The position numbers were made by a program, and so were the translations under genes. This document shows positions 1-64,000 of a stretch of DNA of 64,000 bases, one piece after another. The notes under the pieces were generated by a model, which saw nothing but the letters and a program-made list of their open reading frames with translations, made no database searches and was not told where the DNA came from. Origin of the DNA: Nitrospirota bacterium (lineage in GTDB: Bacteria > Nitrospirota > Nitrospiria > Nitrospirales > Nitrospiraceae); contig JAPLLG010000003.1 in assembly GCA_026387665.1 (NCBI GenBank), positions 62,001 to 126,000 of the forward strand. Direction: 5' to 3'. The stretch's first letter is position 1, and every line of letters starts with the position of its first letter.

Positions 1-16
1 GCGCGACCCTTTCAGC

Positions 17-1636
17 TTAAATCGGTGTGGCAGCCACTGTGTCCGGTTCAGGTCCCTTGGTGCGGAAATAGCTGAACAGGCACAAAAGCGCGCAGATTAT
101 AGCACAGCCGTAGGCAAAGACATCCCCGTGGCGGCTGTAAAACGTATGGGGGCGCCAGGCCTGCATCCTGGTTCGCACGGCCTGTTCCGTGAAGATCGGC
201 GTCGCTTCGACGATACGTCCGAACGGATCGATGAAGCCGGAAATGCCGGTGTTCGCCGAACGGGCAAAGGCCAAATGATTCTCGACCGAGCGGAACACCA
301 CCATCGCAAAATGCTGAGAGGGAGCGGCTGAGCGGCCGAACCAGGCATCGTTCGTAATGGTCACCATAAATTCCGCCCCGTTCGCGGCGAATTGCCTTAC
401 CAGGTCTGGGAAGATCACTTCATAACAGATTGCGACGCCGAACTTGACCGGTCGCGGCTGCACGCCGGCTGTGCCGGGTTTCGGCGTCACCGTCATGATC
501 GTCGGGCCGGGCCCTGCTTCGAAATCGCCGATGCCTTCGACCAATCGGTCGAGGAAAAATAGGAGTGAGGATTTCAACGGAATATATTCTCCGAAGGGCA
601 CCAGATGTTGCTTGTCATAGCGGCCGAGGAGCTGGCCCTCCGGCGAGAGGAGATAGGCGCTGTTCAGGAGATAGGGCTTCCGATCCGGATAGAAACGCAG
701 GGCGGGGCTACCGAACAGGATGGGCGATTGCGCGCGATTGGCCAGGGAGATAAGCTGCAGTTGATAGACCGGCTCCCGCTCAAAGATGAAGGGTGTTGCT
801 GCTTCCGGCCAGATCACCAAGTCTGAGGCATGGCCAAGCTGTCCCGTCAGCCGGTCAAACCGCGCGAGGGTCTCCTCTCGATAAGCTGTGTCCCACTTCA
901 CAGCCTGATCGATGTTCGGCTGGATCACCCCGACGCTGATGGACGAGCGGGGAATGTGAGCAAAGGGCGCCTCTGATAAGGTTCGAAGGCCGTATTCCCA
1001 GGACAGGCCCACCAGTAAGACCGCCACCGCGACGAGCTCCCAGGGGAGTCTGGCCGGACGGAATCTCCGGAGCAACGGCATCAGCCAGGAGAGGAGTTCG
1101 GCCACTGCGACATTGACGAGCACAATGAGAAACGAGACCCCATAAACTCCCAGATGATCCGCAATCTGAATCACTTCGATCTGGCGATATTGCGAATAGC
1201 CGAGGAGCCCCCAGGGCATTCCGCTCAAGGCATAGGTCCGGATCAGTTCCAAACTCACCCATAAGCAGGGAACCGCAAAGAGCCCGTAGCGGGGAATCAG
1301 GCTCCGAAACCAGACGGATCCGGCGGAATAGATGGCGACATAGAGACCCAGGTAGACGGTGAGCAGCAACATGATGCCGTAGCTGATCACCAGCGGAACC
1401 TTACCGTAGATACTCATGGTGGTGACCACCCAGGCCATCATACCGGTAAAGGCAATCGTGCCGGTCAGCCAGCCGATCCAGAACGCCTGTTGTTTGCTTT
1501 TGCCGTCCAGCGCCCAATGCAACGGCACAAGGGCGATCCAGGCCAAGAGACCGAGGTCGTAGTTCGGGAAGCTCAGCGGGAGGAACAGCCCGCTCGCGGC
1601 GGCGAGGACGAGCGAACGCGCGAGGGAATGGGTCAT
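17..1636 (-). CDS. lnt: Apolipoprotein N-acyltransferase
   Basis: Transfers the third acyl chain onto the N-terminal cysteine of outer-membrane lipoproteins, the last step of lipoprotein maturation, in the inner membrane. The N-terminal half (about residues 1-220) is a chain of hydrophobic helices and the second half is a nitrilase/CN-hydrolase domain. Counted from the ATG at 1636, the catalytic triad is visible as Glu278 (IWPEAA), Lys342 (RYDKQH) and Cys404 (AICYEV). The length of 539 aa is normal for the family (E. coli 512). A TTG start at 1672 is open in frame, but the ATG at 1636 has an AAGG about 8 nt upstream and gives the expected N-terminus. It diverges from the 6S RNA gene. Lgt, the first enzyme of the same pathway, lies 12 kb away, and many lipoproteins in the window are its likely substrates. 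Confidence 0.95.
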   Translation of the reverse strand: MTHSLARSLVLAAASGLFLPLSFPNYDLGLLAWIALVPLHWALDGKSKQQAFWIGWLTGTIAFTGMMAWVVTTMSIYGKVPLVISYGIMLLLTVYLGLYVAIYSAGSVWFRSLIPRYGLFAVPCLWVSLELIRTYALSGMPWGLLGYSQYRQIEVIQIADHLGVYGVSFLIVLVNVAVAELLSWLMPLLRRFRPARLPWELVAVAVLLVGLSWEYGLRTLSEAPFAHIPRSSISVGVIQPNIDQAVKWDTAYREETLARFDRLTGQLGHASDLVIWPEAATPFIFEREPVYQLQLISLANRAQSPILFGSPALRFYPDRKPYLLNSAYLLSPEGQLLGRYDKQHLVPFGEYIPLKSSLLFFLDRLVEGIGDFEAGPGPTIMTVTPKPGTAGVQPRPVKFGVAICYEVIFPDLVRQFAANGAEFMVTITNDAWFGRSAAPSQHFAMVVFRSVENHLAFARSANTGISGFIDPFGRIVEATPIFTEQAVRTRMQAWRPHTFYSRHGDVFAYGCAIICALLCLFSYFRTKGPEPDTVAATPI

Positions 1637-1731
1637 GCCCCGCACCTTATCGAAAGCCGTAGAGGGATGCAACTTCGAATCGACCAGATCGACTCAGAGC
1701 ATTACGTCGCATCTCGTTAATGCGCCAATGC

Positions 1732-1760
1732 TTGACTCATCCATATCTGAGGAATACCGT
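1732..1760 (+). promoter_or_regulatory. Sigma-70 type promoter of the 6S RNA
   Basis: TTGACT (1732-1737), a 17-nt spacer and TACCGT (1755-1760) place transcription start near 1766-1767, which is exactly where the closing stem of the 6S RNA begins. The -10 element is weak, but position and spacing fit. Confidence 0.5.
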
Positions 1761-1765
1761 AGCCT

Positions 1766-1925
1766 TGTGGGGGGAGCTTAACGCCCCGAGGGAATATGGT
1801 TCATCAGGGGATCGAGTGTCGGGATGGTGTGCAAGCCCAGCTTGACTGGGAAGCCTGAAGTCCCGCCGAGATTTCCGCCGTACCTATGCTGTCCTCGGTA
1901 GGTGCGCGCTCCTCCCACCCTAATG
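1766..1925 (+). ncRNA. ssrS: 6S RNA (RNA polymerase-binding regulator)
   Basis: 6S RNA mimics an open promoter and binds the housekeeping RNA polymerase holoenzyme in slow growth. The sequence shows the classic layout. An 11-bp closing stem joins 1767-1777 and 1908-1918 with one G-U pair. CCGAGG near 1786-1791 pairs with CCTCGG near 1892-1898. A large central bubble follows, then an inner stem (CGGGA near 1820 with TCCCG near 1861) and a terminal hairpin with stem CCCAG/CTGGG at 1836-1850. The segment GGTGTGCAAGC...GAAGCCTGAAG resembles the corresponding part of E. coli 6S RNA (GGTGAGCATGC...GAAGCCTTAAAA). There is no coding ORF here. Ends are approximate. The RNA stops about 50 nt before top6B. 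Confidence 0.8.
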
Positions 1926-1974
1926 GACGCTGAACGATTCTCCGGTTTCGTCACGTTAACCTGTGAGAGGATGA

Positions 1975-3975
1975 ATGGCCAAGTCTAAGTCTTCCGCATC
2001 TGTTGCGCCGACTGTCTCCTCGTCGAAAACTGCTTCCCCACCATCAGCGCCCAAGAAATCCAAAGCTCCAGTTGCCCCAGCTGTCACGGCAGTGGAAATG
2101 GGAGCCAGGCAGCGGGAGATTTCCGTTTCGGAGTTCTTCACGAAGAACCGCCATCTCCTGGGCTTCGACAACCCGCGCAAAGCCTTGCTGACCTGTGTGA
2201 AGGAAGCGGTCGACAATGCATTGGACGCCTGCGAGGAAGCGGGGATTCTTCCCGAGGTCACGGTGCAACTGGAAGCCGTGGCGGTCGGAGCTGCGGCAGT
2301 TCCGGCAGCGAGCCAGGCCACCCGCTTCCGGATCACCGTCACGGACAACGGCCCAGGAATCGTCCGCCAGCAGATTCCACGGGTCTTTGCCAAACTCTTG
2401 TACGGCTCCAAGTTCCATCGGCTGAGGATGAGCCGCGGCCAGCAGGGGATCGGCATCTCAGCGGCAGGGATGTACGGCCAACTGACGACGGGCAAACCGG
2501 TCAAGATCATCTCCCGCACCGGTCCCAGGGCTGCAGCCCAGTATTTTTCCGTCCAGATCGATACGAAGAAGAACGAGCCGCTGGTGCTGGAGAACAAGAC
2601 CGTCGAATGGGACAGGCCGCAAGGCACTCAGGTCGCGATCGAAGTCGAGGGCCGCTATCAGAAGGGCCGCGCCTCGGTGGACGAGTACCTTGAACAGACT
2701 TCGATTGCTAACCCGCACGTCCGTCTGATCTATCGTACGCCCGAAGGCGAAACGAAGGATTACCCCCGCGCCTATCACGAACTGCCTCCTTCGCCGAAAG
2801 AGATCAAGCCTCATCCCTATGGCATCGAATTCGGGATGTTCCTCAAGATGCTTCAGGAGAGCAAGAGCCAAACTGTTTCAGGTCTTCTGTCGAGCGATTT
2901 CTGCCGGGTGCCTCCTGCGCTTGCGGATGAGATGTGCAAGGCGGCAAAGGTCTCGCCCAGGGCGAAGCCCCGTGGCATTCGCGGTGCGATTGCCGAAACC
3001 CTCTATCAGACCATTCAAGCGACGAAGATCATGGCGCCGCCAACCAACTGCCTCTCGCCGATCGGCGAAAAGGCGATCCTCTCCGGCCTCTACAAACAGA
3101 TCAAAGGGGAGTTCTATACGGCGGTGAGCCGTCCCCCCTCGGTCTATCGAGGGAATCCCTTCATCATTGAAGCGGGGTTGGCTTTCGGGAAAGCGCCGGA
3201 TAGCGAGACGAAGCCTGAGAAGCAATCGCTGCCTCTGGCAGAAGGGGAGCATGAGGAGGGAGACTCGGAACTTGCTCGCGTGATTCGCTACGCCAACCGG
3301 GTCCCGTTGCTCTATCAGCAATCCTCCTGCGCCACCTTCAAGGCGGTGCTCGCCACGACCTGGCGCAATTACGGGATCTCTCAGTCGCGCGGAGCTCTGC
3401 CGGCCGGACCGATGGTCATCTTCGTGCATATTGCCTCCGTCTGGGTGCCCTTTACGAGCGAGTCCAAAGAAGCGATTGCGGAATACGACGAAATCCACAA
3501 GGAAATCACCCTGGCGCTTCGCGAGTGCGGCAGGAGGCTCGGACTGTTCCTGCGCCGGCGCGAGCGGGCGGCAAGCGAGTTCCGGCGGCGCAACATTTTT
3601 GAACTCTACATCGAAGAAGTCGTGGCAGCCTGCAACAGCCTGAAGGGCGGGAAGCTGGCCACGGAGAAGCTGAAAGCCCAGCTGCAGAAGATTGCCTCCT
3701 CGCGGACCGGCGGCATCAAGACCGATGAAACGTTGGGCAAGACCGGCGCAGGACCGGAAGGTCTGCCCCATTCCATCATTGTCACAGCGGAGGGGATTGA
3801 AGGGGAGGCGCCGGCCATCGCCGTTCCAGCCGTCATCGAGGCAGACGAGAAACAGCCCTTGGTGAAACAGAGCCGAAAGCCTGCTGCGAAGGCGAAGCCT
3901 GCCAAGAAGAAGCCGAGCAAGGGTGCAACGGTTTCGATGGTTCGCAAGGCTCATCCGGCAAGAAAGAAGAAATAG
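1975..3975 (+). CDS. top6B: DNA topoisomerase VI subunit B (ATPase)
   Basis: ATPase subunit of a type IIB topoisomerase, an A2B2 enzyme that passes one duplex through a transient break in another. The GHKL/Bergerat fold is clear: N-box KEAVDNALD (Glu77, Asn81), DNGPGI at 124-129 and GQQGIGIS at 155-162. An H2TH-like helical region follows around residues 295-370, then the transducer domain with a conserved QSRGALPAGP stretch near 465. At 666 aa it is longer than archaeal Top6B (about 530). The extra length is a Ser/Ala/Pro/Lys-rich N-terminal leader (1-43) and a Lys/Ala-rich basic tail (about 630-666) that looks like a DNA-binding tail. Start: ATG after GTGAGAGG. The A subunit starts 8 nt after the stop, so they form an operon. 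Topoisomerase VI is typical of archaea and plants and uncommon in bacteria. Confidence 0.95.
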   Translation: MAKSKSSASVAPTVSSSKTASPPSAPKKSKAPVAPAVTAVEMGARQREISVSEFFTKNRHLLGFDNPRKALLTCVKEAVDNALDACEEAGILPEVTVQLEAVAVGAAAVPAASQATRFRITVTDNGPGIVRQQIPRVFAKLLYGSKFHRLRMSRGQQGIGISAAGMYGQLTTGKPVKIISRTGPRAAAQYFSVQIDTKKNEPLVLENKTVEWDRPQGTQVAIEVEGRYQKGRASVDEYLEQTSIANPHVRLIYRTPEGETKDYPRAYHELPPSPKEIKPHPYGIEFGMFLKMLQESKSQTVSGLLSSDFCRVPPALADEMCKAAKVSPRAKPRGIRGAIAETLYQTIQATKIMAPPTNCLSPIGEKAILSGLYKQIKGEFYTAVSRPPSVYRGNPFIIEAGLAFGKAPDSETKPEKQSLPLAEGEHEEGDSELARVIRYANRVPLLYQQSSCATFKAVLATTWRNYGISQSRGALPAGPMVIFVHIASVWVPFTSESKEAIAEYDEIHKEITLALRECGRRLGLFLRRRERAASEFRRRNIFELYIEEVVAACNSLKGGKLATEKLKAQLQKIASSRTGGIKTDETLGKTGAGPEGLPHSIIVTAEGIEGEAPAIAVPAVIEADEKQPLVKQSRKPAAKAKPAKKKPSKGATVSMVRKAHPARKKK

Positions 3976-3983
3976 GACGATCC

Positions 3984-5090
3984 ATGGCCAAAACGAAACG
4001 GACGAAGAACGGGACGGTCGAGAAGAAACTGATCGGGCTGGCCGATATGGTGATCGCCTCCGCGCAGCGAGGCAAGGATCCGACGATGGAGATTCCGCTC
4101 CGCGCACTCTCGAACGTGACCTTCAATCCCCGCAAGGGTCTGCTCGAAATGGGGAGCAAGAAGCAGGCGCGCTCATTTTTCAATGTGGGCATGGCCAAGA
4201 AGTTCATGCAAACCATCCTGGTCGCGGATGCCCTTTCGGAACTGCAGCGAGCGGAACTGACGACCTCGCTCAGAGAGATCTATTACCGGACCAAACATAC
4301 GATCCAGGACTCGCACGAGAATACGTTCGATACTCAGGACGAATCGGATCCGATCATCGAGGACCTGGAAGTCTCGCTGGTGGCGCTCCGTGAGGAGCTC
4401 CATGTGCGGGCTGAGAATGGCGGGAGTGTGGTTGGCCCGCTTGTGCTCGGTGACGACGGCGATCGCGTGGATTGCGCCAAACTGGGGAAGGGTGGCTATT
4501 CTGTGCCGTCGATTGTCGAGCCGGAATATGTGGAGATCCGGCGTTGCACGGCGGACTTCGTGTTGCTGGTCGAAAAAGGTACGCAGTGGAACCGCCTCTC
4601 GGAAGACAAGTTCTGGCGGCGCTATAATTGCGTATTGCTGACGGGGAATGGGCAACCGCCTCGCGGGGTGCGCCGCTTGGCGCGAAGGCTGCACGAAGAA
4701 TATCGGCTGCCGGTCTATGTCCTGGTCGACAACGATCCCTGGGGCTATTACATCTACTCCGTCGTCAAACAGGGCTCAATCAATCTGGCCTTCGAGAGCG
4801 AGCGGATGGCGATTCCCAAAGCCAAATTCATCGGCCTCTCCAGCGCCGATCCTGAACGATACGAACTGCCGCGCAATGTCGGGATCAAGCTGAACGAAAA
4901 GGACATCGCCCGCGCGAAAGAGCTGCTCAATTATCAGTGGTTTCAGAAGCCGGCATGGCAGGTGGAAATCAAGAGGATGCTTGCGAGTGGATTGAAGTAC
5001 GAACTGGACGCCCTCGCCAATAAGGACTTCCAATATCTCACGAAAAAATATCTGCCCCGAAAGCTCAAAGAGAAAGACTGGCTGGACTAG
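3984..5090 (+). CDS. top6A: DNA topoisomerase VI subunit A (Spo11-like)
   Basis: DNA-cleaving subunit of topoisomerase VI and a homologue of the meiotic protein Spo11. The winged-helix (5Y-CAP) domain carries the cleavage motif REIYYRTKH, with Tyr101 the likely nucleophile. The Toprim domain has its acidic residues in LLVEKG (Glu197) and in VDNDPWG (Asp249, Asp251), with the basic stretch PPRGVRRLARR between them. The 368-aa length matches archaeal subunits (about 370-390). The start ATG follows AGGA, 8 nt after the top6B stop. The palindromic repeat begins at the base after its stop codon. All catalytic residues are present, so an active enzyme is expected. Confidence 0.95.
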   Translation: MAKTKRTKNGTVEKKLIGLADMVIASAQRGKDPTMEIPLRALSNVTFNPRKGLLEMGSKKQARSFFNVGMAKKFMQTILVADALSELQRAELTTSLREIYYRTKHTIQDSHENTFDTQDESDPIIEDLEVSLVALREELHVRAENGGSVVGPLVLGDDGDRVDCAKLGKGGYSVPSIVEPEYVEIRRCTADFVLLVEKGTQWNRLSEDKFWRRYNCVLLTGNGQPPRGVRRLARRLHEEYRLPVYVLVDNDPWGYYIYSVVKQGSINLAFESERMAIPKAKFIGLSSADPERYELPRNVGIKLNEKDIARAKELLNYQWFQKPAWQVEIKRMLASGLKYELDALANKDFQYLTKKYLPRKLKEKDWLD

Positions 5091-5212
5091 CAGGATGCTG
5101 AAAACGTCCGCCAGCGGCGTTCTCGCTTCACGAAGAGGCTCAACGTACCGCGGCGTACGCCTCGCCTCTTCGTTCGCTGCGTCCTTGCTGGACGGCCGTT
5201 TTGAGCATCCTG
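5091..5212. repeat. 122-bp imperfect palindromic repeat element
   Basis: The two ends are imperfect inverted copies of about 26 bp: CAGGATGCTGAAAACGTCC at the left matches the reverse complement of the right end (GGACGGCCGTTTTGAGCATCCTG). The centre is also self-complementary around GTACCGCGGCGTAC. It begins directly after the top6A stop codon. Short related pieces (CAGGCTGCTGAAAA and CAGGCTG) occur directly after two other stop codons at 13650 and 29127. The pattern fits a dispersed REP/MITE-like element that could form a cruciform or a 3' mRNA hairpin. A 65-codon reading frame crossing it (5095-5292) is not considered a gene. Confidence 0.75.
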
Positions 5213-5321
5213 TGGCTATTCAGACTGCGACACCATTCAGAGCCTTTCAGCCTGATTTCCCGTCTGCACCAAGTTTTTCCGCAGCCTGCTAGGCCAGCCA
5301 GTCTCAGTCTGACGTCTGAAT

Positions 5322-5546
5322 TTAGCTCGGGGGCAGCATCATATAGAGCCCGCCAATGATGATCGGTGCCGCCACATACATGGCCTTCTTGCCGAAGCTG
5401 TCGTAGACGCCGTAGATCAGGATCGCGGCCATGAAGGTGAAATAGAGCTGTCCGATTCCGCGGTACCCAGCGCTATGTTCCACTGCCAGGGCGAGCGAGG
5501 GCGCTCCCATGATCACTGCGGCCGAAAGGGCTGCTAGTCGTTTCAT
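5322..5546 (-). CDS. Small inner-membrane protein, unknown function
   Basis: A 74-aa protein that I do not recognise as a named family. An N-terminal signal-like helix (residues 1-21, MKRLAALSAA... ending in ALA) is followed by two further hydrophobic segments (about 31-47 and 55-71), so it is probably membrane-embedded with a short periplasmic part. The start has a good ribosome binding site (AAGGAG, 7 nt upstream). It stands alone, convergent with top6A across the repeat and divergent from the thioredoxin-like gene. No catalytic or metal-binding motif is seen. Confidence 0.65.
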   Translation of the reverse strand: MKRLAALSAAVIMGAPSLALAVEHSAGYRGIGQLYFTFMAAILIYGVYDSFGKKAMYVAAPIIIGGLYMMLPPS

Positions 5547-5595
5547 CTCAATCTCCTTCTCACTGAGGTTAGGGCCCGTGGGGTCACGCTGAAGG

Positions 5596-5622
5596 TTAAC
5601 GAGCGCACAGTATGCTTATAAT
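5596..5622 (+). promoter_or_regulatory. Possible sigma-70 promoter of the thioredoxin-like gene
   Basis: A perfect TATAAT (5617-5622) is preceded by TTAACG (5596-5601) at a short 15-nt spacing. It lies about 120 nt upstream of the ATG at 5742. The -35 match is partial, so this is tentative. Confidence 0.3.
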
Positions 5623-5741
5623 TTCATGGATGAGATGGCCATGCTGCGCCTTCCACGGAAGGAAGTCAAACAGCTGGAGCGCCCTTGCTTGCTCCCCCGT
5701 CAGACCCGATGGTAAGATCGCGCAGCTGTTGGAGGGAACCG

Positions 5742-6005
5742 ATGCCAAACGTTGTGCTATTAATTTCGCCGAGTTGCGGGGCCTGCCCCTCGGCAAAGAG
5801 TCTCTGGAAACAGTTGCGCGTCAAATATAGCTTCGGCTATCGCGAAGTGGATATCACCACCGAGGATGGCCGGCTCCTCGCAGACCGGCATTCGGTCAGG
5901 GCTGTGCCTGCCAGCATTATCGATGGACGATTGACGTTCGTCGGTGTTCCGAGTCGCGAGAGCGCCGAAAAAGCGCTGCTGCTCAAAATGAAACCGCGCG
6001 AGTAG
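5742..6005 (+). CDS. Thioredoxin-fold (glutaredoxin-like) protein
   Basis: An 87-aa protein with a thioredoxin/glutaredoxin fold. A redox CxxC motif (SCGACPSAK, Cys12 and Cys15) follows the first strand, and a cis-proline motif (AVPAS) sits near residue 56. Family knowledge suggests dithiol-disulfide exchange in the cytoplasm, since there is no signal peptide. I chose the ATG at 5742 because GGAGGG lies 5 nt upstream; an in-frame ATG at 5685 would add an unlikely leader. A 53-aa zinc ribbon gene follows after 15 nt, so the two are probably co-transcribed. The substrate is unknown. Confidence 0.8.
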   Translation: MPNVVLLISPSCGACPSAKSLWKQLRVKYSFGYREVDITTEDGRLLADRHSVRAVPASIIDGRLTFVGVPSRESAEKALLLKMKPRE

Positions 6006-6020
6006 GGGAAGTAGACTTCT

Positions 6021-6182
6021 ATGGTCGATGACGACGACGATTTTGAATTGCCCGAGCTCCCTCGCATCGACAAAGGGCCTCCGCCGGAATGTCCGATGTG
6101 CGGCGATCCGATGAAGTTCATCGATGGCGACTGGTGCTGTGTCGATTGTAACGGCGAGCTGTTGGGACCGGAAACCGGCTAG
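6021..6182 (+). CDS. 53-aa zinc-ribbon protein
   Basis: A very small acidic protein. After an Asp-rich start (MVDDDDDFE) come two cysteine pairs, CPMC (24-27) and CCVDC (39, 40, 43), the spacing of a one-knuckle zinc ribbon such as the transcription factor zinc-finger family. A purine-rich AGGGGAAG lies upstream. It is 15 nt downstream of the thioredoxin-like gene on the same strand. The cysteine pattern and codon use support a real gene. The function is unknown; zinc binding or a protein-protein adaptor are inferences. Confidence 0.65.
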   Translation: MVDDDDDFELPELPRIDKGPPPECPMCGDPMKFIDGDWCCVDCNGELLGPETG

Positions 6183-6282
6183 CCCTGTGATCTGTGATGT
6201 ACTCTAGCGACAAGAAGAACATCATGGCTCTCTGTCCTGTGTCTGCTCATCACCCCTCACCGATCATGCGTCACGGTTCCTG

Positions 6283-9200
6283 ATGCTTCGCATCGTCACC
6301 GGGCCTTTCAATCCAGTTCTCGAGCATGAGCTGGTTGAAGACATTCGGCGCTGTAAGAGCGACGATCCTTTTGCTCCCCTCGCTGTCATCGTGCCCTCCG
6401 CTTCTCTGGTCGAGCAGCTGAAACAGTCTCTCGCTCGTCACGAGCCCCGATCCTTCCTCAATATCCATTTCCTGACGTTCCACCAGCTGGCCCTTCGTCT
6501 GCGCGACGATCTCGCAGCATTGCCTGGGTCCAGTCAGGAGCCTCCACTGCAGTTGGTTGACGATTTCTTTTTCGAGCAATTGGTGCGCCAGGTGGTCAAG
6601 CGCAACCTGCCGGGGCTCGAACCACTCGCTCGTTTGCCTGCCTCTCCGGGAACCTGGAAAGGCCTCTGGGCGACAGTGCGCGACTTGAAAGACGCAGTGG
6701 TGGCGCCGACGATGGGCTTGAAGGCGCTGACGGAAGAGGTCTTCGAAGAGGAAGACCGGGACTGGCTCCGGTCCCTGTTCACCCTCCATGCAGCCGTGAT
6801 GGAGGCCTGCCGATCGCTCAGGGTCGGTTCTCCTGATGACCTGGCTGCCTCACTCGATCGGGATCTTTCAGGCGCTCCATTCCTCAAGGGACTGCATCGC
6901 CTGTTTTATTATGGGTTCTACGACCTCTCGCAGGTCCAGCTCTCGTTCTTTGAATCGGTCGTCCGCGCTGTTCCTGCCACCGTGTATTTTCCGTTACAGG
7001 ACCGTCCGGCCTATTTCTTCGCCCGCCAATTTTTCGAGCGGCATCTGCTTCCTCTGGCAGAGACCCATGAAGATCGGAGCGGGGAGGGAGACCGAACCGC
7101 AATAGCGGAGCTGGTCGAACTGTCCGTCATGAACGTGATCGGGGTCGAGGAGGAGCTGGCCAGAGTCTGCCGTGAAATCCTGACTCTGGTCGAGGTGAAC
7201 AACTATCGCTTCGATGAGATCGGCGTCGTGGCCCGCACCCTGGAACCCTATCAAGCCAGGCTGCAATCGGTGTTCGACCGTCATCTGGTGCCCTTCACGA
7301 CCACGGCGGGCAAACCCCTATCGCGTGAACCATTGGTGAAGACCCTCTTGCGTCTTGCCTCGCTCCCGCTGAACGATTTCGACCGTGGGGCGATGTTGGA
7401 TGTGGTCACGTCCCCCTTCTATCAGGCTGGTGGCGACGGCTCTACCAGTGTGAATTTTCGACCGGACCTCTGGCGTTCGCTCGTCTATACCCTGGGGATT
7501 ACGAAGGGGGAGGCGGAATGGAAACGGTTGGGAGAGCCGGCCAGTTCGTCCATTCTTCGCGATGCAGGGGCTGAGTCGGACAAAGACGATCAGCCAACAG
7601 CCGGAACGGGCGAGATAGCGCAACTGGCCTATTTATGGGAACTCGTATCGCGGCTGATTCAGGATTGCCGAGCCCTTCCTGCTCATGGATCGGTCGGCAC
7701 CCTGACCGACGCATTTCAGTCATTGCTGCAATCCCATATTCATGTGCCGGGCCTGTTCGAATCATCGTCGAGCGAGTCAGCCGAGCAGACGGATCTCACC
7801 AAGGTCGGTGTACTGATCCGATCTTCTCTAGCCCGGTTGCAGCAATTGGATCCGCTGGGAGGGAGCCTCTCATGGGAGGAGTGGGTCGATTTGTTTCAGC
7901 GGATATTGGACGAGACCAGTCTCCCTGTCGAGGAGGAGCGCCATCAGGGAGTACAAGTGCTGGATGCCATGACGGCCCGAGGCAGGACGGTTCGAACGCT
8001 CTTTGTCATGGGCATGAACGAAAAGCTTTTCCCCCGCTACGTGCGGGAGGACCCCTTTCTCCGAGACAGGCAGCGAGTCGTGCTGGAATCGACCCTGGGT
8101 TACAAGATCGATGAGAAGCTGGCAGGACATGAAGAGGAGCTGTTGTTATTTGAGCTCCTCAGCCGCTCGGCAACTAACCGGCTTTATCTGTCGTACCAAC
8201 GGGCCGATGAAGCAGGGCGAGTCATGGCCCCTTCCAGTTTCATCGCCATGGCGGTGCGGGATCAACGATTTATCGCACAGCAGGAAGAGCGAGTCCCTCG
8301 CAGGTTGACCCAGAGAATCAGTGAGCAGCCGTCGATCCAAGATCTCTTGCCCGCTGAGGAGCTGGCCCTGGGTTGCCTCATGCAGGGCCAGGATGCGCTG
8401 CCAGTGCTCGATGCGGTGGGACGGGATCTGCTTCTTGTAGAGCAGGGCCTCGCCACCTTGAAAACTATTGAGCGGGAATCCCCCGAACTTGGTCCGTTCG
8501 ACGGCATGGTCGGAGCGCCGGCGCCTATCTCATCGTCTGCCAAGGAGCGAAGCTTCTCGCCGACCTCATTGGAACGGTATGCGACCTGTCCCTTTCAGTA
8601 TTTTGCGGACAAGGTGCTTAAGCTGGAGCCAGTGCGGCGGATTCAGGAGGATCACCTGCCTCCCTTGATGCTCGGGACTCTGGTGCATGAATCGCTGCGG
8701 GTGAGTTACGAGCGGTTGTTGTCGCTCCAATGGCCGGATGTGTTGCTACCAGATGTCAGGGTGCAATCAACCGTGCATGAATCAGTGACCGAGACCTTCG
8801 CTTCCCATGCTGCGACTCAAGGGACCGGACATGCGCTGCTCTGGACCTTGGCCTGTGAACAGGTGACAGAGCTCGTGACTGCTGCTGTGTCGTCCGATCA
8901 GGAGGAATATCTCGCAACCGGATTCCGTCCTGTGGCATTCGAGGCGGCAGCCCAAGGAGTCGTCTCGCTGGAGTCCGATGCGTCGGTGTCCTTAAAGATC
9001 CATGGCACCTTGGACCGGGTCGATTACCGGGCTGAGCCTCCGGCGCTCCGGATCGTGGACTATAAGTTCAAACAGGGGAGTGAGATCAGCGCCGTCGATC
9101 GCAACCTGGCCCTGTCGGCCGTGCGGGGACTTCGGCTGCAACCGCCGCTTTACGCCAGCATGAATCTGCCGTCGCTGCCGCCTGCGACCGATGTCCAATT

Positions 9201-9483
9201 GCTCTTCCTAGCGCCTGAGTGGAAGCAGCAGATTTCTCGCTCCACCTTCGACGCGGGCCTCTGGACCAGTCACACGGGGGACATGATCCGAGAAACCCTC
9301 TCCACCTTGATTCAAGGGATCGCGAATAGAGCATTCTTCATCCTGCCAGACGGTTATTGCGACTATTGCGAATTTTCCGGCGCCTGCCGTCGCCACGATG
9401 CGATGGTCTGGTGGCGCTCCTACCGGTCGCCCCAGGCCAAGGTGTTACGCAAATTGAGAAAGCAGAAGATCAACGATGAGTGA
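6283..9483 (+). CDS. addB: AddB-like helicase-nuclease subunit
   Basis: Partner of the next gene in an AddAB-type recombination machine that resects double-strand breaks. It has 1066 aa. The C-terminal third is a PD-(D/E)XK nuclease of the RecB family, with the catalytic lysine in IVDYKFKQG near residue 926. It is framed by the four-cysteine iron-sulfur signature of AddB: one Cys in ATCPFQYF near 770 and three in CDYCEFSGAC near 1026-1034. The N-terminal UvrD-like region keeps inactive helicase motifs, for example VIVPSASL and MGMNEKLFPR. A clear Walker A GxxGxGKT is absent at the N-terminus (TGPFNPVLEH there), so ATPase activity here is doubtful, as in RexB-like subunits. It overlaps addA by 8 nt. 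No strong ribosome binding site is visible. Confidence 0.85.
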   Translation: MLRIVTGPFNPVLEHELVEDIRRCKSDDPFAPLAVIVPSASLVEQLKQSLARHEPRSFLNIHFLTFHQLALRLRDDLAALPGSSQEPPLQLVDDFFFEQLVRQVVKRNLPGLEPLARLPASPGTWKGLWATVRDLKDAVVAPTMGLKALTEEVFEEEDRDWLRSLFTLHAAVMEACRSLRVGSPDDLAASLDRDLSGAPFLKGLHRLFYYGFYDLSQVQLSFFESVVRAVPATVYFPLQDRPAYFFARQFFERHLLPLAETHEDRSGEGDRTAIAELVELSVMNVIGVEEELARVCREILTLVEVNNYRFDEIGVVARTLEPYQARLQSVFDRHLVPFTTTAGKPLSREPLVKTLLRLASLPLNDFDRGAMLDVVTSPFYQAGGDGSTSVNFRPDLWRSLVYTLGITKGEAEWKRLGEPASSSILRDAGAESDKDDQPTAGTGEIAQLAYLWELVSRLIQDCRALPAHGSVGTLTDAFQSLLQSHIHVPGLFESSSSESAEQTDLTKVGVLIRSSLARLQQLDPLGGSLSWEEWVDLFQRILDETSLPVEEERHQGVQVLDAMTARGRTVRTLFVMGMNEKLFPRYVREDPFLRDRQRVVLESTLGYKIDEKLAGHEEELLLFELLSRSATNRLYLSYQRADEAGRVMAPSSFIAMAVRDQRFIAQQEERVPRRLTQRISEQPSIQDLLPAEELALGCLMQGQDALPVLDAVGRDLLLVEQGLATLKTIERESPELGPFDGMVGAPAPISSSAKERSFSPTSLERYATCPFQYFADKVLKLEPVRRIQEDHLPPLMLGTLVHESLRVSYERLLSLQWPDVLLPDVRVQSTVHESVTETFASHAATQGTGHALLWTLACEQVTELVTAAVSSDQEEYLATGFRPVAFEAAAQGVVSLESDASVSLKIHGTLDRVDYRAEPPALRIVDYKFKQGSEISAVDRNLALSAVRGLRLQPPLYASMNLPSLPPATDVQLLFLAPEWKQQISRSTFDAGLWTSHTGDMIRETLSTLIQGIANRAFFILPDGYCDYCEFSGACRRHDAMVWWRSYRSPQAKVLRKLRKQKINDE

Positions 9484-12400
9484 AGCGCTGACACTCACAG
9501 ACTCCCAGGACCGGTTCCTGGCTGAGACCACTTGGGACCGCAATGTCGTCGTCGTGGCAGGAGCCGGGACCGGCAAGACCACGATTCTGGTCAATCGCAT
9601 TCTCAATCTCCTCCTGAGAGAGCCGAACCCTTTGGCCATCACGGAGATCGTGGCCCTCACCTTTACCAACAAGGCTGCCACCGAGATGAAGCAGCGGCTG
9701 CGGGCGCAGCTCCTTCGCCTGACTGATCAGGCAGATGAGCTGATCGAGATCTTCCGGACCCGGTACCATCTCTCAGCTGAGCAAGTCAGCGACCGGGCGC
9801 AGTCAGCGCTGGAGCAGATGGAGAAATCTCAGATCGGCACCCTGCACAGTTTTGCCGCGCACCTCTTGCGCCTCCATCCCATGGAGTCAGGAATAGATCC
9901 ATCTTTTCAAGAGGATGATGGATCTCGCTTCAAGGAACTGTTTCACTCTTGCTGGGATCGCTGGCTGGACGATGAGCTGGGATCGGCCGGGCCACAGCAT
10001 GACCGATGGAGACTGGTGCTGGCTGGAACAGGCCTCGACGATCTCCGGCAGTTTACCGCTGCCCTCGCAGGGGATTTTGTAGACCTGGATGAACTGGAAC
10101 GGCAATGCCGCGCCAGCTCGCTGGAGGGAACCTTGCGTGACTGGATCCTGGCCACTCAGGGCCGAGCCGCCACCATCCTGGCAGAACAGGATCGACCGAA
10201 GAGACGGAAGGCGGAGCAAATGCTCGCCGCAGCGGTACGGTCGCTGGAGCTGTTATTGGAGAAGGGGCCAGCCGGGTTCGAGGACCTCGCGCCGGATGAA
10301 AGGGCCGTACTGGAGAAGGATCTGGGGAAGGCCCCTGCCGGATGGGATGAGGTCACCTTCCAGGAGGCGGATTCGATCATTGGACTGGCACAACAACTCC
10401 TCGCGGTCGACCAGGCCTACTTCCAAGAAGTGATCACGCTGGTGCGCCCCTTCCTGGATCTGGTCCAACGCCGGTTTCTCACCTCCGGGTGGATTGCCTT
10501 CGACGGACTGTTGGCACGGGCCAAAACTCTCTTGCGCGACCATCCATCCGTGCGAGCCAGAATCAAACAGGCCTATCGGGCGATCCTGGTCGATGAGTTT
10601 CAAGACACAGATCCGGTTCAGTACGAGATCATCCTCTACCTCGGTGAGCGGGCTGGCAGCCATCAGACCGCCTGGCATGAGGTGGATCTGGAGCCTGGTA
10701 AATTGTTTATCGTGGGGGACCCCAAGCAATCGATCTATGCCTTCCGTCGAGCCGACATTGAAGCCTTCGAGCGGGTGGTGGAGAAAATTCGAGCAGGAGG
10801 GGGAGGTATCTATTCCCTGGTGACGAACTTTCGCAGCGACGGGGCCGTGCTCGATGTGGTGAATAATGTCTTCGACCGGCTCTTCTATCCGACCGAACAT
10901 GTGCAGCCGGCCAATGAACGGCTGGCTGTCAGGCCGCAACGGAAACCTGAAGTCTCAGTCTCCGGAGCGCAGCTTCGCCTCGTGACGCCGGGAGAGGAGG
11001 ATGAGGAGTTCGATGTGCAGGCTGCGACCAGGGCTGAGGCGGAAGCGCTGGCTCGCTGGCTGAAGGAGGAACTCCTCGCAAGCACGACCGTCACGGATCG
11101 CGAGCGACGGGAAGGGCCGCTGCAACCGGGCCATATCGCCTTGATCTTTAGAAAATTGACCCAGGCCCAGGTCTACCTCGATGCCCTGCGCCGGTACGAC
11201 ATTGCCTATATCACCGACGGGGAAAAACATTTTTATCGGCGGCAGGAAATTATCGACTTGGTCAATCTGCTCCGGGTCATCGACAACCCGCACGATACGA
11301 TTGCGCTGGTCGGCATCTTGCGCTCACCCCTGGGAGGTCTGGCGGACCGGGATCTCCTGGCCCTCCAGCAGATCGAGGGATTGGACTATCAGCAACGGGA
11401 ACTGTTGTCTGCCTGGAACCATCCTCAAGCGGAACTGGTTGGGCGGCTGTATGAGCGATTGGCAGAACTCCATCAGCTCGCTCCCTTGCGGCCTGTGCCT
11501 GATGCGATCGATCTGATCTTCGATCGATTGCCGGTCCTGGAATTGGCAGCAGCTTCGCTCCATGGTGAGCAAGCAGTAGCCAATTTGCGAAAGACCAGGG
11601 ACATGGCAGAAGCGCTGGCTGATCGCCCCCATCTCACCTTGACCGGGTTCGTGGATCTCATGATGACCAGGGTCTCGGAACAGCCGGATGAGGCGGAAAG
11701 CGCTTTGGCTGAAGAATCGCTGGACGCAGTCCGCGTGTTGACCATCCATAAGGCGAAAGGATTGGAATTTCCTGTCGTCATTTTGCCTGGTCTGCACCAG
11801 AGCTCCAAGAATCTCCGCAAAGGCCCCTCCATCCATCATGATTGGTCGAGCCGGTGCTATAGCCTCCAGATGGGAGGCCGCTCGAATCTCGGCGCCTTGC
11901 TCGTAGACATGAAGATGGCGGCGCGGGAAGAGGCGGAGCAACGTCGGCTCCTCTATGTCGGCATGACCAGGGCGCGCGATCTCTTGGTCTTATCCGGCGG
12001 CCAGACCAGCAAGCCAGGCCATGACACAGTCCTTTCGTTGCTCGGAGAGGCGATGACCGACGAGGCCCTTCCCTCGGAAGACAACCAGATCTGCATCGGT
12101 ACGAGCCGACTTACTCGTGTGATCACGCAAGCCTCTGTGGCAGTGAGACGGCGCAGACAGGAGCCCCTGTCCGCGATGGTCCAGAAGCCGGCTCTTGGTC
12201 CGATTCTCATTCGCCGTCAGGCCAGAAAGGTTGAATGGGAGACTCGTCGCACGACGCCACGACGACTGACCCCTTCAAGCCTCCCGGGACACAAGCCAGA
12301 GACCGTTGCCTCTCGCGCTGGGACAGGGCGCGAGGCAGACCTGTCCAGACTGATCGGAATTTCCGCCCATGCGGTACTCGAGCAGTGGAACTTCACCAGA

Positions 12401-12826
12401 CCTTGCACTGAGATCAGGCCGGTCATCGAGCAGGCCATTCGTCGCACTGTGGCCCGGGACCATCCGGAATTGCTGGCAGCAGTCTCGGAGGAACTTACGG
12501 TACTCTTCGAGAACTTCCTCTCTTCCGAGCCTTACAAAATACTGCAACGGGCAACGGTGCTCGGACGGGAAGTGCCCTTCGTCATGTCTGTAGGCGAGGG
12601 CCAGACGATGGAGGGAGTGATCGATCTGATTTACCGGCTTGACGACAGGATCTGGATTGCCGACTATAAGACTGACGATGTGGCTGCAGAAGGTGTGCCA
12701 TCGCGAGTGAATCGCTACAGGCCTCAAGCGGAAAGTTATGCTCAAGCTGTCGCGAGTTCGTTAGGATTATCGTCTATCTCGTCTCAGTTAATATTTTTAA
12801 GGTCTGGCGTTGCCGTTGATATCTAA
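9476..12826 (+). CDS. addA: AddA-like helicase-nuclease subunit
   Basis: UvrD/Rep superfamily 1A helicase fused to a RecB-type nuclease, the motor subunit of AddAB, 1116 aa. Motifs in order: Walker A AGAGTGKTT (about 28-36), ALTFTNKAA (motif Ia), Walker B DEFQDTDP (about 377), GDPKQSIYAFR (motif III), TIHKAKGLEFP (motif V, about 757) and LLYVGMTRARD (motif VI, about 825). The C-terminal PD-(D/E)XK nuclease has its acid in GVIDLIY and its DYK in IADYKTDD (about 1046-1064). It starts inside the end of addB (8-nt overlap), which implies translational coupling. A TPR lipoprotein gene follows 13 nt later. Confidence 0.92.
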   Translation: MSEALTLTDSQDRFLAETTWDRNVVVVAGAGTGKTTILVNRILNLLLREPNPLAITEIVALTFTNKAATEMKQRLRAQLLRLTDQADELIEIFRTRYHLSAEQVSDRAQSALEQMEKSQIGTLHSFAAHLLRLHPMESGIDPSFQEDDGSRFKELFHSCWDRWLDDELGSAGPQHDRWRLVLAGTGLDDLRQFTAALAGDFVDLDELERQCRASSLEGTLRDWILATQGRAATILAEQDRPKRRKAEQMLAAAVRSLELLLEKGPAGFEDLAPDERAVLEKDLGKAPAGWDEVTFQEADSIIGLAQQLLAVDQAYFQEVITLVRPFLDLVQRRFLTSGWIAFDGLLARAKTLLRDHPSVRARIKQAYRAILVDEFQDTDPVQYEIILYLGERAGSHQTAWHEVDLEPGKLFIVGDPKQSIYAFRRADIEAFERVVEKIRAGGGGIYSLVTNFRSDGAVLDVVNNVFDRLFYPTEHVQPANERLAVRPQRKPEVSVSGAQLRLVTPGEEDEEFDVQAATRAEAEALARWLKEELLASTTVTDRERREGPLQPGHIALIFRKLTQAQVYLDALRRYDIAYITDGEKHFYRRQEIIDLVNLLRVIDNPHDTIALVGILRSPLGGLADRDLLALQQIEGLDYQQRELLSAWNHPQAELVGRLYERLAELHQLAPLRPVPDAIDLIFDRLPVLELAAASLHGEQAVANLRKTRDMAEALADRPHLTLTGFVDLMMTRVSEQPDEAESALAEESLDAVRVLTIHKAKGLEFPVVILPGLHQSSKNLRKGPSIHHDWSSRCYSLQMGGRSNLGALLVDMKMAAREEAEQRRLLYVGMTRARDLLVLSGGQTSKPGHDTVLSLLGEAMTDEALPSEDNQICIGTSRLTRVITQASVAVRRRRQEPLSAMVQKPALGPILIRRQARKVEWETRRTTPRRLTPSSLPGHKPETVASRAGTGREADLSRLIGISAHAVLEQWNFTRPCTEIRPVIEQAIRRTVARDHPELLAAVSEELTVLFENFLSSEPYKILQRATVLGREVPFVMSVGEGQTMEGVIDLIYRLDDRIWIADYKTDDVAAEGVPSRVNRYRPQAESYAQAVASSLGLSSISSQLIFLRSGVAVDI

Positions 12827-12839
12827 CAGGAGGCTGCCA

Positions 12840-13244
12840 ATGAATGTCAGATCGATGAGTCTGTTCCTGCTGTTCTGTCTCACCGCTTGCACCAGTCCGA
12901 TCACGAAACCGCCGACCGTGTTACAGGCTCCCGCGGGCATGCCTTCTGCCATTGTGACGCAATTGGAACGGGGCAACGCCTTATTTGCCGCTCAGAAATG
13001 GGCGGAGGCGGAAGAGGCCTATCGTCAAGCCATTGCGGCCGCGCCGACCTTTGCCGAAGCGCACTATAACCTGGCTACGGTGCTGTATCGGGCAGGCAAC
13101 AAGGTCGAAGCGAAGAAACATTACATGGAGGCGGCGAATCTGGCTCCGGGGAATAAGATCATTTGGGATGCTCCGCCATTTCGCGTGAGCAACTTCAATG
13201 ATGATCTCAGCAAGAAGTCCTATTTGGATGCCAAGCCTCAGTAG
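12840..13244 (+). CDS. TPR-repeat outer-membrane lipoprotein
   Basis: A 134-aa lipoprotein. The signal peptide ends in the lipobox LTAC (about residue 17). Residues 44-110 form about two tetratricopeptide repeats (WAEAEEAYRQAI, FAEAHYNLATVLY, KVEAKKHYMEAA), a protein-protein scaffold. The ATG at 12840 has AGGAGG 6 nt upstream; a longer in-frame start at 12810 lies inside addA and lacks a site. It sits 13 nt after addA and 18 nt before the zincin gene, so it may be in the same transcript without sharing a function. The partner is unknown. Confidence 0.82.
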   Translation: MNVRSMSLFLLFCLTACTSPITKPPTVLQAPAGMPSAIVTQLERGNALFAAQKWAEAEEAYRQAIAAAPTFAEAHYNLATVLYRAGNKVEAKKHYMEAANLAPGNKIIWDAPPFRVSNFNDDLSKKSYLDAKPQ

Positions 13245-13262
13245 CCATCACGAGGAACCAGC

Positions 13263-13649
13263 GTGACAGGATCTCGCCAGCCTTTGACTGTCTCGCCGGA
13301 AGAATTCGACCGATGGATTCAGGAGGCGCTGGCAGGACTGCCTGTCCCATTTGCATCGCTGGCTGACGAGGTCTCTATTGTGGTCGAAGAAGAACCTTCA
13401 GCCGAAGTCCTGCAAGAATTTGAGTTGGAATCGGCAGACGATCTGCTGGGTCTCTATCAGGGAGTCTCGATCGACGAGACGTCCTTCTTTCAGCCTGCCG
13501 GTGAGTTGCCTGCCCGTATCGCTGTCTATCGAGGCCCCATCCTGCGTCTCTGCCGGACAAAGGACGAAGTCATTCACGAGGTCCGCGACACGGTGGTCCA
13601 TGAGCTGGGGCATCATGTCGGGTTGGATGACGAGGATATGCCGTACTAG
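13263..13649 (+). CDS. Zincin-like metallopeptidase family protein
   Basis: A 128-aa protein with the zinc protease motif HELGHHVGLDDED near the C-terminus (about 113-125). This matches the short Zincin_1/DUF1025-like metallopeptidase family, whose members are about 110-130 aa and end soon after HExxHH. The start is GTG at 13263, preceded by GAGGA. The rest contains a conserved LLGLYQGV and RIAVYRGPIL core typical of that family. It has no signal peptide, so it is cytoplasmic. The physiological substrate is not known. It is followed at once by a fragment of the palindromic repeat. Confidence 0.85.
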   Translation: MTGSRQPLTVSPEEFDRWIQEALAGLPVPFASLADEVSIVVEEEPSAEVLQEFELESADDLLGLYQGVSIDETSFFQPAGELPARIAVYRGPILRLCRTKDEVIHEVRDTVVHELGHHVGLDDEDMPY

Positions 13650-13677
13650 CAGGCTGCTGAAAAATGCCGCCAGCTGG
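13650..13677. repeat. Partial copy of the palindromic repeat
   Basis: CAGGCTGCTGAAAAATGCCG and the following CCAGC match the left end of the repeat at 5091. The right half is missing. Like the full copy it starts at the base after a stop codon. The next bases hold a small direct repeat (AACGATGAGC twice, about 21 nt apart). Confidence 0.55.
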
Positions 13678-13723
13678 GAAACGATGAGCGGTGAGCGAGG
13701 AACGATGAGCAAGGAAATCCTTG

Positions 13724-14530
13724 CTAGGCCTGTCGTGATGCGCGGCGTTGATAACCGAGGGCGAGCATGAAAACTCCCACGACGATCATGGGGAGAGACA
13801 GCAGCTGCCCCATCGAAAAGGAGCCCAGGATAAATCCGAGATGGGCATCCGGTTCACGAAAGAGCTCCACGACCATCCGGCAGAGTCCGTAGCCTGCGAT
13901 AAAGCTCCAGAAAATCGTTCCCGGCGGCGGCAGGGCCTTCGCGATGACCCAGAGCAGCGTAAACAAGAGCAGCCCCTCAAGGCCAGCTTCATAGAGCTGC
14001 GACGGATGGCGGCAGGCAGGCCCTCCATGCGGGAACACCATGCACCACTCGACATCGGTCGCGCGACCGTACAACTCTCCATTGATGAAATTGCCGAGCC
14101 GCCCGAACCCCAGCCCGATCGGTGTGGCTGCAGCAGCCAGGTCCGCGATGGTGTAGGAGGGAATATGCTGCCTGCGGCTGAACCAAAAGAGGGCCACGAT
14201 GACGCCCAGCAATCCTCCGTGGAAGGACATGCCCCCTTCCCAGACCGCCAGGATCTTGACCGGATGTTGCACATAGTACGCAAAATTATAAAAGAGCGTA
14301 TAGCCGACCCGCCCCCCGATGAACACCCCGAGGGCGGCCCAGATGACCATATCGTAGACCTGATCCCTGGTAAGGGGCAGGCCCTTCGACTCAACCCTCC
14401 GCACAATCAAAAAATAGGCGCTGGCCAATCCGATCAGGTACATCAAGCCGTACCAGCGAAACTGCAGCGGACCTAGTTCGAAAAAAACCGGGCTGATGTT
14501 GGGATAGGGGATTGCGTGGAACCAGCTCAT
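13724..14530 (-). CDS. lgt: Prolipoprotein diacylglyceryl transferase
   Basis: Adds diacylglycerol from phosphatidylglycerol to the lipobox cysteine of prolipoproteins, the first step of lipoprotein maturation, in the inner membrane. It has 268 aa with about seven hydrophobic helices. The Lgt signature is clear (GRLGNFINGELYGR, about residues 141-154), with the essential Arg and Asn. An N-terminal IPYPNISP motif and a C-terminal ELFREPDAHLGF region are typical. The start is ATG at 14530. It is convergent with the zincin gene. It works upstream of Lnt, and about nine proteins in this window carry lipoboxes or lipoprotein-like signals. Confidence 0.95.
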   Translation of the reverse strand: MSWFHAIPYPNISPVFFELGPLQFRWYGLMYLIGLASAYFLIVRRVESKGLPLTRDQVYDMVIWAALGVFIGGRVGYTLFYNFAYYVQHPVKILAVWEGGMSFHGGLLGVIVALFWFSRRQHIPSYTIADLAAAATPIGLGFGRLGNFINGELYGRATDVEWCMVFPHGGPACRHPSQLYEAGLEGLLLFTLLWVIAKALPPPGTIFWSFIAGYGLCRMVVELFREPDAHLGFILGSFSMGQLLSLPMIVVGVFMLALGYQRRASRQA

Positions 14531-14865
14531 GCATGCCTCATGTGAGAAGTTGGCAGATCATAGGTGAGGCTCCTGTCCATTGCAAGCGAGGGAAGGCTTC
14601 ACGGAAGCTGCTCGTCCTGACCCTTGCCAGGAGCCAGTTTGGGCCTGGTCGATTCCGGAGTTGTTGGTTTTCTGTCACGCCTGTGTCCTGGCCTGTGAGG
14701 AAAAGGCCACCAAAAATTAGGCGATTCTCATCGGGCGGGCAGTCTGGTGAAGAATTGTCCTGCATCTACGCGGTTTCTCCTGTGGCACGTTTACTGCGTA
14801 GGCACAGGGTATGATCGGGCAAGGAACCGGAAGTGCAGCCCTCATTCAACCGTAAGGAGGTTCAC
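14531..14865. other. Intergenic region between lgt and the ytxH-like gene
   Basis: No convincing gene. A 75-codon frame on the minus strand (14538-14765) has neither a ribosome binding site nor protein-like composition. The region holds the sigma-54-like promoter at 14783 and presumably the lgt promoter near its left end. Confidence 0.5.
14783..14798 (+). promoter_or_regulatory. Sigma-54 (RpoN) type promoter
   Basis: TGGCACG, 4 nt, then CTGCG: this matches the -24/-12 consensus TGGCACG-N4-TTGCW at all but two positions, with GG and GC at the required spacing. It lies about 70 nt upstream of the ytxH-like start codon. No enhancer-binding protein gene is adjacent. Confidence 0.5.
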
Positions 14866-15126
14866 ATGTCGGACCAGGGACGTCAGGTGGCAAAGGTCGC
14901 AGCGTTGGTGGCGGGCGGTGCGGTGATCGGAGCGGGGATCGGGCTGCTCTTTGCGCCGCAAACAGGCGCAGAGACCCGTCGCGATGTCGGTCGCTACGCG
15001 AAGAAGGTGCAATTGAAGGCGACGAGGTTGAGCCGGTCGGTGCAATCAGGCGTGAAAGAAGTGATGGATCGCAGCAAGTCTTTGATCCAGCGGGATAGTC
15101 TGCGACCGCAGATCGAAGCAGTCTAG
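14866..15126 (+). CDS. YtxH domain protein
   Basis: An 86-aa protein of the YtxH family, small stress-associated proteins with one glycine-rich hydrophobic helix and a charged helical tail. Here the helix is at about 9-31 (VAALVAGGAVIGAGIGLLFA), followed by the family hallmark APQTGAETRRD and an amphipathic basic tail. The ATG at 14866 has an excellent TAAGGAGG 8 nt upstream; the longer reading frame from 14833 is not needed. A sigma-54-like promoter lies upstream and a hairpin downstream, which suggests a single-gene transcript. The precise function of the family is unknown. Confidence 0.82.
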   Translation: MSDQGRQVAKVAALVAGGAVIGAGIGLLFAPQTGAETRRDVGRYAKKVQLKATRLSRSVQSGVKEVMDRSKSLIQRDSLRPQIEAV

Positions 15127-15158
15127 AGCGATCGCCTCGTCAAGAAATCTGCTTCTCC

Positions 15159-15190
15159 GGCAGTCTGCTCCAGCCATGGGGCAGACTGTC
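15159..15190 (+). terminator. Strong stem-loop downstream of the ytxH-like gene
   Basis: A 13-bp stem (15159-15171 with 15178-15190, two G-T pairs) encloses a 6-nt loop AGCCAT. It lies 33 nt after the stop codon. There is no T-run after it, so it is either a Rho-assisted terminator or a 3' stabilising hairpin. Confidence 0.45.
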
Positions 15191-15286
15191 GGTTCGCCAA
15201 ACCAGCCCTCACCGCGATGTTCCCCTTCAGGCTTGCGGCCCTCCTCTCCTTCGTGGGATTATCCCAACTCCTTGCCAGAGTGGAGA

Positions 15287-15375
15287 GGGGATGTGGCGAA
15301 ATTGGCATACGCACAGGACTTAAAATCCTGAGGTGCGAAAGCACCGTGAGGGTTCAAGCCCCTCCATCCCCACCA
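15287..15375 (+). tRNA. tRNA-Leu (anticodon UAA)
   Basis: A complete class II tRNA: acceptor stem GGGGATG/CATCCCC, a D arm, anticodon stem CAGGA/TCCTG with loop CTTAAAA (anticodon TAA), a long variable arm (GGTGC-GAAA-GCACC) and a T arm GAGGGTTCAAGCCCCTC, with CCA encoded. It reads UUA/UUG codons. Its 3' 58 bp are repeated exactly at 18833, which marks it as an integration site. Confidence 0.95.
15318..15375 (+). repeat. Attachment-site repeat, left copy (in the tRNA-Leu 3' end)
   Basis: These 58 bp, from the anticodon loop to the terminal CCA, are identical to 18833-18890. Identity stops at the base after CCA (C here, T there). This is the usual footprint of tyrosine-recombinase integration into a tRNA gene. 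Confidence 0.85.
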
Positions 15376-15611
15376 CCGTTCACATACTTAGGCTGTGCCT
15401 CTCATATCTCGACTCCTCACCTATCCCCCTGCTTTGCCCTTTAGCTCTTTGATTGCCGCAACTCCCGGCTGGTCATTGTGGTCGAGAGAGTTGAGGGGGG
15501 GGGAGGCAATGCCATACTTGAAGGTTGTACGCGCTAAATATGCTAGCGGACAAGGCCATCATCAAGATGATTCGGGCAGGTGGAGAGCTGGGGCACCACG
15601 AAGATGGAGCT

Positions 15612-18287
15612 CTACTTCCTTGTTTTTTTGGCCTTTTTAGGCCGCTTAACTTTTGCAGCTTCCACGAGTTGCTTTGTGAGTTGCTCGACCTTTTGCTTAT
15701 ACATGTTTTCATTTTTGGATAAAGCTTCGAGCTTTTCGTTGAGGTCGTCCCTAACCTCCTGTTCAACAGACTCCTGGATGCTGAAATATTCCTTGAGACT
15801 TTCCGGGTCCCTGTGAGAACGCTTCAACACTTCGTTTCGAGCTTTATCTAGCCGCTTGATCAATTGCCCTCCGGAGAAGGTAACTTTCAGTGCGTCGTGC
15901 TCCGCCTTAGACAAAACCCGAGTGCTCCCAAAAAGTTTTTTCCGAACTAACGCGATGGACCCTGGCAAAGAATAGGCAATTGAATTTCCTTGAAGTATCG
16001 CGCTCAAGACATGTTTGCGTTTGCTGTGCTGGAATACCATTCTCGAGTCAATGAATGAGGCCCAAGCTGAAAGAGGAAAGGTCGGAGGCCTGCCCCATTT
16101 TTGTGGAGCCTTTAGGAAAACCCGTTCAAAAACCGTTTCAGACGAAAGAAACCACACATCATCAGAATAGCCTTTTTCAAGCTGCCTTTTCCGTTGACCG
16201 TAAATGTGCAAGAATTGTTTCGCTTCATGTTTATTCAAAGCTCGATTACGCATTGCACCGTGGAGCCGTTTTCCCCACTCTTCTTCAATGGCCTGCAAAA
16301 CATCAGCGTAAGCAATAAGATCTAAATTTTCCGCTGGCACCTTCTCCGCAACTACGCCATGCTTCGCTAAAAGTTCGTATATTTTACTGTCACTATATGA
16401 CCGTAGATAGTCTCCCCATTTTTGAGTTTTGCGCTGTGGACAGTTTATGTAGCCGTCGACAAAGCAGTTACTGCGCTGACCGGAAATTGATCTATATAGC
16501 GACAAATCCTCCAAGTCATTCCGATATACATCGTAAATATCTTGTGCCACTTTTCTGTGCCCTCGTACCTCCTCAAGGATGTCCTCGATTGCATACAAGC
16601 TAGCACCAGATTTTTTGGTCATCGCTATAAGCGAGGCGACCCAGTCATGATTACTGTGCTCCCGAACAATTAGTGGCAAGAGAACATTGGCATCAAGATA
16701 TAAGTGATATTGAGCTATGCCTTCATGAATAAACTTAGACGCAGTTGGGTCGAGCTTTACAGAGTTGAGAAGGAAAGCTGAGCTCAATAGTCGGTAGATA
16801 TAGCTTATTTCGCCCTCAGCTGGTTTTTCAAAGATCAGGCGGAGGAGTTCCTCCATCTGGCGTCTAGTCTCTTCACCTTCAAAGTGCTGGGCAACAACAC
16901 CTTGAATATCAAGCAGTCGTATTTCTTCCCCAATTCCTCTGTGAATCCACTCGGCCATGCTATGTCCATATTCCATACACAAGGATTGAAGGACTTGTTC
17001 GAATTTCAGGAATAAATCTGCATTCAGAATCAGCCCTGACTTCATCAGCCGTTGCGTTATAGAACATGTAAATGCGGTTCGCTCCTCATCCCATTCGGTA
17101 CTTGCCTTCCGGTAGAGTTGATTAATATGAATGGCGTTAACACGGAAAACCTGAGGGTCGTCTTCTGGTGTAACCAGTTTAAATTCAAGGAGCTCTTTCA
17201 GTACTGCCTGTGCAAATGTGTCCGCCCAAACTGGGCCGAGGTCAAGCAGCGAGGCAATAAACTGCGACACCCAGGCTTCAGTTATTGTGGCTCTCGATCT
17301 TAGTTCTGGCACAAGAATGCTCAGAATAGTCTTGGCGAAAAGGTCTTCCGTCTCTAAGCCGTTGATAAATTCACCAAGAGCTAAAAGTGCCTGCCTGTCT
17401 TTAGCTGGCACAGCATAATGCGGGACAGAGCTAGGAGTGGTTGAGCTACGTCCCACTTCAACTTGGGTTGAAAGGCTGATAAGCCAGTCTGAAAGCTGAG
17501 ACCATTCCGCGAAAGGTTGGATAGCGGTAATATTCGATGGCAATGCCGGCATGGGCTGTCCACTAAGGCCAACAAACCATGACTGGCGAGGGAATTGACA
17601 ATTTTTAGAAAGGAAATCGAAAGCGAGCGTGATGTCGGGGTCTCCGTAGGTATAACCCAAAAATAAGATGGAAGCATTCTGTAGAACCGAGAACAATGCC
17701 AATTTTAGAGCTATTCCCCTGTCGCCCTGCAACATAACTGTGTAGTCAGTCTTAGACAAAATGATGAAGGGACCTCCCTTTGTAACCTCGCTATGATCGG
17801 GAGGTGACATGTCATCTATGTCACCGTGCAGCTTAAGAACAAACTGAACGTCGTGACTGCCAAGGGCTGTTGGGATAAGTGATAATTTTTCAAGCGAATT
17901 AGTGAGGTGGTAACTTGTACTGCCACATATGTCTTCGAGAAGACGATCATAGTTTGTGGTGATATAACCTCTCAATTGAAGCTTCTTAAGCGCATCATGA
18001 ACGGTACTGTTACTTTTCGGTTTCAGCGCCTCTCTCAGCAATAGGAGGATATCTTTTCTATTCGTCGCCATTAAGAGTAGATCCATGCACTCTGGTAGGC
18101 GTTTATCATTAAGCAGCAAATTAATTGTGGCGAGATAAGCTTCAGCTATTTTCCCATTTTGGGACAAGGTCTGAACTAAATGTGTTATCAGTTCAAGCCA
18201 GCTGGGTAGCCCAGCATTGCGTGACAGACCAGCACCAGCGAATATCACACAGGTCCGATTAGCAATAGCCCTCACAATGTCCTGCAT
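15612..18287 (-). CDS. SIR2-domain protein with C-terminal PIN-like domain, probable defence effector
   Basis: An 891-aa protein, likely cytoplasmic. The N-terminal SIR2 domain (about 1-270) keeps the NAD-site motifs: GAGLSRNAGLPSW (17-29), TTNYDRLLE (110-118), KLHGD with His154 as the usual catalytic histidine, and LFLGYTYGDPD (208-218). A long helical middle part (about 290-520) has no motif I recognise. Then YLDANVLLPLI (530-540, acid Asp532), LEEV (Glu572/573) and SDDVWFLSSE (708-717) follow the order of acidic motifs of PIN-type RNases. The end is coiled coil and a basic tail (KRPKKAKKTRK). Start: ATG at 18287 with AGGAGG 5 nt upstream; the TTG at 18344 is less likely. SIR2 defence proteins deplete NAD in infected cells. 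That role here, and nuclease action, are inferences from family and context. Confidence 0.75.
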   Translation of the reverse strand: MQDIVRAIANRTCVIFAGAGLSRNAGLPSWLELITHLVQTLSQNGKIAEAYLATINLLLNDKRLPECMDLLLMATNRKDILLLLREALKPKSNSTVHDALKKLQLRGYITTNYDRLLEDICGSTSYHLTNSLEKLSLIPTALGSHDVQFVLKLHGDIDDMSPPDHSEVTKGGPFIILSKTDYTVMLQGDRGIALKLALFSVLQNASILFLGYTYGDPDITLAFDFLSKNCQFPRQSWFVGLSGQPMPALPSNITAIQPFAEWSQLSDWLISLSTQVEVGRSSTTPSSVPHYAVPAKDRQALLALGEFINGLETEDLFAKTILSILVPELRSRATITEAWVSQFIASLLDLGPVWADTFAQAVLKELLEFKLVTPEDDPQVFRVNAIHINQLYRKASTEWDEERTAFTCSITQRLMKSGLILNADLFLKFEQVLQSLCMEYGHSMAEWIHRGIGEEIRLLDIQGVVAQHFEGEETRRQMEELLRLIFEKPAEGEISYIYRLLSSAFLLNSVKLDPTASKFIHEGIAQYHLYLDANVLLPLIVREHSNHDWVASLIAMTKKSGASLYAIEDILEEVRGHRKVAQDIYDVYRNDLEDLSLYRSISGQRSNCFVDGYINCPQRKTQKWGDYLRSYSDSKIYELLAKHGVVAEKVPAENLDLIAYADVLQAIEEEWGKRLHGAMRNRALNKHEAKQFLHIYGQRKRQLEKGYSDDVWFLSSETVFERVFLKAPQKWGRPPTFPLSAWASFIDSRMVFQHSKRKHVLSAILQGNSIAYSLPGSIALVRKKLFGSTRVLSKAEHDALKVTFSGGQLIKRLDKARNEVLKRSHRDPESLKEYFSIQESVEQEVRDDLNEKLEALSKNENMYKQKVEQLTKQLVEAAKVKRPKKAKKTRK

Positions 18288-18454
18288 GAGACCTCCTGCA
18301 TCTTCATCAGTTAAAACAGCACTCCAGTAGCTAGAATTCTTCAATGCTACAAGGTGCGACTGATAATGTCGAGAGCGATGAAACCGTCATAGTCTATCCG
18401 TGCTACTCTGACCATATAGATCAAGTGAAGCGGGGGCCTATGGCCCATGAGCCC

Positions 18455-18673
18455 TCAGCTGCGCAGTCTGTCGATTCGCGACAGATTGCAGGTGAGCCTT
18501 GACCCATCGCCGCCCTCAGCAGTCGAGAGGGTTACCCAGTGAACCTGGTACCCATGCGACTCCCAAAAGAAGAGCAAGGAGCGTATCCGGTGATACCCGC
18601 GTTTCTGCTTTCGGCTCCATTCAGGTTTTTGGTGGCTGGTAGCGCCTTGGATCGAACGAGATACGTCTTCCAT
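18455..18673 (-). pseudogene. Short relic, possibly the N-terminus of an element-borne replication protein
   Basis: A 72-aa frame with a plausible ribosome binding site (AAGGGGG before ATG 18673). The core KRGYHRIRSLLFFWESHGYQ and then WVTLSTAEGGDGSRL reads like the start of a larger protein. It recalls N-termini of plasmid/phage replication initiators that I know only loosely. It stops after RIDRLRS and no continuation is visible in any frame of the 110 bases that follow, so I treat it as a truncated gene. Its place next to the right attachment repeat fits a leftover mobility gene. The family assignment is weak. Confidence 0.35.
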
Positions 18674-18832
18674 TGGTCCCCCTTGTTCAGGACATAGCAG
18701 CCAGCTGCTTTGCCCGTACAGGCAGGCGAAGGGGGGATATGTGGGACAATCGAGGTGAAGTCTGGTTAGATAACTTCTTGAAACGAGAGGATTAAGCACC
18801 TATAGTGCCCGGTAGTACGAACTGGTGGGCGA

Positions 18833-18890
18833 ACTTAAAATCCTGAGGTGCGAAAGCACCGTGAGGGTTCAAGCCCCTCCATCCCCACCA
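18833..18890 (+). repeat. Attachment-site repeat, right copy
   Basis: An exact 58-bp copy of the tRNA-Leu 3' end (anticodon loop to CCA). The 5' half of the tRNA is absent here, so this is not a functional tRNA gene. It defines the right boundary of the island. Confidence 0.85.
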
Positions 18891-18939
18891 TCGCAATGCT
18901 CCCCCTGCGTTTCACTGAATGTCCACCAGCGGAGGTTTC

Positions 18940-19362
18940 ATGACCGGCAGATCGCCCTCTCAACGATTTTTAGTGCTGGGAGCGGGTTTTGCGGGACTGG
19001 CGGTTGCGGCCGGCGCGTTCGGCGCCCATGCGCTGAAAAAGATTCTGGATGAGCACAGTCTGCAAGTCTTCGACACCGCCACCCGCTACCAGATGCACCA
19101 TGCCTTCGGACTCTGTATCGTGGCTTGGGCGATCGATCGCTATCCGGGGCAACGGCTCGAACAGACCGGCTGGCTCTTCACCATCGGCATTTTTCTTTTT
19201 TCAGGCAGTCTCTACGTGGTGTCTCTGGCAGGGGTTCGCTGGATAGGCGCCATTACACCGATCGGAGGGGCGGCATTCCTGGCAGGCTGGCTGTTGTTGG
19301 GCTGGCGAGTTTGGCGGACTGCGATACGCGAGGCGGGGGATGGTTCGAGGTCCGAAGTTTGA
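18940..19362 (+). CDS. DUF423 family membrane protein
   Basis: A 140-aa inner-membrane protein of the DUF423 (YwdK/YgdD) family, with four hydrophobic helices. The family signature GAFGAHALKK follows the first helix, and HHAFGLCIVAWA and ITPIGGAAFLAGW are typical of the second and last helices. Function is unknown in the family. Start: ATG at 18940 with GGAGG 4 nt upstream; an ATG 21 nt earlier would place that site inside the gene. It is the first chromosomal gene to the right of the island. The 3' flank (19363-19441) holds only short AACTTCGAA inverted repeats. Confidence 0.88.
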   Translation: MTGRSPSQRFLVLGAGFAGLAVAAGAFGAHALKKILDEHSLQVFDTATRYQMHHAFGLCIVAWAIDRYPGQRLEQTGWLFTIGIFLFSGSLYVVSLAGVRWIGAITPIGGAAFLAGWLLLGWRVWRTAIREAGDGSRSEV

Positions 19363-19441
19363 GATCTTTAGAACTTCGAATCCTAAACTTCGAACTTAGG
19401 ATCGCGCGCTTTTCGCCAATCTTGCGCGCTACTGCGTTACG

Positions 19442-20419
19442 TTAAGGCGTGCAGCTGGCCGATCTTTTTCCACTGATCGAGCCCCAGCCGCCTTGGGAAT
19501 TCACGAAGGTCCCTTCGAGACGCTGACCTTCTTTGCTGAACTGCAGACTGTCTTCCTGGACTTGGCCGTCGATCTCCCACCGTAAGTACACATTGTCGCC
19601 CAGCACGATCGTTTCCACGAGACCTGGAGTCGGTTGCGCCGCGCCGACCGGGGGAAAGAGGAGCGAGAGTTTCTGCTCTTGATGGTGCTGCTGGTGATTA
19701 TGGATGATCCATTGCCAGGTTCCGCAGAGTCTGGTCTGCCCGCGAATCCCGCGCACCAGATCCTTCCAATTTCTGATCCGGTCCCATTCCTGATAGCTGG
19801 CCTGGAGCGCTGCCACTTCCAGGCGGACGGCTCGTTCCACCACTTCCGCCTGATTCCCATTGGCCCATTCAGGGGAGGCGGCGGCATCGGATAGTTGCGT
19901 CAGTGAATCATGCCAGGAGGCTTTGCCCTGTTGATCGAGCCAGGTCAGAGGCTTCGCCGTTTTGGAGAGCCGCTCGGTCACAGAGGTGAACTGCCGGTTT
20001 TTCACGGCTTCTCTGACAGTCGAGGCAAGGTGCCAGGCGGCCAAACTGCCGATGAACCGATGGGTCGCAGCAGTCAAATCCGGCACCAGCAGTTCTTTGG
20101 CGACCTTAACCGGCAAGGCGCTGGCGCCCAGGGTTCTGGCCGCATCGCCTAGTTGAAGCGCAGGACCGATCGTGGTCACGAACAGCGCGATGGCATCCTT
20201 GTCCGACTCCAGCTTCACGAGCCGATCGGCCTGGGGCTGTATGACCGAGGGGAAATCAGGCGTGCCACTGGGAAGGGATTCGTATGCCATGGCGTTGAGC
20301 CAGGCTCCGAAGAAAGAGGCGGTCACGAGGAGAAGGACAAGCCAGATTCGAGCCGTGGCTCGTCGAAACGATCGTACCTGCTGGCGCATCGCGCGATTCT
20401 GTCGTTGAGACAATGTCAT
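19442..20419 (-). CDS. Conserved-type exported or anchored protein, unknown function
   Basis: A 325-aa protein I cannot assign. A basic N-terminus (QRQNRAMRQQVRSFRRATAR) precedes one hydrophobic helix (about 26-46) that ends in LNAMAYES, so it is a signal anchor or signal peptide. The middle part (60-220) is mostly helical. The C-terminal part (about 225-325) looks beta-rich and contains LCGTWQWIIHNHQQHHQEQ followed by RLEGTFVN and WGSISGKR, reminiscent of a small beta-barrel binding domain. A His/Gln-rich stretch around residue 240 could bind metal, but this is speculation. It starts 11 nt after the stop of the upstream alpha/beta hydrolase gene on the same strand, so the two form an operon. 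Confidence 0.7.
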   Translation of the reverse strand: MTLSQRQNRAMRQQVRSFRRATARIWLVLLLVTASFFGAWLNAMAYESLPSGTPDFPSVIQPQADRLVKLESDKDAIALFVTTIGPALQLGDAARTLGASALPVKVAKELLVPDLTAATHRFIGSLAAWHLASTVREAVKNRQFTSVTERLSKTAKPLTWLDQQGKASWHDSLTQLSDAAASPEWANGNQAEVVERAVRLEVAALQASYQEWDRIRNWKDLVRGIRGQTRLCGTWQWIIHNHQQHHQEQKLSLLFPPVGAAQPTPGLVETIVLGDNVYLRWEIDGQVQEDSLQFSKEGQRLEGTFVNSQGGWGSISGKRSASCTP

Positions 20420-20430
20420 GGGGAGCCTGA

Positions 20431-21228
20431 TCAGGTGCCTTGGAAGCAGGTCTTGAGAAACGCGGCGGTGGCTTCCCAGGCTTCTGCCGTTGCATCAGCC
20501 CGATAGCTCTCCACCCGTTGCTCATTGCAAAACGCATGGGGAGCATTAGGGTAGGTCTTGATCTCGACGCGCTTCTTATGTTCGGCCGCAGCGGCGCGCA
20601 GCCGGTCCACGTCGCCGCTGGGCACCCATTGATCCTGCCCTGCCTGGTGATAGAGCAGGGGAGGGTACAAATCTTTGATCTCGGTGGCGGGCTGCGCCAC
20701 CCGCCCGTAATAGGAGACCGCCGCCCGGAGCCGTTTCCTCTGACAGGCGAACCGGATCGCGTAGGACCCGCCCATGCCGTAGCCGACGACTCCGTGGATG
20801 TTTTGCTTGATGTGGTCGCGCGTATTGAGAAACTCGCAACAGGAATTGATGTCTTGCAAGACGAGCGTTTCGTTCAATTTGGCCATGAGCGCATCCGCGA
20901 CTTCTGCATTCGCCGTCACCATGCCGCCCAGCCGTCCATACAGATTGGGAATGATAACTCCGTAGCCTTCGCAGGCCAGTCTGGCGCCGAGATCCTTGAT
21001 CTGCGCGGTCAGTCCCCATTCTTCATGTAGGAGGACGAGCCCTGGATAGAGGCCTTTCGGCTGGGGCCAGAACTGCACACATTCGACATGCACATGTTTC
21101 GAGACGCGGGTCTGGATGTAGGGATCGACCGCGGCATCTGTCAGAGTCGGAATGGCGATGCCGCTCGGGAAGCGCGCGGTGCCTGTGCCAATTTGATCGA
21201 GGGTAAAGGGGGCGATGGTGGATATCAT
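20431..21228 (-). CDS. Dienelactone hydrolase family protein with altered nucleophile site
   Basis: An alpha/beta-hydrolase of the DLH family, 265 aa from the ATG at 21228 (AAGAGA upstream; an in-frame ATG at 21291 has no site). Family motifs: LLHEEWGL near the oxyanion region, the elbow GYGMGGSYA, the acid in GQDQWVP and the histidine in APHAFCNE. The usual elbow is GxCxGG with a catalytic cysteine; here a glycine is at that position. Either the enzyme is inactive on esters or a different residue serves. No signal peptide is seen, so it is cytoplasmic. It is upstream of the unknown exported protein gene. The substrate is unknown. Confidence 0.82.
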   Translation of the reverse strand: MISTIAPFTLDQIGTGTARFPSGIAIPTLTDAAVDPYIQTRVSKHVHVECVQFWPQPKGLYPGLVLLHEEWGLTAQIKDLGARLACEGYGVIIPNLYGRLGGMVTANAEVADALMAKLNETLVLQDINSCCEFLNTRDHIKQNIHGVVGYGMGGSYAIRFACQRKRLRAAVSYYGRVAQPATEIKDLYPPLLYHQAGQDQWVPSGDVDRLRAAAAEHKKRVEIKTYPNAPHAFCNEQRVESYRADATAEAWEATAAFLKTCFQGT

Positions 21229-21403
21229 TGCGGCAATCTCTTTTCCATCAAGGCTTTGCGGGTGCGCCCTTTTCAGACAGGGCCGATACAACGCGGGGTA
21301 CTATAGGGATCGCGCCGCCGGGTTGTCAATCTGGCGGCAGAGGCTTGGTTGCGGTTGACCAATCGCGTGATCGCGATTACAGTTTCCCCGCACAAGAGGA
21401 CAT

Positions 21404-22402
21404 ATGACCACCACAGCGCTTGGAATCGGGCTCATCGGTGTCGGACGCCACGGCAGCCGCTATCTCCACCATCTCTCGCAGGATCTGCCAGGGGTCAGGC
21501 TTGTGGCTCTCTGCAGGAAACGAATCGGGGAGGGGATTGGCGCCCTTCCCACGCCAGAGATCCCTGTCTATGGCGACTATCACAATTTGATCGCCGACCA
21601 GGCGGTGCAAGCAGTCGTGGTCGTCACGCCTCCTTCTCTCTGTCGTGAGATCTGTCTAGCAGCCGTAAAGGCAGGAAAGCCGCTGCTTATCGAAAAACCG
21701 TTAGCCGAGACAGGCCGTGATGCGCGAGCCATGGTGGCAGCGGCAGAAGCAGCGAACATCGTCCTCATGACCGCGCAGACCCTGCGCTTCGACCGGACGA
21801 TTTTGTTATTGAAAGAGCGTTTGCCTGAAATCGGCCGGCTTCGCTACGCCACCTTCACCAGCCGGATTGAAACAAAAGCCAGTGCCCAGGCCCTGTCACC
21901 GGTGCCGGGGCAACGAGGGGCGCTCCTGGAATTGGGGGTGCACCTCTTAGATCTAGTGCCCTTTCTCACAGGCGAGCACATCGTTGACGTCCGCTGCGAG
22001 ATGGACCAGCTCCCGCCCCTGGCGCCGGAGACCCTGGCGCTCGTGCAGGCCCATACAGCGAGTGGCATGAGATGCGTCATGGACATTGCGCGAGTTGAAT
22101 CAGGCAGGGTGGCGAGGACCGAGTGGGTGGGAACCAAGGGCCAGCTCACCGCCGATTGGCGTCACCAGCTGGTGACCGGCGTCATCGGGGACGCGGCTCC
22201 TCAGGAATGGGCTGTCCAACCAGAGCAGACGATTCTCGCCACGCTCCGTGCTTTCGTCCATGCGATTCAAACGAAGACGCCCCCGCCGATTACCGGGCGT
22301 GACGGCTGCCGCGCTGTTGAGGTGGCCGACGCCTGTTACCGGTCCGCAGAACAGGGCGGGGCCACCGTCAACGTCGCTTCATTACGTGAGCAGACTTGCT
22401 AG
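21404..22402 (+). CDS. Gfo/Idh/MocA family NAD(P)-dependent oxidoreductase
   Basis: A 332-aa dehydrogenase. The N-terminal Rossmann fold has GIGLIGVGRHGSRY (about 6-19), then VVVVTPPS, and the family hallmark EKPLAETG (about 97-104). The C-terminal half is the substrate-binding beta-sheet domain, with LLELGVHLLDLV carrying the conserved histidine. Members reduce or oxidise sugars, inositols or related carbonyls; the substrate cannot be told from sequence. The start ATG has AAGAGGA upstream. Its last 4 bases (CTAG) are shared with the stop of the convergent AsnC-like gene. Confidence 0.9.
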   Translation: MTTTALGIGLIGVGRHGSRYLHHLSQDLPGVRLVALCRKRIGEGIGALPTPEIPVYGDYHNLIADQAVQAVVVVTPPSLCREICLAAVKAGKPLLIEKPLAETGRDARAMVAAAEAANIVLMTAQTLRFDRTILLLKERLPEIGRLRYATFTSRIETKASAQALSPVPGQRGALLELGVHLLDLVPFLTGEHIVDVRCEMDQLPPLAPETLALVQAHTASGMRCVMDIARVESGRVARTEWVGTKGQLTADWRHQLVTGVIGDAAPQEWAVQPEQTILATLRAFVHAIQTKTPPPITGRDGCRAVEVADACYRSAEQGGATVNVASLREQTC

Positions 22403-22635
22403 GCGTCGGCCACGATGTGCGTGTCCGTTTCTTCGACTCCCTCGATCTGGTGAATCTTCGTGATCACCACATCCGAGAGGGCTCGTTCATCCGCTACGCC
22501 GATGAAGACGATGATGTCCGGCCGCCCGAAGCAGGAATGGGCCTGCTCGACGCCGGGGAGGCGTTTGAGGGATTGCAGCACATCTTTCGTCCGTCCGGCT
22601 TTGACCTTGATCAGGATATACGCTTTCGTGGCCAT
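22399..22635 (-). CDS. Stand-alone Lrp/AsnC ligand-binding (RAM) domain protein
   Basis: A 78-aa protein equal to the C-terminal RAM domain of Lrp/AsnC regulators without the DNA-binding helix-turn-helix. AYILIKVKAGR, the ferredoxin-like beta-alpha-beta core, GRPDIIVFIGVAD and the end strand THIVAD are typical. Such stand-alone domains bind small molecules such as amino acids and may modulate full-length Lrp proteins. Start: ATG at 22635 with AGGGAGG 5 nt upstream. It lies 19 nt after the gene for a small secreted protein, so both may be co-transcribed. Confidence 0.85.
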   Translation of the reverse strand: MATKAYILIKVKAGRTKDVLQSLKRLPGVEQAHSCFGRPDIIVFIGVADERALSDVVITKIHQIEGVEETDTHIVADA

Positions 22636-22654
22636 GGCATCCTCCCTGTTACGG

Positions 22655-23221
22655 TTACGGTGCGCCGCCCGGCATTTCCCGCCGTCGTTGCGCAAACACC
22701 TGGTGAATAGTTTGCCCCCGTTGCATGAACGCAGTCTGCGCTTTCGCCACGAGTTCCATCAACCGATCGAAATCCTCCAGACTGACGTTGAACTGGCGAA
22801 AGCCCGGCGCGAGTAGCACTCGCTGATCGATTGCGGTCGCCATCCATTCTCTATTGAGCGCTTCCAGCACCTCAGAAGTCCAGCCTAATGCACGAAATCG
22901 GGAGAGGCTGTCGTCGGCAGACCGTTCCCCCTGTGTTATCAGCGCCTGACTTAGAAATGTGCGGACAGCAGGATCAGGACTTTTCATAAAGACCGATTGA
23001 AATTGGATGGCCAGCTTGATGATGCGATTCGCCTCGGGGGTCTCTTCCGGTGGCAGCACGTCGGCATCCTGCAGCATCGCCAGGACTGCCATCGATGCGC
23101 CGATCGGTGCGGATGGGGTGACTGCACGGCCAGGCACTTGGGCGAAGACAGGACTGACAGATCCCAGGAGCAGGCTACCGAGGAGACAATAAAATGACAA
23201 AGACGGTAAGAGAGTACCCAT
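22655..23221 (-). CDS. Secreted protein, unknown function
   Basis: About 188 aa. Residues 1-28 form a signal peptide (LLPSLSFYCLLGSLLLG... ending in VFAQ), so the product is periplasmic or secreted. The rest is helical and rich in Arg/Glu, with a pattern of short helices (ANRIIKLAIQFQSVF, LEDFDRLMELVAKAQTAF). I know no family for it. The start is uncertain: ATG at 23221 gives the shortest signal peptide, ATG at 23251 is also possible. The reading frame runs open to 23512, but that overlaps the divergent comM-like gene and is not used. It is divergent from comM and upstream of the RAM-domain gene. Confidence 0.6.
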   Translation of the reverse strand: MGTLLPSLSFYCLLGSLLLGSVSPVFAQVPGRAVTPSAPIGASMAVLAMLQDADVLPPEETPEANRIIKLAIQFQSVFMKSPDPAVRTFLSQALITQGERSADDSLSRFRALGWTSEVLEALNREWMATAIDQRVLLAPGFRQFNVSLEDFDRLMELVAKAQTAFMQRGQTIHQVFAQRRREMPGGAP

Positions 23222-23338
23222 TGAGGAATTATATAGATGAAATGAAACCATATCACGCAGTTTTCGCCTCGCTCGGTTGAAACAAAACACTGCGGTTTCT
23301 ATAATCCAGGAGCCTTTGGCCTTGCACCGGAGCGACCT

Positions 23339-24868
23339 ATGCTTGGAAAGGTTCTGAGCGTTGCACTCGTCGGGATCGATGCCCACCTGATCGACGTGGA
23401 AGTCGATATTGCCGGAGGGCTGCCGCAATTTTCGGTCGTCGGCCTTCCCGATGCCACAGTAAAAGAAAGCCGCGACCGAGTCCGTTCCGCGCTCAAGAAT
23501 ACCGGTTTCCATTTTCCCGCCAAGAAGATTACCGTCAACCTCGCGCCGGCGAACATCAAGAAGGAAGGGTCCGGGCTCGACTTGGCCATAGCCATAGCCA
23601 TCCTCGTCGCGGAAGAGGTCATTCCGCCTGAGAATGTCCGAAACTGCGTCTGCGTCGGAGAACTGTCGCTGGACGGACAGATCAAAGCGATTGCTGGCGC
23701 CCTATCCATCGGGATCGCCTGTCGTCAGGACCAGCGTCTGCTTTTACCAGCAGATAACAGCCAGGAAGCTGCAATGGTGCAGGGAGTGACGGCCTACCCA
23801 CTCCACACACTCCCTGAGGCAGTGGGATTTCTTCAAGGCAAGGTTCCGCTGGCTCCCGCCCAGGCAGACCGAGACCGGTTTTTCACCACCAGGCCTGTTG
23901 AGGATGAGGACTATGGCGATGTGAAGGGGCAAGACCTTGCAAAGCGGGCCTTGGAGATTGCCGCAGCAGGAGGACACAACCTCTTAATGATCGGACCGCC
24001 TGGATCCGGCAAGACGATGTTGGCCAAACGCCTTCCGACGATTCTCCCCCTCATGGAACAGGATGAAGCAATCGAGACGACTCGCATCCATAGTGTCGCA
24101 GGACAATTGACCGCCGAGCACCCGCTGCTGACCGTCCGTCCCTTTCGCGCGCCCCACCATAGTATTTCCGATGCAGGACTCATCGGAGGAGGCACGATCC
24201 CCCGGCCTGGAGAAGTCTCCCTGGCCCACAACGGGGTGTTGTTTCTCGACGAATCGCCGGAGTTCCGCCGCCCGGTCTTGGACGGATTACGGCAACCGCT
24301 GGAAGAGGGGCAGGTAACCCTGACCAGGGCTAGCGGCTCGCTCCGTTACCCGGCCCGCTTCATGTTGATCGCCGCGATGAATCCCTGCCCCTGCGGCTAC
24401 TATGGGGATCGCGCGCATGAATGCCTCTGCAGCCCGCAGCAAATCCGCCGTTATCGAGCGAAATTGTCCGGGCCGCTCCAAGACCGGATCGACATGCATA
24501 TTGAGGTGCCTCCGGTCTCCATCCGGGACCTCCACGACCAGCGGCCCATGCCGGAAAGCTCCGCCACGATCCGCTCGCGCGTCCTGGCTGCTAGGGACCG
24601 GCAGCGCCAGCGGTACCGCCAGGACGGCATCCATACGAATGCCCAGTTGAAGCCGCGCCTCCTGAAGCGGTATTGTGTGCTGGCGGCTCCGGCTCGGGAA
24701 CTGCTCGAACAGGCATTGGCGAAGCTCGGGTTGTCTGCGCGGGCCCATGGGCGCATAGTGCGGGTCGCGAGGACGATTGCCGATCTTGCAGGCTCTGATA
24801 CGATTGAGCCGGTGCACCTGGCGGAAGCGATTCAATATCGCAGTCTCGACCGTCGAATGGAGTTTTAG
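23339..24868 (+). CDS. comM: YifB/ComM family magnesium-chelatase-like AAA+ ATPase
   Basis: A hexameric AAA+ helicase that promotes branch migration when transformed DNA is integrated; also annotated as Mg chelatase-like, although it does not act in pigment synthesis. It has 509 aa. The N-terminal Lon-like subdomain (about 1-180) has GLPDATVKESRDRVR and NLAPANIKKEGSGLDL. The AAA core has GPPGSGKT (about 219-226), FRAPHHSISDAGLIGGG and Walker B GVLFLDESPEF. A C-terminal domain has MNPCPCGYYGD with the zinc-like cysteines. Length and motif order match the family. Two small genes follow on the same strand. Confidence 0.93.
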   Translation: MLGKVLSVALVGIDAHLIDVEVDIAGGLPQFSVVGLPDATVKESRDRVRSALKNTGFHFPAKKITVNLAPANIKKEGSGLDLAIAIAILVAEEVIPPENVRNCVCVGELSLDGQIKAIAGALSIGIACRQDQRLLLPADNSQEAAMVQGVTAYPLHTLPEAVGFLQGKVPLAPAQADRDRFFTTRPVEDEDYGDVKGQDLAKRALEIAAAGGHNLLMIGPPGSGKTMLAKRLPTILPLMEQDEAIETTRIHSVAGQLTAEHPLLTVRPFRAPHHSISDAGLIGGGTIPRPGEVSLAHNGVLFLDESPEFRRPVLDGLRQPLEEGQVTLTRASGSLRYPARFMLIAAMNPCPCGYYGDRAHECLCSPQQIRRYRAKLSGPLQDRIDMHIEVPPVSIRDLHDQRPMPESSATIRSRVLAARDRQRQRYRQDGIHTNAQLKPRLLKRYCVLAAPARELLEQALAKLGLSARAHGRIVRVARTIADLAGSDTIEPVHLAEAIQYRSLDRRMEF

Positions 24869-24870
24869 GA

Positions 24871-25089
24871 ATGATGGTGCCAACCATGAAAGTATTTCTC
24901 TGGTGGTTTGTGGTCGGCTCGCTCATGGCGCTCGCCGTGATCATGCTGCAGGGCGGCATCAGGGAAGTCATGCAAGCACAGGGATCCGTCTGGGAACTCA
25001 AACTGGTCGAGCTGTTCACCACCATCATGGGCGGGGGATTGCTCGGAGGCTGTCTCGCCTTAATTCTGGATCGGATCAAAAAAGCCTAA
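24871..25089 (+). CDS. Small two-helix membrane protein, unknown
   Basis: A 72-aa protein with two hydrophobic helices (about 7-25 and 47-65) and a basic end (DRIKKA). It starts 2 nt after the comM stop. AGGA lies inside the comM stop region, so the ATG at 24874 or 24886 (MKVFLWWF) may be the true start. No family is recognised. Confidence 0.6.
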   Translation: MMVPTMKVFLWWFVVGSLMALAVIMLQGGIREVMQAQGSVWELKLVELFTTIMGGGLLGGCLALILDRIKKA

Positions 25090-25124
25090 TTCGTTTTCAC
25101 ATCGTAGGGAAATGAGGATCGAAC

Positions 25125-25550
25125 ATGGACGTGGAAGTAGGGTCAAACCTGTATCGCAATACAGACGGCACAATTGAGGTCGAGGGGATTCCGCAGATTC
25201 AGCTCGCCGTAAAACAGACGACCGGCGCCTTGCTTGTGAACTTTGCCCTGTTCGATGCGGCAGGGAAGGTCACGGCCAAGCTTAACGACAGCACCCTGAT
25301 GATCAACGAGAAACGCGCCTACGAAGTGAACAAAACGCCGAAGAGTCTGGAGCTCACCCATCTGGCATCGGGAAACGTTATCTTGAAGATGGAACTGAAG
25401 GCGCCGGACCTGGTGGCTTTCACGAAAGGGGCCTTCCACACGATCAAGGGCCACCTGTTCGAGGTCTCTCCCACCGAATGGAAAATCGACAAGCTTCGTG
25501 CCAGCGGCACGACGCAAGATGTGAAGGGCGGGTCCGTCGTCCTCGGCTGA
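25125..25550 (+). CDS. Conserved-type beta-rich protein, unknown function
   Basis: A 141-aa soluble protein without signal peptide or cysteine. The predicted fold is almost all beta strands (IPQIQLAVKQTT, ALLVNFALFDAAGKVTAKL, GNVILKMELKAPD). Phrases such as GKVTAKLND and FHTIKGHLFEV recall phage-derived or right-handed parallel beta structures, but I cannot name the family. It is preceded by GAGGATCGAAC near the ATG. An inverted repeat CGGGTCCGT/ACGGACCCG (25529-25537 and 25560-25568) straddles its stop and may end transcription. Downstream clpB is convergent. Confidence 0.65.
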   Translation: MDVEVGSNLYRNTDGTIEVEGIPQIQLAVKQTTGALLVNFALFDAAGKVTAKLNDSTLMINEKRAYEVNKTPKSLELTHLASGNVILKMELKAPDLVAFTKGAFHTIKGHLFEVSPTEWKIDKLRASGTTQDVKGGSVVLG

Positions 25551-25578
25551 TACCAGACAACGGACCCGTTCTTATATC

Positions 25579-28173
<2,595 letters not shown>

Positions 28174-28295
28174 TAGGTACTCCTCTCCCTTCGGCGGTGT
28201 ATTCTGCTGCTTATCCACATAATCATAGGATAGGGGAAGTCAACCTCCCGGGCGGCCTGCTTGACCAGAGAAGTTCTCGCAGACTATTGTCTCTC

Positions 28296-29126
28296 ATGTC
28301 GCGCATTCTAGCTGAAACGATCGAACTCTACCGAACCGCCTTCAGAAAAACCGGACAATCGCTCGCCCGCGGCTGGATGACGATGCTGGCGGTGGTCGGG
28401 TTCGGGTTTCTGTTGGTCCTGGCCTCTCAAATCGCCGCGCCGCTCGGCATGATTGGAGGCTTCCTCCTTGGCGCAGCCAATGCGCTCCTGGTTGGCGCCA
28501 CCCTGAGCCTGATCGAGCAATCGATCACCCAGACCAGAGTCCTGACGATCCACGACATTCGCGACAGCCTCGGCCATTATTTCTGGGATGTGATCGGCGT
28601 CGGATTCGTGCTCTGGCTGCCGCTCATGGCGCTCGACATGAGCATGCAGACCAACCCCTATGGACAGCTCCTCTCCTATGCCGTGCTGCTGCTGCTCTTT
28701 CTCTTACTGAACCCGGCCCCGGAGGTGATCTATCAAGTGCGCCATGATTCTCCGCTGGACGTGTTCAAAAGCTCCTATGAATTCGTCCTCGAAAATTGGA
28801 TTGAATGGTTTCTTCCCTTTGCGCTGATCCTGATCCCCACCGTCTTCTCACCAATGGGACTGCAATCGTTTTTCTCCCTCTCCAGTCGAGTGGGAAGGGG
28901 AGCGGGGTTGGATTTTTTTCAGCTCCTCGTGCTGCCCTTCGCGATCCTCGGCAGCTGGCTGGACTATGCCGGCATCCCTTCGTCAATCAGCTGGTATCTC
29001 GGGCTACTCCTCACTCCGCCGCTGGCTGTGGCCATGCTCTTGTTCCGCGGCCATCTCTTTGCCTCGCTTCATGGCTTCTCTCGCCGCCAACGACGTTTCG
29101 CCTCGCCATTCAATCGAACCAGCTAG
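28296..29126 (+). CDS. Polytopic membrane protein, unknown function
   Basis: A 276-aa inner-membrane protein with about six hydrophobic segments (about 25-45, 48-75, 105-120, 130-147, 177-195, 212-260). The N-terminal part (MSRILAETIELYRTAFRKTG) is amphipathic. Phrases such as NPAPEVIYQVRHDSPLDVFKSSYEFVLENW are seen in proteins annotated only as hypothetical, so I do not assign a function. Start: ATG at 28296; the frame is open back to 28197 but that part overlaps the clpB leader. It is divergent from clpB. A short CAGGCTG fragment of the palindromic repeat follows its stop. Confidence 0.7.
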   Translation: MSRILAETIELYRTAFRKTGQSLARGWMTMLAVVGFGFLLVLASQIAAPLGMIGGFLLGAANALLVGATLSLIEQSITQTRVLTIHDIRDSLGHYFWDVIGVGFVLWLPLMALDMSMQTNPYGQLLSYAVLLLLFLLLNPAPEVIYQVRHDSPLDVFKSSYEFVLENWIEWFLPFALILIPTVFSPMGLQSFFSLSSRVGRGAGLDFFQLLVLPFAILGSWLDYAGIPSSISWYLGLLLTPPLAVAMLLFRGHLFASLHGFSRRQRRFASPFNRTS

Positions 29127-29254
29127 CAGGCTGTCTTCCTGAAGTCGCCTCTATTTCTTCCTGAGGCATTGCCGGAGGGAATGGATGGTGAGCAGCTAGA
29201 GGTAAGTTGCGGGGGCTGTGAGAGAAGAAACCGTTCGGACGCTCGCGAAAGTGG

Positions 29255-30025
29255 TTAAGGCGATAGGCCTGCGTCCACTGCCGTAGACAATCGTTTCCAC
29301 TGGGGGATGACGATACGGCGCTCATGATAGGCAATGAGACGTTTCAAGGACAGCTGCGCCATGACACGGCTGACGGTTTCCGGCCTTAAGCCCGTGGCTT
29401 TCGCGATCACCCAACGGGGGATGACAACGGGAAAACGGAGAGTCGGGGCATTCTTAAGATGCAGCCAGCTCGCCAATTGAAGAAGATACTGTAGTACTCG
29501 CGCGGAAGCATGAGGTGAACGAAGGCCGGCAGCTGTGGATTCCAGCTGTTGAACGTCTGACCCGATTTGCCGGAGAAAGATGTCAATCGTCGCCGCGTCT
29601 TGCAGGAGGCACGCCCGTGCCTCCTCGGAATTCAGTCCTGAGACAAAGACATCGGTGACAGCTTTCACCGAGGCCGAATGAGTCGGCTTCGCTTGCAGCC
29701 ACTCCGACAGACAGAGTATCCCTCCAGGCCCAATTATCCGCACGAGCGATTCTTCGCCCTGCCGATCGACCGACAACTGCATCGCAAGCCCCCGGCAGAT
29801 CATCTCCAGATCTGTGATCTGATCGCCTTGATGGACGATGAAATCACCGGCCCGATAATGCGTCATCGTGACGCCTTGCTTGGGGCGGCGTTCGTCGGCG
29901 GTGGTGGAAGTCTGGTTGGCTGTTGAGACAGCGCAGATATGCGCCGTATCACAGCCTGCGCAGAGCGTTGCGAGTGAGGAGACCGTGGCCAGCGGACCAG
30001 AGCGTCTCTGCTGTTTCAGCCTCAT
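29255..30025 (-). CDS. Crp/Fnr family regulator with FNR-like cysteines
   Basis: A DNA-binding regulator of 256 aa: N-terminal cysteine cluster, cyclic-nucleotide-type beta-roll (about 50-140), dimer helix (about 150-180) and winged HTH (VIPRWVIAKATGLRPETVSR, about 205-224). The cluster CAGCDTAHIC (Cys22, 25, 31) has the C-x2-C-x5-C spacing of E. coli FNR (Cys20, 23, 29). Cys77 or Cys105 could be the fourth ligand. An oxygen-labile [4Fe-4S] sensor is therefore likely (inference). The start ATG at 30025 is preceded by GAGG; a TTG one codon earlier is possible. It is divergent from a hybrid kinase, with a 408-bp region holding an FNR-like site between them. Confidence 0.85.
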   Translation of the reverse strand: MRLKQQRRSGPLATVSSLATLCAGCDTAHICAVSTANQTSTTADERRPKQGVTMTHYRAGDFIVHQGDQITDLEMICRGLAMQLSVDRQGEESLVRIIGPGGILCLSEWLQAKPTHSASVKAVTDVFVSGLNSEEARACLLQDAATIDIFLRQIGSDVQQLESTAAGLRSPHASARVLQYLLQLASWLHLKNAPTLRFPVVIPRWVIAKATGLRPETVSRVMAQLSLKRLIAYHERRIVIPQWKRLSTAVDAGLSP

Positions 30026-30433
30026 CAATTGCCCATCCTCTTACATGGACCGATGGTCAGCCAGCCACTGCGTCTGTCCGTAGGGAAGAGTGGCACATGT
30101 TCATTGACGCCCAGGATGACTACATATTTCCATTAAGGCCGTAAGCCCTCGATAGCTAGGTTTCAGTTAGGGCCATAAAACCTCTCACTCCGGTTCCGTA
30201 ATTATCAGTATGATCGGTTCACGGATTTCTGCCGCGTTCGTCTCCCTAATGTGCTCTTGCAAAAGGCCTCTATGCAGGCTCACCACATCCTCCAGGCGTC
30301 TCTGCACGATCAGCGCCAGTGGGGGGTGTGACTTAAATCATATTGCGTCACCAGATGATTGGCTACACTTGCGGCTGTCCGTATGTCTTTATCGGTTTCT
30401 GTCAGACGAATCAATAGACCCTGCAGGGCAAAA
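30026..30433. other. Divergent intergenic region with FNR-like site
   Basis: About 400 bases between the Crp/Fnr gene and the hybrid kinase. I see no gene. The only clear element is the dyad at 30328-30341. The reading frame of the kinase is open back to 30359, but the first codon with a ribosome binding site is 30434. Confidence 0.5.
30328..30341 (+). promoter_or_regulatory. FNR/CRP-type operator
   Basis: GTGAC-TTAA-ATCAT matches the FNR consensus TTGAT-N4-ATCAA at 7 of 10 positions, with a perfect TGA-N6-TCA core and a palindromic TTAA centre. It lies about 90 nt upstream of the kinase start and between two divergent genes, one of which codes for an FNR-like protein. Confidence 0.45.
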
Positions 30434-33400
30434 ATGGCATTTATGAAGTCGAATTCTGTTAATGGCTCCTTGCCAGGCTGGTTGCCGAGTCGGCTATCCC
30501 TCAAAATCGGGTTCGGAATATTTCTGCTGGTGATCCCAGTGATGGGCACGAGCCTGTGGGTCTTCACGCTCACACAACGAGACCTCGCCGAGACAAAGTT
30601 CTCCAGCGCGGAAGTGGAGGCGCAGCAAGCCATCACGGTATTGGACCGCCTCGTATTCGAGCGCTACGGCGACGCGATCGTATTCTCCCATCTCAGCCAG
30701 TCCCGCCCCTTTGAGCGCGCGTCGCTCGAACCACTGACCGAGCAACTGCTAACGGCCTATGCTCCCTACTATACGTTGGCCGTGGTAACTGATAGCAGAG
30801 GGCGGATCATTACCGCCAGCAGGATGGATGGGAAGGGGCAGGCGGTGACGGCCCAGGATGTCATCGGGCAATCGGTCAAGGACGAGCCCTGGTTTCAGCA
30901 GACATTGGCCGGCTCTGAGCCGGTGCAGGTGGAGGACTACCACGACGATGCCTTGGTCAACCGGACGGGTCGGGACCATGGCCCTGTGATGAGTTTCTCC
31001 GCGCCCATTCGCGCCCACAACGGGAACCTCCTTGGCGTCTGGTCGGCTCGGATGGCGCTCACGCCCTTGCGCGAGGCGCTGATCGGCTCGCAGGCGCCAG
31101 CAGCAACCTATGCAGCTCCTTCCCTCACGTTAAAAACTCTCTCCGGAAACCCCATTCTCACGATCGGACCAGCAGTCCCCGGCGCGCCAGCGGCGACTGC
31201 GGTGTCGTCAGGGTTTTCGAGGTGGCCAGGCATGGGATGGCGCGTGGAGGTCTATTCGCCGAAACCGGAGGCGGAGCAGGGATTCCCAGTATGGGCGCTT
31301 TGGAGCGTAACCGGCCTGCTCATGCTGGGAGGGATTGTGGCGCTCGGCTTGGTCATCCAGCGCCGCCTGCTGGCTCCGGTCTCCCATTTAATTGCCCATG
31401 CCCAAGCCGTGATTGCCCAATCTCAGGTGCTGTCTGTTTCCCCTGATTCCCACTCGCTCATGCCTCCGGTATTTTCGTTGCCTGGAGCGCTCCTCGAAAG
31501 CCAAGACGAGCTTGGCGAACTGGCGCGCACGATGGCCACCATGGAGCGTGAGGTGCAGAACCAGATCGTCCGGCTCACAACCTTGACGGTCATCAGCCGG
31601 GCCCTCGTCCAAGAAGCCGTCTCGCTGCCTGCGCTCCTGACCCGCATTCTCCAGGCGGCCCAGCAATTAACCGGGGCACGCTATGCGGCGCTGGCCACCT
31701 TTGACGAGCAAGGGACGGCGATCAAGGAATTCATCACCCTCGGCATCGATGACGCAACAAGACAGAGGATGGGGGCTCTCCCGACAGGCAAGGGCCTGCT
31801 GGGCGCCCTGGCCAAGGAATCCGACATCCTCCGGCTCAAGGATCTCACGCAACATCCCTCGTCGGCAGGATTCTGTCCTCATCATCCCCCGATGCATTCG
31901 TTTCTGGGGACAGCGATTCGGGTTCACGATCGGGTGTTCGGGCGCATTTACCTCACAGAGAAACGGATGGGAACTGCTGCTGCGGGCTTAACGAACGGGA
32001 AGGACGCAGAAGCGGAAACGGGCGAGTTTACGGAACTGGATGAGCAACTGATCAGTGTGCTGACCTATCAAGCCGGTGCGGCGATCGAGGTGGCCCATCT
32101 GCTCGATGACGTGACGGCGACCCAGAACCGCTATCGCGCGATCCTGGACGCAGTGCAGAACGGCATTTACGGCCTCGATCTCTCTGGCCGATGCCTCTTC
32201 ATCAATCACGCAGGGGCGCAGATGCTCGGCTATGGGCCGGACGACCTCGTGGGAGAGGTCCTGCACCAACTCATTCATCACACGCGGAAAGATGGAACCG
32301 CCTATGAGTTGGAAGACTGCCCCATCATGACAGCCCTCCGCACAGGCCTGCCCTGCGAATTAGAGGAGGATACATTGTGGCGTCGCGACGGGACCTCATT
32401 TACCGTGCGATACGTTGTGACCCCACTTCGCAACGCGGAGCAAACATTGACCGGCGTGGTGGTCACCTTTGCCGACCTGACCGAGCGGATCTTGCTGGAA
32501 TCGCAACTGCGCCAGTCGCAGAAAATGGAGGCAATGGGTCGGTTGGCCGGAGGCATTGCCCATGACTTCAATAATCTGCTGACCATCATCAAGGGCTACA
32601 GCGAGCTCCTGCTGGCAAAAACCAACATGCGGAAAGACGCATGGATGAAGATCGAGCAGATCAAAAAGGCTGCAGACAGGGCAACCGGACTCACGAATCA
32701 ACTCTTGTCCTTCAGCCGCAACCAGGAGCTGGAAACCAAGGTCGTGGATGTGAACGAGATCGTCTCCAGCACGGCCTCCCTGCTGCAGCGATTACTTGGG
32801 GAGCAGATCCGATGTTCAGTCGTCCTGGCCTTCCAGCCTTGTTTCGCCACCCTGGACGCCGTCGGGTTGGAACAGATTTTGATTAATCTTGCGGTCAATG
32901 CGCGCGATGCGATGCCGGATGGGGGAGAGCTCACGATCAAGACGGCCATCACGCCTCACAAACCTACCCTCATGGATGCGCCGAATCAGGGGGGATTGAT
33001 CACGCTGACCGTCACCGATACCGGAGTCGGAATGGATGCGATCACCCAAGCGAGAATCTTTGAGCCGTTTTTCACCACGAAGGCGCTCGGGAAGGGAACA
33101 GGCTTGGGCCTCGCAACGGTTTATCGTGTGGTGGAACGGAGTGGAGGCTCCATCACGGTCACCAGTGTAGTTGGGGCCGGCACCACCTTTACGATTACGC
33201 TTCCGCAATCTGTGCCGTCCGGCCAGCCCAGCCCTCTGGTGCAGACGGCGGTGGACGAATGTTGGGGATTTGAGACGATCCTTTTGGTGGAGGATGACCC
33301 CGCTGTCCGTGCCCTGACGAAAACGGTGTTGGAAGGGAAGGGCTATACGGTGTTTGAAGCAGAGAATGGAGCGGCAGGGCTCGCCAGAGCCGCGGCACAT

Positions 33401-34081
33401 TCCGGCGAGATTCAGCTGCTCCTCACGGACGGCATCATGCCGGAGATGAACGGGTGGGCACTCGCCAGGCAGTTGAAACAGGTTCGTCCTGGTCTCCGGG
33501 TCTTGTTCCTCACCGGGTATGCGGATACGACGATTCCCGACTGTGAATCCTTCGAAGAACTGGGGGACATCCTTCAAAAACCGGTATCCAATGAGATCCT
33601 CGCGCGCAAGGTGCGCGAGGTGCTGGAACGTCCGTTATCCGAAACAGGATCGAGTCTCGAGGCAAGCCGTCAGGCCCTGCGCATTCTTGTCGTGGACGAT
33701 GACGCGCAAATTCGCGCAATGCTCGAGGCCCTCTTGACTGCTGAACAGTATGAGGTGCGGACCTGTGCCAGTGGAGCAGAGGCGCTGAAGTGCCTCGGAG
33801 ACTATCCGGCGGACCTCCTGCTCATCGATATGCTGATGCCGGAACGCGACGGGCTTGAAACCGTTCAGCAGGTGCGGCGAGCCTGGCCAGACATCAAAGC
33901 GATCGCCATGTCCGGAGGAGGGTCGGTCGAGGCCGGATTCTATCTCTCGCTCGCCACGCAGTTCGAGGTCACCCACACCCTCGCAAAGCCATTTTCGAAA
34001 CAGGAATTATTGTCTGTGATTGACCGGGCTGTGCCCCAGAGTCCCAGCCGGGATGTCGGCAGTAATAGTCCCGACAACTAA
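30434..34081 (+). CDS. Hybrid sensor kinase: Cache, HAMP-like, DosS-type GAF, PAS, HisKA, two receivers
   Basis: A 1215-aa membrane kinase. TM1 is at about 25-45. A periplasmic Cache sensor (about 50-265) has the ERYGD motif. TM2 is at about 290-310. The GAF domain (about 400-515) carries CPHHPPMHSFLG, and the histidine before PPM (His484) aligns with the heme-ligand His149 of mycobacterial DosS. Then come a PAS domain (about 560-680, with a WRRDGTSF tail), HisKA with GGIAHDFNN (His about 712) and an ATPase domain (DTGVGMDA, GTGLGLATV). REC1 (LLLTDGIMPEMNG, Asp about 999) and REC2 (LLIDMLMPERDG, Asp about 1132) end the protein. Start: ATG at 30434 with AGGG upstream. Ligand is unknown; heme and oxygen are inferred from the GAF motif and the neighbouring FNR-like genes. 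Confidence 0.9.
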   Translation: MAFMKSNSVNGSLPGWLPSRLSLKIGFGIFLLVIPVMGTSLWVFTLTQRDLAETKFSSAEVEAQQAITVLDRLVFERYGDAIVFSHLSQSRPFERASLEPLTEQLLTAYAPYYTLAVVTDSRGRIITASRMDGKGQAVTAQDVIGQSVKDEPWFQQTLAGSEPVQVEDYHDDALVNRTGRDHGPVMSFSAPIRAHNGNLLGVWSARMALTPLREALIGSQAPAATYAAPSLTLKTLSGNPILTIGPAVPGAPAATAVSSGFSRWPGMGWRVEVYSPKPEAEQGFPVWALWSVTGLLMLGGIVALGLVIQRRLLAPVSHLIAHAQAVIAQSQVLSVSPDSHSLMPPVFSLPGALLESQDELGELARTMATMEREVQNQIVRLTTLTVISRALVQEAVSLPALLTRILQAAQQLTGARYAALATFDEQGTAIKEFITLGIDDATRQRMGALPTGKGLLGALAKESDILRLKDLTQHPSSAGFCPHHPPMHSFLGTAIRVHDRVFGRIYLTEKRMGTAAAGLTNGKDAEAETGEFTELDEQLISVLTYQAGAAIEVAHLLDDVTATQNRYRAILDAVQNGIYGLDLSGRCLFINHAGAQMLGYGPDDLVGEVLHQLIHHTRKDGTAYELEDCPIMTALRTGLPCELEEDTLWRRDGTSFTVRYVVTPLRNAEQTLTGVVVTFADLTERILLESQLRQSQKMEAMGRLAGGIAHDFNNLLTIIKGYSELLLAKTNMRKDAWMKIEQIKKAADRATGLTNQLLSFSRNQELETKVVDVNEIVSSTASLLQRLLGEQIRCSVVLAFQPCFATLDAVGLEQILINLAVNARDAMPDGGELTIKTAITPHKPTLMDAPNQGGLITLTVTDTGVGMDAITQARIFEPFFTTKALGKGTGLGLATVYRVVERSGGSITVTSVVGAGTTFTITLPQSVPSGQPSPLVQTAVDECWGFETILLVEDDPAVRALTKTVLEGKGYTVFEAENGAAGLARAAAHSGEIQLLLTDGIMPEMNGWALARQLKQVRPGLRVLFLTGYADTTIPDCESFEELGDILQKPVSNEILARKVREVLERPLSETGSSLEASRQALRILVVDDDAQIRAMLEALLTAEQYEVRTCASGAEALKCLGDYPADLLLIDMLMPERDGLETVQQVRRAWPDIKAIAMSGGGSVEAGFYLSLATQFEVTHTLAKPFSKQELLSVIDRAVPQSPSRDVGSNSPDN

Positions 34082-34122
34082 ATGCCTATCCCGCTGGAGC
34101 GTACGACTGATGGGGGGACGCG

Positions 34123-34848
34123 TCAGCTCCTCACCACTGGATTTGGTTGAGACTGTAGATAGGCTAGGAGCGCCGTCTCCAATTCTTGAATCGTCTTCAG
34201 AAGCATACAACATTGCGACCGAGCTGGCAGGCCGCTGCCCATGCCCTGCGAATACAATCGTGCGAATTTATCGGCGCCCAGCATAGATGCGCTTTCCGCA
34301 AGCTCCTTGAGCAACCGGCCAAGATTCTCGGAAATAGGCTCGTCCGAGTCTCCTTGTTCCAGTACCACAAGCGGTAGGGTTGCGGCCAATTGGGCCACAA
34401 ATGCAGTGACTAGATCGTTATATTCCGCCAGCCCGATGTCCAATCTGTCCATCGTTTGCTGTTTGCCAAGAAGCAGGCGCGGCTGAGATCGCAAGAGCTG
34501 CTCAACCCGCTTGATCAACTGCTTTTTCTCGAGGGGTTTGACCAGGAAACCATCGCACTGTAAGCCATGGACACGTTTGACGGTTTCAAGATCGCCATGC
34601 GATGACGCGATCATAATGGGAGCCTGGTTAAATGTCGGCAAGGCCCTGACCTTCACGATAAACTCCAACCCATCCATTTCCGGCATCATATAATCGGTGA
34701 TGATCAGCTGAATGTCTGGCGTTGCAGACACAGTCTCCAGTGCTTCTTTGCCGTTTCTGGCTACCACCGTTTGATAGCCGTGGGCGCTCAGCATGAGCAC
34801 TAACAGTCTCGCGTTGACCGGATTGTCTTCAACAATCAGAATGGACAT
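34123..34848 (-). CDS. Response regulator with degenerate Hpt-like C-terminus
   Basis: A 241-aa regulator. REC domain at 1-122 with ILIVEDNPVN, phospho-acceptor Asp in LIITDYMMPEMDG (about 54) and the conserved lysine in LVKPLEKK. The C-terminal part (about 135-240) is helical, and KELAESASMLGA resembles the Hpt core HxLKGSAANLGA with the phospho-histidine replaced by lysine. If so, it can receive phosphate on REC but the Hpt-like part cannot relay it. It has no DNA-binding domain. It is convergent with the large kinase upstream and lies just after the frameshifted hybrid kinase on the same strand, whose missing or damaged receiver function it might serve. Confidence 0.82.
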   Translation of the reverse strand: MSILIVEDNPVNARLLVLMLSAHGYQTVVARNGKEALETVSATPDIQLIITDYMMPEMDGLEFIVKVRALPTFNQAPIMIASSHGDLETVKRVHGLQCDGFLVKPLEKKQLIKRVEQLLRSQPRLLLGKQQTMDRLDIGLAEYNDLVTAFVAQLAATLPLVVLEQGDSDEPISENLGRLLKELAESASMLGADKFARLYSQGMGSGLPARSQCCMLLKTIQELETALLAYLQSQPNPVVRS

Positions 34849-34887
34849 CGTACTCGTTCCTTGTCGTCTGCCGTACTACTGTGGTGA

Positions 34888-35196
34888 TCAAGCGGCCGTT
34901 TCGCCTGAGGCGGTCAGCCGCGGACAGTCATCTGTTGAGTCGGAGATCGGGGCCTGCATGGTGACCCAGCGCGCGAGGGCCTCTGCCAATACCTTGGGCT
35001 GCACGGGCTTACCGACATAGTCATCCATGCCGGCTGCGAAACACAGGTCTCGCTCCCTCTGCATGACATTCGCCGTCATGGCGATAATAGGCACATGGCG
35101 CGAAGCACGAGGCGAGGGGGAAGAGCCGTCTTTTGGCTCTGGCCCCGTGCCCATCACCTTCTCGCCTGCGGATTTCTCGCGTCGCTTCAAAGCCAT
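34888..35196 (-). pseudogene. C-terminal receiver fragment of the adjacent hybrid kinase (frameshifted)
   Basis: This frame continues the second receiver domain of the kinase at 35021-39124. It encodes [28 protein letters not shown] with the conserved lysine, and the last REC helix (VLAEALARWV). The phospho-acceptor half ([17 protein letters not shown]) lies in the other frame. The change of frame must be between about 35105 and 35190. The joined gene (34888-39124) would be complete. Either a real frameshift mutation or a sequencing error. Confidence 0.75.
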
Positions 35197-38100
35197 CCAT
35201 CCCCGGCATTTGGCAGTCCATCAAGACTGCATCATAGGGGGTACGCGCCAGTGCTTCGAGGGCCTCTAGGCCATTGGCCGCAAGATCCACTCGATAGCCA
35301 AACTTTTCCAGGATACGCACGGCCACCTTCTGGTTGACGGCATTATCCTCGGCGAGCAGAATCTTTGCCGTGGCTTGTGCCGTCCTCTCAGCCAAACTAT
35401 GACGTGTGACCAGCGCTGGTTGCGCAGTCTTATCTGCGGATTGTTTGAGCATGGCAGTGAGACACGTGTGCAGTTGCAGGGCATGCACCGGCTTGGAGAG
35501 GTAGGCGGCATACCCGGCCTCGCGGGCTGCCTTGGCATCGCCGCGCTGGCCCTGAGACGTCAGGAGGACTAGCTTGATTGGCGCCAGCAGGGGATCGGCC
35601 TTGATGGTCTTGGCCAATTCCAGGCCATTTATCCCTGGCAACTGCATGTCAATGATCGCGAGGTCACAGGCCTGGCCCCCTGCCGCAGCCTTGCGCATAA
35701 GCGCCAAGGCCTTCTTGCCATCCTCCGCCATGAGACACCGGACTCCCCATCGCTTGGCATAGAGTTCCAGGATGCGCCGGTTGATGGGGCTATCATCCAC
35801 GATACAGAGCTGCAGCCCCTGTAAATCCTGTGATGACATGGCGCTCGTCGAGGCGATTGCCTGTTGCTGCTTGCCGAACTGAGCCGTGAACCAGAACGTG
35901 CTGCCTTCGCCCAGCTGGCTTTCCACCCCGATCTGTCCACCCATCAGTTCCGTGAGCTGTTTACAGATGGCGAGCCCCAGCCCTGTGCCGCCGAATTTGC
36001 GTGTCGTCGAATTGTCGCCTTGACTGAACGACTGAAACAGCTGCCCTTGCGCCTCAGGGGATAGGCCGATGCCAGTATCTTGCACGGCAATCCGTACTGT
36101 GGCATCCGTATCGGTTTGGTGCAGCAGCGTGACGGACAGCACGACATCACCCTGCTCCGTAAACTTGATGGCGTTCCCCAGGAGGTTGATCAGGATCTGG
36201 CGGAGTCGTCCTGGATCGCCGCGAAGGGCTCCTGGCACATCTGCATGAAACAGGCAGGCCAGGTTCACCCCCTTGCTGGCTGCGCGCTCGGCCAACAGAT
36301 CCACCGATTCAGCCACCGCGGTGCGCAGGTCGAAGTCGATGATTTCCAGGTTCATCTTGCCGGCTTCAATCTTGGAGAAGTCGAGGATGTCGTTGATGAC
36401 GGTAAGCAGGTGATCACCGCTGCTGCGGACAGTCTCGGCGAACTCCCGTTGCTCCGGCGTGAGGTCTGTTTCGAGCAGGAGGCCGGTCATGCCGATCACC
36501 CCGTTCATAGGGGTGCGGATCTCATGACTCATGGTAGCCAAGAACTCGCTTTTGGCTTGAGCGCTCTTCTCCGCCAGTTCTTTCGCCGCCAGCAGTTCTT
36601 GCTGCACATGCTCGCGCTCGGTGATGTCGCGTACGATCGCGATGAAGCATGCCTGATCCGTGCCGACTCCGACGCATTGCAGATTAATCTCCACCGGTAT
36701 GTCTTCACCATCCTTACGCCGATGGAGTGTCGTTAATGTGAGCGTCCGCAACTCGCCGCTTGCCAGCGGTGCGATTAACGCACGGAACTGCTGCTCGCTG
36801 AACGTCGGCTTAATATCTACTGGCGTCATGCGCAGCAGCTCTTCACGGCTGTATCCCGTTTGCTGCACGGCCCCCTCGTTCACATAGCTGAAGCGCAAGG
36901 TGTGGGGAGCGAAGATAAACGTCCCGTCCGTTGTGGCATCCAGCGTGGCCAGGGCATCGCGTATGGCCTGATCCGCCTGCTTGCGCTCGGTGATGTCGCG
37001 CAGGAACGCGCTAAAGAACATTGTGGTCCCGACGCGGACGGGAGTGATGGCGAGTTCCACGTGAAACTCCTCGCCGTTCTTGCGCAGGGCAGTGATTTCG
37101 ATGCGTTTATTGAGCGCAGGGCCTACGCCGTCGGCCAGATAGCGCGTCACTCCCCGCTCATGAGCCTCGCGGTGTTGTAGCGGCACAATGAGTTGTGAAA
37201 GCCTCCGGCTCATGGCCTCCTGGCTGGTCCAGCCGAAGACCGTTTCGGCCTGCGCGTTCCAGGCGATAATGTTGCCATCCACGTCCATGGTGATGGCCGC
37301 ATCGAGCGCCGTGTCCACGACGGTCCGCAAGCGTGCTTCGCCTTCACGCAGTGCCGCTTCGGCCTGCTTGCGCTCGGTGATATCGGAAAAGGTCACCACC
37401 GCGCCTTTCAGCAGGCCGGCCTCGTGCACGGGGCGCGATATAACTTCCGAGGGGAAGGACGTCCCATCTCGCCGCCAGAACACTTCGTCATCGAGCTGGG
37501 CTCCCTGTCCCATCTGGCATGCGTAGTAAATGGGGCATTCGTCAACGGGGTAGGGCGAGCCATCTCGATGAGAGTGATGCATAACTTCATGCAAGTTCTT
37601 GCCGAGCAACTCCTCCGGCTGATACCCGAGCATTTCAGCGCCGGCCCGGTTGATAAAAGTGCAGTGGCCTTGACGGTCCATGCCATACAACCCTCCGACC
37701 GCGGCATCCAGTAAGAGACGAATGTCACGACTCAGGCGTTCCCGCTCGACTGCCTCCATTTGTTGCTGAGTTATATCACGCACGGCCGCCATCGCGAAGG
37801 AGCCTTCCGCTGTCTCCGCATGGCTCAAGCTGGTCTGGATCGGAAACTCGGTCCCATCCTGTCGACGTCCGGTAAAACGGAGGCCGGTCCCCATCAGTCT
37901 GGGCTGGGGCGATTCGTGGTAGCGTATTCGGTGCATGCGGTGGATATCCCGAAGAGACTCCGGCACCAGAATCTCGATGGGTTGGCCGATCAACTGGCCC
38001 GGTGGGTAGCCGAACACTAGATCCACCTGGCGGTTGGTTAACACGATGGTGCCTTCGGTATCGGTCATCACGATGGCATCCGGCGCCATCTCCAGCAACG

Positions 38101-39124
38101 TGTGAAACTTGCGTTCTGCCGCCTGTGCCCGGTTGCGCTCCTCGTCCGCTGCTTCCCACGACTGCGTGAGGCGGGTGGTACTCCAGAGCAAGACTCCGAA
38201 CAGCGGCAGCAGCATGCCGACGCCTGCCGCTCCGACCTTCCACATAACAGTCCTGATTGGAATCAGGATGTCGCTCCGGTCTACGCGCACTAACACGCCC
38301 CACTGCAGTCCCTTGAGCTCTGCTGTCCCCTTGGTCTGGGCATAGCCAGTCACGACATCGACCTTCCGGCGATCATGTTGTTCCTCAATGAATCCGGCCG
38401 GGGCCGTATCGAGCAACAGTGCCGAGGCAACTCCCTGTTGCTTGAGATTGAGTAGCCCTTCTTCTCTTAGCAGCGAATCGACGAATACCGTACCGGTATG
38501 ATCCAAAAACAGATACTCGATGCGCGTCCCAGATCCCCATTGCGTCTGCAACGCGTTCACGACGCGCGCGAAGACATCCTCCAGCACCGGCAATCCCACT
38601 TGCGATATTACCGCCCCGATAAATGCGCCGCGCGCATCGTGGAGTGGACTCACGAATGTCACAGTCAGGACCCCCTCGTCGTCCGGTATCGCATCCTGGA
38701 CAACGGCGCCCTCTCCTGCCTTCACAGTCTGGAAGCCAGGCTCCCAACTCAGATCGCGTCCCTTGCTGGTTCGATCGGTCGCCACCAGGACCCGGCCGTT
38801 GGCATCGGTGACTCCTGCCCAGCGATACACGGGATAGACCGCCATTAAAGCGTGAAGCCGTCGTTCCATTACCGCATAATCGTGCCCTTGAAACTCCAAT
38901 GACTGCGAGAGCAGCTGGATGTCGCCGTAACGCTCAGCCATCTGCATGTCCAGTTTGTCCGCAATATTGACTGCGGCCAATGAGAGGCTTTCTCCGGCAG
39001 CGGCCACCATGGTCGTTTCGACATAATGGAGGACGAGGCCCCCGATCAGGATCGCGACCAGCGTGATGGCGACGATCAAGACCGGTAGCCAGTGAGTGTA
39101 GGAACGGATGCGCTGATTCATCAT
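35021..39124 (-). CDS. Hybrid sensor kinase: Cache, four PAS, HisKA, ATPase, two receivers (frameshifted end)
   Basis: About 1367 aa in this frame. TM1 (about 10-33), a periplasmic Cache sensor with AERYGD, TM2 (about 300-322), then four PAS domains between about 350 and 840; two are followed by DITERKQA linkers and one has the special WRRDGTSF end also found in the kinase at 30434. HisKA has [12 protein letters not shown], the ATPase domain has DTGIGLSP and [12 protein letters not shown]1 has [15 protein letters not shown], and REC2 has [11 protein letters not shown]. After REIRRREG the frame is wrong and codes for a Cys/Arg-rich tail, while the true end of REC2 is in the frame of 34888-35196. 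Start: ATG at 39124 with GAGG 7 nt upstream. Kinase core and REC1 are intact, so activity may survive. Confidence 0.85.
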
Positions 39125-39426
39125 AGGGTCGCCTCGTGCCGATACCTGCTCGCGTGAGCGACCCAGAGGGAGGGGGAACAATCGCGCTCGCATGCCGGCA
39201 TCCGGCTTCCGGTGCGACCCGGAACGAGTGCTGTCGGCAATCAGCGTTGCTCCACCTGCTCCCCTTGAGATCGGCGCTACGGCTTCTACTGAGCTGCCTC
39301 AGGAGCAGACGTCGCCGATGTGGACAGGTGTCGGTATCTATAACGTTGCTCGTCACCTATCTCTTCGGCTTGTTCGTTCTTGAACTTAAGAGGAAGGAGC
39401 AGGAACGGGGAGGGTGGTATGCACTA
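39125..39426. other. Intergenic region between hybrid kinase and Crp/Fnr gene
   Basis: About 300 bases. The kinase frame is open back to 39193 and further short frames exist, but none has a ribosome binding site or family motif. I see no clear operator or terminator; a small dyad GCTCGCGTGAGC lies near 39149. Confidence 0.4.
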
Positions 39427-40176
39427 TTAAGCCGCCGGTTGAATGAGGGCGCGCAGCCGCTCGATATCGGGGATGATGGTCTCACGGGGGGTTTCGAGCA
39501 TATAGCGCTGTTGTTTCAGACGGGAAATAGCGCGGCTAATGGTTTCCGGCGTGGTTCCGACGATCTCAGCCAACGAGGATCGGCTCAATTTCATGGGCAC
39601 CGTCACCGATTTGTCCGGCTCAACGCAATAGGGCTTGGCGAAGGCTACGAGCACATGAATAATTCGGCTGGCCGCGTCCTGGGACTGGTGGAAAATATAT
39701 TGCTCCTCCAGCGCGTGCAATTGCTTGGCGAGAAGCCGGAGGAGTTTGCCGGAAAAGGTGTGATCGCTCTCCAGTCGCGTGACAAGCTCATCGCTCCTGA
39801 CAAAGGCTACGGTCGAATTCGTCAATGATTTTGCGGTACCAGAGTAGGTCTTGGATACGGCAAGATTATCGCTGACGTCCAATAACCCCCCGGCCCCCAC
39901 GACATAGAGCGTGCGATCGCCCTGCGCTGTCCCCACGTTTTTCGTCACCGTCGCCCACCCGTTGCAGAGCACATGGAGCCCGGTCACCGGTTCACCTTCG
40001 TTAAGAATGTGCTGCCCGGCACGGTACCGGGTCTGGAAGACATGGATCGCGCTGGGGCCAGTCGAGCCCTTGGCCACTGCAGGCAAGGGACAATGGGACT
40101 GCTCCCGACAGGCATCGCAGGGGGCATAACACGTTCCGCGAGCACTCGTCGCAGGGTCAGACATTCTTCGCTTCAC
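39427..40176 (-). CDS. Crp/Fnr family regulator with FNR-like cysteines (second copy)
   Basis: A 249-aa regulator with the same layout as the one at 29255: N-terminal cysteines, beta-roll (about 45-140), dimer helix and HTH (LSRSSLAEIVGTTPETISR, about 205-223). The N-terminus CYAPCDACREQSHC contains C-x2-C-x5-C at Cys20, 23 and 29, the same spacing and by chance the same numbers as E. coli FNR, plus Cys16. Cys71 in LHVLCNG is also present in the other copy and may complete the cluster. The start is GTG at 40176 after GGAG; an ATG four codons later is an alternative. It faces a sensor kinase gene across a 321-bp region with inverted repeats. Confidence 0.87.
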   Translation of the reverse strand: MKRRMSDPATSARGTCYAPCDACREQSHCPLPAVAKGSTGPSAIHVFQTRYRAGQHILNEGEPVTGLHVLCNGWATVTKNVGTAQGDRTLYVVGAGGLLDVSDNLAVSKTYSGTAKSLTNSTVAFVRSDELVTRLESDHTFSGKLLRLLAKQLHALEEQYIFHQSQDAASRIIHVLVAFAKPYCVEPDKSVTVPMKLSRSSLAEIVGTTPETISRAISRLKQQRYMLETPRETIIPDIERLRALIQPAA

Positions 40177-40497
40177 CGGGTACTCCGTTCAGCATAGACG
40201 TTTCAGAGAAGGGGACGACCACATATGTTCCGGCTCAATTGCACGACAGTCTGTGGCGATGGTATTGTCCTGCATCGGATAATTGCTCCCACCCCGCTGG
40301 CCTATGCGCTCCGTCATGGCAAAGCATGATCTTGGATCATTGTATTTTGATAAAGGTCCTGTTAATACAACACACTTCACATGATCTAGTGTAGCAAATT
40401 CTTCATTTCCCTCGGCTAACACCTGGCCGGCCTTGACTGACGTAGGCTCACTCCGAATTGCAAGTCATTGTATCGACTGATTTTTCACGCGTGAACC
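40177..40497. other. Divergent intergenic region between Crp/Fnr gene and sensor kinase
   Basis: No gene is visible in these 321 bases. They are AT-richer than the neighbours and hold the two inverted repeats described separately, plus a third ATGATC half-site at 40381-40386 and a TTGACT at 40433-40438 that could be a -35 element for the kinase. Confidence 0.45.
40326..40370. promoter_or_regulatory. Two adjacent inverted repeats, candidate operators
   Basis: ATGATC-TTG-GATCAT (40326-40340) is a perfect 6-3-6 dyad. It abuts TTGTATT-N17-AATACAA (40340-40346 with 40364-40370), a perfect 7-bp inverted repeat. They are centred about 150 nt from each of the divergent start codons. The first does not fit the FNR consensus, so the binding protein is unknown. 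Confidence 0.4.
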
Positions 40498-42960
40498 ATG
40501 CCATTCTTTAAGGAGCAGCAGCCGTTGTCATTGATGGGGACGTCAATCCTGCGAATGCCTGCCGCCACTCGCATCCTGGCCCTGGCCAGGCGAAGTCTAC
40601 AGGTCCGCCTGATCGTATTGCTACTGGCGGCGTCGGCTCCTCCCATGGCGCTCACGATGTGGTTTGCGCAGCAAGAATACTCCCACCTCAAAAACGCAAC
40701 GGAAGAACATGCGCGAGCCCTGGCAACCCATATCCTCGATACCCTGGACCGCGTGATCTTCGAGCGCTATGGCGATACCCAACTCGTCTCGCAGTTGCCG
40801 GCAGTGCGTGCCATGGAGGCAGATCGCCTCACTGCCATCGCAGGGGGGGTGGTCAACACCTACAATCCCTATTACACCTTAGTCGTGGTGGCCGATCGGA
40901 AGGGGATCATCAGGGCCGTCAATACCATCGACGGGGCAGGTCGCCCCATCGCCAGTTCGCAACTGGTCGGACAGAGCGTCAGCGGCCAAGCCTGGTTTGA
41001 AGAGGCGCTCAGGAGTCCTGGGATTACCGTGTATGATTTTCAAGCAGATCCGCTGGTCCAGCAAGTCTATGGCCCCAACGCCCAGCGGACGATGACCTTT
41101 GCCACGCGAATCCAAGGATCTCCTGCGAAGGGGGAAGAGGGCCGCACGGTTGGTGTCTGGTCCTCCAGTATCCCTGAATCGGCCATCGCCAAAATGATGC
41201 AGTATGCGGAAACGCCGACGGAGCAATACGACAAGATCCGCGTAGCCCTGTTCGACAAGGAGGGTCACCCGATCGGACGGTTCCAGGATAATGAGAGCCC
41301 TCTTACTCCCGACTTGCCACTGGCCTCAGCCTCATCCAGCGGCTTTAGCGCCTATAAGGGCCTCGGATGGAACCTTCGCGTCTACCCGTCATTTGATGAA
41401 AGCTCGTCCCAAACGCCGTTCTCTGTCCCGATTTCCGCGGGGATCATGGTCAGTATGCTGCTGGGGTTCGCGCTGATTTGGCGGCAGACCAGCCGTCACG
41501 TCCTGCAACCGCTGAGAGCCTTGGCCGACGCGGCCCAGCAGATCAAACGAGGACAGGCGGTGATCATCCCGCAAGACACAAATCGCGCCGATGCGATCGG
41601 CATGCTGCAAAAAAAGCTCGCCGGGATGGTTGAGACCCTCAAGGCGCAAGAAGCCGCGGCCCAATCCACCTCCAGCATCCTCAAAAAACAGGCCGAAGCC
41701 CTGCAATTCCTCGTGCAAAGCATCAAGGAGATCACGGCGGAGTCGGACGATCTGGGGCGCTTCCTCTATCGCTTAGTTGAAGCAGCCTGCGCCCTCACCA
41801 ACGCCCGCTATGGCGCCTTGGCCCTGTTCGACAAGGACGGCACGACCATGACGGAATTCATCACGGTCGGCATGGATGAGGCGACTAAGGCGGCCATCGG
41901 AGCGCCTCCCGAGGGACGCGGCGTATTGAGCGCGCTGGCTCATGGCGACAATCCCCTGCGGCTCAAAGACTTGACGGCCCATCCGTCCTCCATCGGATTT
42001 CCCGCGCACCATCCTCCGATGCATGCCTTCCTCGGGGTCCCCATCAAGGCCCATGGCAATCTCTTCGGCCGCCTCTATCTGACGAAAAAGCAGGACGGCG
42101 ACGAATTCACCGAGACGGACGAACAGATCATCGTGGCCTTCGCCAGCCAGGCCGGCGTCCTCATCGAAAATACATTGCTACTGCAGGATGTGCGCACGAC
42201 AAAATCCTCCCTCAAGGCCAGCAATCAAGAGCTGGAGAATTTCGTCTACGCCGTCTCCCACGACCTCCAAACCCCGCTTCGCGCGATCCATGGCTTTGCC
42301 GACTTGCTCGTCAGTCAGGCCAAGGACCATCTGAGCGAACAGGAGCAGCATTACCTGGCCCGCGTCCAGGCCGGGACTAGACGAATGGAAAGCCTCATCC
42401 AGGACCTGCTTGAATATTCCCGCATCGATCGAATGGCGCAGGCCTTTGACTGGGTCTCGATGGCCGACCTGCTCGAGAAGGTCCGGGACGATCTCCAGAG
42501 CGTGATTCAAGCATCCGGCGCCACGATCCTCATCGAAGGCCCTATGCCGATACTCTGGGCGGACCGCGCGAGACTGAGGCAGGTCTGGACGAACCTCCTG
42601 ACCAACGCGATAAAATACGTCAGGCCTGGCACAGTGCCGCGCATCGTGCTGCGTTGCAAAGAAGAGAAGACTCACTTCCTGTTCGAAGTCCAGGACAACG
42701 GAATCGGCATCGCGCCGGAATTTCACGAACGCATCTTCAAGCTGTTCCATCGCCTGCACCTGTCGGGGGCCTATACGGGAACCGGCGTGGGACTGGCCAT
42801 CGTGAAACGGGTCGTGGAATTCCATCGTGGCAAGATATGGGTGGAGTCGGTCGTGGGACAGGGAAGTACATTCCGCTTTACCATTCCCAAGCCGTCCGAC
42901 TCTCCCAAGAGTCATCTGCCTACAGCAATCTTTACCACGCAGCCCCCGCAGGGAGCCTGA
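40498..42960 (+). CDS. Sensor kinase: Cache, HAMP, DosS-type GAF, HisKA, ATPase
   Basis: An 820-aa membrane kinase. TM1 at about 37-57, a periplasmic Cache sensor (about 60-290, with FERYGD and PYYTLVVVADRKG), TM2 at about 303-322 followed by a HAMP-like linker. The GAF domain (about 415-560) carries PAHHPPMHAFLG; His505, the histidine before PPM, aligns with the heme ligand His149 of DosS. The HisKA motif YAVSHDLQTPLRAI is of the bacteriophytochrome-kinase type, with the ATPase boxes DNGIGIAP and GTGVGLAIV. There is no own receiver; an Rcp1-like regulator follows 32 nt downstream, its likely partner. The start is ATG 40498 (AAGGAG lies after it, so an internal ATG at 40534 is possible). Ligand inferred, not shown. 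Confidence 0.9.
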   Translation: MPFFKEQQPLSLMGTSILRMPAATRILALARRSLQVRLIVLLLAASAPPMALTMWFAQQEYSHLKNATEEHARALATHILDTLDRVIFERYGDTQLVSQLPAVRAMEADRLTAIAGGVVNTYNPYYTLVVVADRKGIIRAVNTIDGAGRPIASSQLVGQSVSGQAWFEEALRSPGITVYDFQADPLVQQVYGPNAQRTMTFATRIQGSPAKGEEGRTVGVWSSSIPESAIAKMMQYAETPTEQYDKIRVALFDKEGHPIGRFQDNESPLTPDLPLASASSSGFSAYKGLGWNLRVYPSFDESSSQTPFSVPISAGIMVSMLLGFALIWRQTSRHVLQPLRALADAAQQIKRGQAVIIPQDTNRADAIGMLQKKLAGMVETLKAQEAAAQSTSSILKKQAEALQFLVQSIKEITAESDDLGRFLYRLVEAACALTNARYGALALFDKDGTTMTEFITVGMDEATKAAIGAPPEGRGVLSALAHGDNPLRLKDLTAHPSSIGFPAHHPPMHAFLGVPIKAHGNLFGRLYLTKKQDGDEFTETDEQIIVAFASQAGVLIENTLLLQDVRTTKSSLKASNQELENFVYAVSHDLQTPLRAIHGFADLLVSQAKDHLSEQEQHYLARVQAGTRRMESLIQDLLEYSRIDRMAQAFDWVSMADLLEKVRDDLQSVIQASGATILIEGPMPILWADRARLRQVWTNLLTNAIKYVRPGTVPRIVLRCKEEKTHFLFEVQDNGIGIAPEFHERIFKLFHRLHLSGAYTGTGVGLAIVKRVVEFHRGKIWVESVVGQGSTFRFTIPKPSDSPKSHLPTAIFTTQPPQGA

Positions 42961-42992
42961 GGGCTGGCGCTGTCATACATGGAGGAGGACTC

Positions 42993-43472
42993 ATGGGCAT
43001 GAGCGTTGCCGCAATCGACATTCTCTTGATCGAAGATAACGAAGACGATATTGAGCTGACCCAGGCTGCCCTGAGTATCGGGAAGATCGTCAATAGCCTG
43101 ACAGTGCTCCGCGACGGGGACGATGCGTTGCGCCATCTGCTCGGCGACGGGACCCCGGCGAATCCTCCCTGCACCGCCCCCAGCCTCATTCTGCTGGATC
43201 TACGGTTGCCGAAAGTGGATGGCATCGAAGTCCTGAAACGCATCAAGCAGGAGCCGACCCTCCGGCGGATTCCTGTGGTCGTACTGACCACCTCGCAGCG
43301 GGATGAAGACCTTGTGCAATCCTACGATTTGGGGGCAAACTCGTTTATTCGAAAACCGGTCCTGTTCGAAACCTTCTATTCAACGATGAAGACCTTGGAA
43401 CTCTACTGGGTCCTGACCAATACTCCGCCGCCCCTGGGCCGGATAGCCGGGCAGACCGGCAGCAACGGTTAA
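42993..43472 (+). CDS. Rcp1-like single-domain response regulator
   Basis: A 159-aa receiver without output domain. IDILLIEDNEDD (about 8-19), acceptor Asp in LILLDLRLPKVDG (about 70), Thr in VVVLTTSQ and Lys in FIRKP. The long alpha1/loop NEDDIELTQAAL is typical of Rcp1/CheY-like partners of phytochrome-type kinases, which matches the HisKA type encoded just upstream. The start is ATG 42993 with GGAGGAGG 4 nt upstream. The frame is open further upstream inside the kinase gene, but that is not used. The following REC-PAS kinase starts 2 nt after its stop, so the three genes form an operon. Confidence 0.9.
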   Translation: MGMSVAAIDILLIEDNEDDIELTQAALSIGKIVNSLTVLRDGDDALRHLLGDGTPANPPCTAPSLILLDLRLPKVDGIEVLKRIKQEPTLRRIPVVVLTTSQRDEDLVQSYDLGANSFIRKPVLFETFYSTMKTLELYWVLTNTPPPLGRIAGQTGSNG

Positions 43473-43474
43473 AT

Positions 43475-44917
43475 ATGAAGAGAACGGAACCGCACGAAGA
43501 GTACATCCTGCTGATCGACGATGAACCGGACGATGCGGAGCTGACCAGCGGCGCGTTGCAAACGAAGCACGCGCAGAGCTCGATCACCATCGCGCGGACG
43601 GCGGAGGAGGGGCTCTCCCTGATCGTGCAGCAGAACTGGACCATGATTTTCCTGGATCACCAGATGCCCGGCAAGACCGGACTGGAGATCCTTCCGGAGA
43701 TCAGGCTGCGGGCGCCCGATGCCGGCATCATCATGCTCACAGGCCATGAAGACACAGAGGTGGCCATTGCGGCGTTGCGCGCCGGAGCGGACTACTACCT
43801 CAAGAAATCGGCGAATATGGCGTTGGAGCTGCCGTTGGTGGCCCGCGAAGTCGCGGAAAAGCGAGACCTGCGCCGGACGCTGGCGCAGACCACGGACCGG
43901 TATCGCCGCTTGATCGAAAATATGAACGACCTGGTGTATGAGTTGGACGAGGAGGGGCGTTTCCGCTATATCAGCGCCGCAGTCATCAGCGCATTGGGCT
44001 ATGCGCCCCACGAACTCATCGGCGCGCACTATTCCACGATTCTCTGCCAGAGTTATCTGCCGCACCATGGCCGCCAATTCCATGAGCGCCGCACGGGGCT
44101 ACGGGCCACCAGGGAACTGCCGATCTGCATGAAGACCAAGAGCGGCGAGCTGAAGACCTTTGCCGTGAATGCATCCGGGATCTATGAGCGCCACCGCCGA
44201 TTCTCCGGCACGGCCGGCATTGCCCGCGATATGACGGAGCGCCAGCAGCGGGAAAAGGCCCTTCAGCGAAGCGAGCAGATGCTGCGATGGACCTTGGATC
44301 AGCAGGAGCGTCTGGCCCTGGACCTCCACGACGGAAGCATTCAATCGCTCTACGGCATTGGACTGGGCCTGGAGTATATGTTACAGCTTCTCGGGAGCGA
44401 CCACCAAGAGATTTCATCTCGCCTGAAAACGGCCCGGGCCGGCGTGAACGACGTGATCGCGGAATTGCGAAACTTCATCGTGGGCGAGCCGGCTGACTTC
44501 GTGCTGCCCATGGACCTGGATGGGGCGATGGAATCATTGGTTCATGCCGCCCACCACACGACACCGACCCGCTTCAGCCTGAACATCGATCCGGAAGCGC
44601 TCGCGCAATTGGACGCGGAAACCAGCACGCAGATCCTGTTTGTCCTGCGTGAGGCCATCAGCAATATTTCGAAACATGCCAGGGCGACTACGAGCGCAAT
44701 TCGGCTCGGGCTGTCCGGCGATCGTGTGAGACTCGACATTGTGGATAATGGCGTCGGGTTCGACGTGGAGTCGCGCCAGGGCAGCGGGCACGGACTGGAC
44801 AATATCCATACGCGCGCGCAGAAGCTGGGCGCCAGACTCGACATCGCCTCCACGCCAGGCCGCGGCACCTCCCTGACGCTGAGGTTCCCTGGCGATAACG
44901 GATGCGCCGAGCTGTAG
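43475..44917 (+). CDS. REC-PAS-HisKA_3 kinase (NarX/DosS-type core)
   Basis: A 480-aa soluble protein. REC at about 10-125 (LLIDDEPDDAEL, acceptor Asp in IFLDHQMPGKTG, Lys in YYLKKS), PAS at about 145-265 ending in IARDMTERQQ, then HisKA_3 with LDLHDGSIQSLYGIGL (His about 288) and a compact HATPase domain (REAISNISKHA, DNGVGFDV, GHGLDNIHTRAQ). HisKA_3 kinases normally phosphorylate NarL/FixJ-type DNA-binding regulators; none is encoded in this window, so its target is elsewhere. With an N-terminal receiver it can take signals from the upstream kinase: a phosphorelay branch is a reasonable inference. It starts 2 nt after the Rcp1-like gene and is probably translationally coupled. Confidence 0.9.
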   Translation: MKRTEPHEEYILLIDDEPDDAELTSGALQTKHAQSSITIARTAEEGLSLIVQQNWTMIFLDHQMPGKTGLEILPEIRLRAPDAGIIMLTGHEDTEVAIAALRAGADYYLKKSANMALELPLVAREVAEKRDLRRTLAQTTDRYRRLIENMNDLVYELDEEGRFRYISAAVISALGYAPHELIGAHYSTILCQSYLPHHGRQFHERRTGLRATRELPICMKTKSGELKTFAVNASGIYERHRRFSGTAGIARDMTERQQREKALQRSEQMLRWTLDQQERLALDLHDGSIQSLYGIGLGLEYMLQLLGSDHQEISSRLKTARAGVNDVIAELRNFIVGEPADFVLPMDLDGAMESLVHAAHHTTPTRFSLNIDPEALAQLDAETSTQILFVLREAISNISKHARATTSAIRLGLSGDRVRLDIVDNGVGFDVESRQGSGHGLDNIHTRAQKLGARLDIASTPGRGTSLTLRFPGDNGCAEL

Positions 44918-44986
44918 CGGATATGTGGGGACCCGTATCCCTTGCGTGGCGTCGAGAAGATCTGGAAACGAGAGGGGAGTCGGTTG

Positions 44987-45061
44987 TGGAGCTGGCGAGA
45001 GGAATTGAACCCCCAACCTGCGGTTTACAAAACCGCTGCTCTGCCATTGAGCTACGCCAGC
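44987..45061 (-). tRNA. tRNA-Thr (anticodon UGU)
   Basis: On the minus strand: acceptor GCTGGCG/CGCCAGC, D arm GCTC-AATGGCA-GAGC, anticodon stem GCGGT/ACCGC with loop TTTGTAA (anticodon TGT), T arm with GGTTCAATTCC, and an encoded CCA. It decodes ACA/ACG. It lies between the signalling block and small genes of unknown function. Confidence 0.95.
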
Positions 45062-45183
45062 CTGAATAAGATCGGTGCGCGGGAACGCGCACCGTTACGA
45101 AAACCTAACAACTGCCTCTCAGCCTGTCAAGCTACGAGAAAATCCTGCCGATACCTGCCAGGCAGTGAGCATGTGCCAGGCGG

Positions 45184-45486
45184 CTACATCGTTCCGCGAG
45201 GGGGAGGGGAGTCATCAGTAGTAGGACCATCCTGGGGCTCCAGGAATTCGTCGAGGACCCGGAGTGACTCATTGAGCAGGTCTGTCGTGCAGCTTAGGGT
45301 CACTTGAATTTGTTGAAGCGCCTCCTGCCAGCGCCCTTCCTGCTGGAGGATTTGAAATCGGCGAAGATGCTCTTCCATGATCGCTTGTTTCGCATCCAGC
45401 ATCAGGCCATCAACAGCTGTCACAAGTGCCTCCGTTCGTGTGATCGATGGCTCACGATACCAGACCCTGATCCCTACGGCAATCAT
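45184..45486 (-). CDS. Small helical protein, unknown function
   Basis: A 100-aa frame with an amphipathic helical centre (AIMEEHLRRFQILQQEGRWQEALQQI) that resembles a single TPR-like hairpin and an acidic, Pro-rich end. I find no ribosome binding site before the ATG at 45486; the internal ATGs at residues 29 or 37 may be used. It is a plausible but unproven gene. Confidence 0.45.
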   Translation of the reverse strand: MIAVGIRVWYREPSITRTEALVTAVDGLMLDAKQAIMEEHLRRFQILQQEGRWQEALQQIQVTLSCTTDLLNESLRVLDEFLEPQDGPTTDDSPPPRGTM

Positions 45487-45683
45487 AGGGACAGTAGATC
45501 TCTAAATAGTTTAACTTCCAATCATAACGCATTGTATTTACTGGGCACACTAACGTGCTACTGTCAGATTAATAATTGAGCTATCGATCCTGTAACTTCC
45601 AAAGTTCAGAGGTTCTTCCGCTTGACGGTTCGCCGGTAACAGGGGTATCGTGCTCTTACAATTTACTCATTGAGGAGGAGCTG

Positions 45684-45923
45684 ATGCGCAAGGTCTCGAT
45701 GTCGCCACTAATCGTAATTGGATTTCTACTGGCTGCCTGCTCCTCGACAGAATGGGTCCACCCCAACAAGCCAGGGGACGCCTTCACGAGCGACTACAAT
45801 AAATGCCAGCAAGACGCTGCGCGGGACCCTAAACTGCAGCAGGGCAGCCAGCTCCTCCTCATTAACGCCACGGAACGCTGCATTCAGAAGGAAGGCTGGC
45901 GAATGATCGAACGGGAGAAGTAA
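45684..45923 (+). CDS. Small lipoprotein
   Basis: A 79-aa lipoprotein. Signal peptide with lipobox LAAC (about residue 19), followed by SSTEWVHP. The mature part has two further cysteines (in NKCQQDA and ERCIQKEGW), which could form a disulfide. The phrase FTSDYNKCQQDA is common in short periplasmic lipoproteins of unknown role. The ATG at 45684 has GAGGAGG 6 nt upstream. It stands alone. Confidence 0.75.
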   Translation: MRKVSMSPLIVIGFLLAACSSTEWVHPNKPGDAFTSDYNKCQQDAARDPKLQQGSQLLLINATERCIQKEGWRMIEREK

Positions 45924-46134
45924 TCTCTCTTTTCCTCCTCGTCGCCGAGAACCCTCCGCACCCACTCACCTGCATCAATTGCTGATCCGAATCGCTCCGG
46001 CATGGGCCGGAGCGACCAGCCATGCCACCATCCAGAGTAGCTCAATAGCTCCTTAGCTCCTTCGATCCATATGTTACATGGAGTTTACAGGGAATTGACG
46101 CAACTGGAATGTGTCCTGGGTAAGGTAGTGCCAT

Positions 46135-46443
46135 ATGAATATGCAGAACACCGCCCTCTCAACCTTGGAGCAAGCGATGAAAAACCCTGACGCCTATCTA
46201 TTCGTGCTGACCATCACGCTCTTGCTCGCCGCGCCAATCGTGCGGGCCATCCAAACATTGCTAGCCATGCACGCACGAGTCATCGTCCCTCTTCTTCGGA
46301 CACAGACAGGGGGGTATGCCCTCACAATGATCACATCCGTCCCAAGGATGGATGCCATCATCTGCCCCCACTGCGCATCATCCTTTAATCGCACCATCGA
46401 CTTGAACCCAACCACATTCGTACAACCAAGGGAGGCCTTATGA
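46135..46443 (+). CDS. Small membrane protein, coupled to the CBS gene
   Basis: A 102-aa protein with one hydrophobic helix (about 21-45), a basic linker and a C-terminal CPHCASSF motif that could be half of a zinc or redox site. Its stop overlaps the start of the CBS protein gene by 4 nt (ATGA), which supports a real, coupled gene. No family is recognised. Confidence 0.6.
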   Translation: MNMQNTALSTLEQAMKNPDAYLFVLTITLLLAAPIVRAIQTLLAMHARVIVPLLRTQTGGYALTMITSVPRMDAIICPHCASSFNRTIDLNPTTFVQPREAL

Positions 46444-46823
46444 TCACAGTCGATCGGCTCATGACCCGCCACATGGTCAATATCGCAACAGGCACCTCAG
46501 CCATTGATGCGGCGAAACTTATGAAGAACCACAAAATTGGAAGTCTGTTCGTGACTAAGCATGACCGCATCGTCGGCATTGTGACGGAGCCGGATATTGT
46601 CAGGAAAGTCGTTGGGGTAGATGGGGTGCCCTATGGCATCTCCGTGGAAGATATCATGAGCAGCCCCGTTATCGGCATCGACGGACGCCGGTCTGTGACT
46701 GAGGCGGCCGATCTGATGGAGCGGCATGGGACACGCCATTTGGCCGTCTTCAAAGAAAACTCGATTGTGGGGATCTTGTCGGTGCGCGACCTATTGCACC
46801 CGGTTTCTATCGATGAGTTTTAA
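46440..46823 (+). CDS. CBS-domain pair protein
   Basis: A 127-aa cytoplasmic protein consisting only of two CBS motifs (a Bateman module). Repeat 1 covers about 1-60 (VDRLMTRHMVNIATGTSAIDAA, then DRIVGIVTEPDIV) and repeat 2 about 68-125 (VEDIMSSPVIGIDGRRSVTEAA, then NSIVGILSVRDLL). Such modules sense adenosine nucleotides and usually control a partner enzyme or channel. The start is ATG 46440 with GGGAGG 5 nt upstream, overlapping the previous gene. Two small membrane protein genes follow, so a nucleotide-regulated membrane function is conceivable. Confidence 0.9.
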   Translation: MITVDRLMTRHMVNIATGTSAIDAAKLMKNHKIGSLFVTKHDRIVGIVTEPDIVRKVVGVDGVPYGISVEDIMSSPVIGIDGRRSVTEAADLMERHGTRHLAVFKENSIVGILSVRDLLHPVSIDEF

Positions 46824-46875
46824 GCATTCATGGTTTGCTTCACACGATCCGTCACAAGAAAGGGAATTCGCAGAC

Positions 46876-47001
46876 ATGGCACTTGATCTCTTCACCTCAT
46901 TGCTTGCCATGGGCGTGCAGCTCACGCTCGTCCTCGGCGGCATGCTGTTCCTCTTCTCGCTTGGCCGAGATTTCCGGAGTGCTTTCTTGGGACACGAGTA
47001 A
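46876..47001 (+). CDS. 41-aa single-helix membrane protein
   Basis: MALDLFTSLLAMGVQLTLVL... is one long hydrophobic helix followed by a charged end (GRDFRSAFLGHE). AAAGGGA lies about 10 nt upstream of the ATG at 46876; a longer form from 46813 is possible. It is 4 nt before the next gene, so it looks like a small subunit of that operon. Function unknown. Confidence 0.5.
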   Translation: MALDLFTSLLAMGVQLTLVLGGMLFLFSLGRDFRSAFLGHE

Positions 47002-47005
47002 CACC

Positions 47006-47521
47006 ATGCCCCAGATCTCCATGGAGCAGACTTTGTCGAACGGCTGGCCCAAGCGATTCATCATTACGCTCACGGCTTACGACTTCACTCGTGTCTGGGA
47101 AGCGGGCACGCGATTCATTCTGAGCCTGCTCACCCTGACGATCCTACTTGGCCTGGCAGGTGGCGTCGTCAAAACGTTTCTTGACCTGCGGCTGCTCCTA
47201 TCCACCGATCTTGAAGTCGCGCTCCGGCACATCATTGTCGATGCGCTCACCTTGCTTGCAGTCGTGGAAGTCCTGAGAACGACGTTGACCTACTGTTCGG
47301 ACGGACGAGTGCGCGTCACCTTTATCGTAGACACGGTGCTCGTCGTCATGCTGACCGAGATCATCTCCCGATGGTTCACCGGCGGGGAGTGGCATCAATT
47401 CGCGATACTGGGAGGCATTGTCATCACGCTGGGGCTCATGCGCGTCGTGGCCATCCGATATAGCCCGACGCCAGCGACGTTCACACAACAGGCCAGTCAA
47501 CCGGGACCATCATGTCCCTAA
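47006..47521 (+). CDS. PsiE-like inner-membrane protein
   Basis: A 171-aa protein with four hydrophobic helices (about 33-60, 75-95, 107-122, 133-150). EVALRHIIVDALTLLAVVEVLR followed by TFIVDTVLVVMLTEII resembles the PsiE family (phosphate-starvation-inducible E), whose biochemical role is unknown. The start is ATG 47006; an internal ATG at 47021 is possible. It overlaps the frame of the next gene only slightly and belongs to the run 46135-47808. The Pho regulon genes lie 1.5-6 kb to the right, but I see no Pho box in front of this operon. Confidence 0.7.
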   Translation: MPQISMEQTLSNGWPKRFIITLTAYDFTRVWEAGTRFILSLLTLTILLGLAGGVVKTFLDLRLLLSTDLEVALRHIIVDALTLLAVVEVLRTTLTYCSDGRVRVTFIVDTVLVVMLTEIISRWFTGGEWHQFAILGGIVITLGLMRVVAIRYSPTPATFTQQASQPGPSCP

Positions 47522-47541
47522 TTTTTCACCAGGAGGTGCCT

Positions 47542-47808
47542 ATGACAGTCAGTTCTCTTCTTGAATCAACTCCGGAAGTACATCCTTCACAACGGGAGCG
47601 GCCAGATGGCGATGCGCTGACGGCAATCATTCTCGACCATCTCGATGAGCAGACCGTCATCACATTGGACTCGCTCGTTTGCCTCATGCCTGAGTACAGT
47701 TGGAATCAAATCTTCCACCGCGTCGACCAACTGGCCCGATGCAACAAGGTTGTCCTTCGCCGCCACCGATGTGACTACACGCTCTTCTCAACCACGTTCG
47801 TCGCCTAA
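47542..47808 (+). CDS. Small winged-helix-like protein
   Basis: An 88-aa soluble protein. Residues 26-85 (ALTAIILDHLDEQ, TLDSLVCLMPEYSWNQIFHRVDQLAR, VVLRRHRCDYTLF) have the helix-helix-strand-strand pattern of a winged helix DNA-binding domain. The ATG at 47542 has AGGAGG 5 nt upstream. It is last in the run of small genes. A role as a local regulator is an inference. Confidence 0.6.
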   Translation: MTVSSLLESTPEVHPSQRERPDGDALTAIILDHLDEQTVITLDSLVCLMPEYSWNQIFHRVDQLARCNKVVLRRHRCDYTLFSTTFVA

Positions 47809-48147
47809 TAACTTCCTCCACGCGCCGTTCGCTTCCCTCATATCCGCTCCATAGGCTTTCCGGTAAGCGGGTGCTGATCGGAACAGCAGGGAGCGGCCTC
47901 CGTTCGAAATCCGACAGTCTCTCTGCGTAGCTGATCTTCCAGGCAAACTAGCATTTCATGGCCTGGTTGTAGCGCTGGCCTTTCCGATAAGGAGGGACGG
48001 CGGCGAAACGATTCGCGGGGCTTGTTGCTGCGCCTGAAGCGAGTGAACGGGCGGGACGGCTATCGCGATAGATTGAAGTGGTGATCGTGGATTTCGATCA
48101 AGGGACTCTGCAAGAAATCTCTCCGCACAACGGAGTCTTATTGCCGG
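47809..48147. other. Intergenic region without recognisable gene
   Basis: About 340 bases. I see no protein-like frame, tRNA or strong hairpin. A purine-rich AAGGAGGGA near 47989 is not followed by a usable start codon. Confidence 0.45.
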
Positions 48148-48840
48148 CTATCGAGTGATTGGTTGCGGCTGCCCGGCATCTGCCAATTGCACGTTAACCC
48201 GTACAACCCCTTCATTGAGCTTCTGATAGGTATAGCCTTCGAAGATCTTGGGTAAGGCGTCGGCCTGCTCCTGCTTGGTGATGAGGGAGAAGGCTGGCAC
48301 ATAGCGTCCTGCGGCGACTTTGACACCGATCAGTTTCGCTCCCGGCTCGATCACAACGTGATCTCCAACCTCGCTCCTGAATACGAACGACTGCATTCCT
48401 ACGAAGGTATCGTTGCCAACTTTAGCCGGGCCGTGGACCTGGCATTGATGGGCCAACGAGACTTGCTGCCCGATATAGACGGAGTACTTCTTCCCCTCGA
48501 CTTCCACTTCGTTCTCAAGCAGCTCATGGCCTCCTTCGAACGTCTCAAGTCCGTGCACGACGACGCCATCCTGCACATTGCTGTTATCGCCAATGAAAAT
48601 ATGTTCTCCTTCATCCCCGCGAACTGATGCCCCAGGAGCGACAAACACGTGCTCACCGATGACGGTCGAGCCACTGACCGCCCCGAGCGGGTGGATGCGC
48701 GCGGTCTTGGCAATGACCGGCACATCGACGTCGGGGTTGAACGTGGTCTTCACATTCGGGGCCACCCAGCCGATCAGCACGATACTTGCGGCCAGCACGT
48801 TGAGGCTTACGCTGAGCGCCAACAGTCTCGATCGGGTCAT
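48148..48840 (-). CDS. Membrane-anchored or exported gamma-class carbonic anhydrase (Cam type)
   Basis: Hydrates CO2 to bicarbonate; left-handed beta-helix trimer. The sequence closely follows the archaeal enzyme Cam: ASVRGDEG with the conserved Arg, Asp and Glu, SNVQDGVVVHGLE with the first zinc histidine and the following Glu, the acidic loop (ELLENEVEVEGKKYSVYIG), and VSLAHQCQVHG with the other two histidines. All metal ligands and the proton-shuttle loop are present, so this is a true Cam and not an inactive CamH/YrdA relative. The N-terminus (MTRSRLLALSVSLNVLAASI) is a signal peptide or anchor, which places the enzyme outside the cytoplasm. 230 aa from ATG 48840; longer starts at 48858/48894 are possible. 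It stands alone. Confidence 0.92.
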   Translation of the reverse strand: MTRSRLLALSVSLNVLAASIVLIGWVAPNVKTTFNPDVDVPVIAKTARIHPLGAVSGSTVIGEHVFVAPGASVRGDEGEHIFIGDNSNVQDGVVVHGLETFEGGHELLENEVEVEGKKYSVYIGQQVSLAHQCQVHGPAKVGNDTFVGMQSFVFRSEVGDHVVIEPGAKLIGVKVAAGRYVPAFSLITKQEQADALPKIFEGYTYQKLNEGVVRVNVQLADAGQPQPITR

Positions 48841-49037
48841 ACCTTCTCTTTCTCCCATGCGCTGACGTGAGTTTTCAGAACCGGAAAACGGCAATCCGGC
48901 AATGGATGGGCCACTATACCGTCATAGCCTTCGCCTGACAACAACATTGCCCTCCACTGAAGAGGGGGTATGCGAACAGGCATCTGGCATTCTCCCGTGG
49001 TCATCAACCTAATTCTGGAACCAACTGCCAGCGGAGC

Positions 49038-49730
49038 TTACTGCGGCGTGAGATCCTGCGTTGAGGAGCCTGGCGGGGTGGTGTGGCGGATGATTTTCCC
49101 CTCTACGAGGTAGACGACCAGCTCGGCGATGTTAGTCGCATGGTCTGCCATCCGTTCGAGGTATTTGGCGATAAAACTCAGGCGAATGGCGCGCGAAACC
49201 GTCTGAGGGTCCTCGATCATGAATGCCAACAGCTCACGGAATACCTTCTCCATCAGGTCGTCGACGGAGTCGTCGTTCGCGAGCACCTTCCGAGCAAGTG
49301 AGGCATCGTCCTTCACAAAGGCATCGATACTTTCCTTCACCATCATCCGCGCCAAATTTCCCATTCGCGGGATGTCGATGTAGGGCTTGAGCTGCGGTTC
49401 CTCGTTCAGCTCGATCGATCGCTCGCAGATATTCTCGGCCAGGTCGCTGATGCGCTCGAGTTCGGTGGCGATCTTCATCGCCGTCGTGACCAATCGCAAG
49501 TCTCGTGCGGCCGGCTGATGGAGGGCCAGCAACCGAATGCAGTCTTCGTCGATCTCCACATCCATCGCATTGACTTGATGGTCCCGTTCAATCACCTGGC
49601 GAGCCAGGGCTGAATCGCGCGTCACCAATGCGGCGAGGGCCTTGTCGATCTGGTCTTCTGCCAGACCGGCCATGCGTAAGAGCTTGCTCTTCAAGGCTGC
49701 GAGTTCTTCGTCAAAGTGGCGTTGTGTCAT
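49038..49730 (-). CDS. phoU: Phosphate signalling protein PhoU
   Basis: A cytoplasmic metal-binding helical protein that links the Pst transporter to the PhoR kinase and keeps the Pho regulon off in high phosphate. It has 230 aa in two PhoU repeats of three helices each. The motifs are VNAMDVEIDEDCIRLLALHQPAARDLR (repeat 1) and VDDLMEKVFRELLAFM with RMADHATNIAE (repeat 2); the similar ERISDLAENICE is in the first. The ATG at 49730 lies just beyond the pstB stop; a TTG at 49742 would overlap pstB. It is last in the pst operon. The C-terminal tail is short and hydrophilic. Confidence 0.93.
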   Translation of the reverse strand: MTQRHFDEELAALKSKLLRMAGLAEDQIDKALAALVTRDSALARQVIERDHQVNAMDVEIDEDCIRLLALHQPAARDLRLVTTAMKIATELERISDLAENICERSIELNEEPQLKPYIDIPRMGNLARMMVKESIDAFVKDDASLARKVLANDDSVDDLMEKVFRELLAFMIEDPQTVSRAIRLSFIAKYLERMADHATNIAELVVYLVEGKIIRHTTPPGSSTQDLTPQ

Positions 49731-49734
49731 AAGT

Positions 49735-50535
49735 TTAACCAAATCGTCCGGTGATGTAGTCTTCTGTTTGCTTCTTGGACGGCGTGGTAAAGAGTTGCTT
49801 CGTGAGGCCGAACTCCACCAGTTCGCCGAGGTACATGAAGGCGGTCCAATCGGACACCCGCGCCGCCTGCTGCATATTGTGCGTGACGATCAAGATTGTC
49901 ACGCGCCGTTTTAAGTCGAGCAACAGTTCCTCGATGCTGGCCGTGGCGATCGGGTCGAGCGCTGACGTCGGTTCATCCAATAAGAGCAATTCCGGATCGG
50001 TCGCCAGGGCACGGGCGATACAGAGCCGTTGCTGCTGGCCGCCGGAGAGGGAGGTTGCCCGCGCGAGTAACCGATCTTTGACTTCTTCCCACAGGGCTGC
50101 GCTCCGCAAGGCCTGTTCGACCTTCTCATCTAGAAGGTATCGCTCGGTGGTTCCTCGCACCTTCAAGCCGTAGGCGACGTTCTCGTAAATTGACTTGGGA
50201 AATGGATTCGGCTTTTGAAACACCATGGCGATCCGCATCCGCACCTCGATGGGATCGACCTCTGCTGCCAGGATATTGCGGCTATCAGGATAGAGCAGAA
50301 TTTCCCCTTCATAGCGGTTGCCGGCATAGAGGTCATGCATACGGTTGAAACAGCGGAGAAAGGTCGATTTTCCACAGCCTGACGGCCCGATCAATGCCGT
50401 AATCTGGTTTTCACCGATGGGGATCGACAGGTTCTTCAGCGCCAGTCTGCTGCCATAAGAAAAACTCAAGGCGCGCGTTTCCGCCTTGAGGGACTTGGGC
50501 CAACCCTGAGCGTGGGGTGAGTCGGTGAGATTCAT
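49735..50535 (-). CDS. pstB: Phosphate ABC transporter ATP-binding protein
   Basis: The ATPase of the high-affinity phosphate importer, 266 aa. Walker A GPSGCGKS (about 52-59), Q-loop [21 protein letters not shown], signature [16 protein letters not shown] and Walker [13 protein letters not shown], then the H-loop histidine in VTHNMQQA. The motif after the Q-loop is specific for PstB. A short polar leader precedes the domain. It lies between pstA (1 nt apart) and phoU. Confidence 0.95.
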
Positions 50536-50536
50536 C

Positions 50537-51460
50537 CTACCAAGTCACCTGCTTTCTCATGCGATATCGTACATAGATGGCCACTCCGTTCATGGTGAGG
50601 GTCATTCCGACTAAGAGGATGCCGGCCGCCGCTGCGTTGCTGGCGAAGTCCTCGCCAGGCCTCGACACCCATCCGAACATCTGAATCGGCATGACCGTAA
50701 ACGGTGACAGGAGCCAGTCGAACGAGAGATAGGGCGGTTGTGTGCTGAAGGGAGCAGGCGGCAAAAAGGCGATGAAGGTGAGGGCGCCGATCGTGACGAT
50801 GGGGGCCGTCTCACCGATGGCCCGGCTCAAGGCTAGGATAATGCCGGTGAGGATACCGGCTGCAGAATAGGGCAGGACGTGATGCGCGACCGTCTGCCAC
50901 TTGGTGGCGCCCAATGCGTAGGCCGCCTCACGGATCTCCACGGGAATTGCGCGAATCGCTTCACGCGTCGTGACGATTACCACCGGGAGAATCAGCAGTG
51001 CCAAGGTGAGGCCCGCGACAAGAATGCTCTCGCCCAGACCCAGGATATAGACGAACAGTCCGAGCGCCAGCAGGCCATAGATGATGGATGGCACGCCGGC
51101 CAGGTTCGTGACCGTGACCTCGATCAATTCGGTCATCCAGCTTCTCCGCGCATACTCTTCCAGGTAGATGGCTGCGGCGACGCCTAGCGGCACACCCACG
51201 ACCGCCGTGACTAGCATGATCAAGGTCGAGCCGACCCAGGCGGGAAGGATACCGGCTTGTGCGGCATGACGAGAGGGATAGGACATGAGGAACTGCCAGT
51301 CGATGCGTGTGACACCTTGGTACAGGAGCGCGCCGAGCAAGAGCATGAGTGTCCCGACTGCCATGGCAAGTGAACAGATCCCCAAAGCCTTGAACAGGGC
51401 TTCGGCGATTTTTCGCCGTGCGATAGAGGGGTGCTTCTGTCGAGAGGACTGGACGGACAT
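50537..51460 (-). CDS. pstA: Phosphate ABC transporter permease
   Basis: The second membrane subunit of the Pst transporter, 307 aa with about six helices. The EAA loop is visible as [21 protein letters not shown] (about 185-205). The start ATG at 51460 overlaps the pstC stop by 1 nt (TGATG) and has GGGAGG 7 nt upstream; a start at 51481 would sit inside pstC. It works with PstC, PstB and PstS. Confidence 0.94.
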
Positions 51461-52419
51461 CAGTAGGCCTCCCGAAACCACTTCCGCAGCATATGGCCGA
51501 GGATGTTGAACGCGAAGGTCATCACGGCCAACACCAGCCCTGCCGCAAAAATACTCTGGTAGCCAATGCTGCCGTGGGGCAGATCGCCGAGCGCCACTTG
51601 AACAATGTAGGCGGTAATGGTGGCGGCCGGCTCCAGAGGGTTCCAGGTCAGATTCGGATTTTGTCCCGCGGCGATCGCCACCACCATGGTTTCGCCGACC
51701 GCGCGCGAGATCCCGAGCACATAGGCGGCGACAAGGCCTGATGTGGCAGCCGGCACGACCACGCGCCAGGCCGTCTGCAGGCGGGTGGCCCCCATCGCAT
51801 AGGAACCTTCCCGTAACACCATCGGCACGGCGCGCATCGCATCCTCGCTGAGCGAGATGACGAAGGGCATGATCATAATGCCGATTACGATGCCTGGTCC
51901 AAGCATATTGAACCCCGGCAGATCAGGCCAGATCCGTTGGAGCCCCGGTGTGACGACCAATAGCGCAAAATATCCGTAGACCACGGTCGGAACGGCCCCC
52001 AGGAGTTCTAACGCTGGCTTGATGACTTCCCGCACACGCGACGAAGCGAATTCTGAGAGATAGATCGCTGCCACCGTTCCGAGAGGAATCGCCACGAGGA
52101 GCCCAACTCCGCTAGTGACGAGCGTGCCGGCGAGCAGCGGCAGGATCCCATAGTGAGGATCGGCAAAGAGGGGGGTCCAGAGTGTATCGGTGAAGAAGTC
52201 TGTGAGCGGCACCATCTTGAAAAATCCGATCGACTCAGAAAGAAGCACGGCGATGATCGTCACGGTCGCGGCCACGGAGGTCAGCGCGGCGACAAACAAT
52301 CCTCCTTCGATCGCCCTCTCGCATCGCAGCCGCGCACGACGGCGCGCAGCCGCTTCGTCTCCTGCGCCTGGGTTCTTGATCGGAATCGTTTTCTGTGCTG
52401 CCATCATAGACTGGCTCAT
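51460..52419 (-). CDS. pstC: Phosphate ABC transporter permease
   Basis: The first membrane subunit of the Pst transporter, 319 aa with about six helices. The EAA-type loop is RAVPMVLREGSYAMGATRLQT. The N-terminus (about 1-35) is polar and rich in Arg (AAARRRARLRCERAIEG) before the first helix. The start is ATG 52419, preceded by AGAGG; a TTG one codon earlier is also in frame. The gene follows pstS after 63 nt, a common gap that often allows higher pstS expression, and overlaps pstA. Confidence 0.94.
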   Translation of the reverse strand: MSQSMMAAQKTIPIKNPGAGDEAAARRRARLRCERAIEGGLFVAALTSVAATVTIIAVLLSESIGFFKMVPLTDFFTDTLWTPLFADPHYGILPLLAGTLVTSGVGLLVAIPLGTVAAIYLSEFASSRVREVIKPALELLGAVPTVVYGYFALLVVTPGLQRIWPDLPGFNMLGPGIVIGIMIMPFVISLSEDAMRAVPMVLREGSYAMGATRLQTAWRVVVPAATSGLVAAYVLGISRAVGETMVVAIAAGQNPNLTWNPLEPAATITAYIVQVALGDLPHGSIGYQSIFAAGLVLAVMTFAFNILGHMLRKWFREAY

Positions 52420-52482
52420 CAACAGACTGACCTCTTCATCATGCCCCCAGAATCAGAGCTGCAACAGGAGCCTCATGGAACT

Positions 52483-53493
52483 CTACTGTTTGGGGGGGCG
52501 ACTCATGATTTCTTCAACCGCCAGTCCGACCTCAGGCACCCCGCCGAATCCGGTCCCTAGGACGCCTTTCGTGAATCGCTCACGCGCCATACCATAGGCC
52601 TGTTCCGGCAACGGAATATACCGGACTTCTGCGATCAGCTTGGGGCCTTCCGTCAGGTAGTAGACGACGAAGTCTTTGACCTCTGTCCGCTTGGCTGCCG
52701 CCTCGCTGACATAGATGAAGAGGGGACGCGAGAGGGGCTGATAGCTGCCCTTGATGACACTTTCCGCACTGGGCAGCACCGGTCCACTCTTTCCGACAAT
52801 GGCCACCGCTTTCAACTTCTTCATCTGCGCGGCGTAATAAGCAAAGGGGATGTACCCTAATGCATGCTTATTGTTTTCGATCCCCTGAACGAGCACGTTA
52901 TCGTCTTCGCTGGCGGTGTAATCGCCACGGCTGGATTTGGGCTTTCCCACAATCGCATCGGTAAAGTAATCGAAGGTGCCGGAATCGGAGCCGGCGCCAA
53001 AGAGCATGAGCGGTGCGTCAGGCCAGTCTGAGTGGATCTGGTTCCATCTGGTGATTTTGCTCTGCGCGGCCGGTTCCCAGATTTTCTTGAGCTCTTCAAC
53101 CGTCATCGAGGTGACCCAGGTGTTCTTCGGGCTCACCGCTACCGTCAAGGCATCGAAAGCAATGGGCAGTTCGTAATAGGCAATGCCGTTCTTCTGACAG
53201 AGGGCCATTTCTTCTTTGAGGATCGGTCGAGAGGCATCCGCAATGTCCGTTTCACCTCGACAGAACTTCTTGAATCCTCCCCCTGTGCCTGCGATGCCCA
53301 CGGTTACTCGTATGTGCCCTCGGTTCGCTTTCTGAAATTCTTCCGCCACCGCCTCCGTGAGGGGATACACTGTACTCGACCCATCGACTTTAATGAGAGC
53401 CGTTTGCTCAGCCTGTGCCAGGTGACTCCCTGAACCGACGACTCCCAGAAACCCAGCCATCGCGATATAGCCCACAAACCGTACAACGAGCAT
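52483..53493 (-). CDS. pstS: Periplasmic phosphate-binding protein
   Basis: Captures phosphate in the periplasm and hands it to PstCA. It has 336 aa from the ATG at 53493, which has GGGAGGA 7 nt upstream; the frame is open to 53568 but the shorter form begins with a proper signal peptide ([19 protein letters not shown]... ending in AQA). Phosphate-binding motifs: [10 protein letters not shown] (Ser/Thr ligands), [22 protein letters not shown] and [12 protein letters not shown]. First gene of the pst operon. Three TTnACA-like half-sites with 11-bp period lie about 110-140 nt upstream. Confidence 0.93.
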
Positions 53494-53603
53494 GTGCGTT
53501 CCTCCCATCCATCGAAAGCCTTGTGGCACATTTTCGTGCCGCTGGCTCTCTGAAATAGTTCGCTTCATCTGGTCGTGAATCTACAGACGGGCCATTCCGG
53601 CGC

Positions 53604-53631
53604 TGTCACAGATATGTAAACTTTGTGTTAA
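53604..53631 (-). promoter_or_regulatory. Pho box of the pst operon
   Basis: On the minus strand TTAACA (53631-53626), TTTACA (53620-53615) and GTGACA (53609-53604) are direct repeats with an exact 11-bp period, the arrangement bound by PhoB/PhoP-type regulators. It lies about 110 nt upstream of the pstS ATG. Confidence 0.65.
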
Positions 53632-53711
53632 CTCGCATGGAAAATGCTCATTTTTCATCAATTGTCTTTCCTCGACCAGGAGTTTAGCCTGCCATGAGAC
53701 TGCCAAAATTC

Positions 53712-53728
53712 TTTACAAGTCTGTAACA
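53712..53728 (+). promoter_or_regulatory. Pho box of the phosphate porin gene
   Basis: TTTACA (53712-53717) and GTAACA (53723-53728) on the plus strand, again with an 11-bp period. It is about 84 nt upstream of the porin ATG. Only two half-sites are clear, so the site is weaker than the pst one. Confidence 0.5.
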
Positions 53729-53811
53729 TTGCGGCAATACCGCCGTGATGTCGAATCGTTACACCTGTCTCCAGTACAGCAGCACACATTTATGACAAGG
53801 AGGATACAGGT

Positions 53812-55329
53812 ATGGAGACCCCTCAGCGCGTGACCCTCATCAGGAGCCTCGTCGGAGCTATCGTGCTCAGCACATGCGTGAGTTCCGCCTGGGCAGTGGA
53901 GGCACAGAACAGCCAGGGCCCTGTGCGGCCAGAGGTACTGGTCTCACAAGCTGCCGGCAATGGACAAGGATTGCCGGGGACCAGAGAGTTGCCTCCTGCA
54001 GGCGCGTCGGTCGAAGATCTGCTGCTTCAGAAGGGCCAGATCACGATGGATGAGTGGATTCAAATTCGAGCCGAGCAGGAATATAAATCGGCCGATCAAG
54101 TGAAACGTATTGATGCGATCGAAGATTGGAAGTCGAAAACGGAATTGTTGCCGATGCTCAGAGACAAGGTGAATTTCGGCCTCAACGCGCTCCAATTCCT
54201 CTACGCCCGCAACGAAGCCCATGTCGCGGAGGGGAAGAGTCAGGATAATTTCTCTATCCGCCGATCCGAGTTGTTATTCTGGGGCAAGATCAGCGACACC
54301 ATTCCACGTTGGCACGCCTTAATGGAGTTTCAGAGCATTAATCTCACATCAAATACCCCAAGTACCGCTGGGGCAACAGGTGTGCCGACGTCCTCCACAT
54401 TTTTCCGTGAGTCGTACATCGACTTCCGGCCCGTGCAGTCTTGGGCTCCCAATCTGAACTACTTCCGTCTCGGCATCTTCCGGATGCCCTTCGGCATCTT
54501 CACGGAAACGTCAGGCGGATTGCGCGATATCATCAGCTCTCCGTACCTCACGTCTGTTGGTGGATCCGGGGGGCCAGGCCAGAATAACAGAGGGACCGGT
54601 GGACAGATCGACTTCTTGCAAGAGCGCGATTACTTTGTGGATGTGCGGGGGAAGATCGCCAATCGTCTCGAATATGTGGCCGGTATCATGAATAACAATA
54701 ATTTTCAGGCCAATGCCACCGGGGCCAATGGGCCGAAGGCATTCTACTCCCGTGTCCGTCTCTTCGGGACAGACGTATCCTTTATCAGCTTCACGACCAT
54801 TCAGGGAGAGTCTAACAACGCCAATACGAATATCAATGGCCGTGGGAAAGGCGCCTTTGATCGCTACGGTCTGGACGGCCGCTATACGTCCAAGCTTTTG
54901 CCTGGGTTCATGATCCAAGGCGAATGGTGGCAAGGGCACGATGGCGCGAATGCCACCACAGTCGGGGTAGGCGCCAATGGATCCTGTCCAATCGGTTGCG
55001 GGGGCTCGGGGGCACCCGGCATGCAGCGACGGACCTGGTATGTATTGACGAAGTATCTCATCACCGATGGGCCGTTGCAGAATTTTGAGCCTACGGTCAT
55101 GTACGAGCAGTTCGATCCCAACACCACCATGTCGAACGATATGTATACCAGGACGATTCTGGGGCTGAGCTATTACTTCGAAAACTTCCCTCCGAAAGCC
55201 CAATCCAAGGTGCAACTCAACTACGAGTTTCGGCATCATCAGGGGTTCGGCCCTGGGACCTCTGTCCCCAATAGCGATCCCTTTGCGCAAAATGCCTTGC
55301 TGGTCCAGTTCCAAATCCGGTTCATGTGA
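53812..55329 (+). CDS. Phosphate-selective porin (OprO/OprP-like)
   Basis: An outer-membrane beta-barrel that lets phosphate or related anions into the periplasm. It has 505 aa. Signal peptide to about residue 29 (SSAWAVEA). A short helical region (about 60-110, DEWIQIRAEQEYKSADQVKRI, possibly a periplasmic coiled coil) precedes the barrel, where many strands show the pattern of alternating residues and the end is a typical C-terminal strand (LLVQFQIRFM, ending close to aromatic-x). FSIRRSELLFWGKI and YFRLGIFRMPFGIF are typical of the family. AAGGAGG lies 9 nt upstream of the ATG. It is divergent from pstS and shares the Pho-box region. Confidence 0.85.
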   Translation: METPQRVTLIRSLVGAIVLSTCVSSAWAVEAQNSQGPVRPEVLVSQAAGNGQGLPGTRELPPAGASVEDLLLQKGQITMDEWIQIRAEQEYKSADQVKRIDAIEDWKSKTELLPMLRDKVNFGLNALQFLYARNEAHVAEGKSQDNFSIRRSELLFWGKISDTIPRWHALMEFQSINLTSNTPSTAGATGVPTSSTFFRESYIDFRPVQSWAPNLNYFRLGIFRMPFGIFTETSGGLRDIISSPYLTSVGGSGGPGQNNRGTGGQIDFLQERDYFVDVRGKIANRLEYVAGIMNNNNFQANATGANGPKAFYSRVRLFGTDVSFISFTTIQGESNNANTNINGRGKGAFDRYGLDGRYTSKLLPGFMIQGEWWQGHDGANATTVGVGANGSCPIGCGGSGAPGMQRRTWYVLTKYLITDGPLQNFEPTVMYEQFDPNTTMSNDMYTRTILGLSYYFENFPPKAQSKVQLNYEFRHHQGFGPGTSVPNSDPFAQNALLVQFQIRFM

Positions 55330-55394
55330 CGTGGTTACATGTGCGATGGATTCAACGTTGCAATGGGATACAACAAGGAGTAAGGAGAATACAC

Positions 55395-55931
55395 ATGAAC
55401 ATGAAACATAGAATGGTGATTATACTGTGCAGCTTATTGATCAGCGCCTGCGCGCCAGCCCAGGTATTTCCGCCTCATGTGATGGAGGGAGTCGACAAGA
55501 ATTTTGACTTTATGGCCTGGCGCATGGCGCCGAATGCGAAACCTGACCAAAAGATCGAACTCGGCGGACGGATTATTCAAACAGAAGCGAAAGAGGGGGG
55601 AGTGGTGCTAGTCGTGGTCCAACTCCCGATCGTGGAACACCCAGCCTACGGTCCGAAAGACAATGGTAAACGAAGCGGGGAATTCGTGGTGTCGTACCAA
55701 GGCAAGATTGACCCGAGCTCACTGCAGCCGGGAAACCGGCTGGTTGTCGTAGGGGCAACACAGAATGCCAAAGTCGTGATGGTGGATGACGTTCAACGCA
55801 GTCTTCCCTCTGTCGCCGCGCGCTGTCTCCATATCTGGAACACAGGCGGACGTGAGGTTGCCGATTTCCCCTCGTTTGGGGGAGGATATGAGCCGCTGGA
55901 AGAAAATACGTTCTGTACCAACGCACCCTAG
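55395..55931 (+). CDS. Slp-family outer-membrane lipoprotein
   Basis: A 178-aa lipoprotein. The lipobox is ISAC (about residue 16). The mature part has the Slp-family pattern: GGRIIQTEAKEGGVVLVVVQLP, then GEFVVSYQGKIDPSSLQPGNRLVVVG. Slp of E. coli is a starvation- and stationary-phase-induced outer-membrane lipoprotein of unclear role. The end contains two cysteines (ARCLHIW, NTFCTN). Start: ATG at 55395 with AAGGAG 7 nt upstream; the longer frame from 55326 overlaps the porin stop. It follows the porin gene on the same strand after 65 nt, so it may share the Pho-controlled transcript. Confidence 0.8.
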   Translation: MNMKHRMVIILCSLLISACAPAQVFPPHVMEGVDKNFDFMAWRMAPNAKPDQKIELGGRIIQTEAKEGGVVLVVVQLPIVEHPAYGPKDNGKRSGEFVVSYQGKIDPSSLQPGNRLVVVGATQNAKVVMVDDVQRSLPSVAARCLHIWNTGGREVADFPSFGGGYEPLEENTFCTNAP

Positions 55932-55989
55932 CAGTGGACCACAGTCGCTCTCACTTATGATGGCAGAAATCCTGCACTGAAAAGGTCTG

Positions 55990-56322
55990 ATGATTACCCC
56001 ACGATTCGTTGCGCTCATTTGCGTGTTCGCTCTTGGCTCTGGACTCTCAGGCTGTGGCCACGAGGCGAGACTCCTTCATGACGGCCCGACCGGTGGCCTG
56101 GTCTCGTATCCAATCCAGACAGATGCGGATGTCCTTTCCTCAGAAGGTCGGCGCGACGCCCTGCGCCTCATCCGCGAGAAATGTCCTCAGGGATCACGAA
56201 ACGTCAAAGAAGGCGAACTCCCCAAAGTGAACCAGGCAACGGATCGTATCTGGCGCGGCCAGATGGGCACCGACCGGCTGTGGGGCATTCAGTTTGCCTG
56301 TGAACCATCTGAACGGCGCTGA
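55990..56322 (+). CDS. Small lipoprotein, unknown function
   Basis: A 110-aa protein with a signal peptide and lipobox LSGC (about residue 22). The mature part has two more cysteines (REKCPQ and QFACEP) and a conserved-looking WRGQMGTDRLWGIQFAC. No family is recognised. It lies 58 nt after the Slp-like gene and 9 nt before the next lipoprotein gene, in an apparent lipoprotein operon. Confidence 0.72.
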   Translation: MITPRFVALICVFALGSGLSGCGHEARLLHDGPTGGLVSYPIQTDADVLSSEGRRDALRLIREKCPQGSRNVKEGELPKVNQATDRIWRGQMGTDRLWGIQFACEPSERR

Positions 56323-56331
56323 AGGAACCTC

Positions 56332-57261
56332 ATGAACCATCTATTCCGTACTTTGGGCTGGTCGCTGGTTGCCGTAGGACTGTCAGGCTGCGCAGAGATG
56401 ACAGGCGAGCGCGTCCTCTATGATCAACAAGGGGTTCAGGTGGGGATTCAGGCGGACCCCACCATCAGCCGTTCAACACCACCGGCACGGAACAACCACC
56501 CTGCAACATTGTCCCCGAACGAATTGCGCCTGCTACTGGGAAGCCTTCAAATCAGTGGCTGGAGCGGCACGATCGTGGGACTCGTCCAAAATCCTCAACC
56601 CATCCCGTTCCTCAGCCCGGACGAATTGGACAGGCTGGCAGATCCAATAGCGACGGCGCTTGGGCAAGCCGGTCCAACGGAACGTGTGTCGTTCTCACTA
56701 CAGAATAAAGAGCGACCCTATAACCCCGATCGAATAACGGGAATGCTGTTCATCCGCGGCCCCTACCTCCATCTCGTAGTGACAGACCATGCCGCCTTTA
56801 TTCAGGCAGACACAGGAGGAGGGGAGGAGAAGGACCTCCGGGATACCAAAGGGATGAAGCTGTGGACCCTGCGTCCCGTTCAGGCCGCGGCGGTTCAGTC
56901 TTTTGAGGAACCTCGCTGGAGCCCCTTCGAGACCGTCCATATTTCGCTGAACATCAACGAGGCCATCGCCCTAAGAAAAACGGCAGCCCCGGCACGAGCT
57001 GACCGAGCGCTGGTGCCACTACCAGCGACCACGCCAACTCAGCTCTCGCCACAAACCAATTCCGCCGCTGCGCCAACTGCCACTGACGATCAGCGCTTAC
57101 AACTTCGTGAACTGACCCGCTCCAATCTCGATCTCCGTGAACGCCTGGACGAACAGGCGAAACAAATGAAGGAGCTCAAGGCGGAGCTAGCGCGGCTGCA
57201 ACAAGAGCGTGAGAAAGCGAAGTCAAAAAGCCGGACACCACGCAAGTCTCCCACTCCCTAA
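56332..57261 (+). CDS. Lipoprotein with C-terminal coiled coil, unknown function
   Basis: A 309-aa lipoprotein: lipobox LSGC (about residue 20); a folded part of about 30-215 with NELRLLLGSLQISGWSGTIVG and GMLFIRGPYLHLVVTDHAAFIQ; a Pro/Thr/Ala-rich linker (about 220-260); and a coiled coil (about 265-300) with Leu heptads ending in a basic tail (KAKSKSRTPRKSPTP). The basic tail could touch peptidoglycan or lipids, but this is a guess. GAAGGAAC lies upstream of the ATG. No family is recognised. It ends the lipoprotein run behind the porin. Confidence 0.72.
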   Translation: MNHLFRTLGWSLVAVGLSGCAEMTGERVLYDQQGVQVGIQADPTISRSTPPARNNHPATLSPNELRLLLGSLQISGWSGTIVGLVQNPQPIPFLSPDELDRLADPIATALGQAGPTERVSFSLQNKERPYNPDRITGMLFIRGPYLHLVVTDHAAFIQADTGGGEEKDLRDTKGMKLWTLRPVQAAAVQSFEEPRWSPFETVHISLNINEAIALRKTAAPARADRALVPLPATTPTQLSPQTNSAAAPTATDDQRLQLRELTRSNLDLRERLDEQAKQMKELKAELARLQQEREKAKSKSRTPRKSPTP

Positions 57262-57295
57262 TCTCCCAGCTCCTTCTGACTCAATCCCGCCCAGC

Positions 57296-57366
57296 CGCTA
57301 CTGGCTGGCAGCTGTGCCAGGCGTTCGCGTGGCACCAAGCGAGACGAAGCTTTTCGGATTTGGTTC
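57296..57366 (-). pseudogene. Duplicated 3' fragment of the second pstS gene
   Basis: About 70 bp (CTACTGGCTGG...TGTGCCAGGCGTT...GTGGCACC) match the last codons of the pstS-like gene at 57704 (CTACTGGCCGG...TGTGCCAGGCGTT...GTGGTACC) in the same orientation, with indels. It has no start or body. It is a leftover of a duplication that took place around the IS3-like remnant. Confidence 0.55.
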
Positions 57367-57423
57367 ATCCCTCCAATTTTGTCACCGATTTGAAGTAGAG
57401 TTTCCGGCATCATTTGCCCTTCG

Positions 57424-57625
57424 ATGGGGAAGTTCGTTTCACAGCATCCTCCAGGATTCCGTGTCGAGCAGATTGTAGCGGTGCTCAAGCAGGCGGAGAT
57501 GCGGAGAGGGGCACACCCGTCCCCGAGCTTATCCGCACCTCAGGAATGCTGAGCAGCCATTCTCCTGGTGGAAGCACCGGTATGCGGGACTGGAATCCGA
57601 GCAGACCAATTCCTCAGGTCTCGTT
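57424..57625 (+). pseudogene. Remnant of IS3-family transposase OrfA
   Basis: In frame 1, RVEQIVAVLKQAE; after a shift, TPVPELIRTSGM; after another, EQPFSWWKHRYAGLESEQ. Together they follow the helix-turn-helix part of IS3-type OrfA (EQIxxxLKEAE...VxELxRxxGISEQTFYRWKxxYxGL). At least two frameshifts and loss of the rest show a dead copy. It sits between the lipoprotein operon and the second pstS gene, beside the duplicated pstS fragment. Confidence 0.65.
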
Positions 57626-57651
57626 CGTCTACAATCGCGTGGTGGGTCATC

Positions 57652-57680
57652 GGCCCGACCCTGTATCTTAGGGTCGGGCC
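57652..57680 (-). terminator. Hairpin downstream of the second pstS gene
   Basis: A perfect 10-bp GC-rich stem (GGCCCGACCC, 57652-57661, with GGGTCGGGCC, 57671-57680) and a 9-nt loop, 24 nt after the pstS-like stop. No T-run follows on either strand, so it may act with Rho or as a 3' end protector. Confidence 0.5.
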
Positions 57681-57703
57681 AGTTTAGGGGAAGGGGCGGT
57701 CAG

Positions 57704-58810
57704 CTACTGGCCGGTAGTTGTGCCAGGCGTTGGAGTGGTACCGAGTGACAAAAATTTCTTCGTGACTTGGTTCGTGGGGAGAGGGAAAAACCCTGCCCGC
57801 ACAACGGCTTCCTGTCCTTCTCTGCTTGTGATGAAGGTCAGAAACTCCTGCGCCGCTGGAGGAAGAGGAGATTTCGGCGACTTGTCGAGATACACATAGA
57901 GCACGCGGCGCAGCGGATAGGTTTGGTCTGAGATGGTCGCGGACGAAGGAAGAATGAAGGGCATCCCTTGATTCTCAGCAAGCGGAACCATGCGCACAGC
58001 GGAGGCCTGCAATCCGAGCCCGTTATATCCAATACCCAACTGGTCCCGGCTTAACGCTAACACAACGGAAGCTGCGCCAGGCTGTTCCTGTAACTGAGGC
58101 GCGAATTCTCCACCAGCGAGCACGTGTTCTTGGAAAAACGCCCTGGTCCCAGATTTTCTGTCGCGGCCATAGAGCTGGATCTCACCTTTTTCCCAACCAT
58201 TGCCCAGCCCGAGCTGCCCCCATTGCTTGAGCTCGTTCTTATACCCGCGTTTCCGCGTCGTCGAGAAGATCGCATCGACCTGATCCAATGTCAGGCCCGG
58301 CAAGGGATTGTCCTTGTGTACATAGAGGGCCACCGCATCGACGGCCACCGGGACTGCGAGGGGTTCGTAGCCGTGCTGCGAGACGAACTGTTTGATCTCT
58401 GCATCCAGCAGCTCACGCGATGTGGCTACGAGCAGAAACTGATTTGTCCGTTCTTCTTTGAGGATAATCCTGCCGGGTATCGGAATCTCCAAGAATTCTG
58501 CGACTGCCTTGGTTGACCCGCCGCCTTTGACGTTCACCGTCACTTGCGGCTGACGCCGTTGGAATTCGGTTGCCAGGCGAGTCATCAGGGGAGACATGGT
58601 GTCCGAACCCTGAATTCTCAAGGCGCCTGTCACTTGGGCTTGCGGGCTGTACGGAGCAAGTCCTGCATCCACCGTCAGGCTGGCAAAAGGACCACTTTGC
58701 TCAGCATGAATGTCTGGAGCAGTCAGCAAGAGCGCTATCAGAAGCATCACAACTATATTGAGGATGTTTGCCTGCCTCGGCCAGGCCTTTGTTCCACTAC
58801 ATATCATCAT
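57704..58810 (-). CDS. Second PstS-like periplasmic phosphate-binding protein
   Basis: A 368-aa protein. Signal peptide of about 37 residues (NIVVMLLIALLLTAPDIHA). It has the PBP-like/PstS fold with QGSDTMSPLMTRLA, NVKGGGSTKAVAEFLE and GRDRKSGTRAFFQEHVL as the anion-binding loops; the second and third differ from PstS at 52483, so it belongs to another PstS subfamily. The end is a Thr/Pro-rich tail (TTPTPGTTTGQ). AGGAGG lies 10 nt upstream of ATG 58810. No permease genes are adjacent, so it may use the PstCAB encoded to the left or act as a sensor. A Pho box lies about 75-100 nt upstream. Confidence 0.88.
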   Translation of the reverse strand: MMICSGTKAWPRQANILNIVVMLLIALLLTAPDIHAEQSGPFASLTVDAGLAPYSPQAQVTGALRIQGSDTMSPLMTRLATEFQRRQPQVTVNVKGGGSTKAVAEFLEIPIPGRIILKEERTNQFLLVATSRELLDAEIKQFVSQHGYEPLAVPVAVDAVALYVHKDNPLPGLTLDQVDAIFSTTRKRGYKNELKQWGQLGLGNGWEKGEIQLYGRDRKSGTRAFFQEHVLAGGEFAPQLQEQPGAASVVLALSRDQLGIGYNGLGLQASAVRMVPLAENQGMPFILPSSATISDQTYPLRRVLYVYLDKSPKSPLPPAAQEFLTFITSREGQEAVVRAGFFPLPTNQVTKKFLSLGTTPTPGTTTGQ

Positions 58811-58883
58811 GCCTTGTTCCTCCTGTTTGGGTTCATCCCATGCCTTGTCTGATGTGAACGATAGCCCCGGTATATTGTGGCGA

Positions 58884-58911
58884 GATGACAGTCTTGTTAC
58901 AGAATTGTTAA
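58884..58911 (-). promoter_or_regulatory. Pho box of the second pstS gene
   Basis: On the minus strand TTAACA (58911-58906), GTAACA (58900-58895) and GTCATC (58889-58884), all at an 11-bp period. Same pattern as in front of pstS and the porin. Confidence 0.6.
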
Positions 58912-59079
58912 CTTTGCAGGAGGAAGGACAGGAAATGATTCGAATATGGGGTTAGGTGAAGATCCCGTGCAAAAACAGCCAGAGGGGCGCGAAATCATCA
59001 CGATGATCTCATTCGTAGACAATGCGATGCAATCGAGAGATAATCCAGCCTCTTTTTGCCACAACTAAGGAGTGGTCTT

Positions 59080-60087
59080 GTGAAAAAAGCGCTGATCAGC
59101 GGGATTACAGGCCAGGATGGGTCGTACCTGGCGGAGTTTCTTCTCGGGAAGGGCTACGAGGTCTACGGCATTATTCGACGATCAAGCTCGTTCAATACGG
59201 GACGGATCGACCCCATTTATGAAGACCCGCATGTGCCGCATCGACGGCTCCATCTGGTGTATGGCGATCTCAATGACGCGAGCTCGCTGAACCACATCAT
59301 CCGCACGGTCCAGCCAGATGAAATCTACAATCTGGGGGCGCAAAGCCACGTGCGCGTGAGTTTCGATATCCCTGAATATACCGGCGAAATTACCGGACTC
59401 GGGACGATCCGCCTCCTGGAAGCCATTCGCGAGTCAGGGTTGAAACCGAAATTTTATCAAGCCTCCTCCAGCGAGATGTTCGGCAAAGTCCAGGACGTGC
59501 CCCAGCGCGAAACCACGCCCTTCTATCCCCGTAGTCCCTATGGGGCGGCCAAGGTCTACTCCTACTGGATTACGGTCAATTATCGGGAGGCCTACGACCT
59601 CTTTGCCTGCAATGGCATTTTGTTCAACCATGAATCGCCCCGGCGCGGCGAGACGTTCGTCACGCGCAAGATCACGAAAGCAGCGGCGCGGATCAAGCTC
59701 GGCGTTCAGAATGAGCTCTTTCTCGGCAACTTGGACGCGAAACGAGACTGGGGATTCGCCGGAGACTATGTTCAAGCCATGTGGATGATGCTACAGACCC
59801 CCAAGCCGGAAGACTACGTCATTGCGACAGGCGAAACCCACACGGTGCGCGAGTTTCTGGAATTGGCCTTTGAGCGGCTTCAACTGGATTGGCAGAAGCA
59901 CGTCAAGATCGACAGTAAATACTATCGTCCCACCGAGGTGGATCTCTTGATCGGCGACGCGAGCAAAGCCAAACGGGATTTGGGATGGGAACCGAAAGTC
60001 CGCTTTCAAGAGTTAGTGGCGATGATGGTCGATGCGGATCTTGCCATCGAACGTGAACGGCTCGAAGGCACTCAGGTAAAGGGGTAA
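59080..60087 (+). CDS. gmd: GDP-mannose 4,6-dehydratase
   Basis: Converts GDP-D-mannose to GDP-4-keto-6-deoxy-D-mannose, the first step to GDP-L-fucose and other deoxysugars. It has 335 aa with an extended-SDR Rossmann fold: [15 protein letters not shown] (NADP site), [13 protein letters not shown] (typical of Gmd), catalytic Thr/Ser and Glu in [11 protein letters not shown], YxxxK as [12 protein letters not shown] and [16 protein letters not shown]. Start: GTG at 59080 with AAGGAG 7 nt upstream; a TTG eight codons earlier has none. The next gene starts 2 nt after its stop and does the following steps of the pathway. Confidence 0.95.
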
Positions 60088-60089
60088 TA

Positions 60090-61049
60090 ATGTCATTGTG
60101 GGCCGATACACGAGTCGTCGTCACGGGCGGAGCCGGATTTCTCGGCTCATTTGTCGTGGAGCAACTGCGCGCCAAGGGCTGCCGGGATATCTTCATCCCC
60201 CGCAGCAAGGATTATGATCTCGTGCAGATGGAAGCGGTGCAGCAGCTCTATAGCGATCACACCCCTGACATGGTTATCCATCTGGCTGCACGGGTCGGAG
60301 GAATCGGCGCGAACCAAGCCAACCCGGGAAAATTCTTCTACGACAACCTGATGATGGGCACCCAGCTCATCGAGGTTGGGCGCCAGAGGGGACTGAAAAA
60401 ATTCGTCGCGTTGGGTACCATCTGCGCCTATCCTAAGTTTGCCCCCATCCCATTTAAAGAGGACGACATCTGGAATGGATACCCAGAAGAGACCAATGCG
60501 CCCTACGGTCTCGCCAAGAAGATGATGCTGGTCCAGTCGCAGGCCTATCGCGAGCAGTATGGATTCAATTCCATCGTATTATTCCCGGTGAACCTCTATG
60601 GCCCTCGCGACAACTTCGACCTGGAAACGTCTCACGTCATCCCGGCCTTGCTCCGCAAATGTGTGACCGCAAAGGAAACAGGTCAAGCCACCCTCACCCT
60701 GTGGGGGGACGGATCTCCGACTCGCGAGTTTTTGTATGTGGAGGACGCAGCGGAAGGCATCCTGCTTGCCGCGGAACATTATGAGGGAAGCCTACCAGTC
60801 AACCTGGGGACAGGAGAGGAAGTCACGATCCGCAATCTTGCCACGATGATTGCCGCAGAAGCCGGTTTCACCGGACAAATTGAATGGGACAAGACCAAGC
60901 CCAACGGGCAGCCTCGACGGTGCTTAGATGTTAGTCGGGCCAAAGAGCTCTTCGGCTTTCAGGCGAAACATCCACTCAAGGAAGGGCTCAAGAAAACCAT
61001 GCACTGGTTTACTGCCAACCGCCAGAATCTGCGACAAGTCACTTTCTAA
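60090..61049 (+). CDS. fcl: GDP-L-fucose synthase (epimerase/reductase)
   Basis: Epimerises and reduces GDP-4-keto-6-deoxymannose to GDP-L-fucose with NADPH. It has 319 aa: nucleotide motif [13 protein letters not shown] (about 10-22), [17 protein letters not shown] (family-specific), catalytic Ser/Cys in LGTICAYPK (Thr-Ile-Cys here where many have Ser-Ser-Cys), YxxxK as [10 protein letters not shown], and [19 protein letters not shown]. It forms a two-gene operon with gmd. The sugar would go to lipopolysaccharide or capsule; no glycosyltransferase gene is in the window. Confidence 0.94.
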
Positions 61050-61069
61050 CTTCTGCCATCCTCAGATGC

Positions 61070-64000
61070 TTAGCGCGGCGTCACTGCGTCATAGAGCGGT
61101 TTCACGGTCGTTATCGGCTCCCACTTGAGGACCGCCAGAGAATCCTCGACATAGATTCTTGATCTCATCCCGTTCAACACGGAGGTCACGCCAGGAGTGC
61201 TGGCCAGCACCCAGAGGGCCTTTCGTGACAGCGATTCGTTGCGTTTTGCTTCTGGCAACAGGGGATCGAGGGCCGCCGACAGAGAAGCAGTTCTCGCGCG
61301 ACTCCGTTCTGTGGCCTCTCTGCGAAGTCCTCCCAACAGGGTCAGTAACTGCGGCACATAGCGATCGCGCCAGTTATCCCACTGCTCGGCTGCCGTACCA
61401 GTCAAGTGTCGAGAGAGAGCCTGCATGACTTGATTCATCTGGGGGGCGATCAATTGCTGTTCGATCTGCTCCCAATGTTCCAGCCCCTGGATGTGAGGCC
61501 GTATCCTGGTTAGCTCAGCGGCCCAGGTGAAGAAGTCGGCCGGAGCCATCCCTTGGCCATTATGCTGAAGGCTGGGGGCAATGGACTTGCGATATTCGTC
61601 TTCCAGCGCCGCCACGGCCTGGCATTGCCGGTCGAAATCCACCGGCTCGCCTTCGAGCGGGAAATCCGCCAATCGAATGACGCCGCTTTTTTGGGTCGGC
61701 ATGGCATTGAGCGGACGATTGACGAGCACCGCGATCTCTTCCCGCTGCGCCACTGCCAACACCGTTTCCCGTTGCTCCACTCCCGTATTGGGCGTCAGCA
61801 GAGCACCTGCCTCGTAGAGGTTCATGGGACATTGCAGCACTGCGAAATGGTGACGATCCATCCCTTGTGACGCTGCGGCAGCTTTCGCTGCCTCACACAT
61901 ACGAGACAGCGACGTGGCTTCTGCATTGGATGAATCTTCTGTAACTGTATTCGAGGACACGCCGTAATGACGGATTCGTCCTGCCGCCACTTGTGACTCA
62001 AAAAAGGTGAAGGCCTGTTCAAGCCTGCGATAAAAAACCTCCCGCGTCGCCATGAGATCTCCCCCAGCGTGATGCGCGGCCTCGGAGAGAAAATATTCAG
62101 GATTGTGCAACAAACAGACGTCGAGCGTGGCCAGGCCCAGCCGGTCTAGCGAGAGAGTAAGTTGGTCTGCCAAATACTCCTGGTGGAAACAGTGCCAGAT
62201 GCCCTCGCCATATTTCACCATCTCAGGGTAGGGGTGCCCGGCCTGTTCACGGGCCTCAGCCTGTTTCAGGTTCTGCCCCTGCACATAGCCGATTTTTGTG
62301 ACGACGATCACCTCGTCACGAGCCAGCTCTCCGCTCTGGATCAACTCGCCCAAGACAGAGCCGACCAATCGCTCACTGTCTCCGTCCATATAATTCGTCG
62401 AGGTATCGATCAGGTTCACCCCTTCTCGCAGCGCGTACTTGAGGGATTCTCGATGTTCCGGCTCCCTCGTATCGACTCGATAGGTCCCGAACCCCAATCG
62501 GGAGGTCGTGAGTCCCGTGCCACCGAACCGGCCATAACCATGCTCCATGTGGCTGTCAGGGCCTGACTGACTCAGGATGCGCCCAACATATCTGGCCGTT
62601 CCTTCAGGACTGGCAGATCCTGGGAGCGCTGTCCCTTGCAAGAGAGGCTGTGGGGCCGCCTGATCCGCTCGCCGCGAGGCAGACAGGAGCGCAGCTGTGA
62701 CCTCCCCTGGATCTGTGATGGGCTTCTGACAGGAGAAATTCCGGCAGATATACAGAGCGGCCTTTCCCTCCACCAAGCCCTTGGCTGCGAGCAGGGGATG
62801 GCTAGACGACTGACTTATTCCCTCGCTGGAGGCAATCACACGGTGCGGCAGGAACGCGTCGCGTACGGCGAGCTGCAAGGCCTTCAACCCTGGATCGTTG
62901 GGCGCTCCGACAATAGCCAATTCAATCGGCCCTTCTGCCAAAAAATCCACCACGGCAAGGCTCTTGGCAAAGGCTCTCGGATACCGGGCTATCTGGCGGC
63001 CATAGGCGCGAATCCCTCCAATTGCTGCCTCTCGCAGGTCCTGTCGATCGTAATGGAAGGAGAGCCTGGCGAGGGCTGAGACCGCCACGGAGTTGCCGCT
63101 GGGCGTCGCACCATCGGCCCCCTCACGCGTGCGAATGATCAGCGTTTCATGTCCCTCAGCGGTAGTAAAAAAGCCTCCCTGGTCTTTATCCTGAAAGGAG
63201 CCCACCATTGTCTCTCCCAATTGAAGAGCAGCGGTGAGATACCGTTCCTGTCCGCAGGCTTCATAGAGATCGATCAATCCCTCTGCTAGATAGGCATAGT
63301 CCTCCAGGACCCCGTCGAGATGGGCTCTGCCCTGCCGCGAGGTGCGGAGCAGCCTGCCATCAGAAGTTCGATGGACCTGTAAAAGAAAGTCTGTCGCCTT
63401 CATAGCCCCGTCGATGTAGTGACTGACCCCTAACACACGGCCTGCCTCGGCCATCGCCGAAATCATCATGCCGTTCCAGGCCGTGATGATCTTATCGTCG
63501 AGCGCGGGAGCCACTCGCTGTTGGCGGGCTCGATAGAGGAGGGGACGCACGCGCTGAATCGTCTCGTGCAGTTCATCGAGGGTGAGGTCCAGCTCCTTGG
63601 TCACGGCCTCAATGGGACGCAGCCGATTGGGGATGCTGTGATGCTCCCAATTGCCCTCATCGGTGATGTCGTAACAGGCGCAGAACCGGCGAGTGTCTTC
63701 CTCATTCAGCAGCACGGCCTGGACCTCCGCCGGCGTCCACACGAAAAACTTTCCCTCGATCCCTTCCGAATCCGCATCCGTGGCGGAATAAAACCCACCG
63801 GCCGGGTCGGTCATCTCGCGGAGAATATAGTCGAGCACCTCCGTCGTGACCTGGCGATAGGAAGCCTGCTTCGTGACTTGATAGGCTTCCACATAGGTCT
63901 TGGCCAGGAGGGCATTGTCGTAGAGCATCTTCTCGAAATGGGGGACCAGCCACCGTTCGTCGGTGGAGTAGCGCGCAAAGCCTCCGCCGATATGGTCATA
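61070..64000 (-). CDS. YyaL/DUF255-type protein fused to an aldo/keto reductase (partial, cut by window end)
   Basis: The gene runs past base 64000, where the frame is still open (YDHIGGGFARYSTDERW); the N-terminal thioredoxin-like domain expected for the family is outside. The visible part is about 976 aa. The first about 465 residues match the (alpha/alpha)6-barrel of YyaL/SSP411-type proteins: HFEKMLYDNALL, YSATDADSEG with KFFVWTPAEV, AWNGMMISAMAEAGR and TPSGNSVAVSAL. From about 62550 leftwards lies an aldo/keto reductase: GFGTYRVD, the tetrad Asp/Tyr (NLIDTSTNYMDGDSE), Lys (VVTKIG) and His (CLLHNPE), and SGVIRLADF/TSVLNGM near the end. Both parts are in one frame without a stop, so this is a real fusion or a single transcript joined by it. 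Substrates are unknown. It is convergent with fcl. Confidence 0.85.
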   Translation of the reverse strand, partial: YDHIGGGFARYSTDERWLVPHFEKMLYDNALLAKTYVEAYQVTKQASYRQVTTEVLDYILREMTDPAGGFYSATDADSEGIEGKFFVWTPAEVQAVLLNEEDTRRFCACYDITDEGNWEHHSIPNRLRPIEAVTKELDLTLDELHETIQRVRPLLYRARQQRVAPALDDKIITAWNGMMISAMAEAGRVLGVSHYIDGAMKATDFLLQVHRTSDGRLLRTSRQGRAHLDGVLEDYAYLAEGLIDLYEACGQERYLTAALQLGETMVGSFQDKDQGGFFTTAEGHETLIIRTREGADGATPSGNSVAVSALARLSFHYDRQDLREAAIGGIRAYGRQIARYPRAFAKSLAVVDFLAEGPIELAIVGAPNDPGLKALQLAVRDAFLPHRVIASSEGISQSSSHPLLAAKGLVEGKAALYICRNFSCQKPITDPGEVTAALLSASRRADQAAPQPLLQGTALPGSASPEGTARYVGRILSQSGPDSHMEHGYGRFGGTGLTTSRLGFGTYRVDTREPEHRESLKYALREGVNLIDTSTNYMDGDSERLVGSVLGELIQSGELARDEVIVVTKIGYVQGQNLKQAEAREQAGHPYPEMVKYGEGIWHCFHQEYLADQLTLSLDRLGLATLDVCLLHNPEYFLSEAAHHAGGDLMATREVFYRRLEQAFTFFESQVAAGRIRHYGVSSNTVTEDSSNAEATSLSRMCEAAKAAAASQGMDRHHFAVLQCPMNLYEAGALLTPNTGVEQRETVLAVAQREEIAVLVNRPLNAMPTQKSGVIRLADFPLEGEPVDFDRQCQAVAALEDEYRKSIAPSLQHNGQGMAPADFFTWAAELTRIRPHIQGLEHWEQIEQQLIAPQMNQVMQALSRHLTGTAAEQWDNWRDRYVPQLLTLLGGLRREATERSRARTASLSAALDPLLPEAKRNESLSRKALWVLASTPGVTSVLNGMRSRIYVEDSLAVLKWEPITTVKPLYDAVTPR

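Follow-up and report, generated by a model that had tools for sequence, protein, structure and literature searches.

The window, i.e., the whole stretch of 64,000 nucleotides that we analyzed, carries a gene (cam) for a gamma carbonic anhydrase (CA) of the Cam type. The initial annotation had given the right coordinates for this open reading frame and had said nothing of its strand, which is minus: the start codon, ATG, is at 48840 and the stop codon at 48150-48148. Upstream of cam, after a gap of 197 bases, lies phoU, and beyond it are the genes of a phosphate ABC transporter (Table 1). Three of these, pstA, pstB, and pstC, were named by eye, and the gene order is kept in other genomes. The porin-like protein encoded divergently from pstS had no match in Pfam; tblastn aligned it at 28.6% with the porin-like region of another locus (L023), and it has relatives at 71-72% beside pstS in two genomes (G215 and G221). 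On the other side, a gene for a PsiE-family (phosphate-starvation-inducible E) protein is convergent with cam and belongs to the same conserved string as a gene for a CBS-domain protein. The phosphate neighbourhood had gone unseen in the initial annotation; it is the unexpected part of the locus, and we treat it as a lead.

Table 1. Features of the cam locus, with positions in the window.
Feature	Position	Strand	Evidence
CBS-domain protein	46440..46823	plus	PF00571, E 2e-24
PsiE-family protein	46835..47521	plus	PF06146, E 6.1e-8, over cut-off
cam, Cam-type gamma-CA, 230 aa	48148..48840	minus	Translation, PDB match, dN/dS
Acidic loop of cam, residues 99-112, shorter by one residue than that of Cam; E99 corresponds to Cam E84	48505..48546	minus	Alignment
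N-terminal hydrophobic segment (candidate anchor), residues 1-26: MTRSR followed by a hydrophobic run of about 19	48763..48840	minus	Hydropathy, orthologues, model helix 2-24
GCCGGATTGCCG element between promoter-like site and start codon	48889..48900	minus	Conserved in 4 close genomes, one change in G021
Promoter-like TTGTCA-N17-TATAGT upstream of cam	48913..48941	minus	10/12 matches
phoU	49038..49742	minus	PF01895, E 9.4e-51
pstB, pstA, pstC, pstS	49735..53568	minus	ORFs; pstS TIGR02136, 298.5 bits, over cut-off
Pho-box-like repeat of three 11-bp units in the gap from pstS to the porin-like gene	53603..53631		Score 22.2, reached by 0/163 control gaps
Porin-like protein (by eye)	53812..55329	plus	ORF

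The protein encoded by cam

Among PDB sequences (phmmer), the closest to the protein were those of the Cam of M. thermophila (E 3.1e-65 to 5e-64), followed by dGCA1 (9lin, E 5e-62), CcmM chains (E 5e-35 to 3e-30), and the remaining gamma-type chains at E 1e-12 or weaker. This homology, together with a position beside archaeal Cams in a phylogenetic tree (see below), bears out the Cam-type identity proposed in the initial annotation. The best match in NCBIfam, the equivalog NF040597 (carb_anhyd, "carbonic anhydrase"), scored 270 bits and did not reach its curated cut-off of 380 bits. In Pfam, only general hexapeptide models matched the protein, for which the left-handed beta-helix and the trimer of the Cam subclass are putative. 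Fold comparison adds little, because the AlphaFold model is too weak (mean pLDDT of 61, 16 sequences). Foldseek gave no PDB match for it at E 0.001 or better (the best was 1qrm, a Cam structure, at E 0.01), and a further structure comparison returned Cam and CcmM at a Z of about 16 with an rmsd of about 12 A.

We numbered residues as in M. thermophila Cam (PDB 1THJ/1QRE), with which the core aligns over residues 27-222, and counted them over 38 distinct Nitrospirota proteins, including one (L022) from a contig labelled Geobacter. Like M. thermophila Cam, the source protein has R59, D61, E62, N73, Q75, D76, H81, E84, E88, H117, H122, N202, and a long acidic loop; unlike it, the source protein has F instead of W19, R instead of Y200, G instead of E89, and a loop shorter by one residue. 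The histidines H81, H117, and H122, which we take to be the metal-binding ones of gamma-CA, are present in all 38 proteins, as are R59, D61, E62, Q75, D76, and E84, and N202 is found in 37, the remaining protein being a gapped fragment. Position 19 is F in 37 proteins and gapped in one. Position 200 is more variable (20 proteins with R, 11 with H, five with T, one with G, and one gapped), and E89 is replaced in 36 of the 38 (32 times by G, twice by D, and once each by Q and A) and kept in the other two. The acidic loop lacks one residue in all 38. Hence, the earlier statement that the whole Cam active site is kept, including the acidic proton-shuttle loop, is only partly true: it holds for the metal histidines, E62, E84, and the presence of the loop, and fails for W19, Y200, E89, and the length of the loop. 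With these three residues changed, the rate of the enzyme may be lower.

The proton shuttle E84, the gatekeeper Y200, and the acidic loop are named as marks of the Cam subclass in excerpted text of PMC13261364, and an excerpt of PMC8000050 deals with E62 and E84 in Cam. The gatekeeper Y200, and W19 as well, are missing in all 37 Nitrospirota proteins that have a letter at these positions. In 23 archaeal rows, taken from the ANME-2 phylum search and from metagenome-assembled genomes (MAGs) assumed to be archaeal, and including three domains of one protein, W19 occurs 21 times, Y200 nine times, and E84 17 times. As only nine of these rows have Y200, this residue is not a strict mark of the subclass. 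We thus read the Nitrospirota proteins as a variant branch that would work like Cam and stand beside it. Judging by their titles, PDB entries 3ou9 and 3ow5 are Cam mutants W19F and Y200A, i.e., they concern the two positions that vary in Nitrospirota. A membrane-anchored Cam with natural changes of W19 and Y200 would be a natural test of the roles of both residues.

The N-terminus is hydrophobic, with a 19-residue hydropathy of 2.29 from residue 6. In 36 of the 38 Nitrospirota proteins, one of which (L010) has an uncertain start, a stretch of 19 residues with a mean hydropathy >=1.6 starts at one of the first 12 positions; the other two (L067 and L068) are fragments. The consensus is LSLNLLLLGFLLTGWVGPNVKTTFNP. 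The segment that the initial annotation had called an anchor is thus real and conserved, and this conservation excludes a mis-called start in all orthologues. A script flagged the lipobox pattern in no row of the alignment, and no conserved cleavage motif was seen by eye at the N-termini of the Nitrospirota Cams. This makes an uncleaved anchor likelier, and the segment looks like one that would hold the protein in the periplasm. A location outside the cytoplasm, which the initial annotation derived from the N-terminal anchor, is made probable by the hydropathy of this conserved segment. The leader of M. thermophila Cam is cleaved, and some archaeal Cams have lipobox-like leaders, in contrast to the uncleaved-looking anchor of the Nitrospira protein. 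By eye, hydrophobic or lipobox-like leaders are present in L100, L104, L106, and L114, and no such leader is present in L103 and L111-L113. An exported Cam would therefore not be new in itself.

The ratios of dN/dS among six cam orthologues ranged from 0.06 to 0.18 (15 pairs), which clearly indicates purifying selection, although the ratios are rough for several pairs whose dS is above 1. In a comparison of G000 with G020, codons 1-30 changed slightly faster than the core (pN of 0.136 vs 0.104). In sum, cam encodes a real, conserved, and probably exported protein of the Cam type that belongs to a variant branch.

Relatives and distribution of Cam

A genome search identified two gamma-type proteins in the source genome: the product of cam and a CamH-like protein (L002, contig C13), which are 28% identical. 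Both belong to the hexapeptide-repeat family and have the metal histidines, but L002 lacks the acidic loop, E84, E62, and the N-terminal hydrophobic segment. Loop-less relatives had been described in the initial annotation as the rule among bacteria. Among the rows of our alignment, L002, a plasmid-borne protein (L169), and three Planctomycetota proteins (L079-L081) fit this description. The search of plasmids matched 683 records, all below 60% identity, and the best 20 of these 683 include carbonate dehydratases and, from cyanobacteria, CcmM-like proteins that carry the annotation ribulose bisphosphate carboxylase small subunit. In the plasmid rows L168 and L169, the loop is short or missing. 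CcmM is a scaffold of beta-carboxysomes; its N-terminal domain resembles the cam product in the E84-, E62-, and W19-type residues seen in L168, and differs in its shorter loop and its separate branch in the tree.

We built the tree with 70 of 78 rows and rooted it at the midpoint. The eight rows left out are L076, L126, L127, two fragments from Nitrospirota, and the three domains of the ANME-2 protein. Copies with internal stops, e.g., a Planctomycetota Cam (L034), are not among the 78 rows, and the intact bacterial Cams in the tree are all from Nitrospirota. In this tree, a branch with a support of 100/96 separates 36 Nitrospirota rows from the rest; they adjoin the archaeal Cams and stand apart from the CcmM and CamH-like rows. 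The fork joining the Nitrospirota and archaeal Cams has a support of 92/91 and is not starred.

Cam was found in five of the 32 genomes of the genus, and, being missing from most of them, it is dispensable. It was found in 31 of the 395 genomes sampled in the phylum (E 1e-15). The corresponding samples gave matches in 43 of 294 genomes for ANME-2 and in four of 294 for Planctomycetota (E 1e-20), where only one match exceeds 43% identity and has an internal stop. Some Nitrospirota copies are broken, with internal stops (L014 and L018 in G056, L015 in G071) or split in pieces (L013 and L017 in G067, L068 in G417), which points to repeated gene loss or to assembly errors. N. defluvii (G059) carries two cam copies in differing contexts, both outside the phosphate context (L025 and L086), together with an alpha-CA. 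In the MAG labelled Geobacter (G445), the proteins encoded by cam and pstS in L022 are respectively 83% and 71% identical to those of the source, and the cam contig is probably a misbinned Nitrospira contig. Finally, a MAG of an ANME-2 cluster archaeon HR1 (G442) has one open frame of 729 residues with three tandem Cam domains (L032:3-2189), each with E62, H81, E84, H117, and H122. We take its ends to be a twin-arginine-like start and a PGF-CTERM-like hydrophobic tail. This protein is possibly a single-chain "trimer" of a normally homotrimeric enzyme.

The phosphate genes around cam

To compare gene neighbourhoods, we used 38 cam loci from 37 Nitrospirota genomes, with up to about 8 kb on each side and without the broken copies of G056 and G071, and 21 control stretches around alpha- or beta-CA genes of the same genus, chosen from 30 places over the cut-off. 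Phosphate-type genes were found near cam in 12 of the 38 loci and in none of the 21 controls (Fisher p 0.0024, for loci that are related by descent and thus not independent). Several of the query proteins had been picked from cam neighbourhoods, which favours the count, and some of the cam stretches are short. Weak matches in the controls, to pstB-like ATPases in L153 and to a lipoprotein at 28% in L159, are of kinds that were counted neither there nor in the cam loci. The 12 loci comprise all five of the genus, the one labelled Geobacter, four of five in g6, one of 16 in g18, and the only one in g19, with none of the other ten. Hence, 26 of the 38 loci, including 15 of the 16 in g18, have no phosphate neighbours, and some of these are short contigs.

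The neighbourhoods differ in their arrangement. Besides pst-phoU-cam, we observed Porin_O_P-pstS2-lipoprotein-TPR-cam and Porin_O_P-like-cam with a convergent pstS2, where pstS2 is a PBP_like_2 protein below the cut-off of TIGR02136. The lipoproteins, putative and recognized by eye, have about 235-290 residues and accompany the second PstS in the cam neighbourhoods of several Nitrospira (L023:6484-7194, L022:794-1513, L092:5184-5888, and L030:8874-9746). The one of L023 had no match in Pfam or NCBIfam.

Pho-box-like repeats were scored with motif weights of Escherichia coli and gap limits set by hand, and compared with 163 control gaps. They rank in the top 5% of these gaps at ten of 12 operon heads (the two exceptions are those of G396), but at only one of ten gaps upstream of cam. 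In the window, another triple repeat lies upstream of the string formed by a hypothetical gene and the CBS and PsiE genes (45924-46134, score of 19.7, reached by none of the 163 control gaps). The promoter-like site upstream of cam is by itself no better than chance, since 8 kb held two such sites when 4.1 were expected. Its TTGTC and TATAGTG cores are nevertheless invariant in four close genomes, even though the upstream gene differs in one of them. G020 has no such site upstream of cam, and the stretch of G445 is too short to tell. These observations weaken the idea that cam is expressed as part of a Pho operon: the repeats stand at operon heads and rarely before cam, and the four genomes have a promoter-like site for cam itself. 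Given the neighbourhood, joint regulation of cam with the phosphate genes is possible.

These data bear on a role of Cam in phosphate acquisition, as a member of a phosphate-starvation island that would act with Pst and phosphate-type porins, e.g., by setting local periplasmic pH or bicarbonate when phosphate is scarce. The excess of phosphate neighbours over the controls, the several distinct arrangements, and the repeats at the operon heads argue for such a role; the choice of queries, the weak matches in L153 and L159, the loci devoid of phosphate genes, the scarcity of repeats before cam, the failure of both G396 heads, and the promoter-like site of cam argue against it, and we regard it as unlikely, though worth keeping in sight. 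A broader version is similarly doubtful: Nitrospirota may have recruited an archaeal-type Cam into a phosphate-acquisition gene set more than once, and the anchored CA beside Pst and phosphate-type porins might couple periplasmic carbon and phosphate acquisition, e.g., with HCO3- entering by an anion porin and being turned into CO2 at the membrane under phosphate control. If functional, the recurring neighbourhood would link the carbon and phosphate supplies of a nitrifier.

Carbon supply and alternative roles

A search for other carbonic anhydrases in the source genome revealed a beta-CA besides the CamH-like protein, and no alpha-CA (PF00194). The genome also encodes a DabA-DabB-type pump and a SulP protein. 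The initial annotation mentions neither this pump nor the beta-CA. On contig C13 (G000:C13:198646-206413, L084), DabA adjoins two Proton_antipo_M genes; the beta-CA lies about 4 kb away from DabA, and SelO follows the beta-CA. Across the 32 genomes of the genus, beta-CA was found in 18, alpha-CA in ten, and DabA in 28, some of the latter being fragments. Cam and alpha-CA do not overlap in the genus (five and ten genomes of 32; chance of 0.13), which might suggest that Cam replaces alpha-CA. We rejected this idea: in the phylum sample, seven of the 31 Cam-bearing genomes also have an alpha-CA, compared with 81 of 395 overall, so there is no general exclusion. Alpha-CA has a fold unrelated to that of gamma-CA. 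The alpha-CAs of other Nitrospira, whose export is putative, and the periplasmic alpha-CA of Rhodopseudomonas palustris resemble the cam product in having a probable job outside the cytoplasm.

The best explanation of the locus, to which we give a probability of about 0.6, is a membrane-tethered periplasmic Cam that equilibrates CO2 and HCO3- for Nitrospira, an autotroph using the reductive TCA cycle. The uncleaved N-terminal helix would hold the enzyme in the periplasm, presumably as a trimer whose metal sites lie at the subunit interfaces, as known for Cam. It would bring HCO3- and CO2 into equilibrium right at the periplasmic side of the inner membrane. CO2 would then cross the membrane and be trapped by the DabA-DabB-type pump, and the cytoplasmic beta-CA could redistribute the trapped carbon, feeding the CO2- and HCO3--using steps of the cycle. 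There is a precedent in R. palustris, where, according to part of PMC10880623, an extracellular CA keeps the periplasmic pool near equilibrium. In favour of this reading are the homology to Cam, the catalytic residues that are kept, the hydrophobic N-terminus shared by 36 proteins, the place in the tree, the purifying selection, and the DabA, Proton_antipo_M, and beta-CA genes of the source genome. Against it stand the changes of W19, Y200, and E89, the weak AlphaFold model, the lack of Cam in most genomes of the genus, and the fact that cam adjoins phosphate genes, not carbon-transport genes, in this genus. Supplying carbon is still the most economical role for the enzyme.

Alternatively, the anchored enzyme might serve to buffer protons at the surface of the membrane while nitrite is oxidized or when the surroundings are acidic. 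An excerpt of PMC13109103 proposes a periplasmic buffer of CA plus urease for an acid-tolerant comammox Nitrospira, in which pstSCAB is up-regulated by acid, whereas the acid-tolerant Nitrospira culture NS4 is reported without carbonic anhydrase in part of PMC12542776. Nothing in our data separates buffering from carbon supply, and we judge buffering improbable. A degenerate or repurposed homologue with little CA activity is less credible still: the changes of W19, Y200, and E89 and the broken copies in relatives (G056, G071, G067, and G417) would fit it, but selection on the gene is purifying and the metal ligands, E84, and E62 are universal in the 38 proteins.

Carbon supply by an anchored Cam would matter because Nitrospira drive nitrite oxidation in soils, waters, and treatment plants. 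Published accounts of their genomes, as far as the excerpts go, name carbonic anhydrases but seldom locate them. One table gives 1, 0, 0, 1, and 1 CA genes for five Nitrospira (PMC7522533, in part), a review excerpt calls the CA of Ca. N. alkalitolerans cytoplasmic, and the survey of dissolved inorganic carbon toolkits in PMC10880623, seen in excerpt, covers Nitrospirae and predicts CA location. Among the matches listed in a search of the open literature, none describes an exported Cam in Nitrospira or a Cam beside phosphate genes, although Fig. 3 of PMC10880623, with extracellular CA predictions that include Nitrospirae, may already show it. For N. marina, an excerpt of PMC8115632 describes alpha-, beta-, and gamma-CAs able to convert imported HCO3- for the reductive TCA cycle. 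Three related genomes (G006, G027, and G028) have beta-CA domains in long open frames of 791-795 residues; these are perhaps SulP-CA fusions of the kind reported in that same excerpt.
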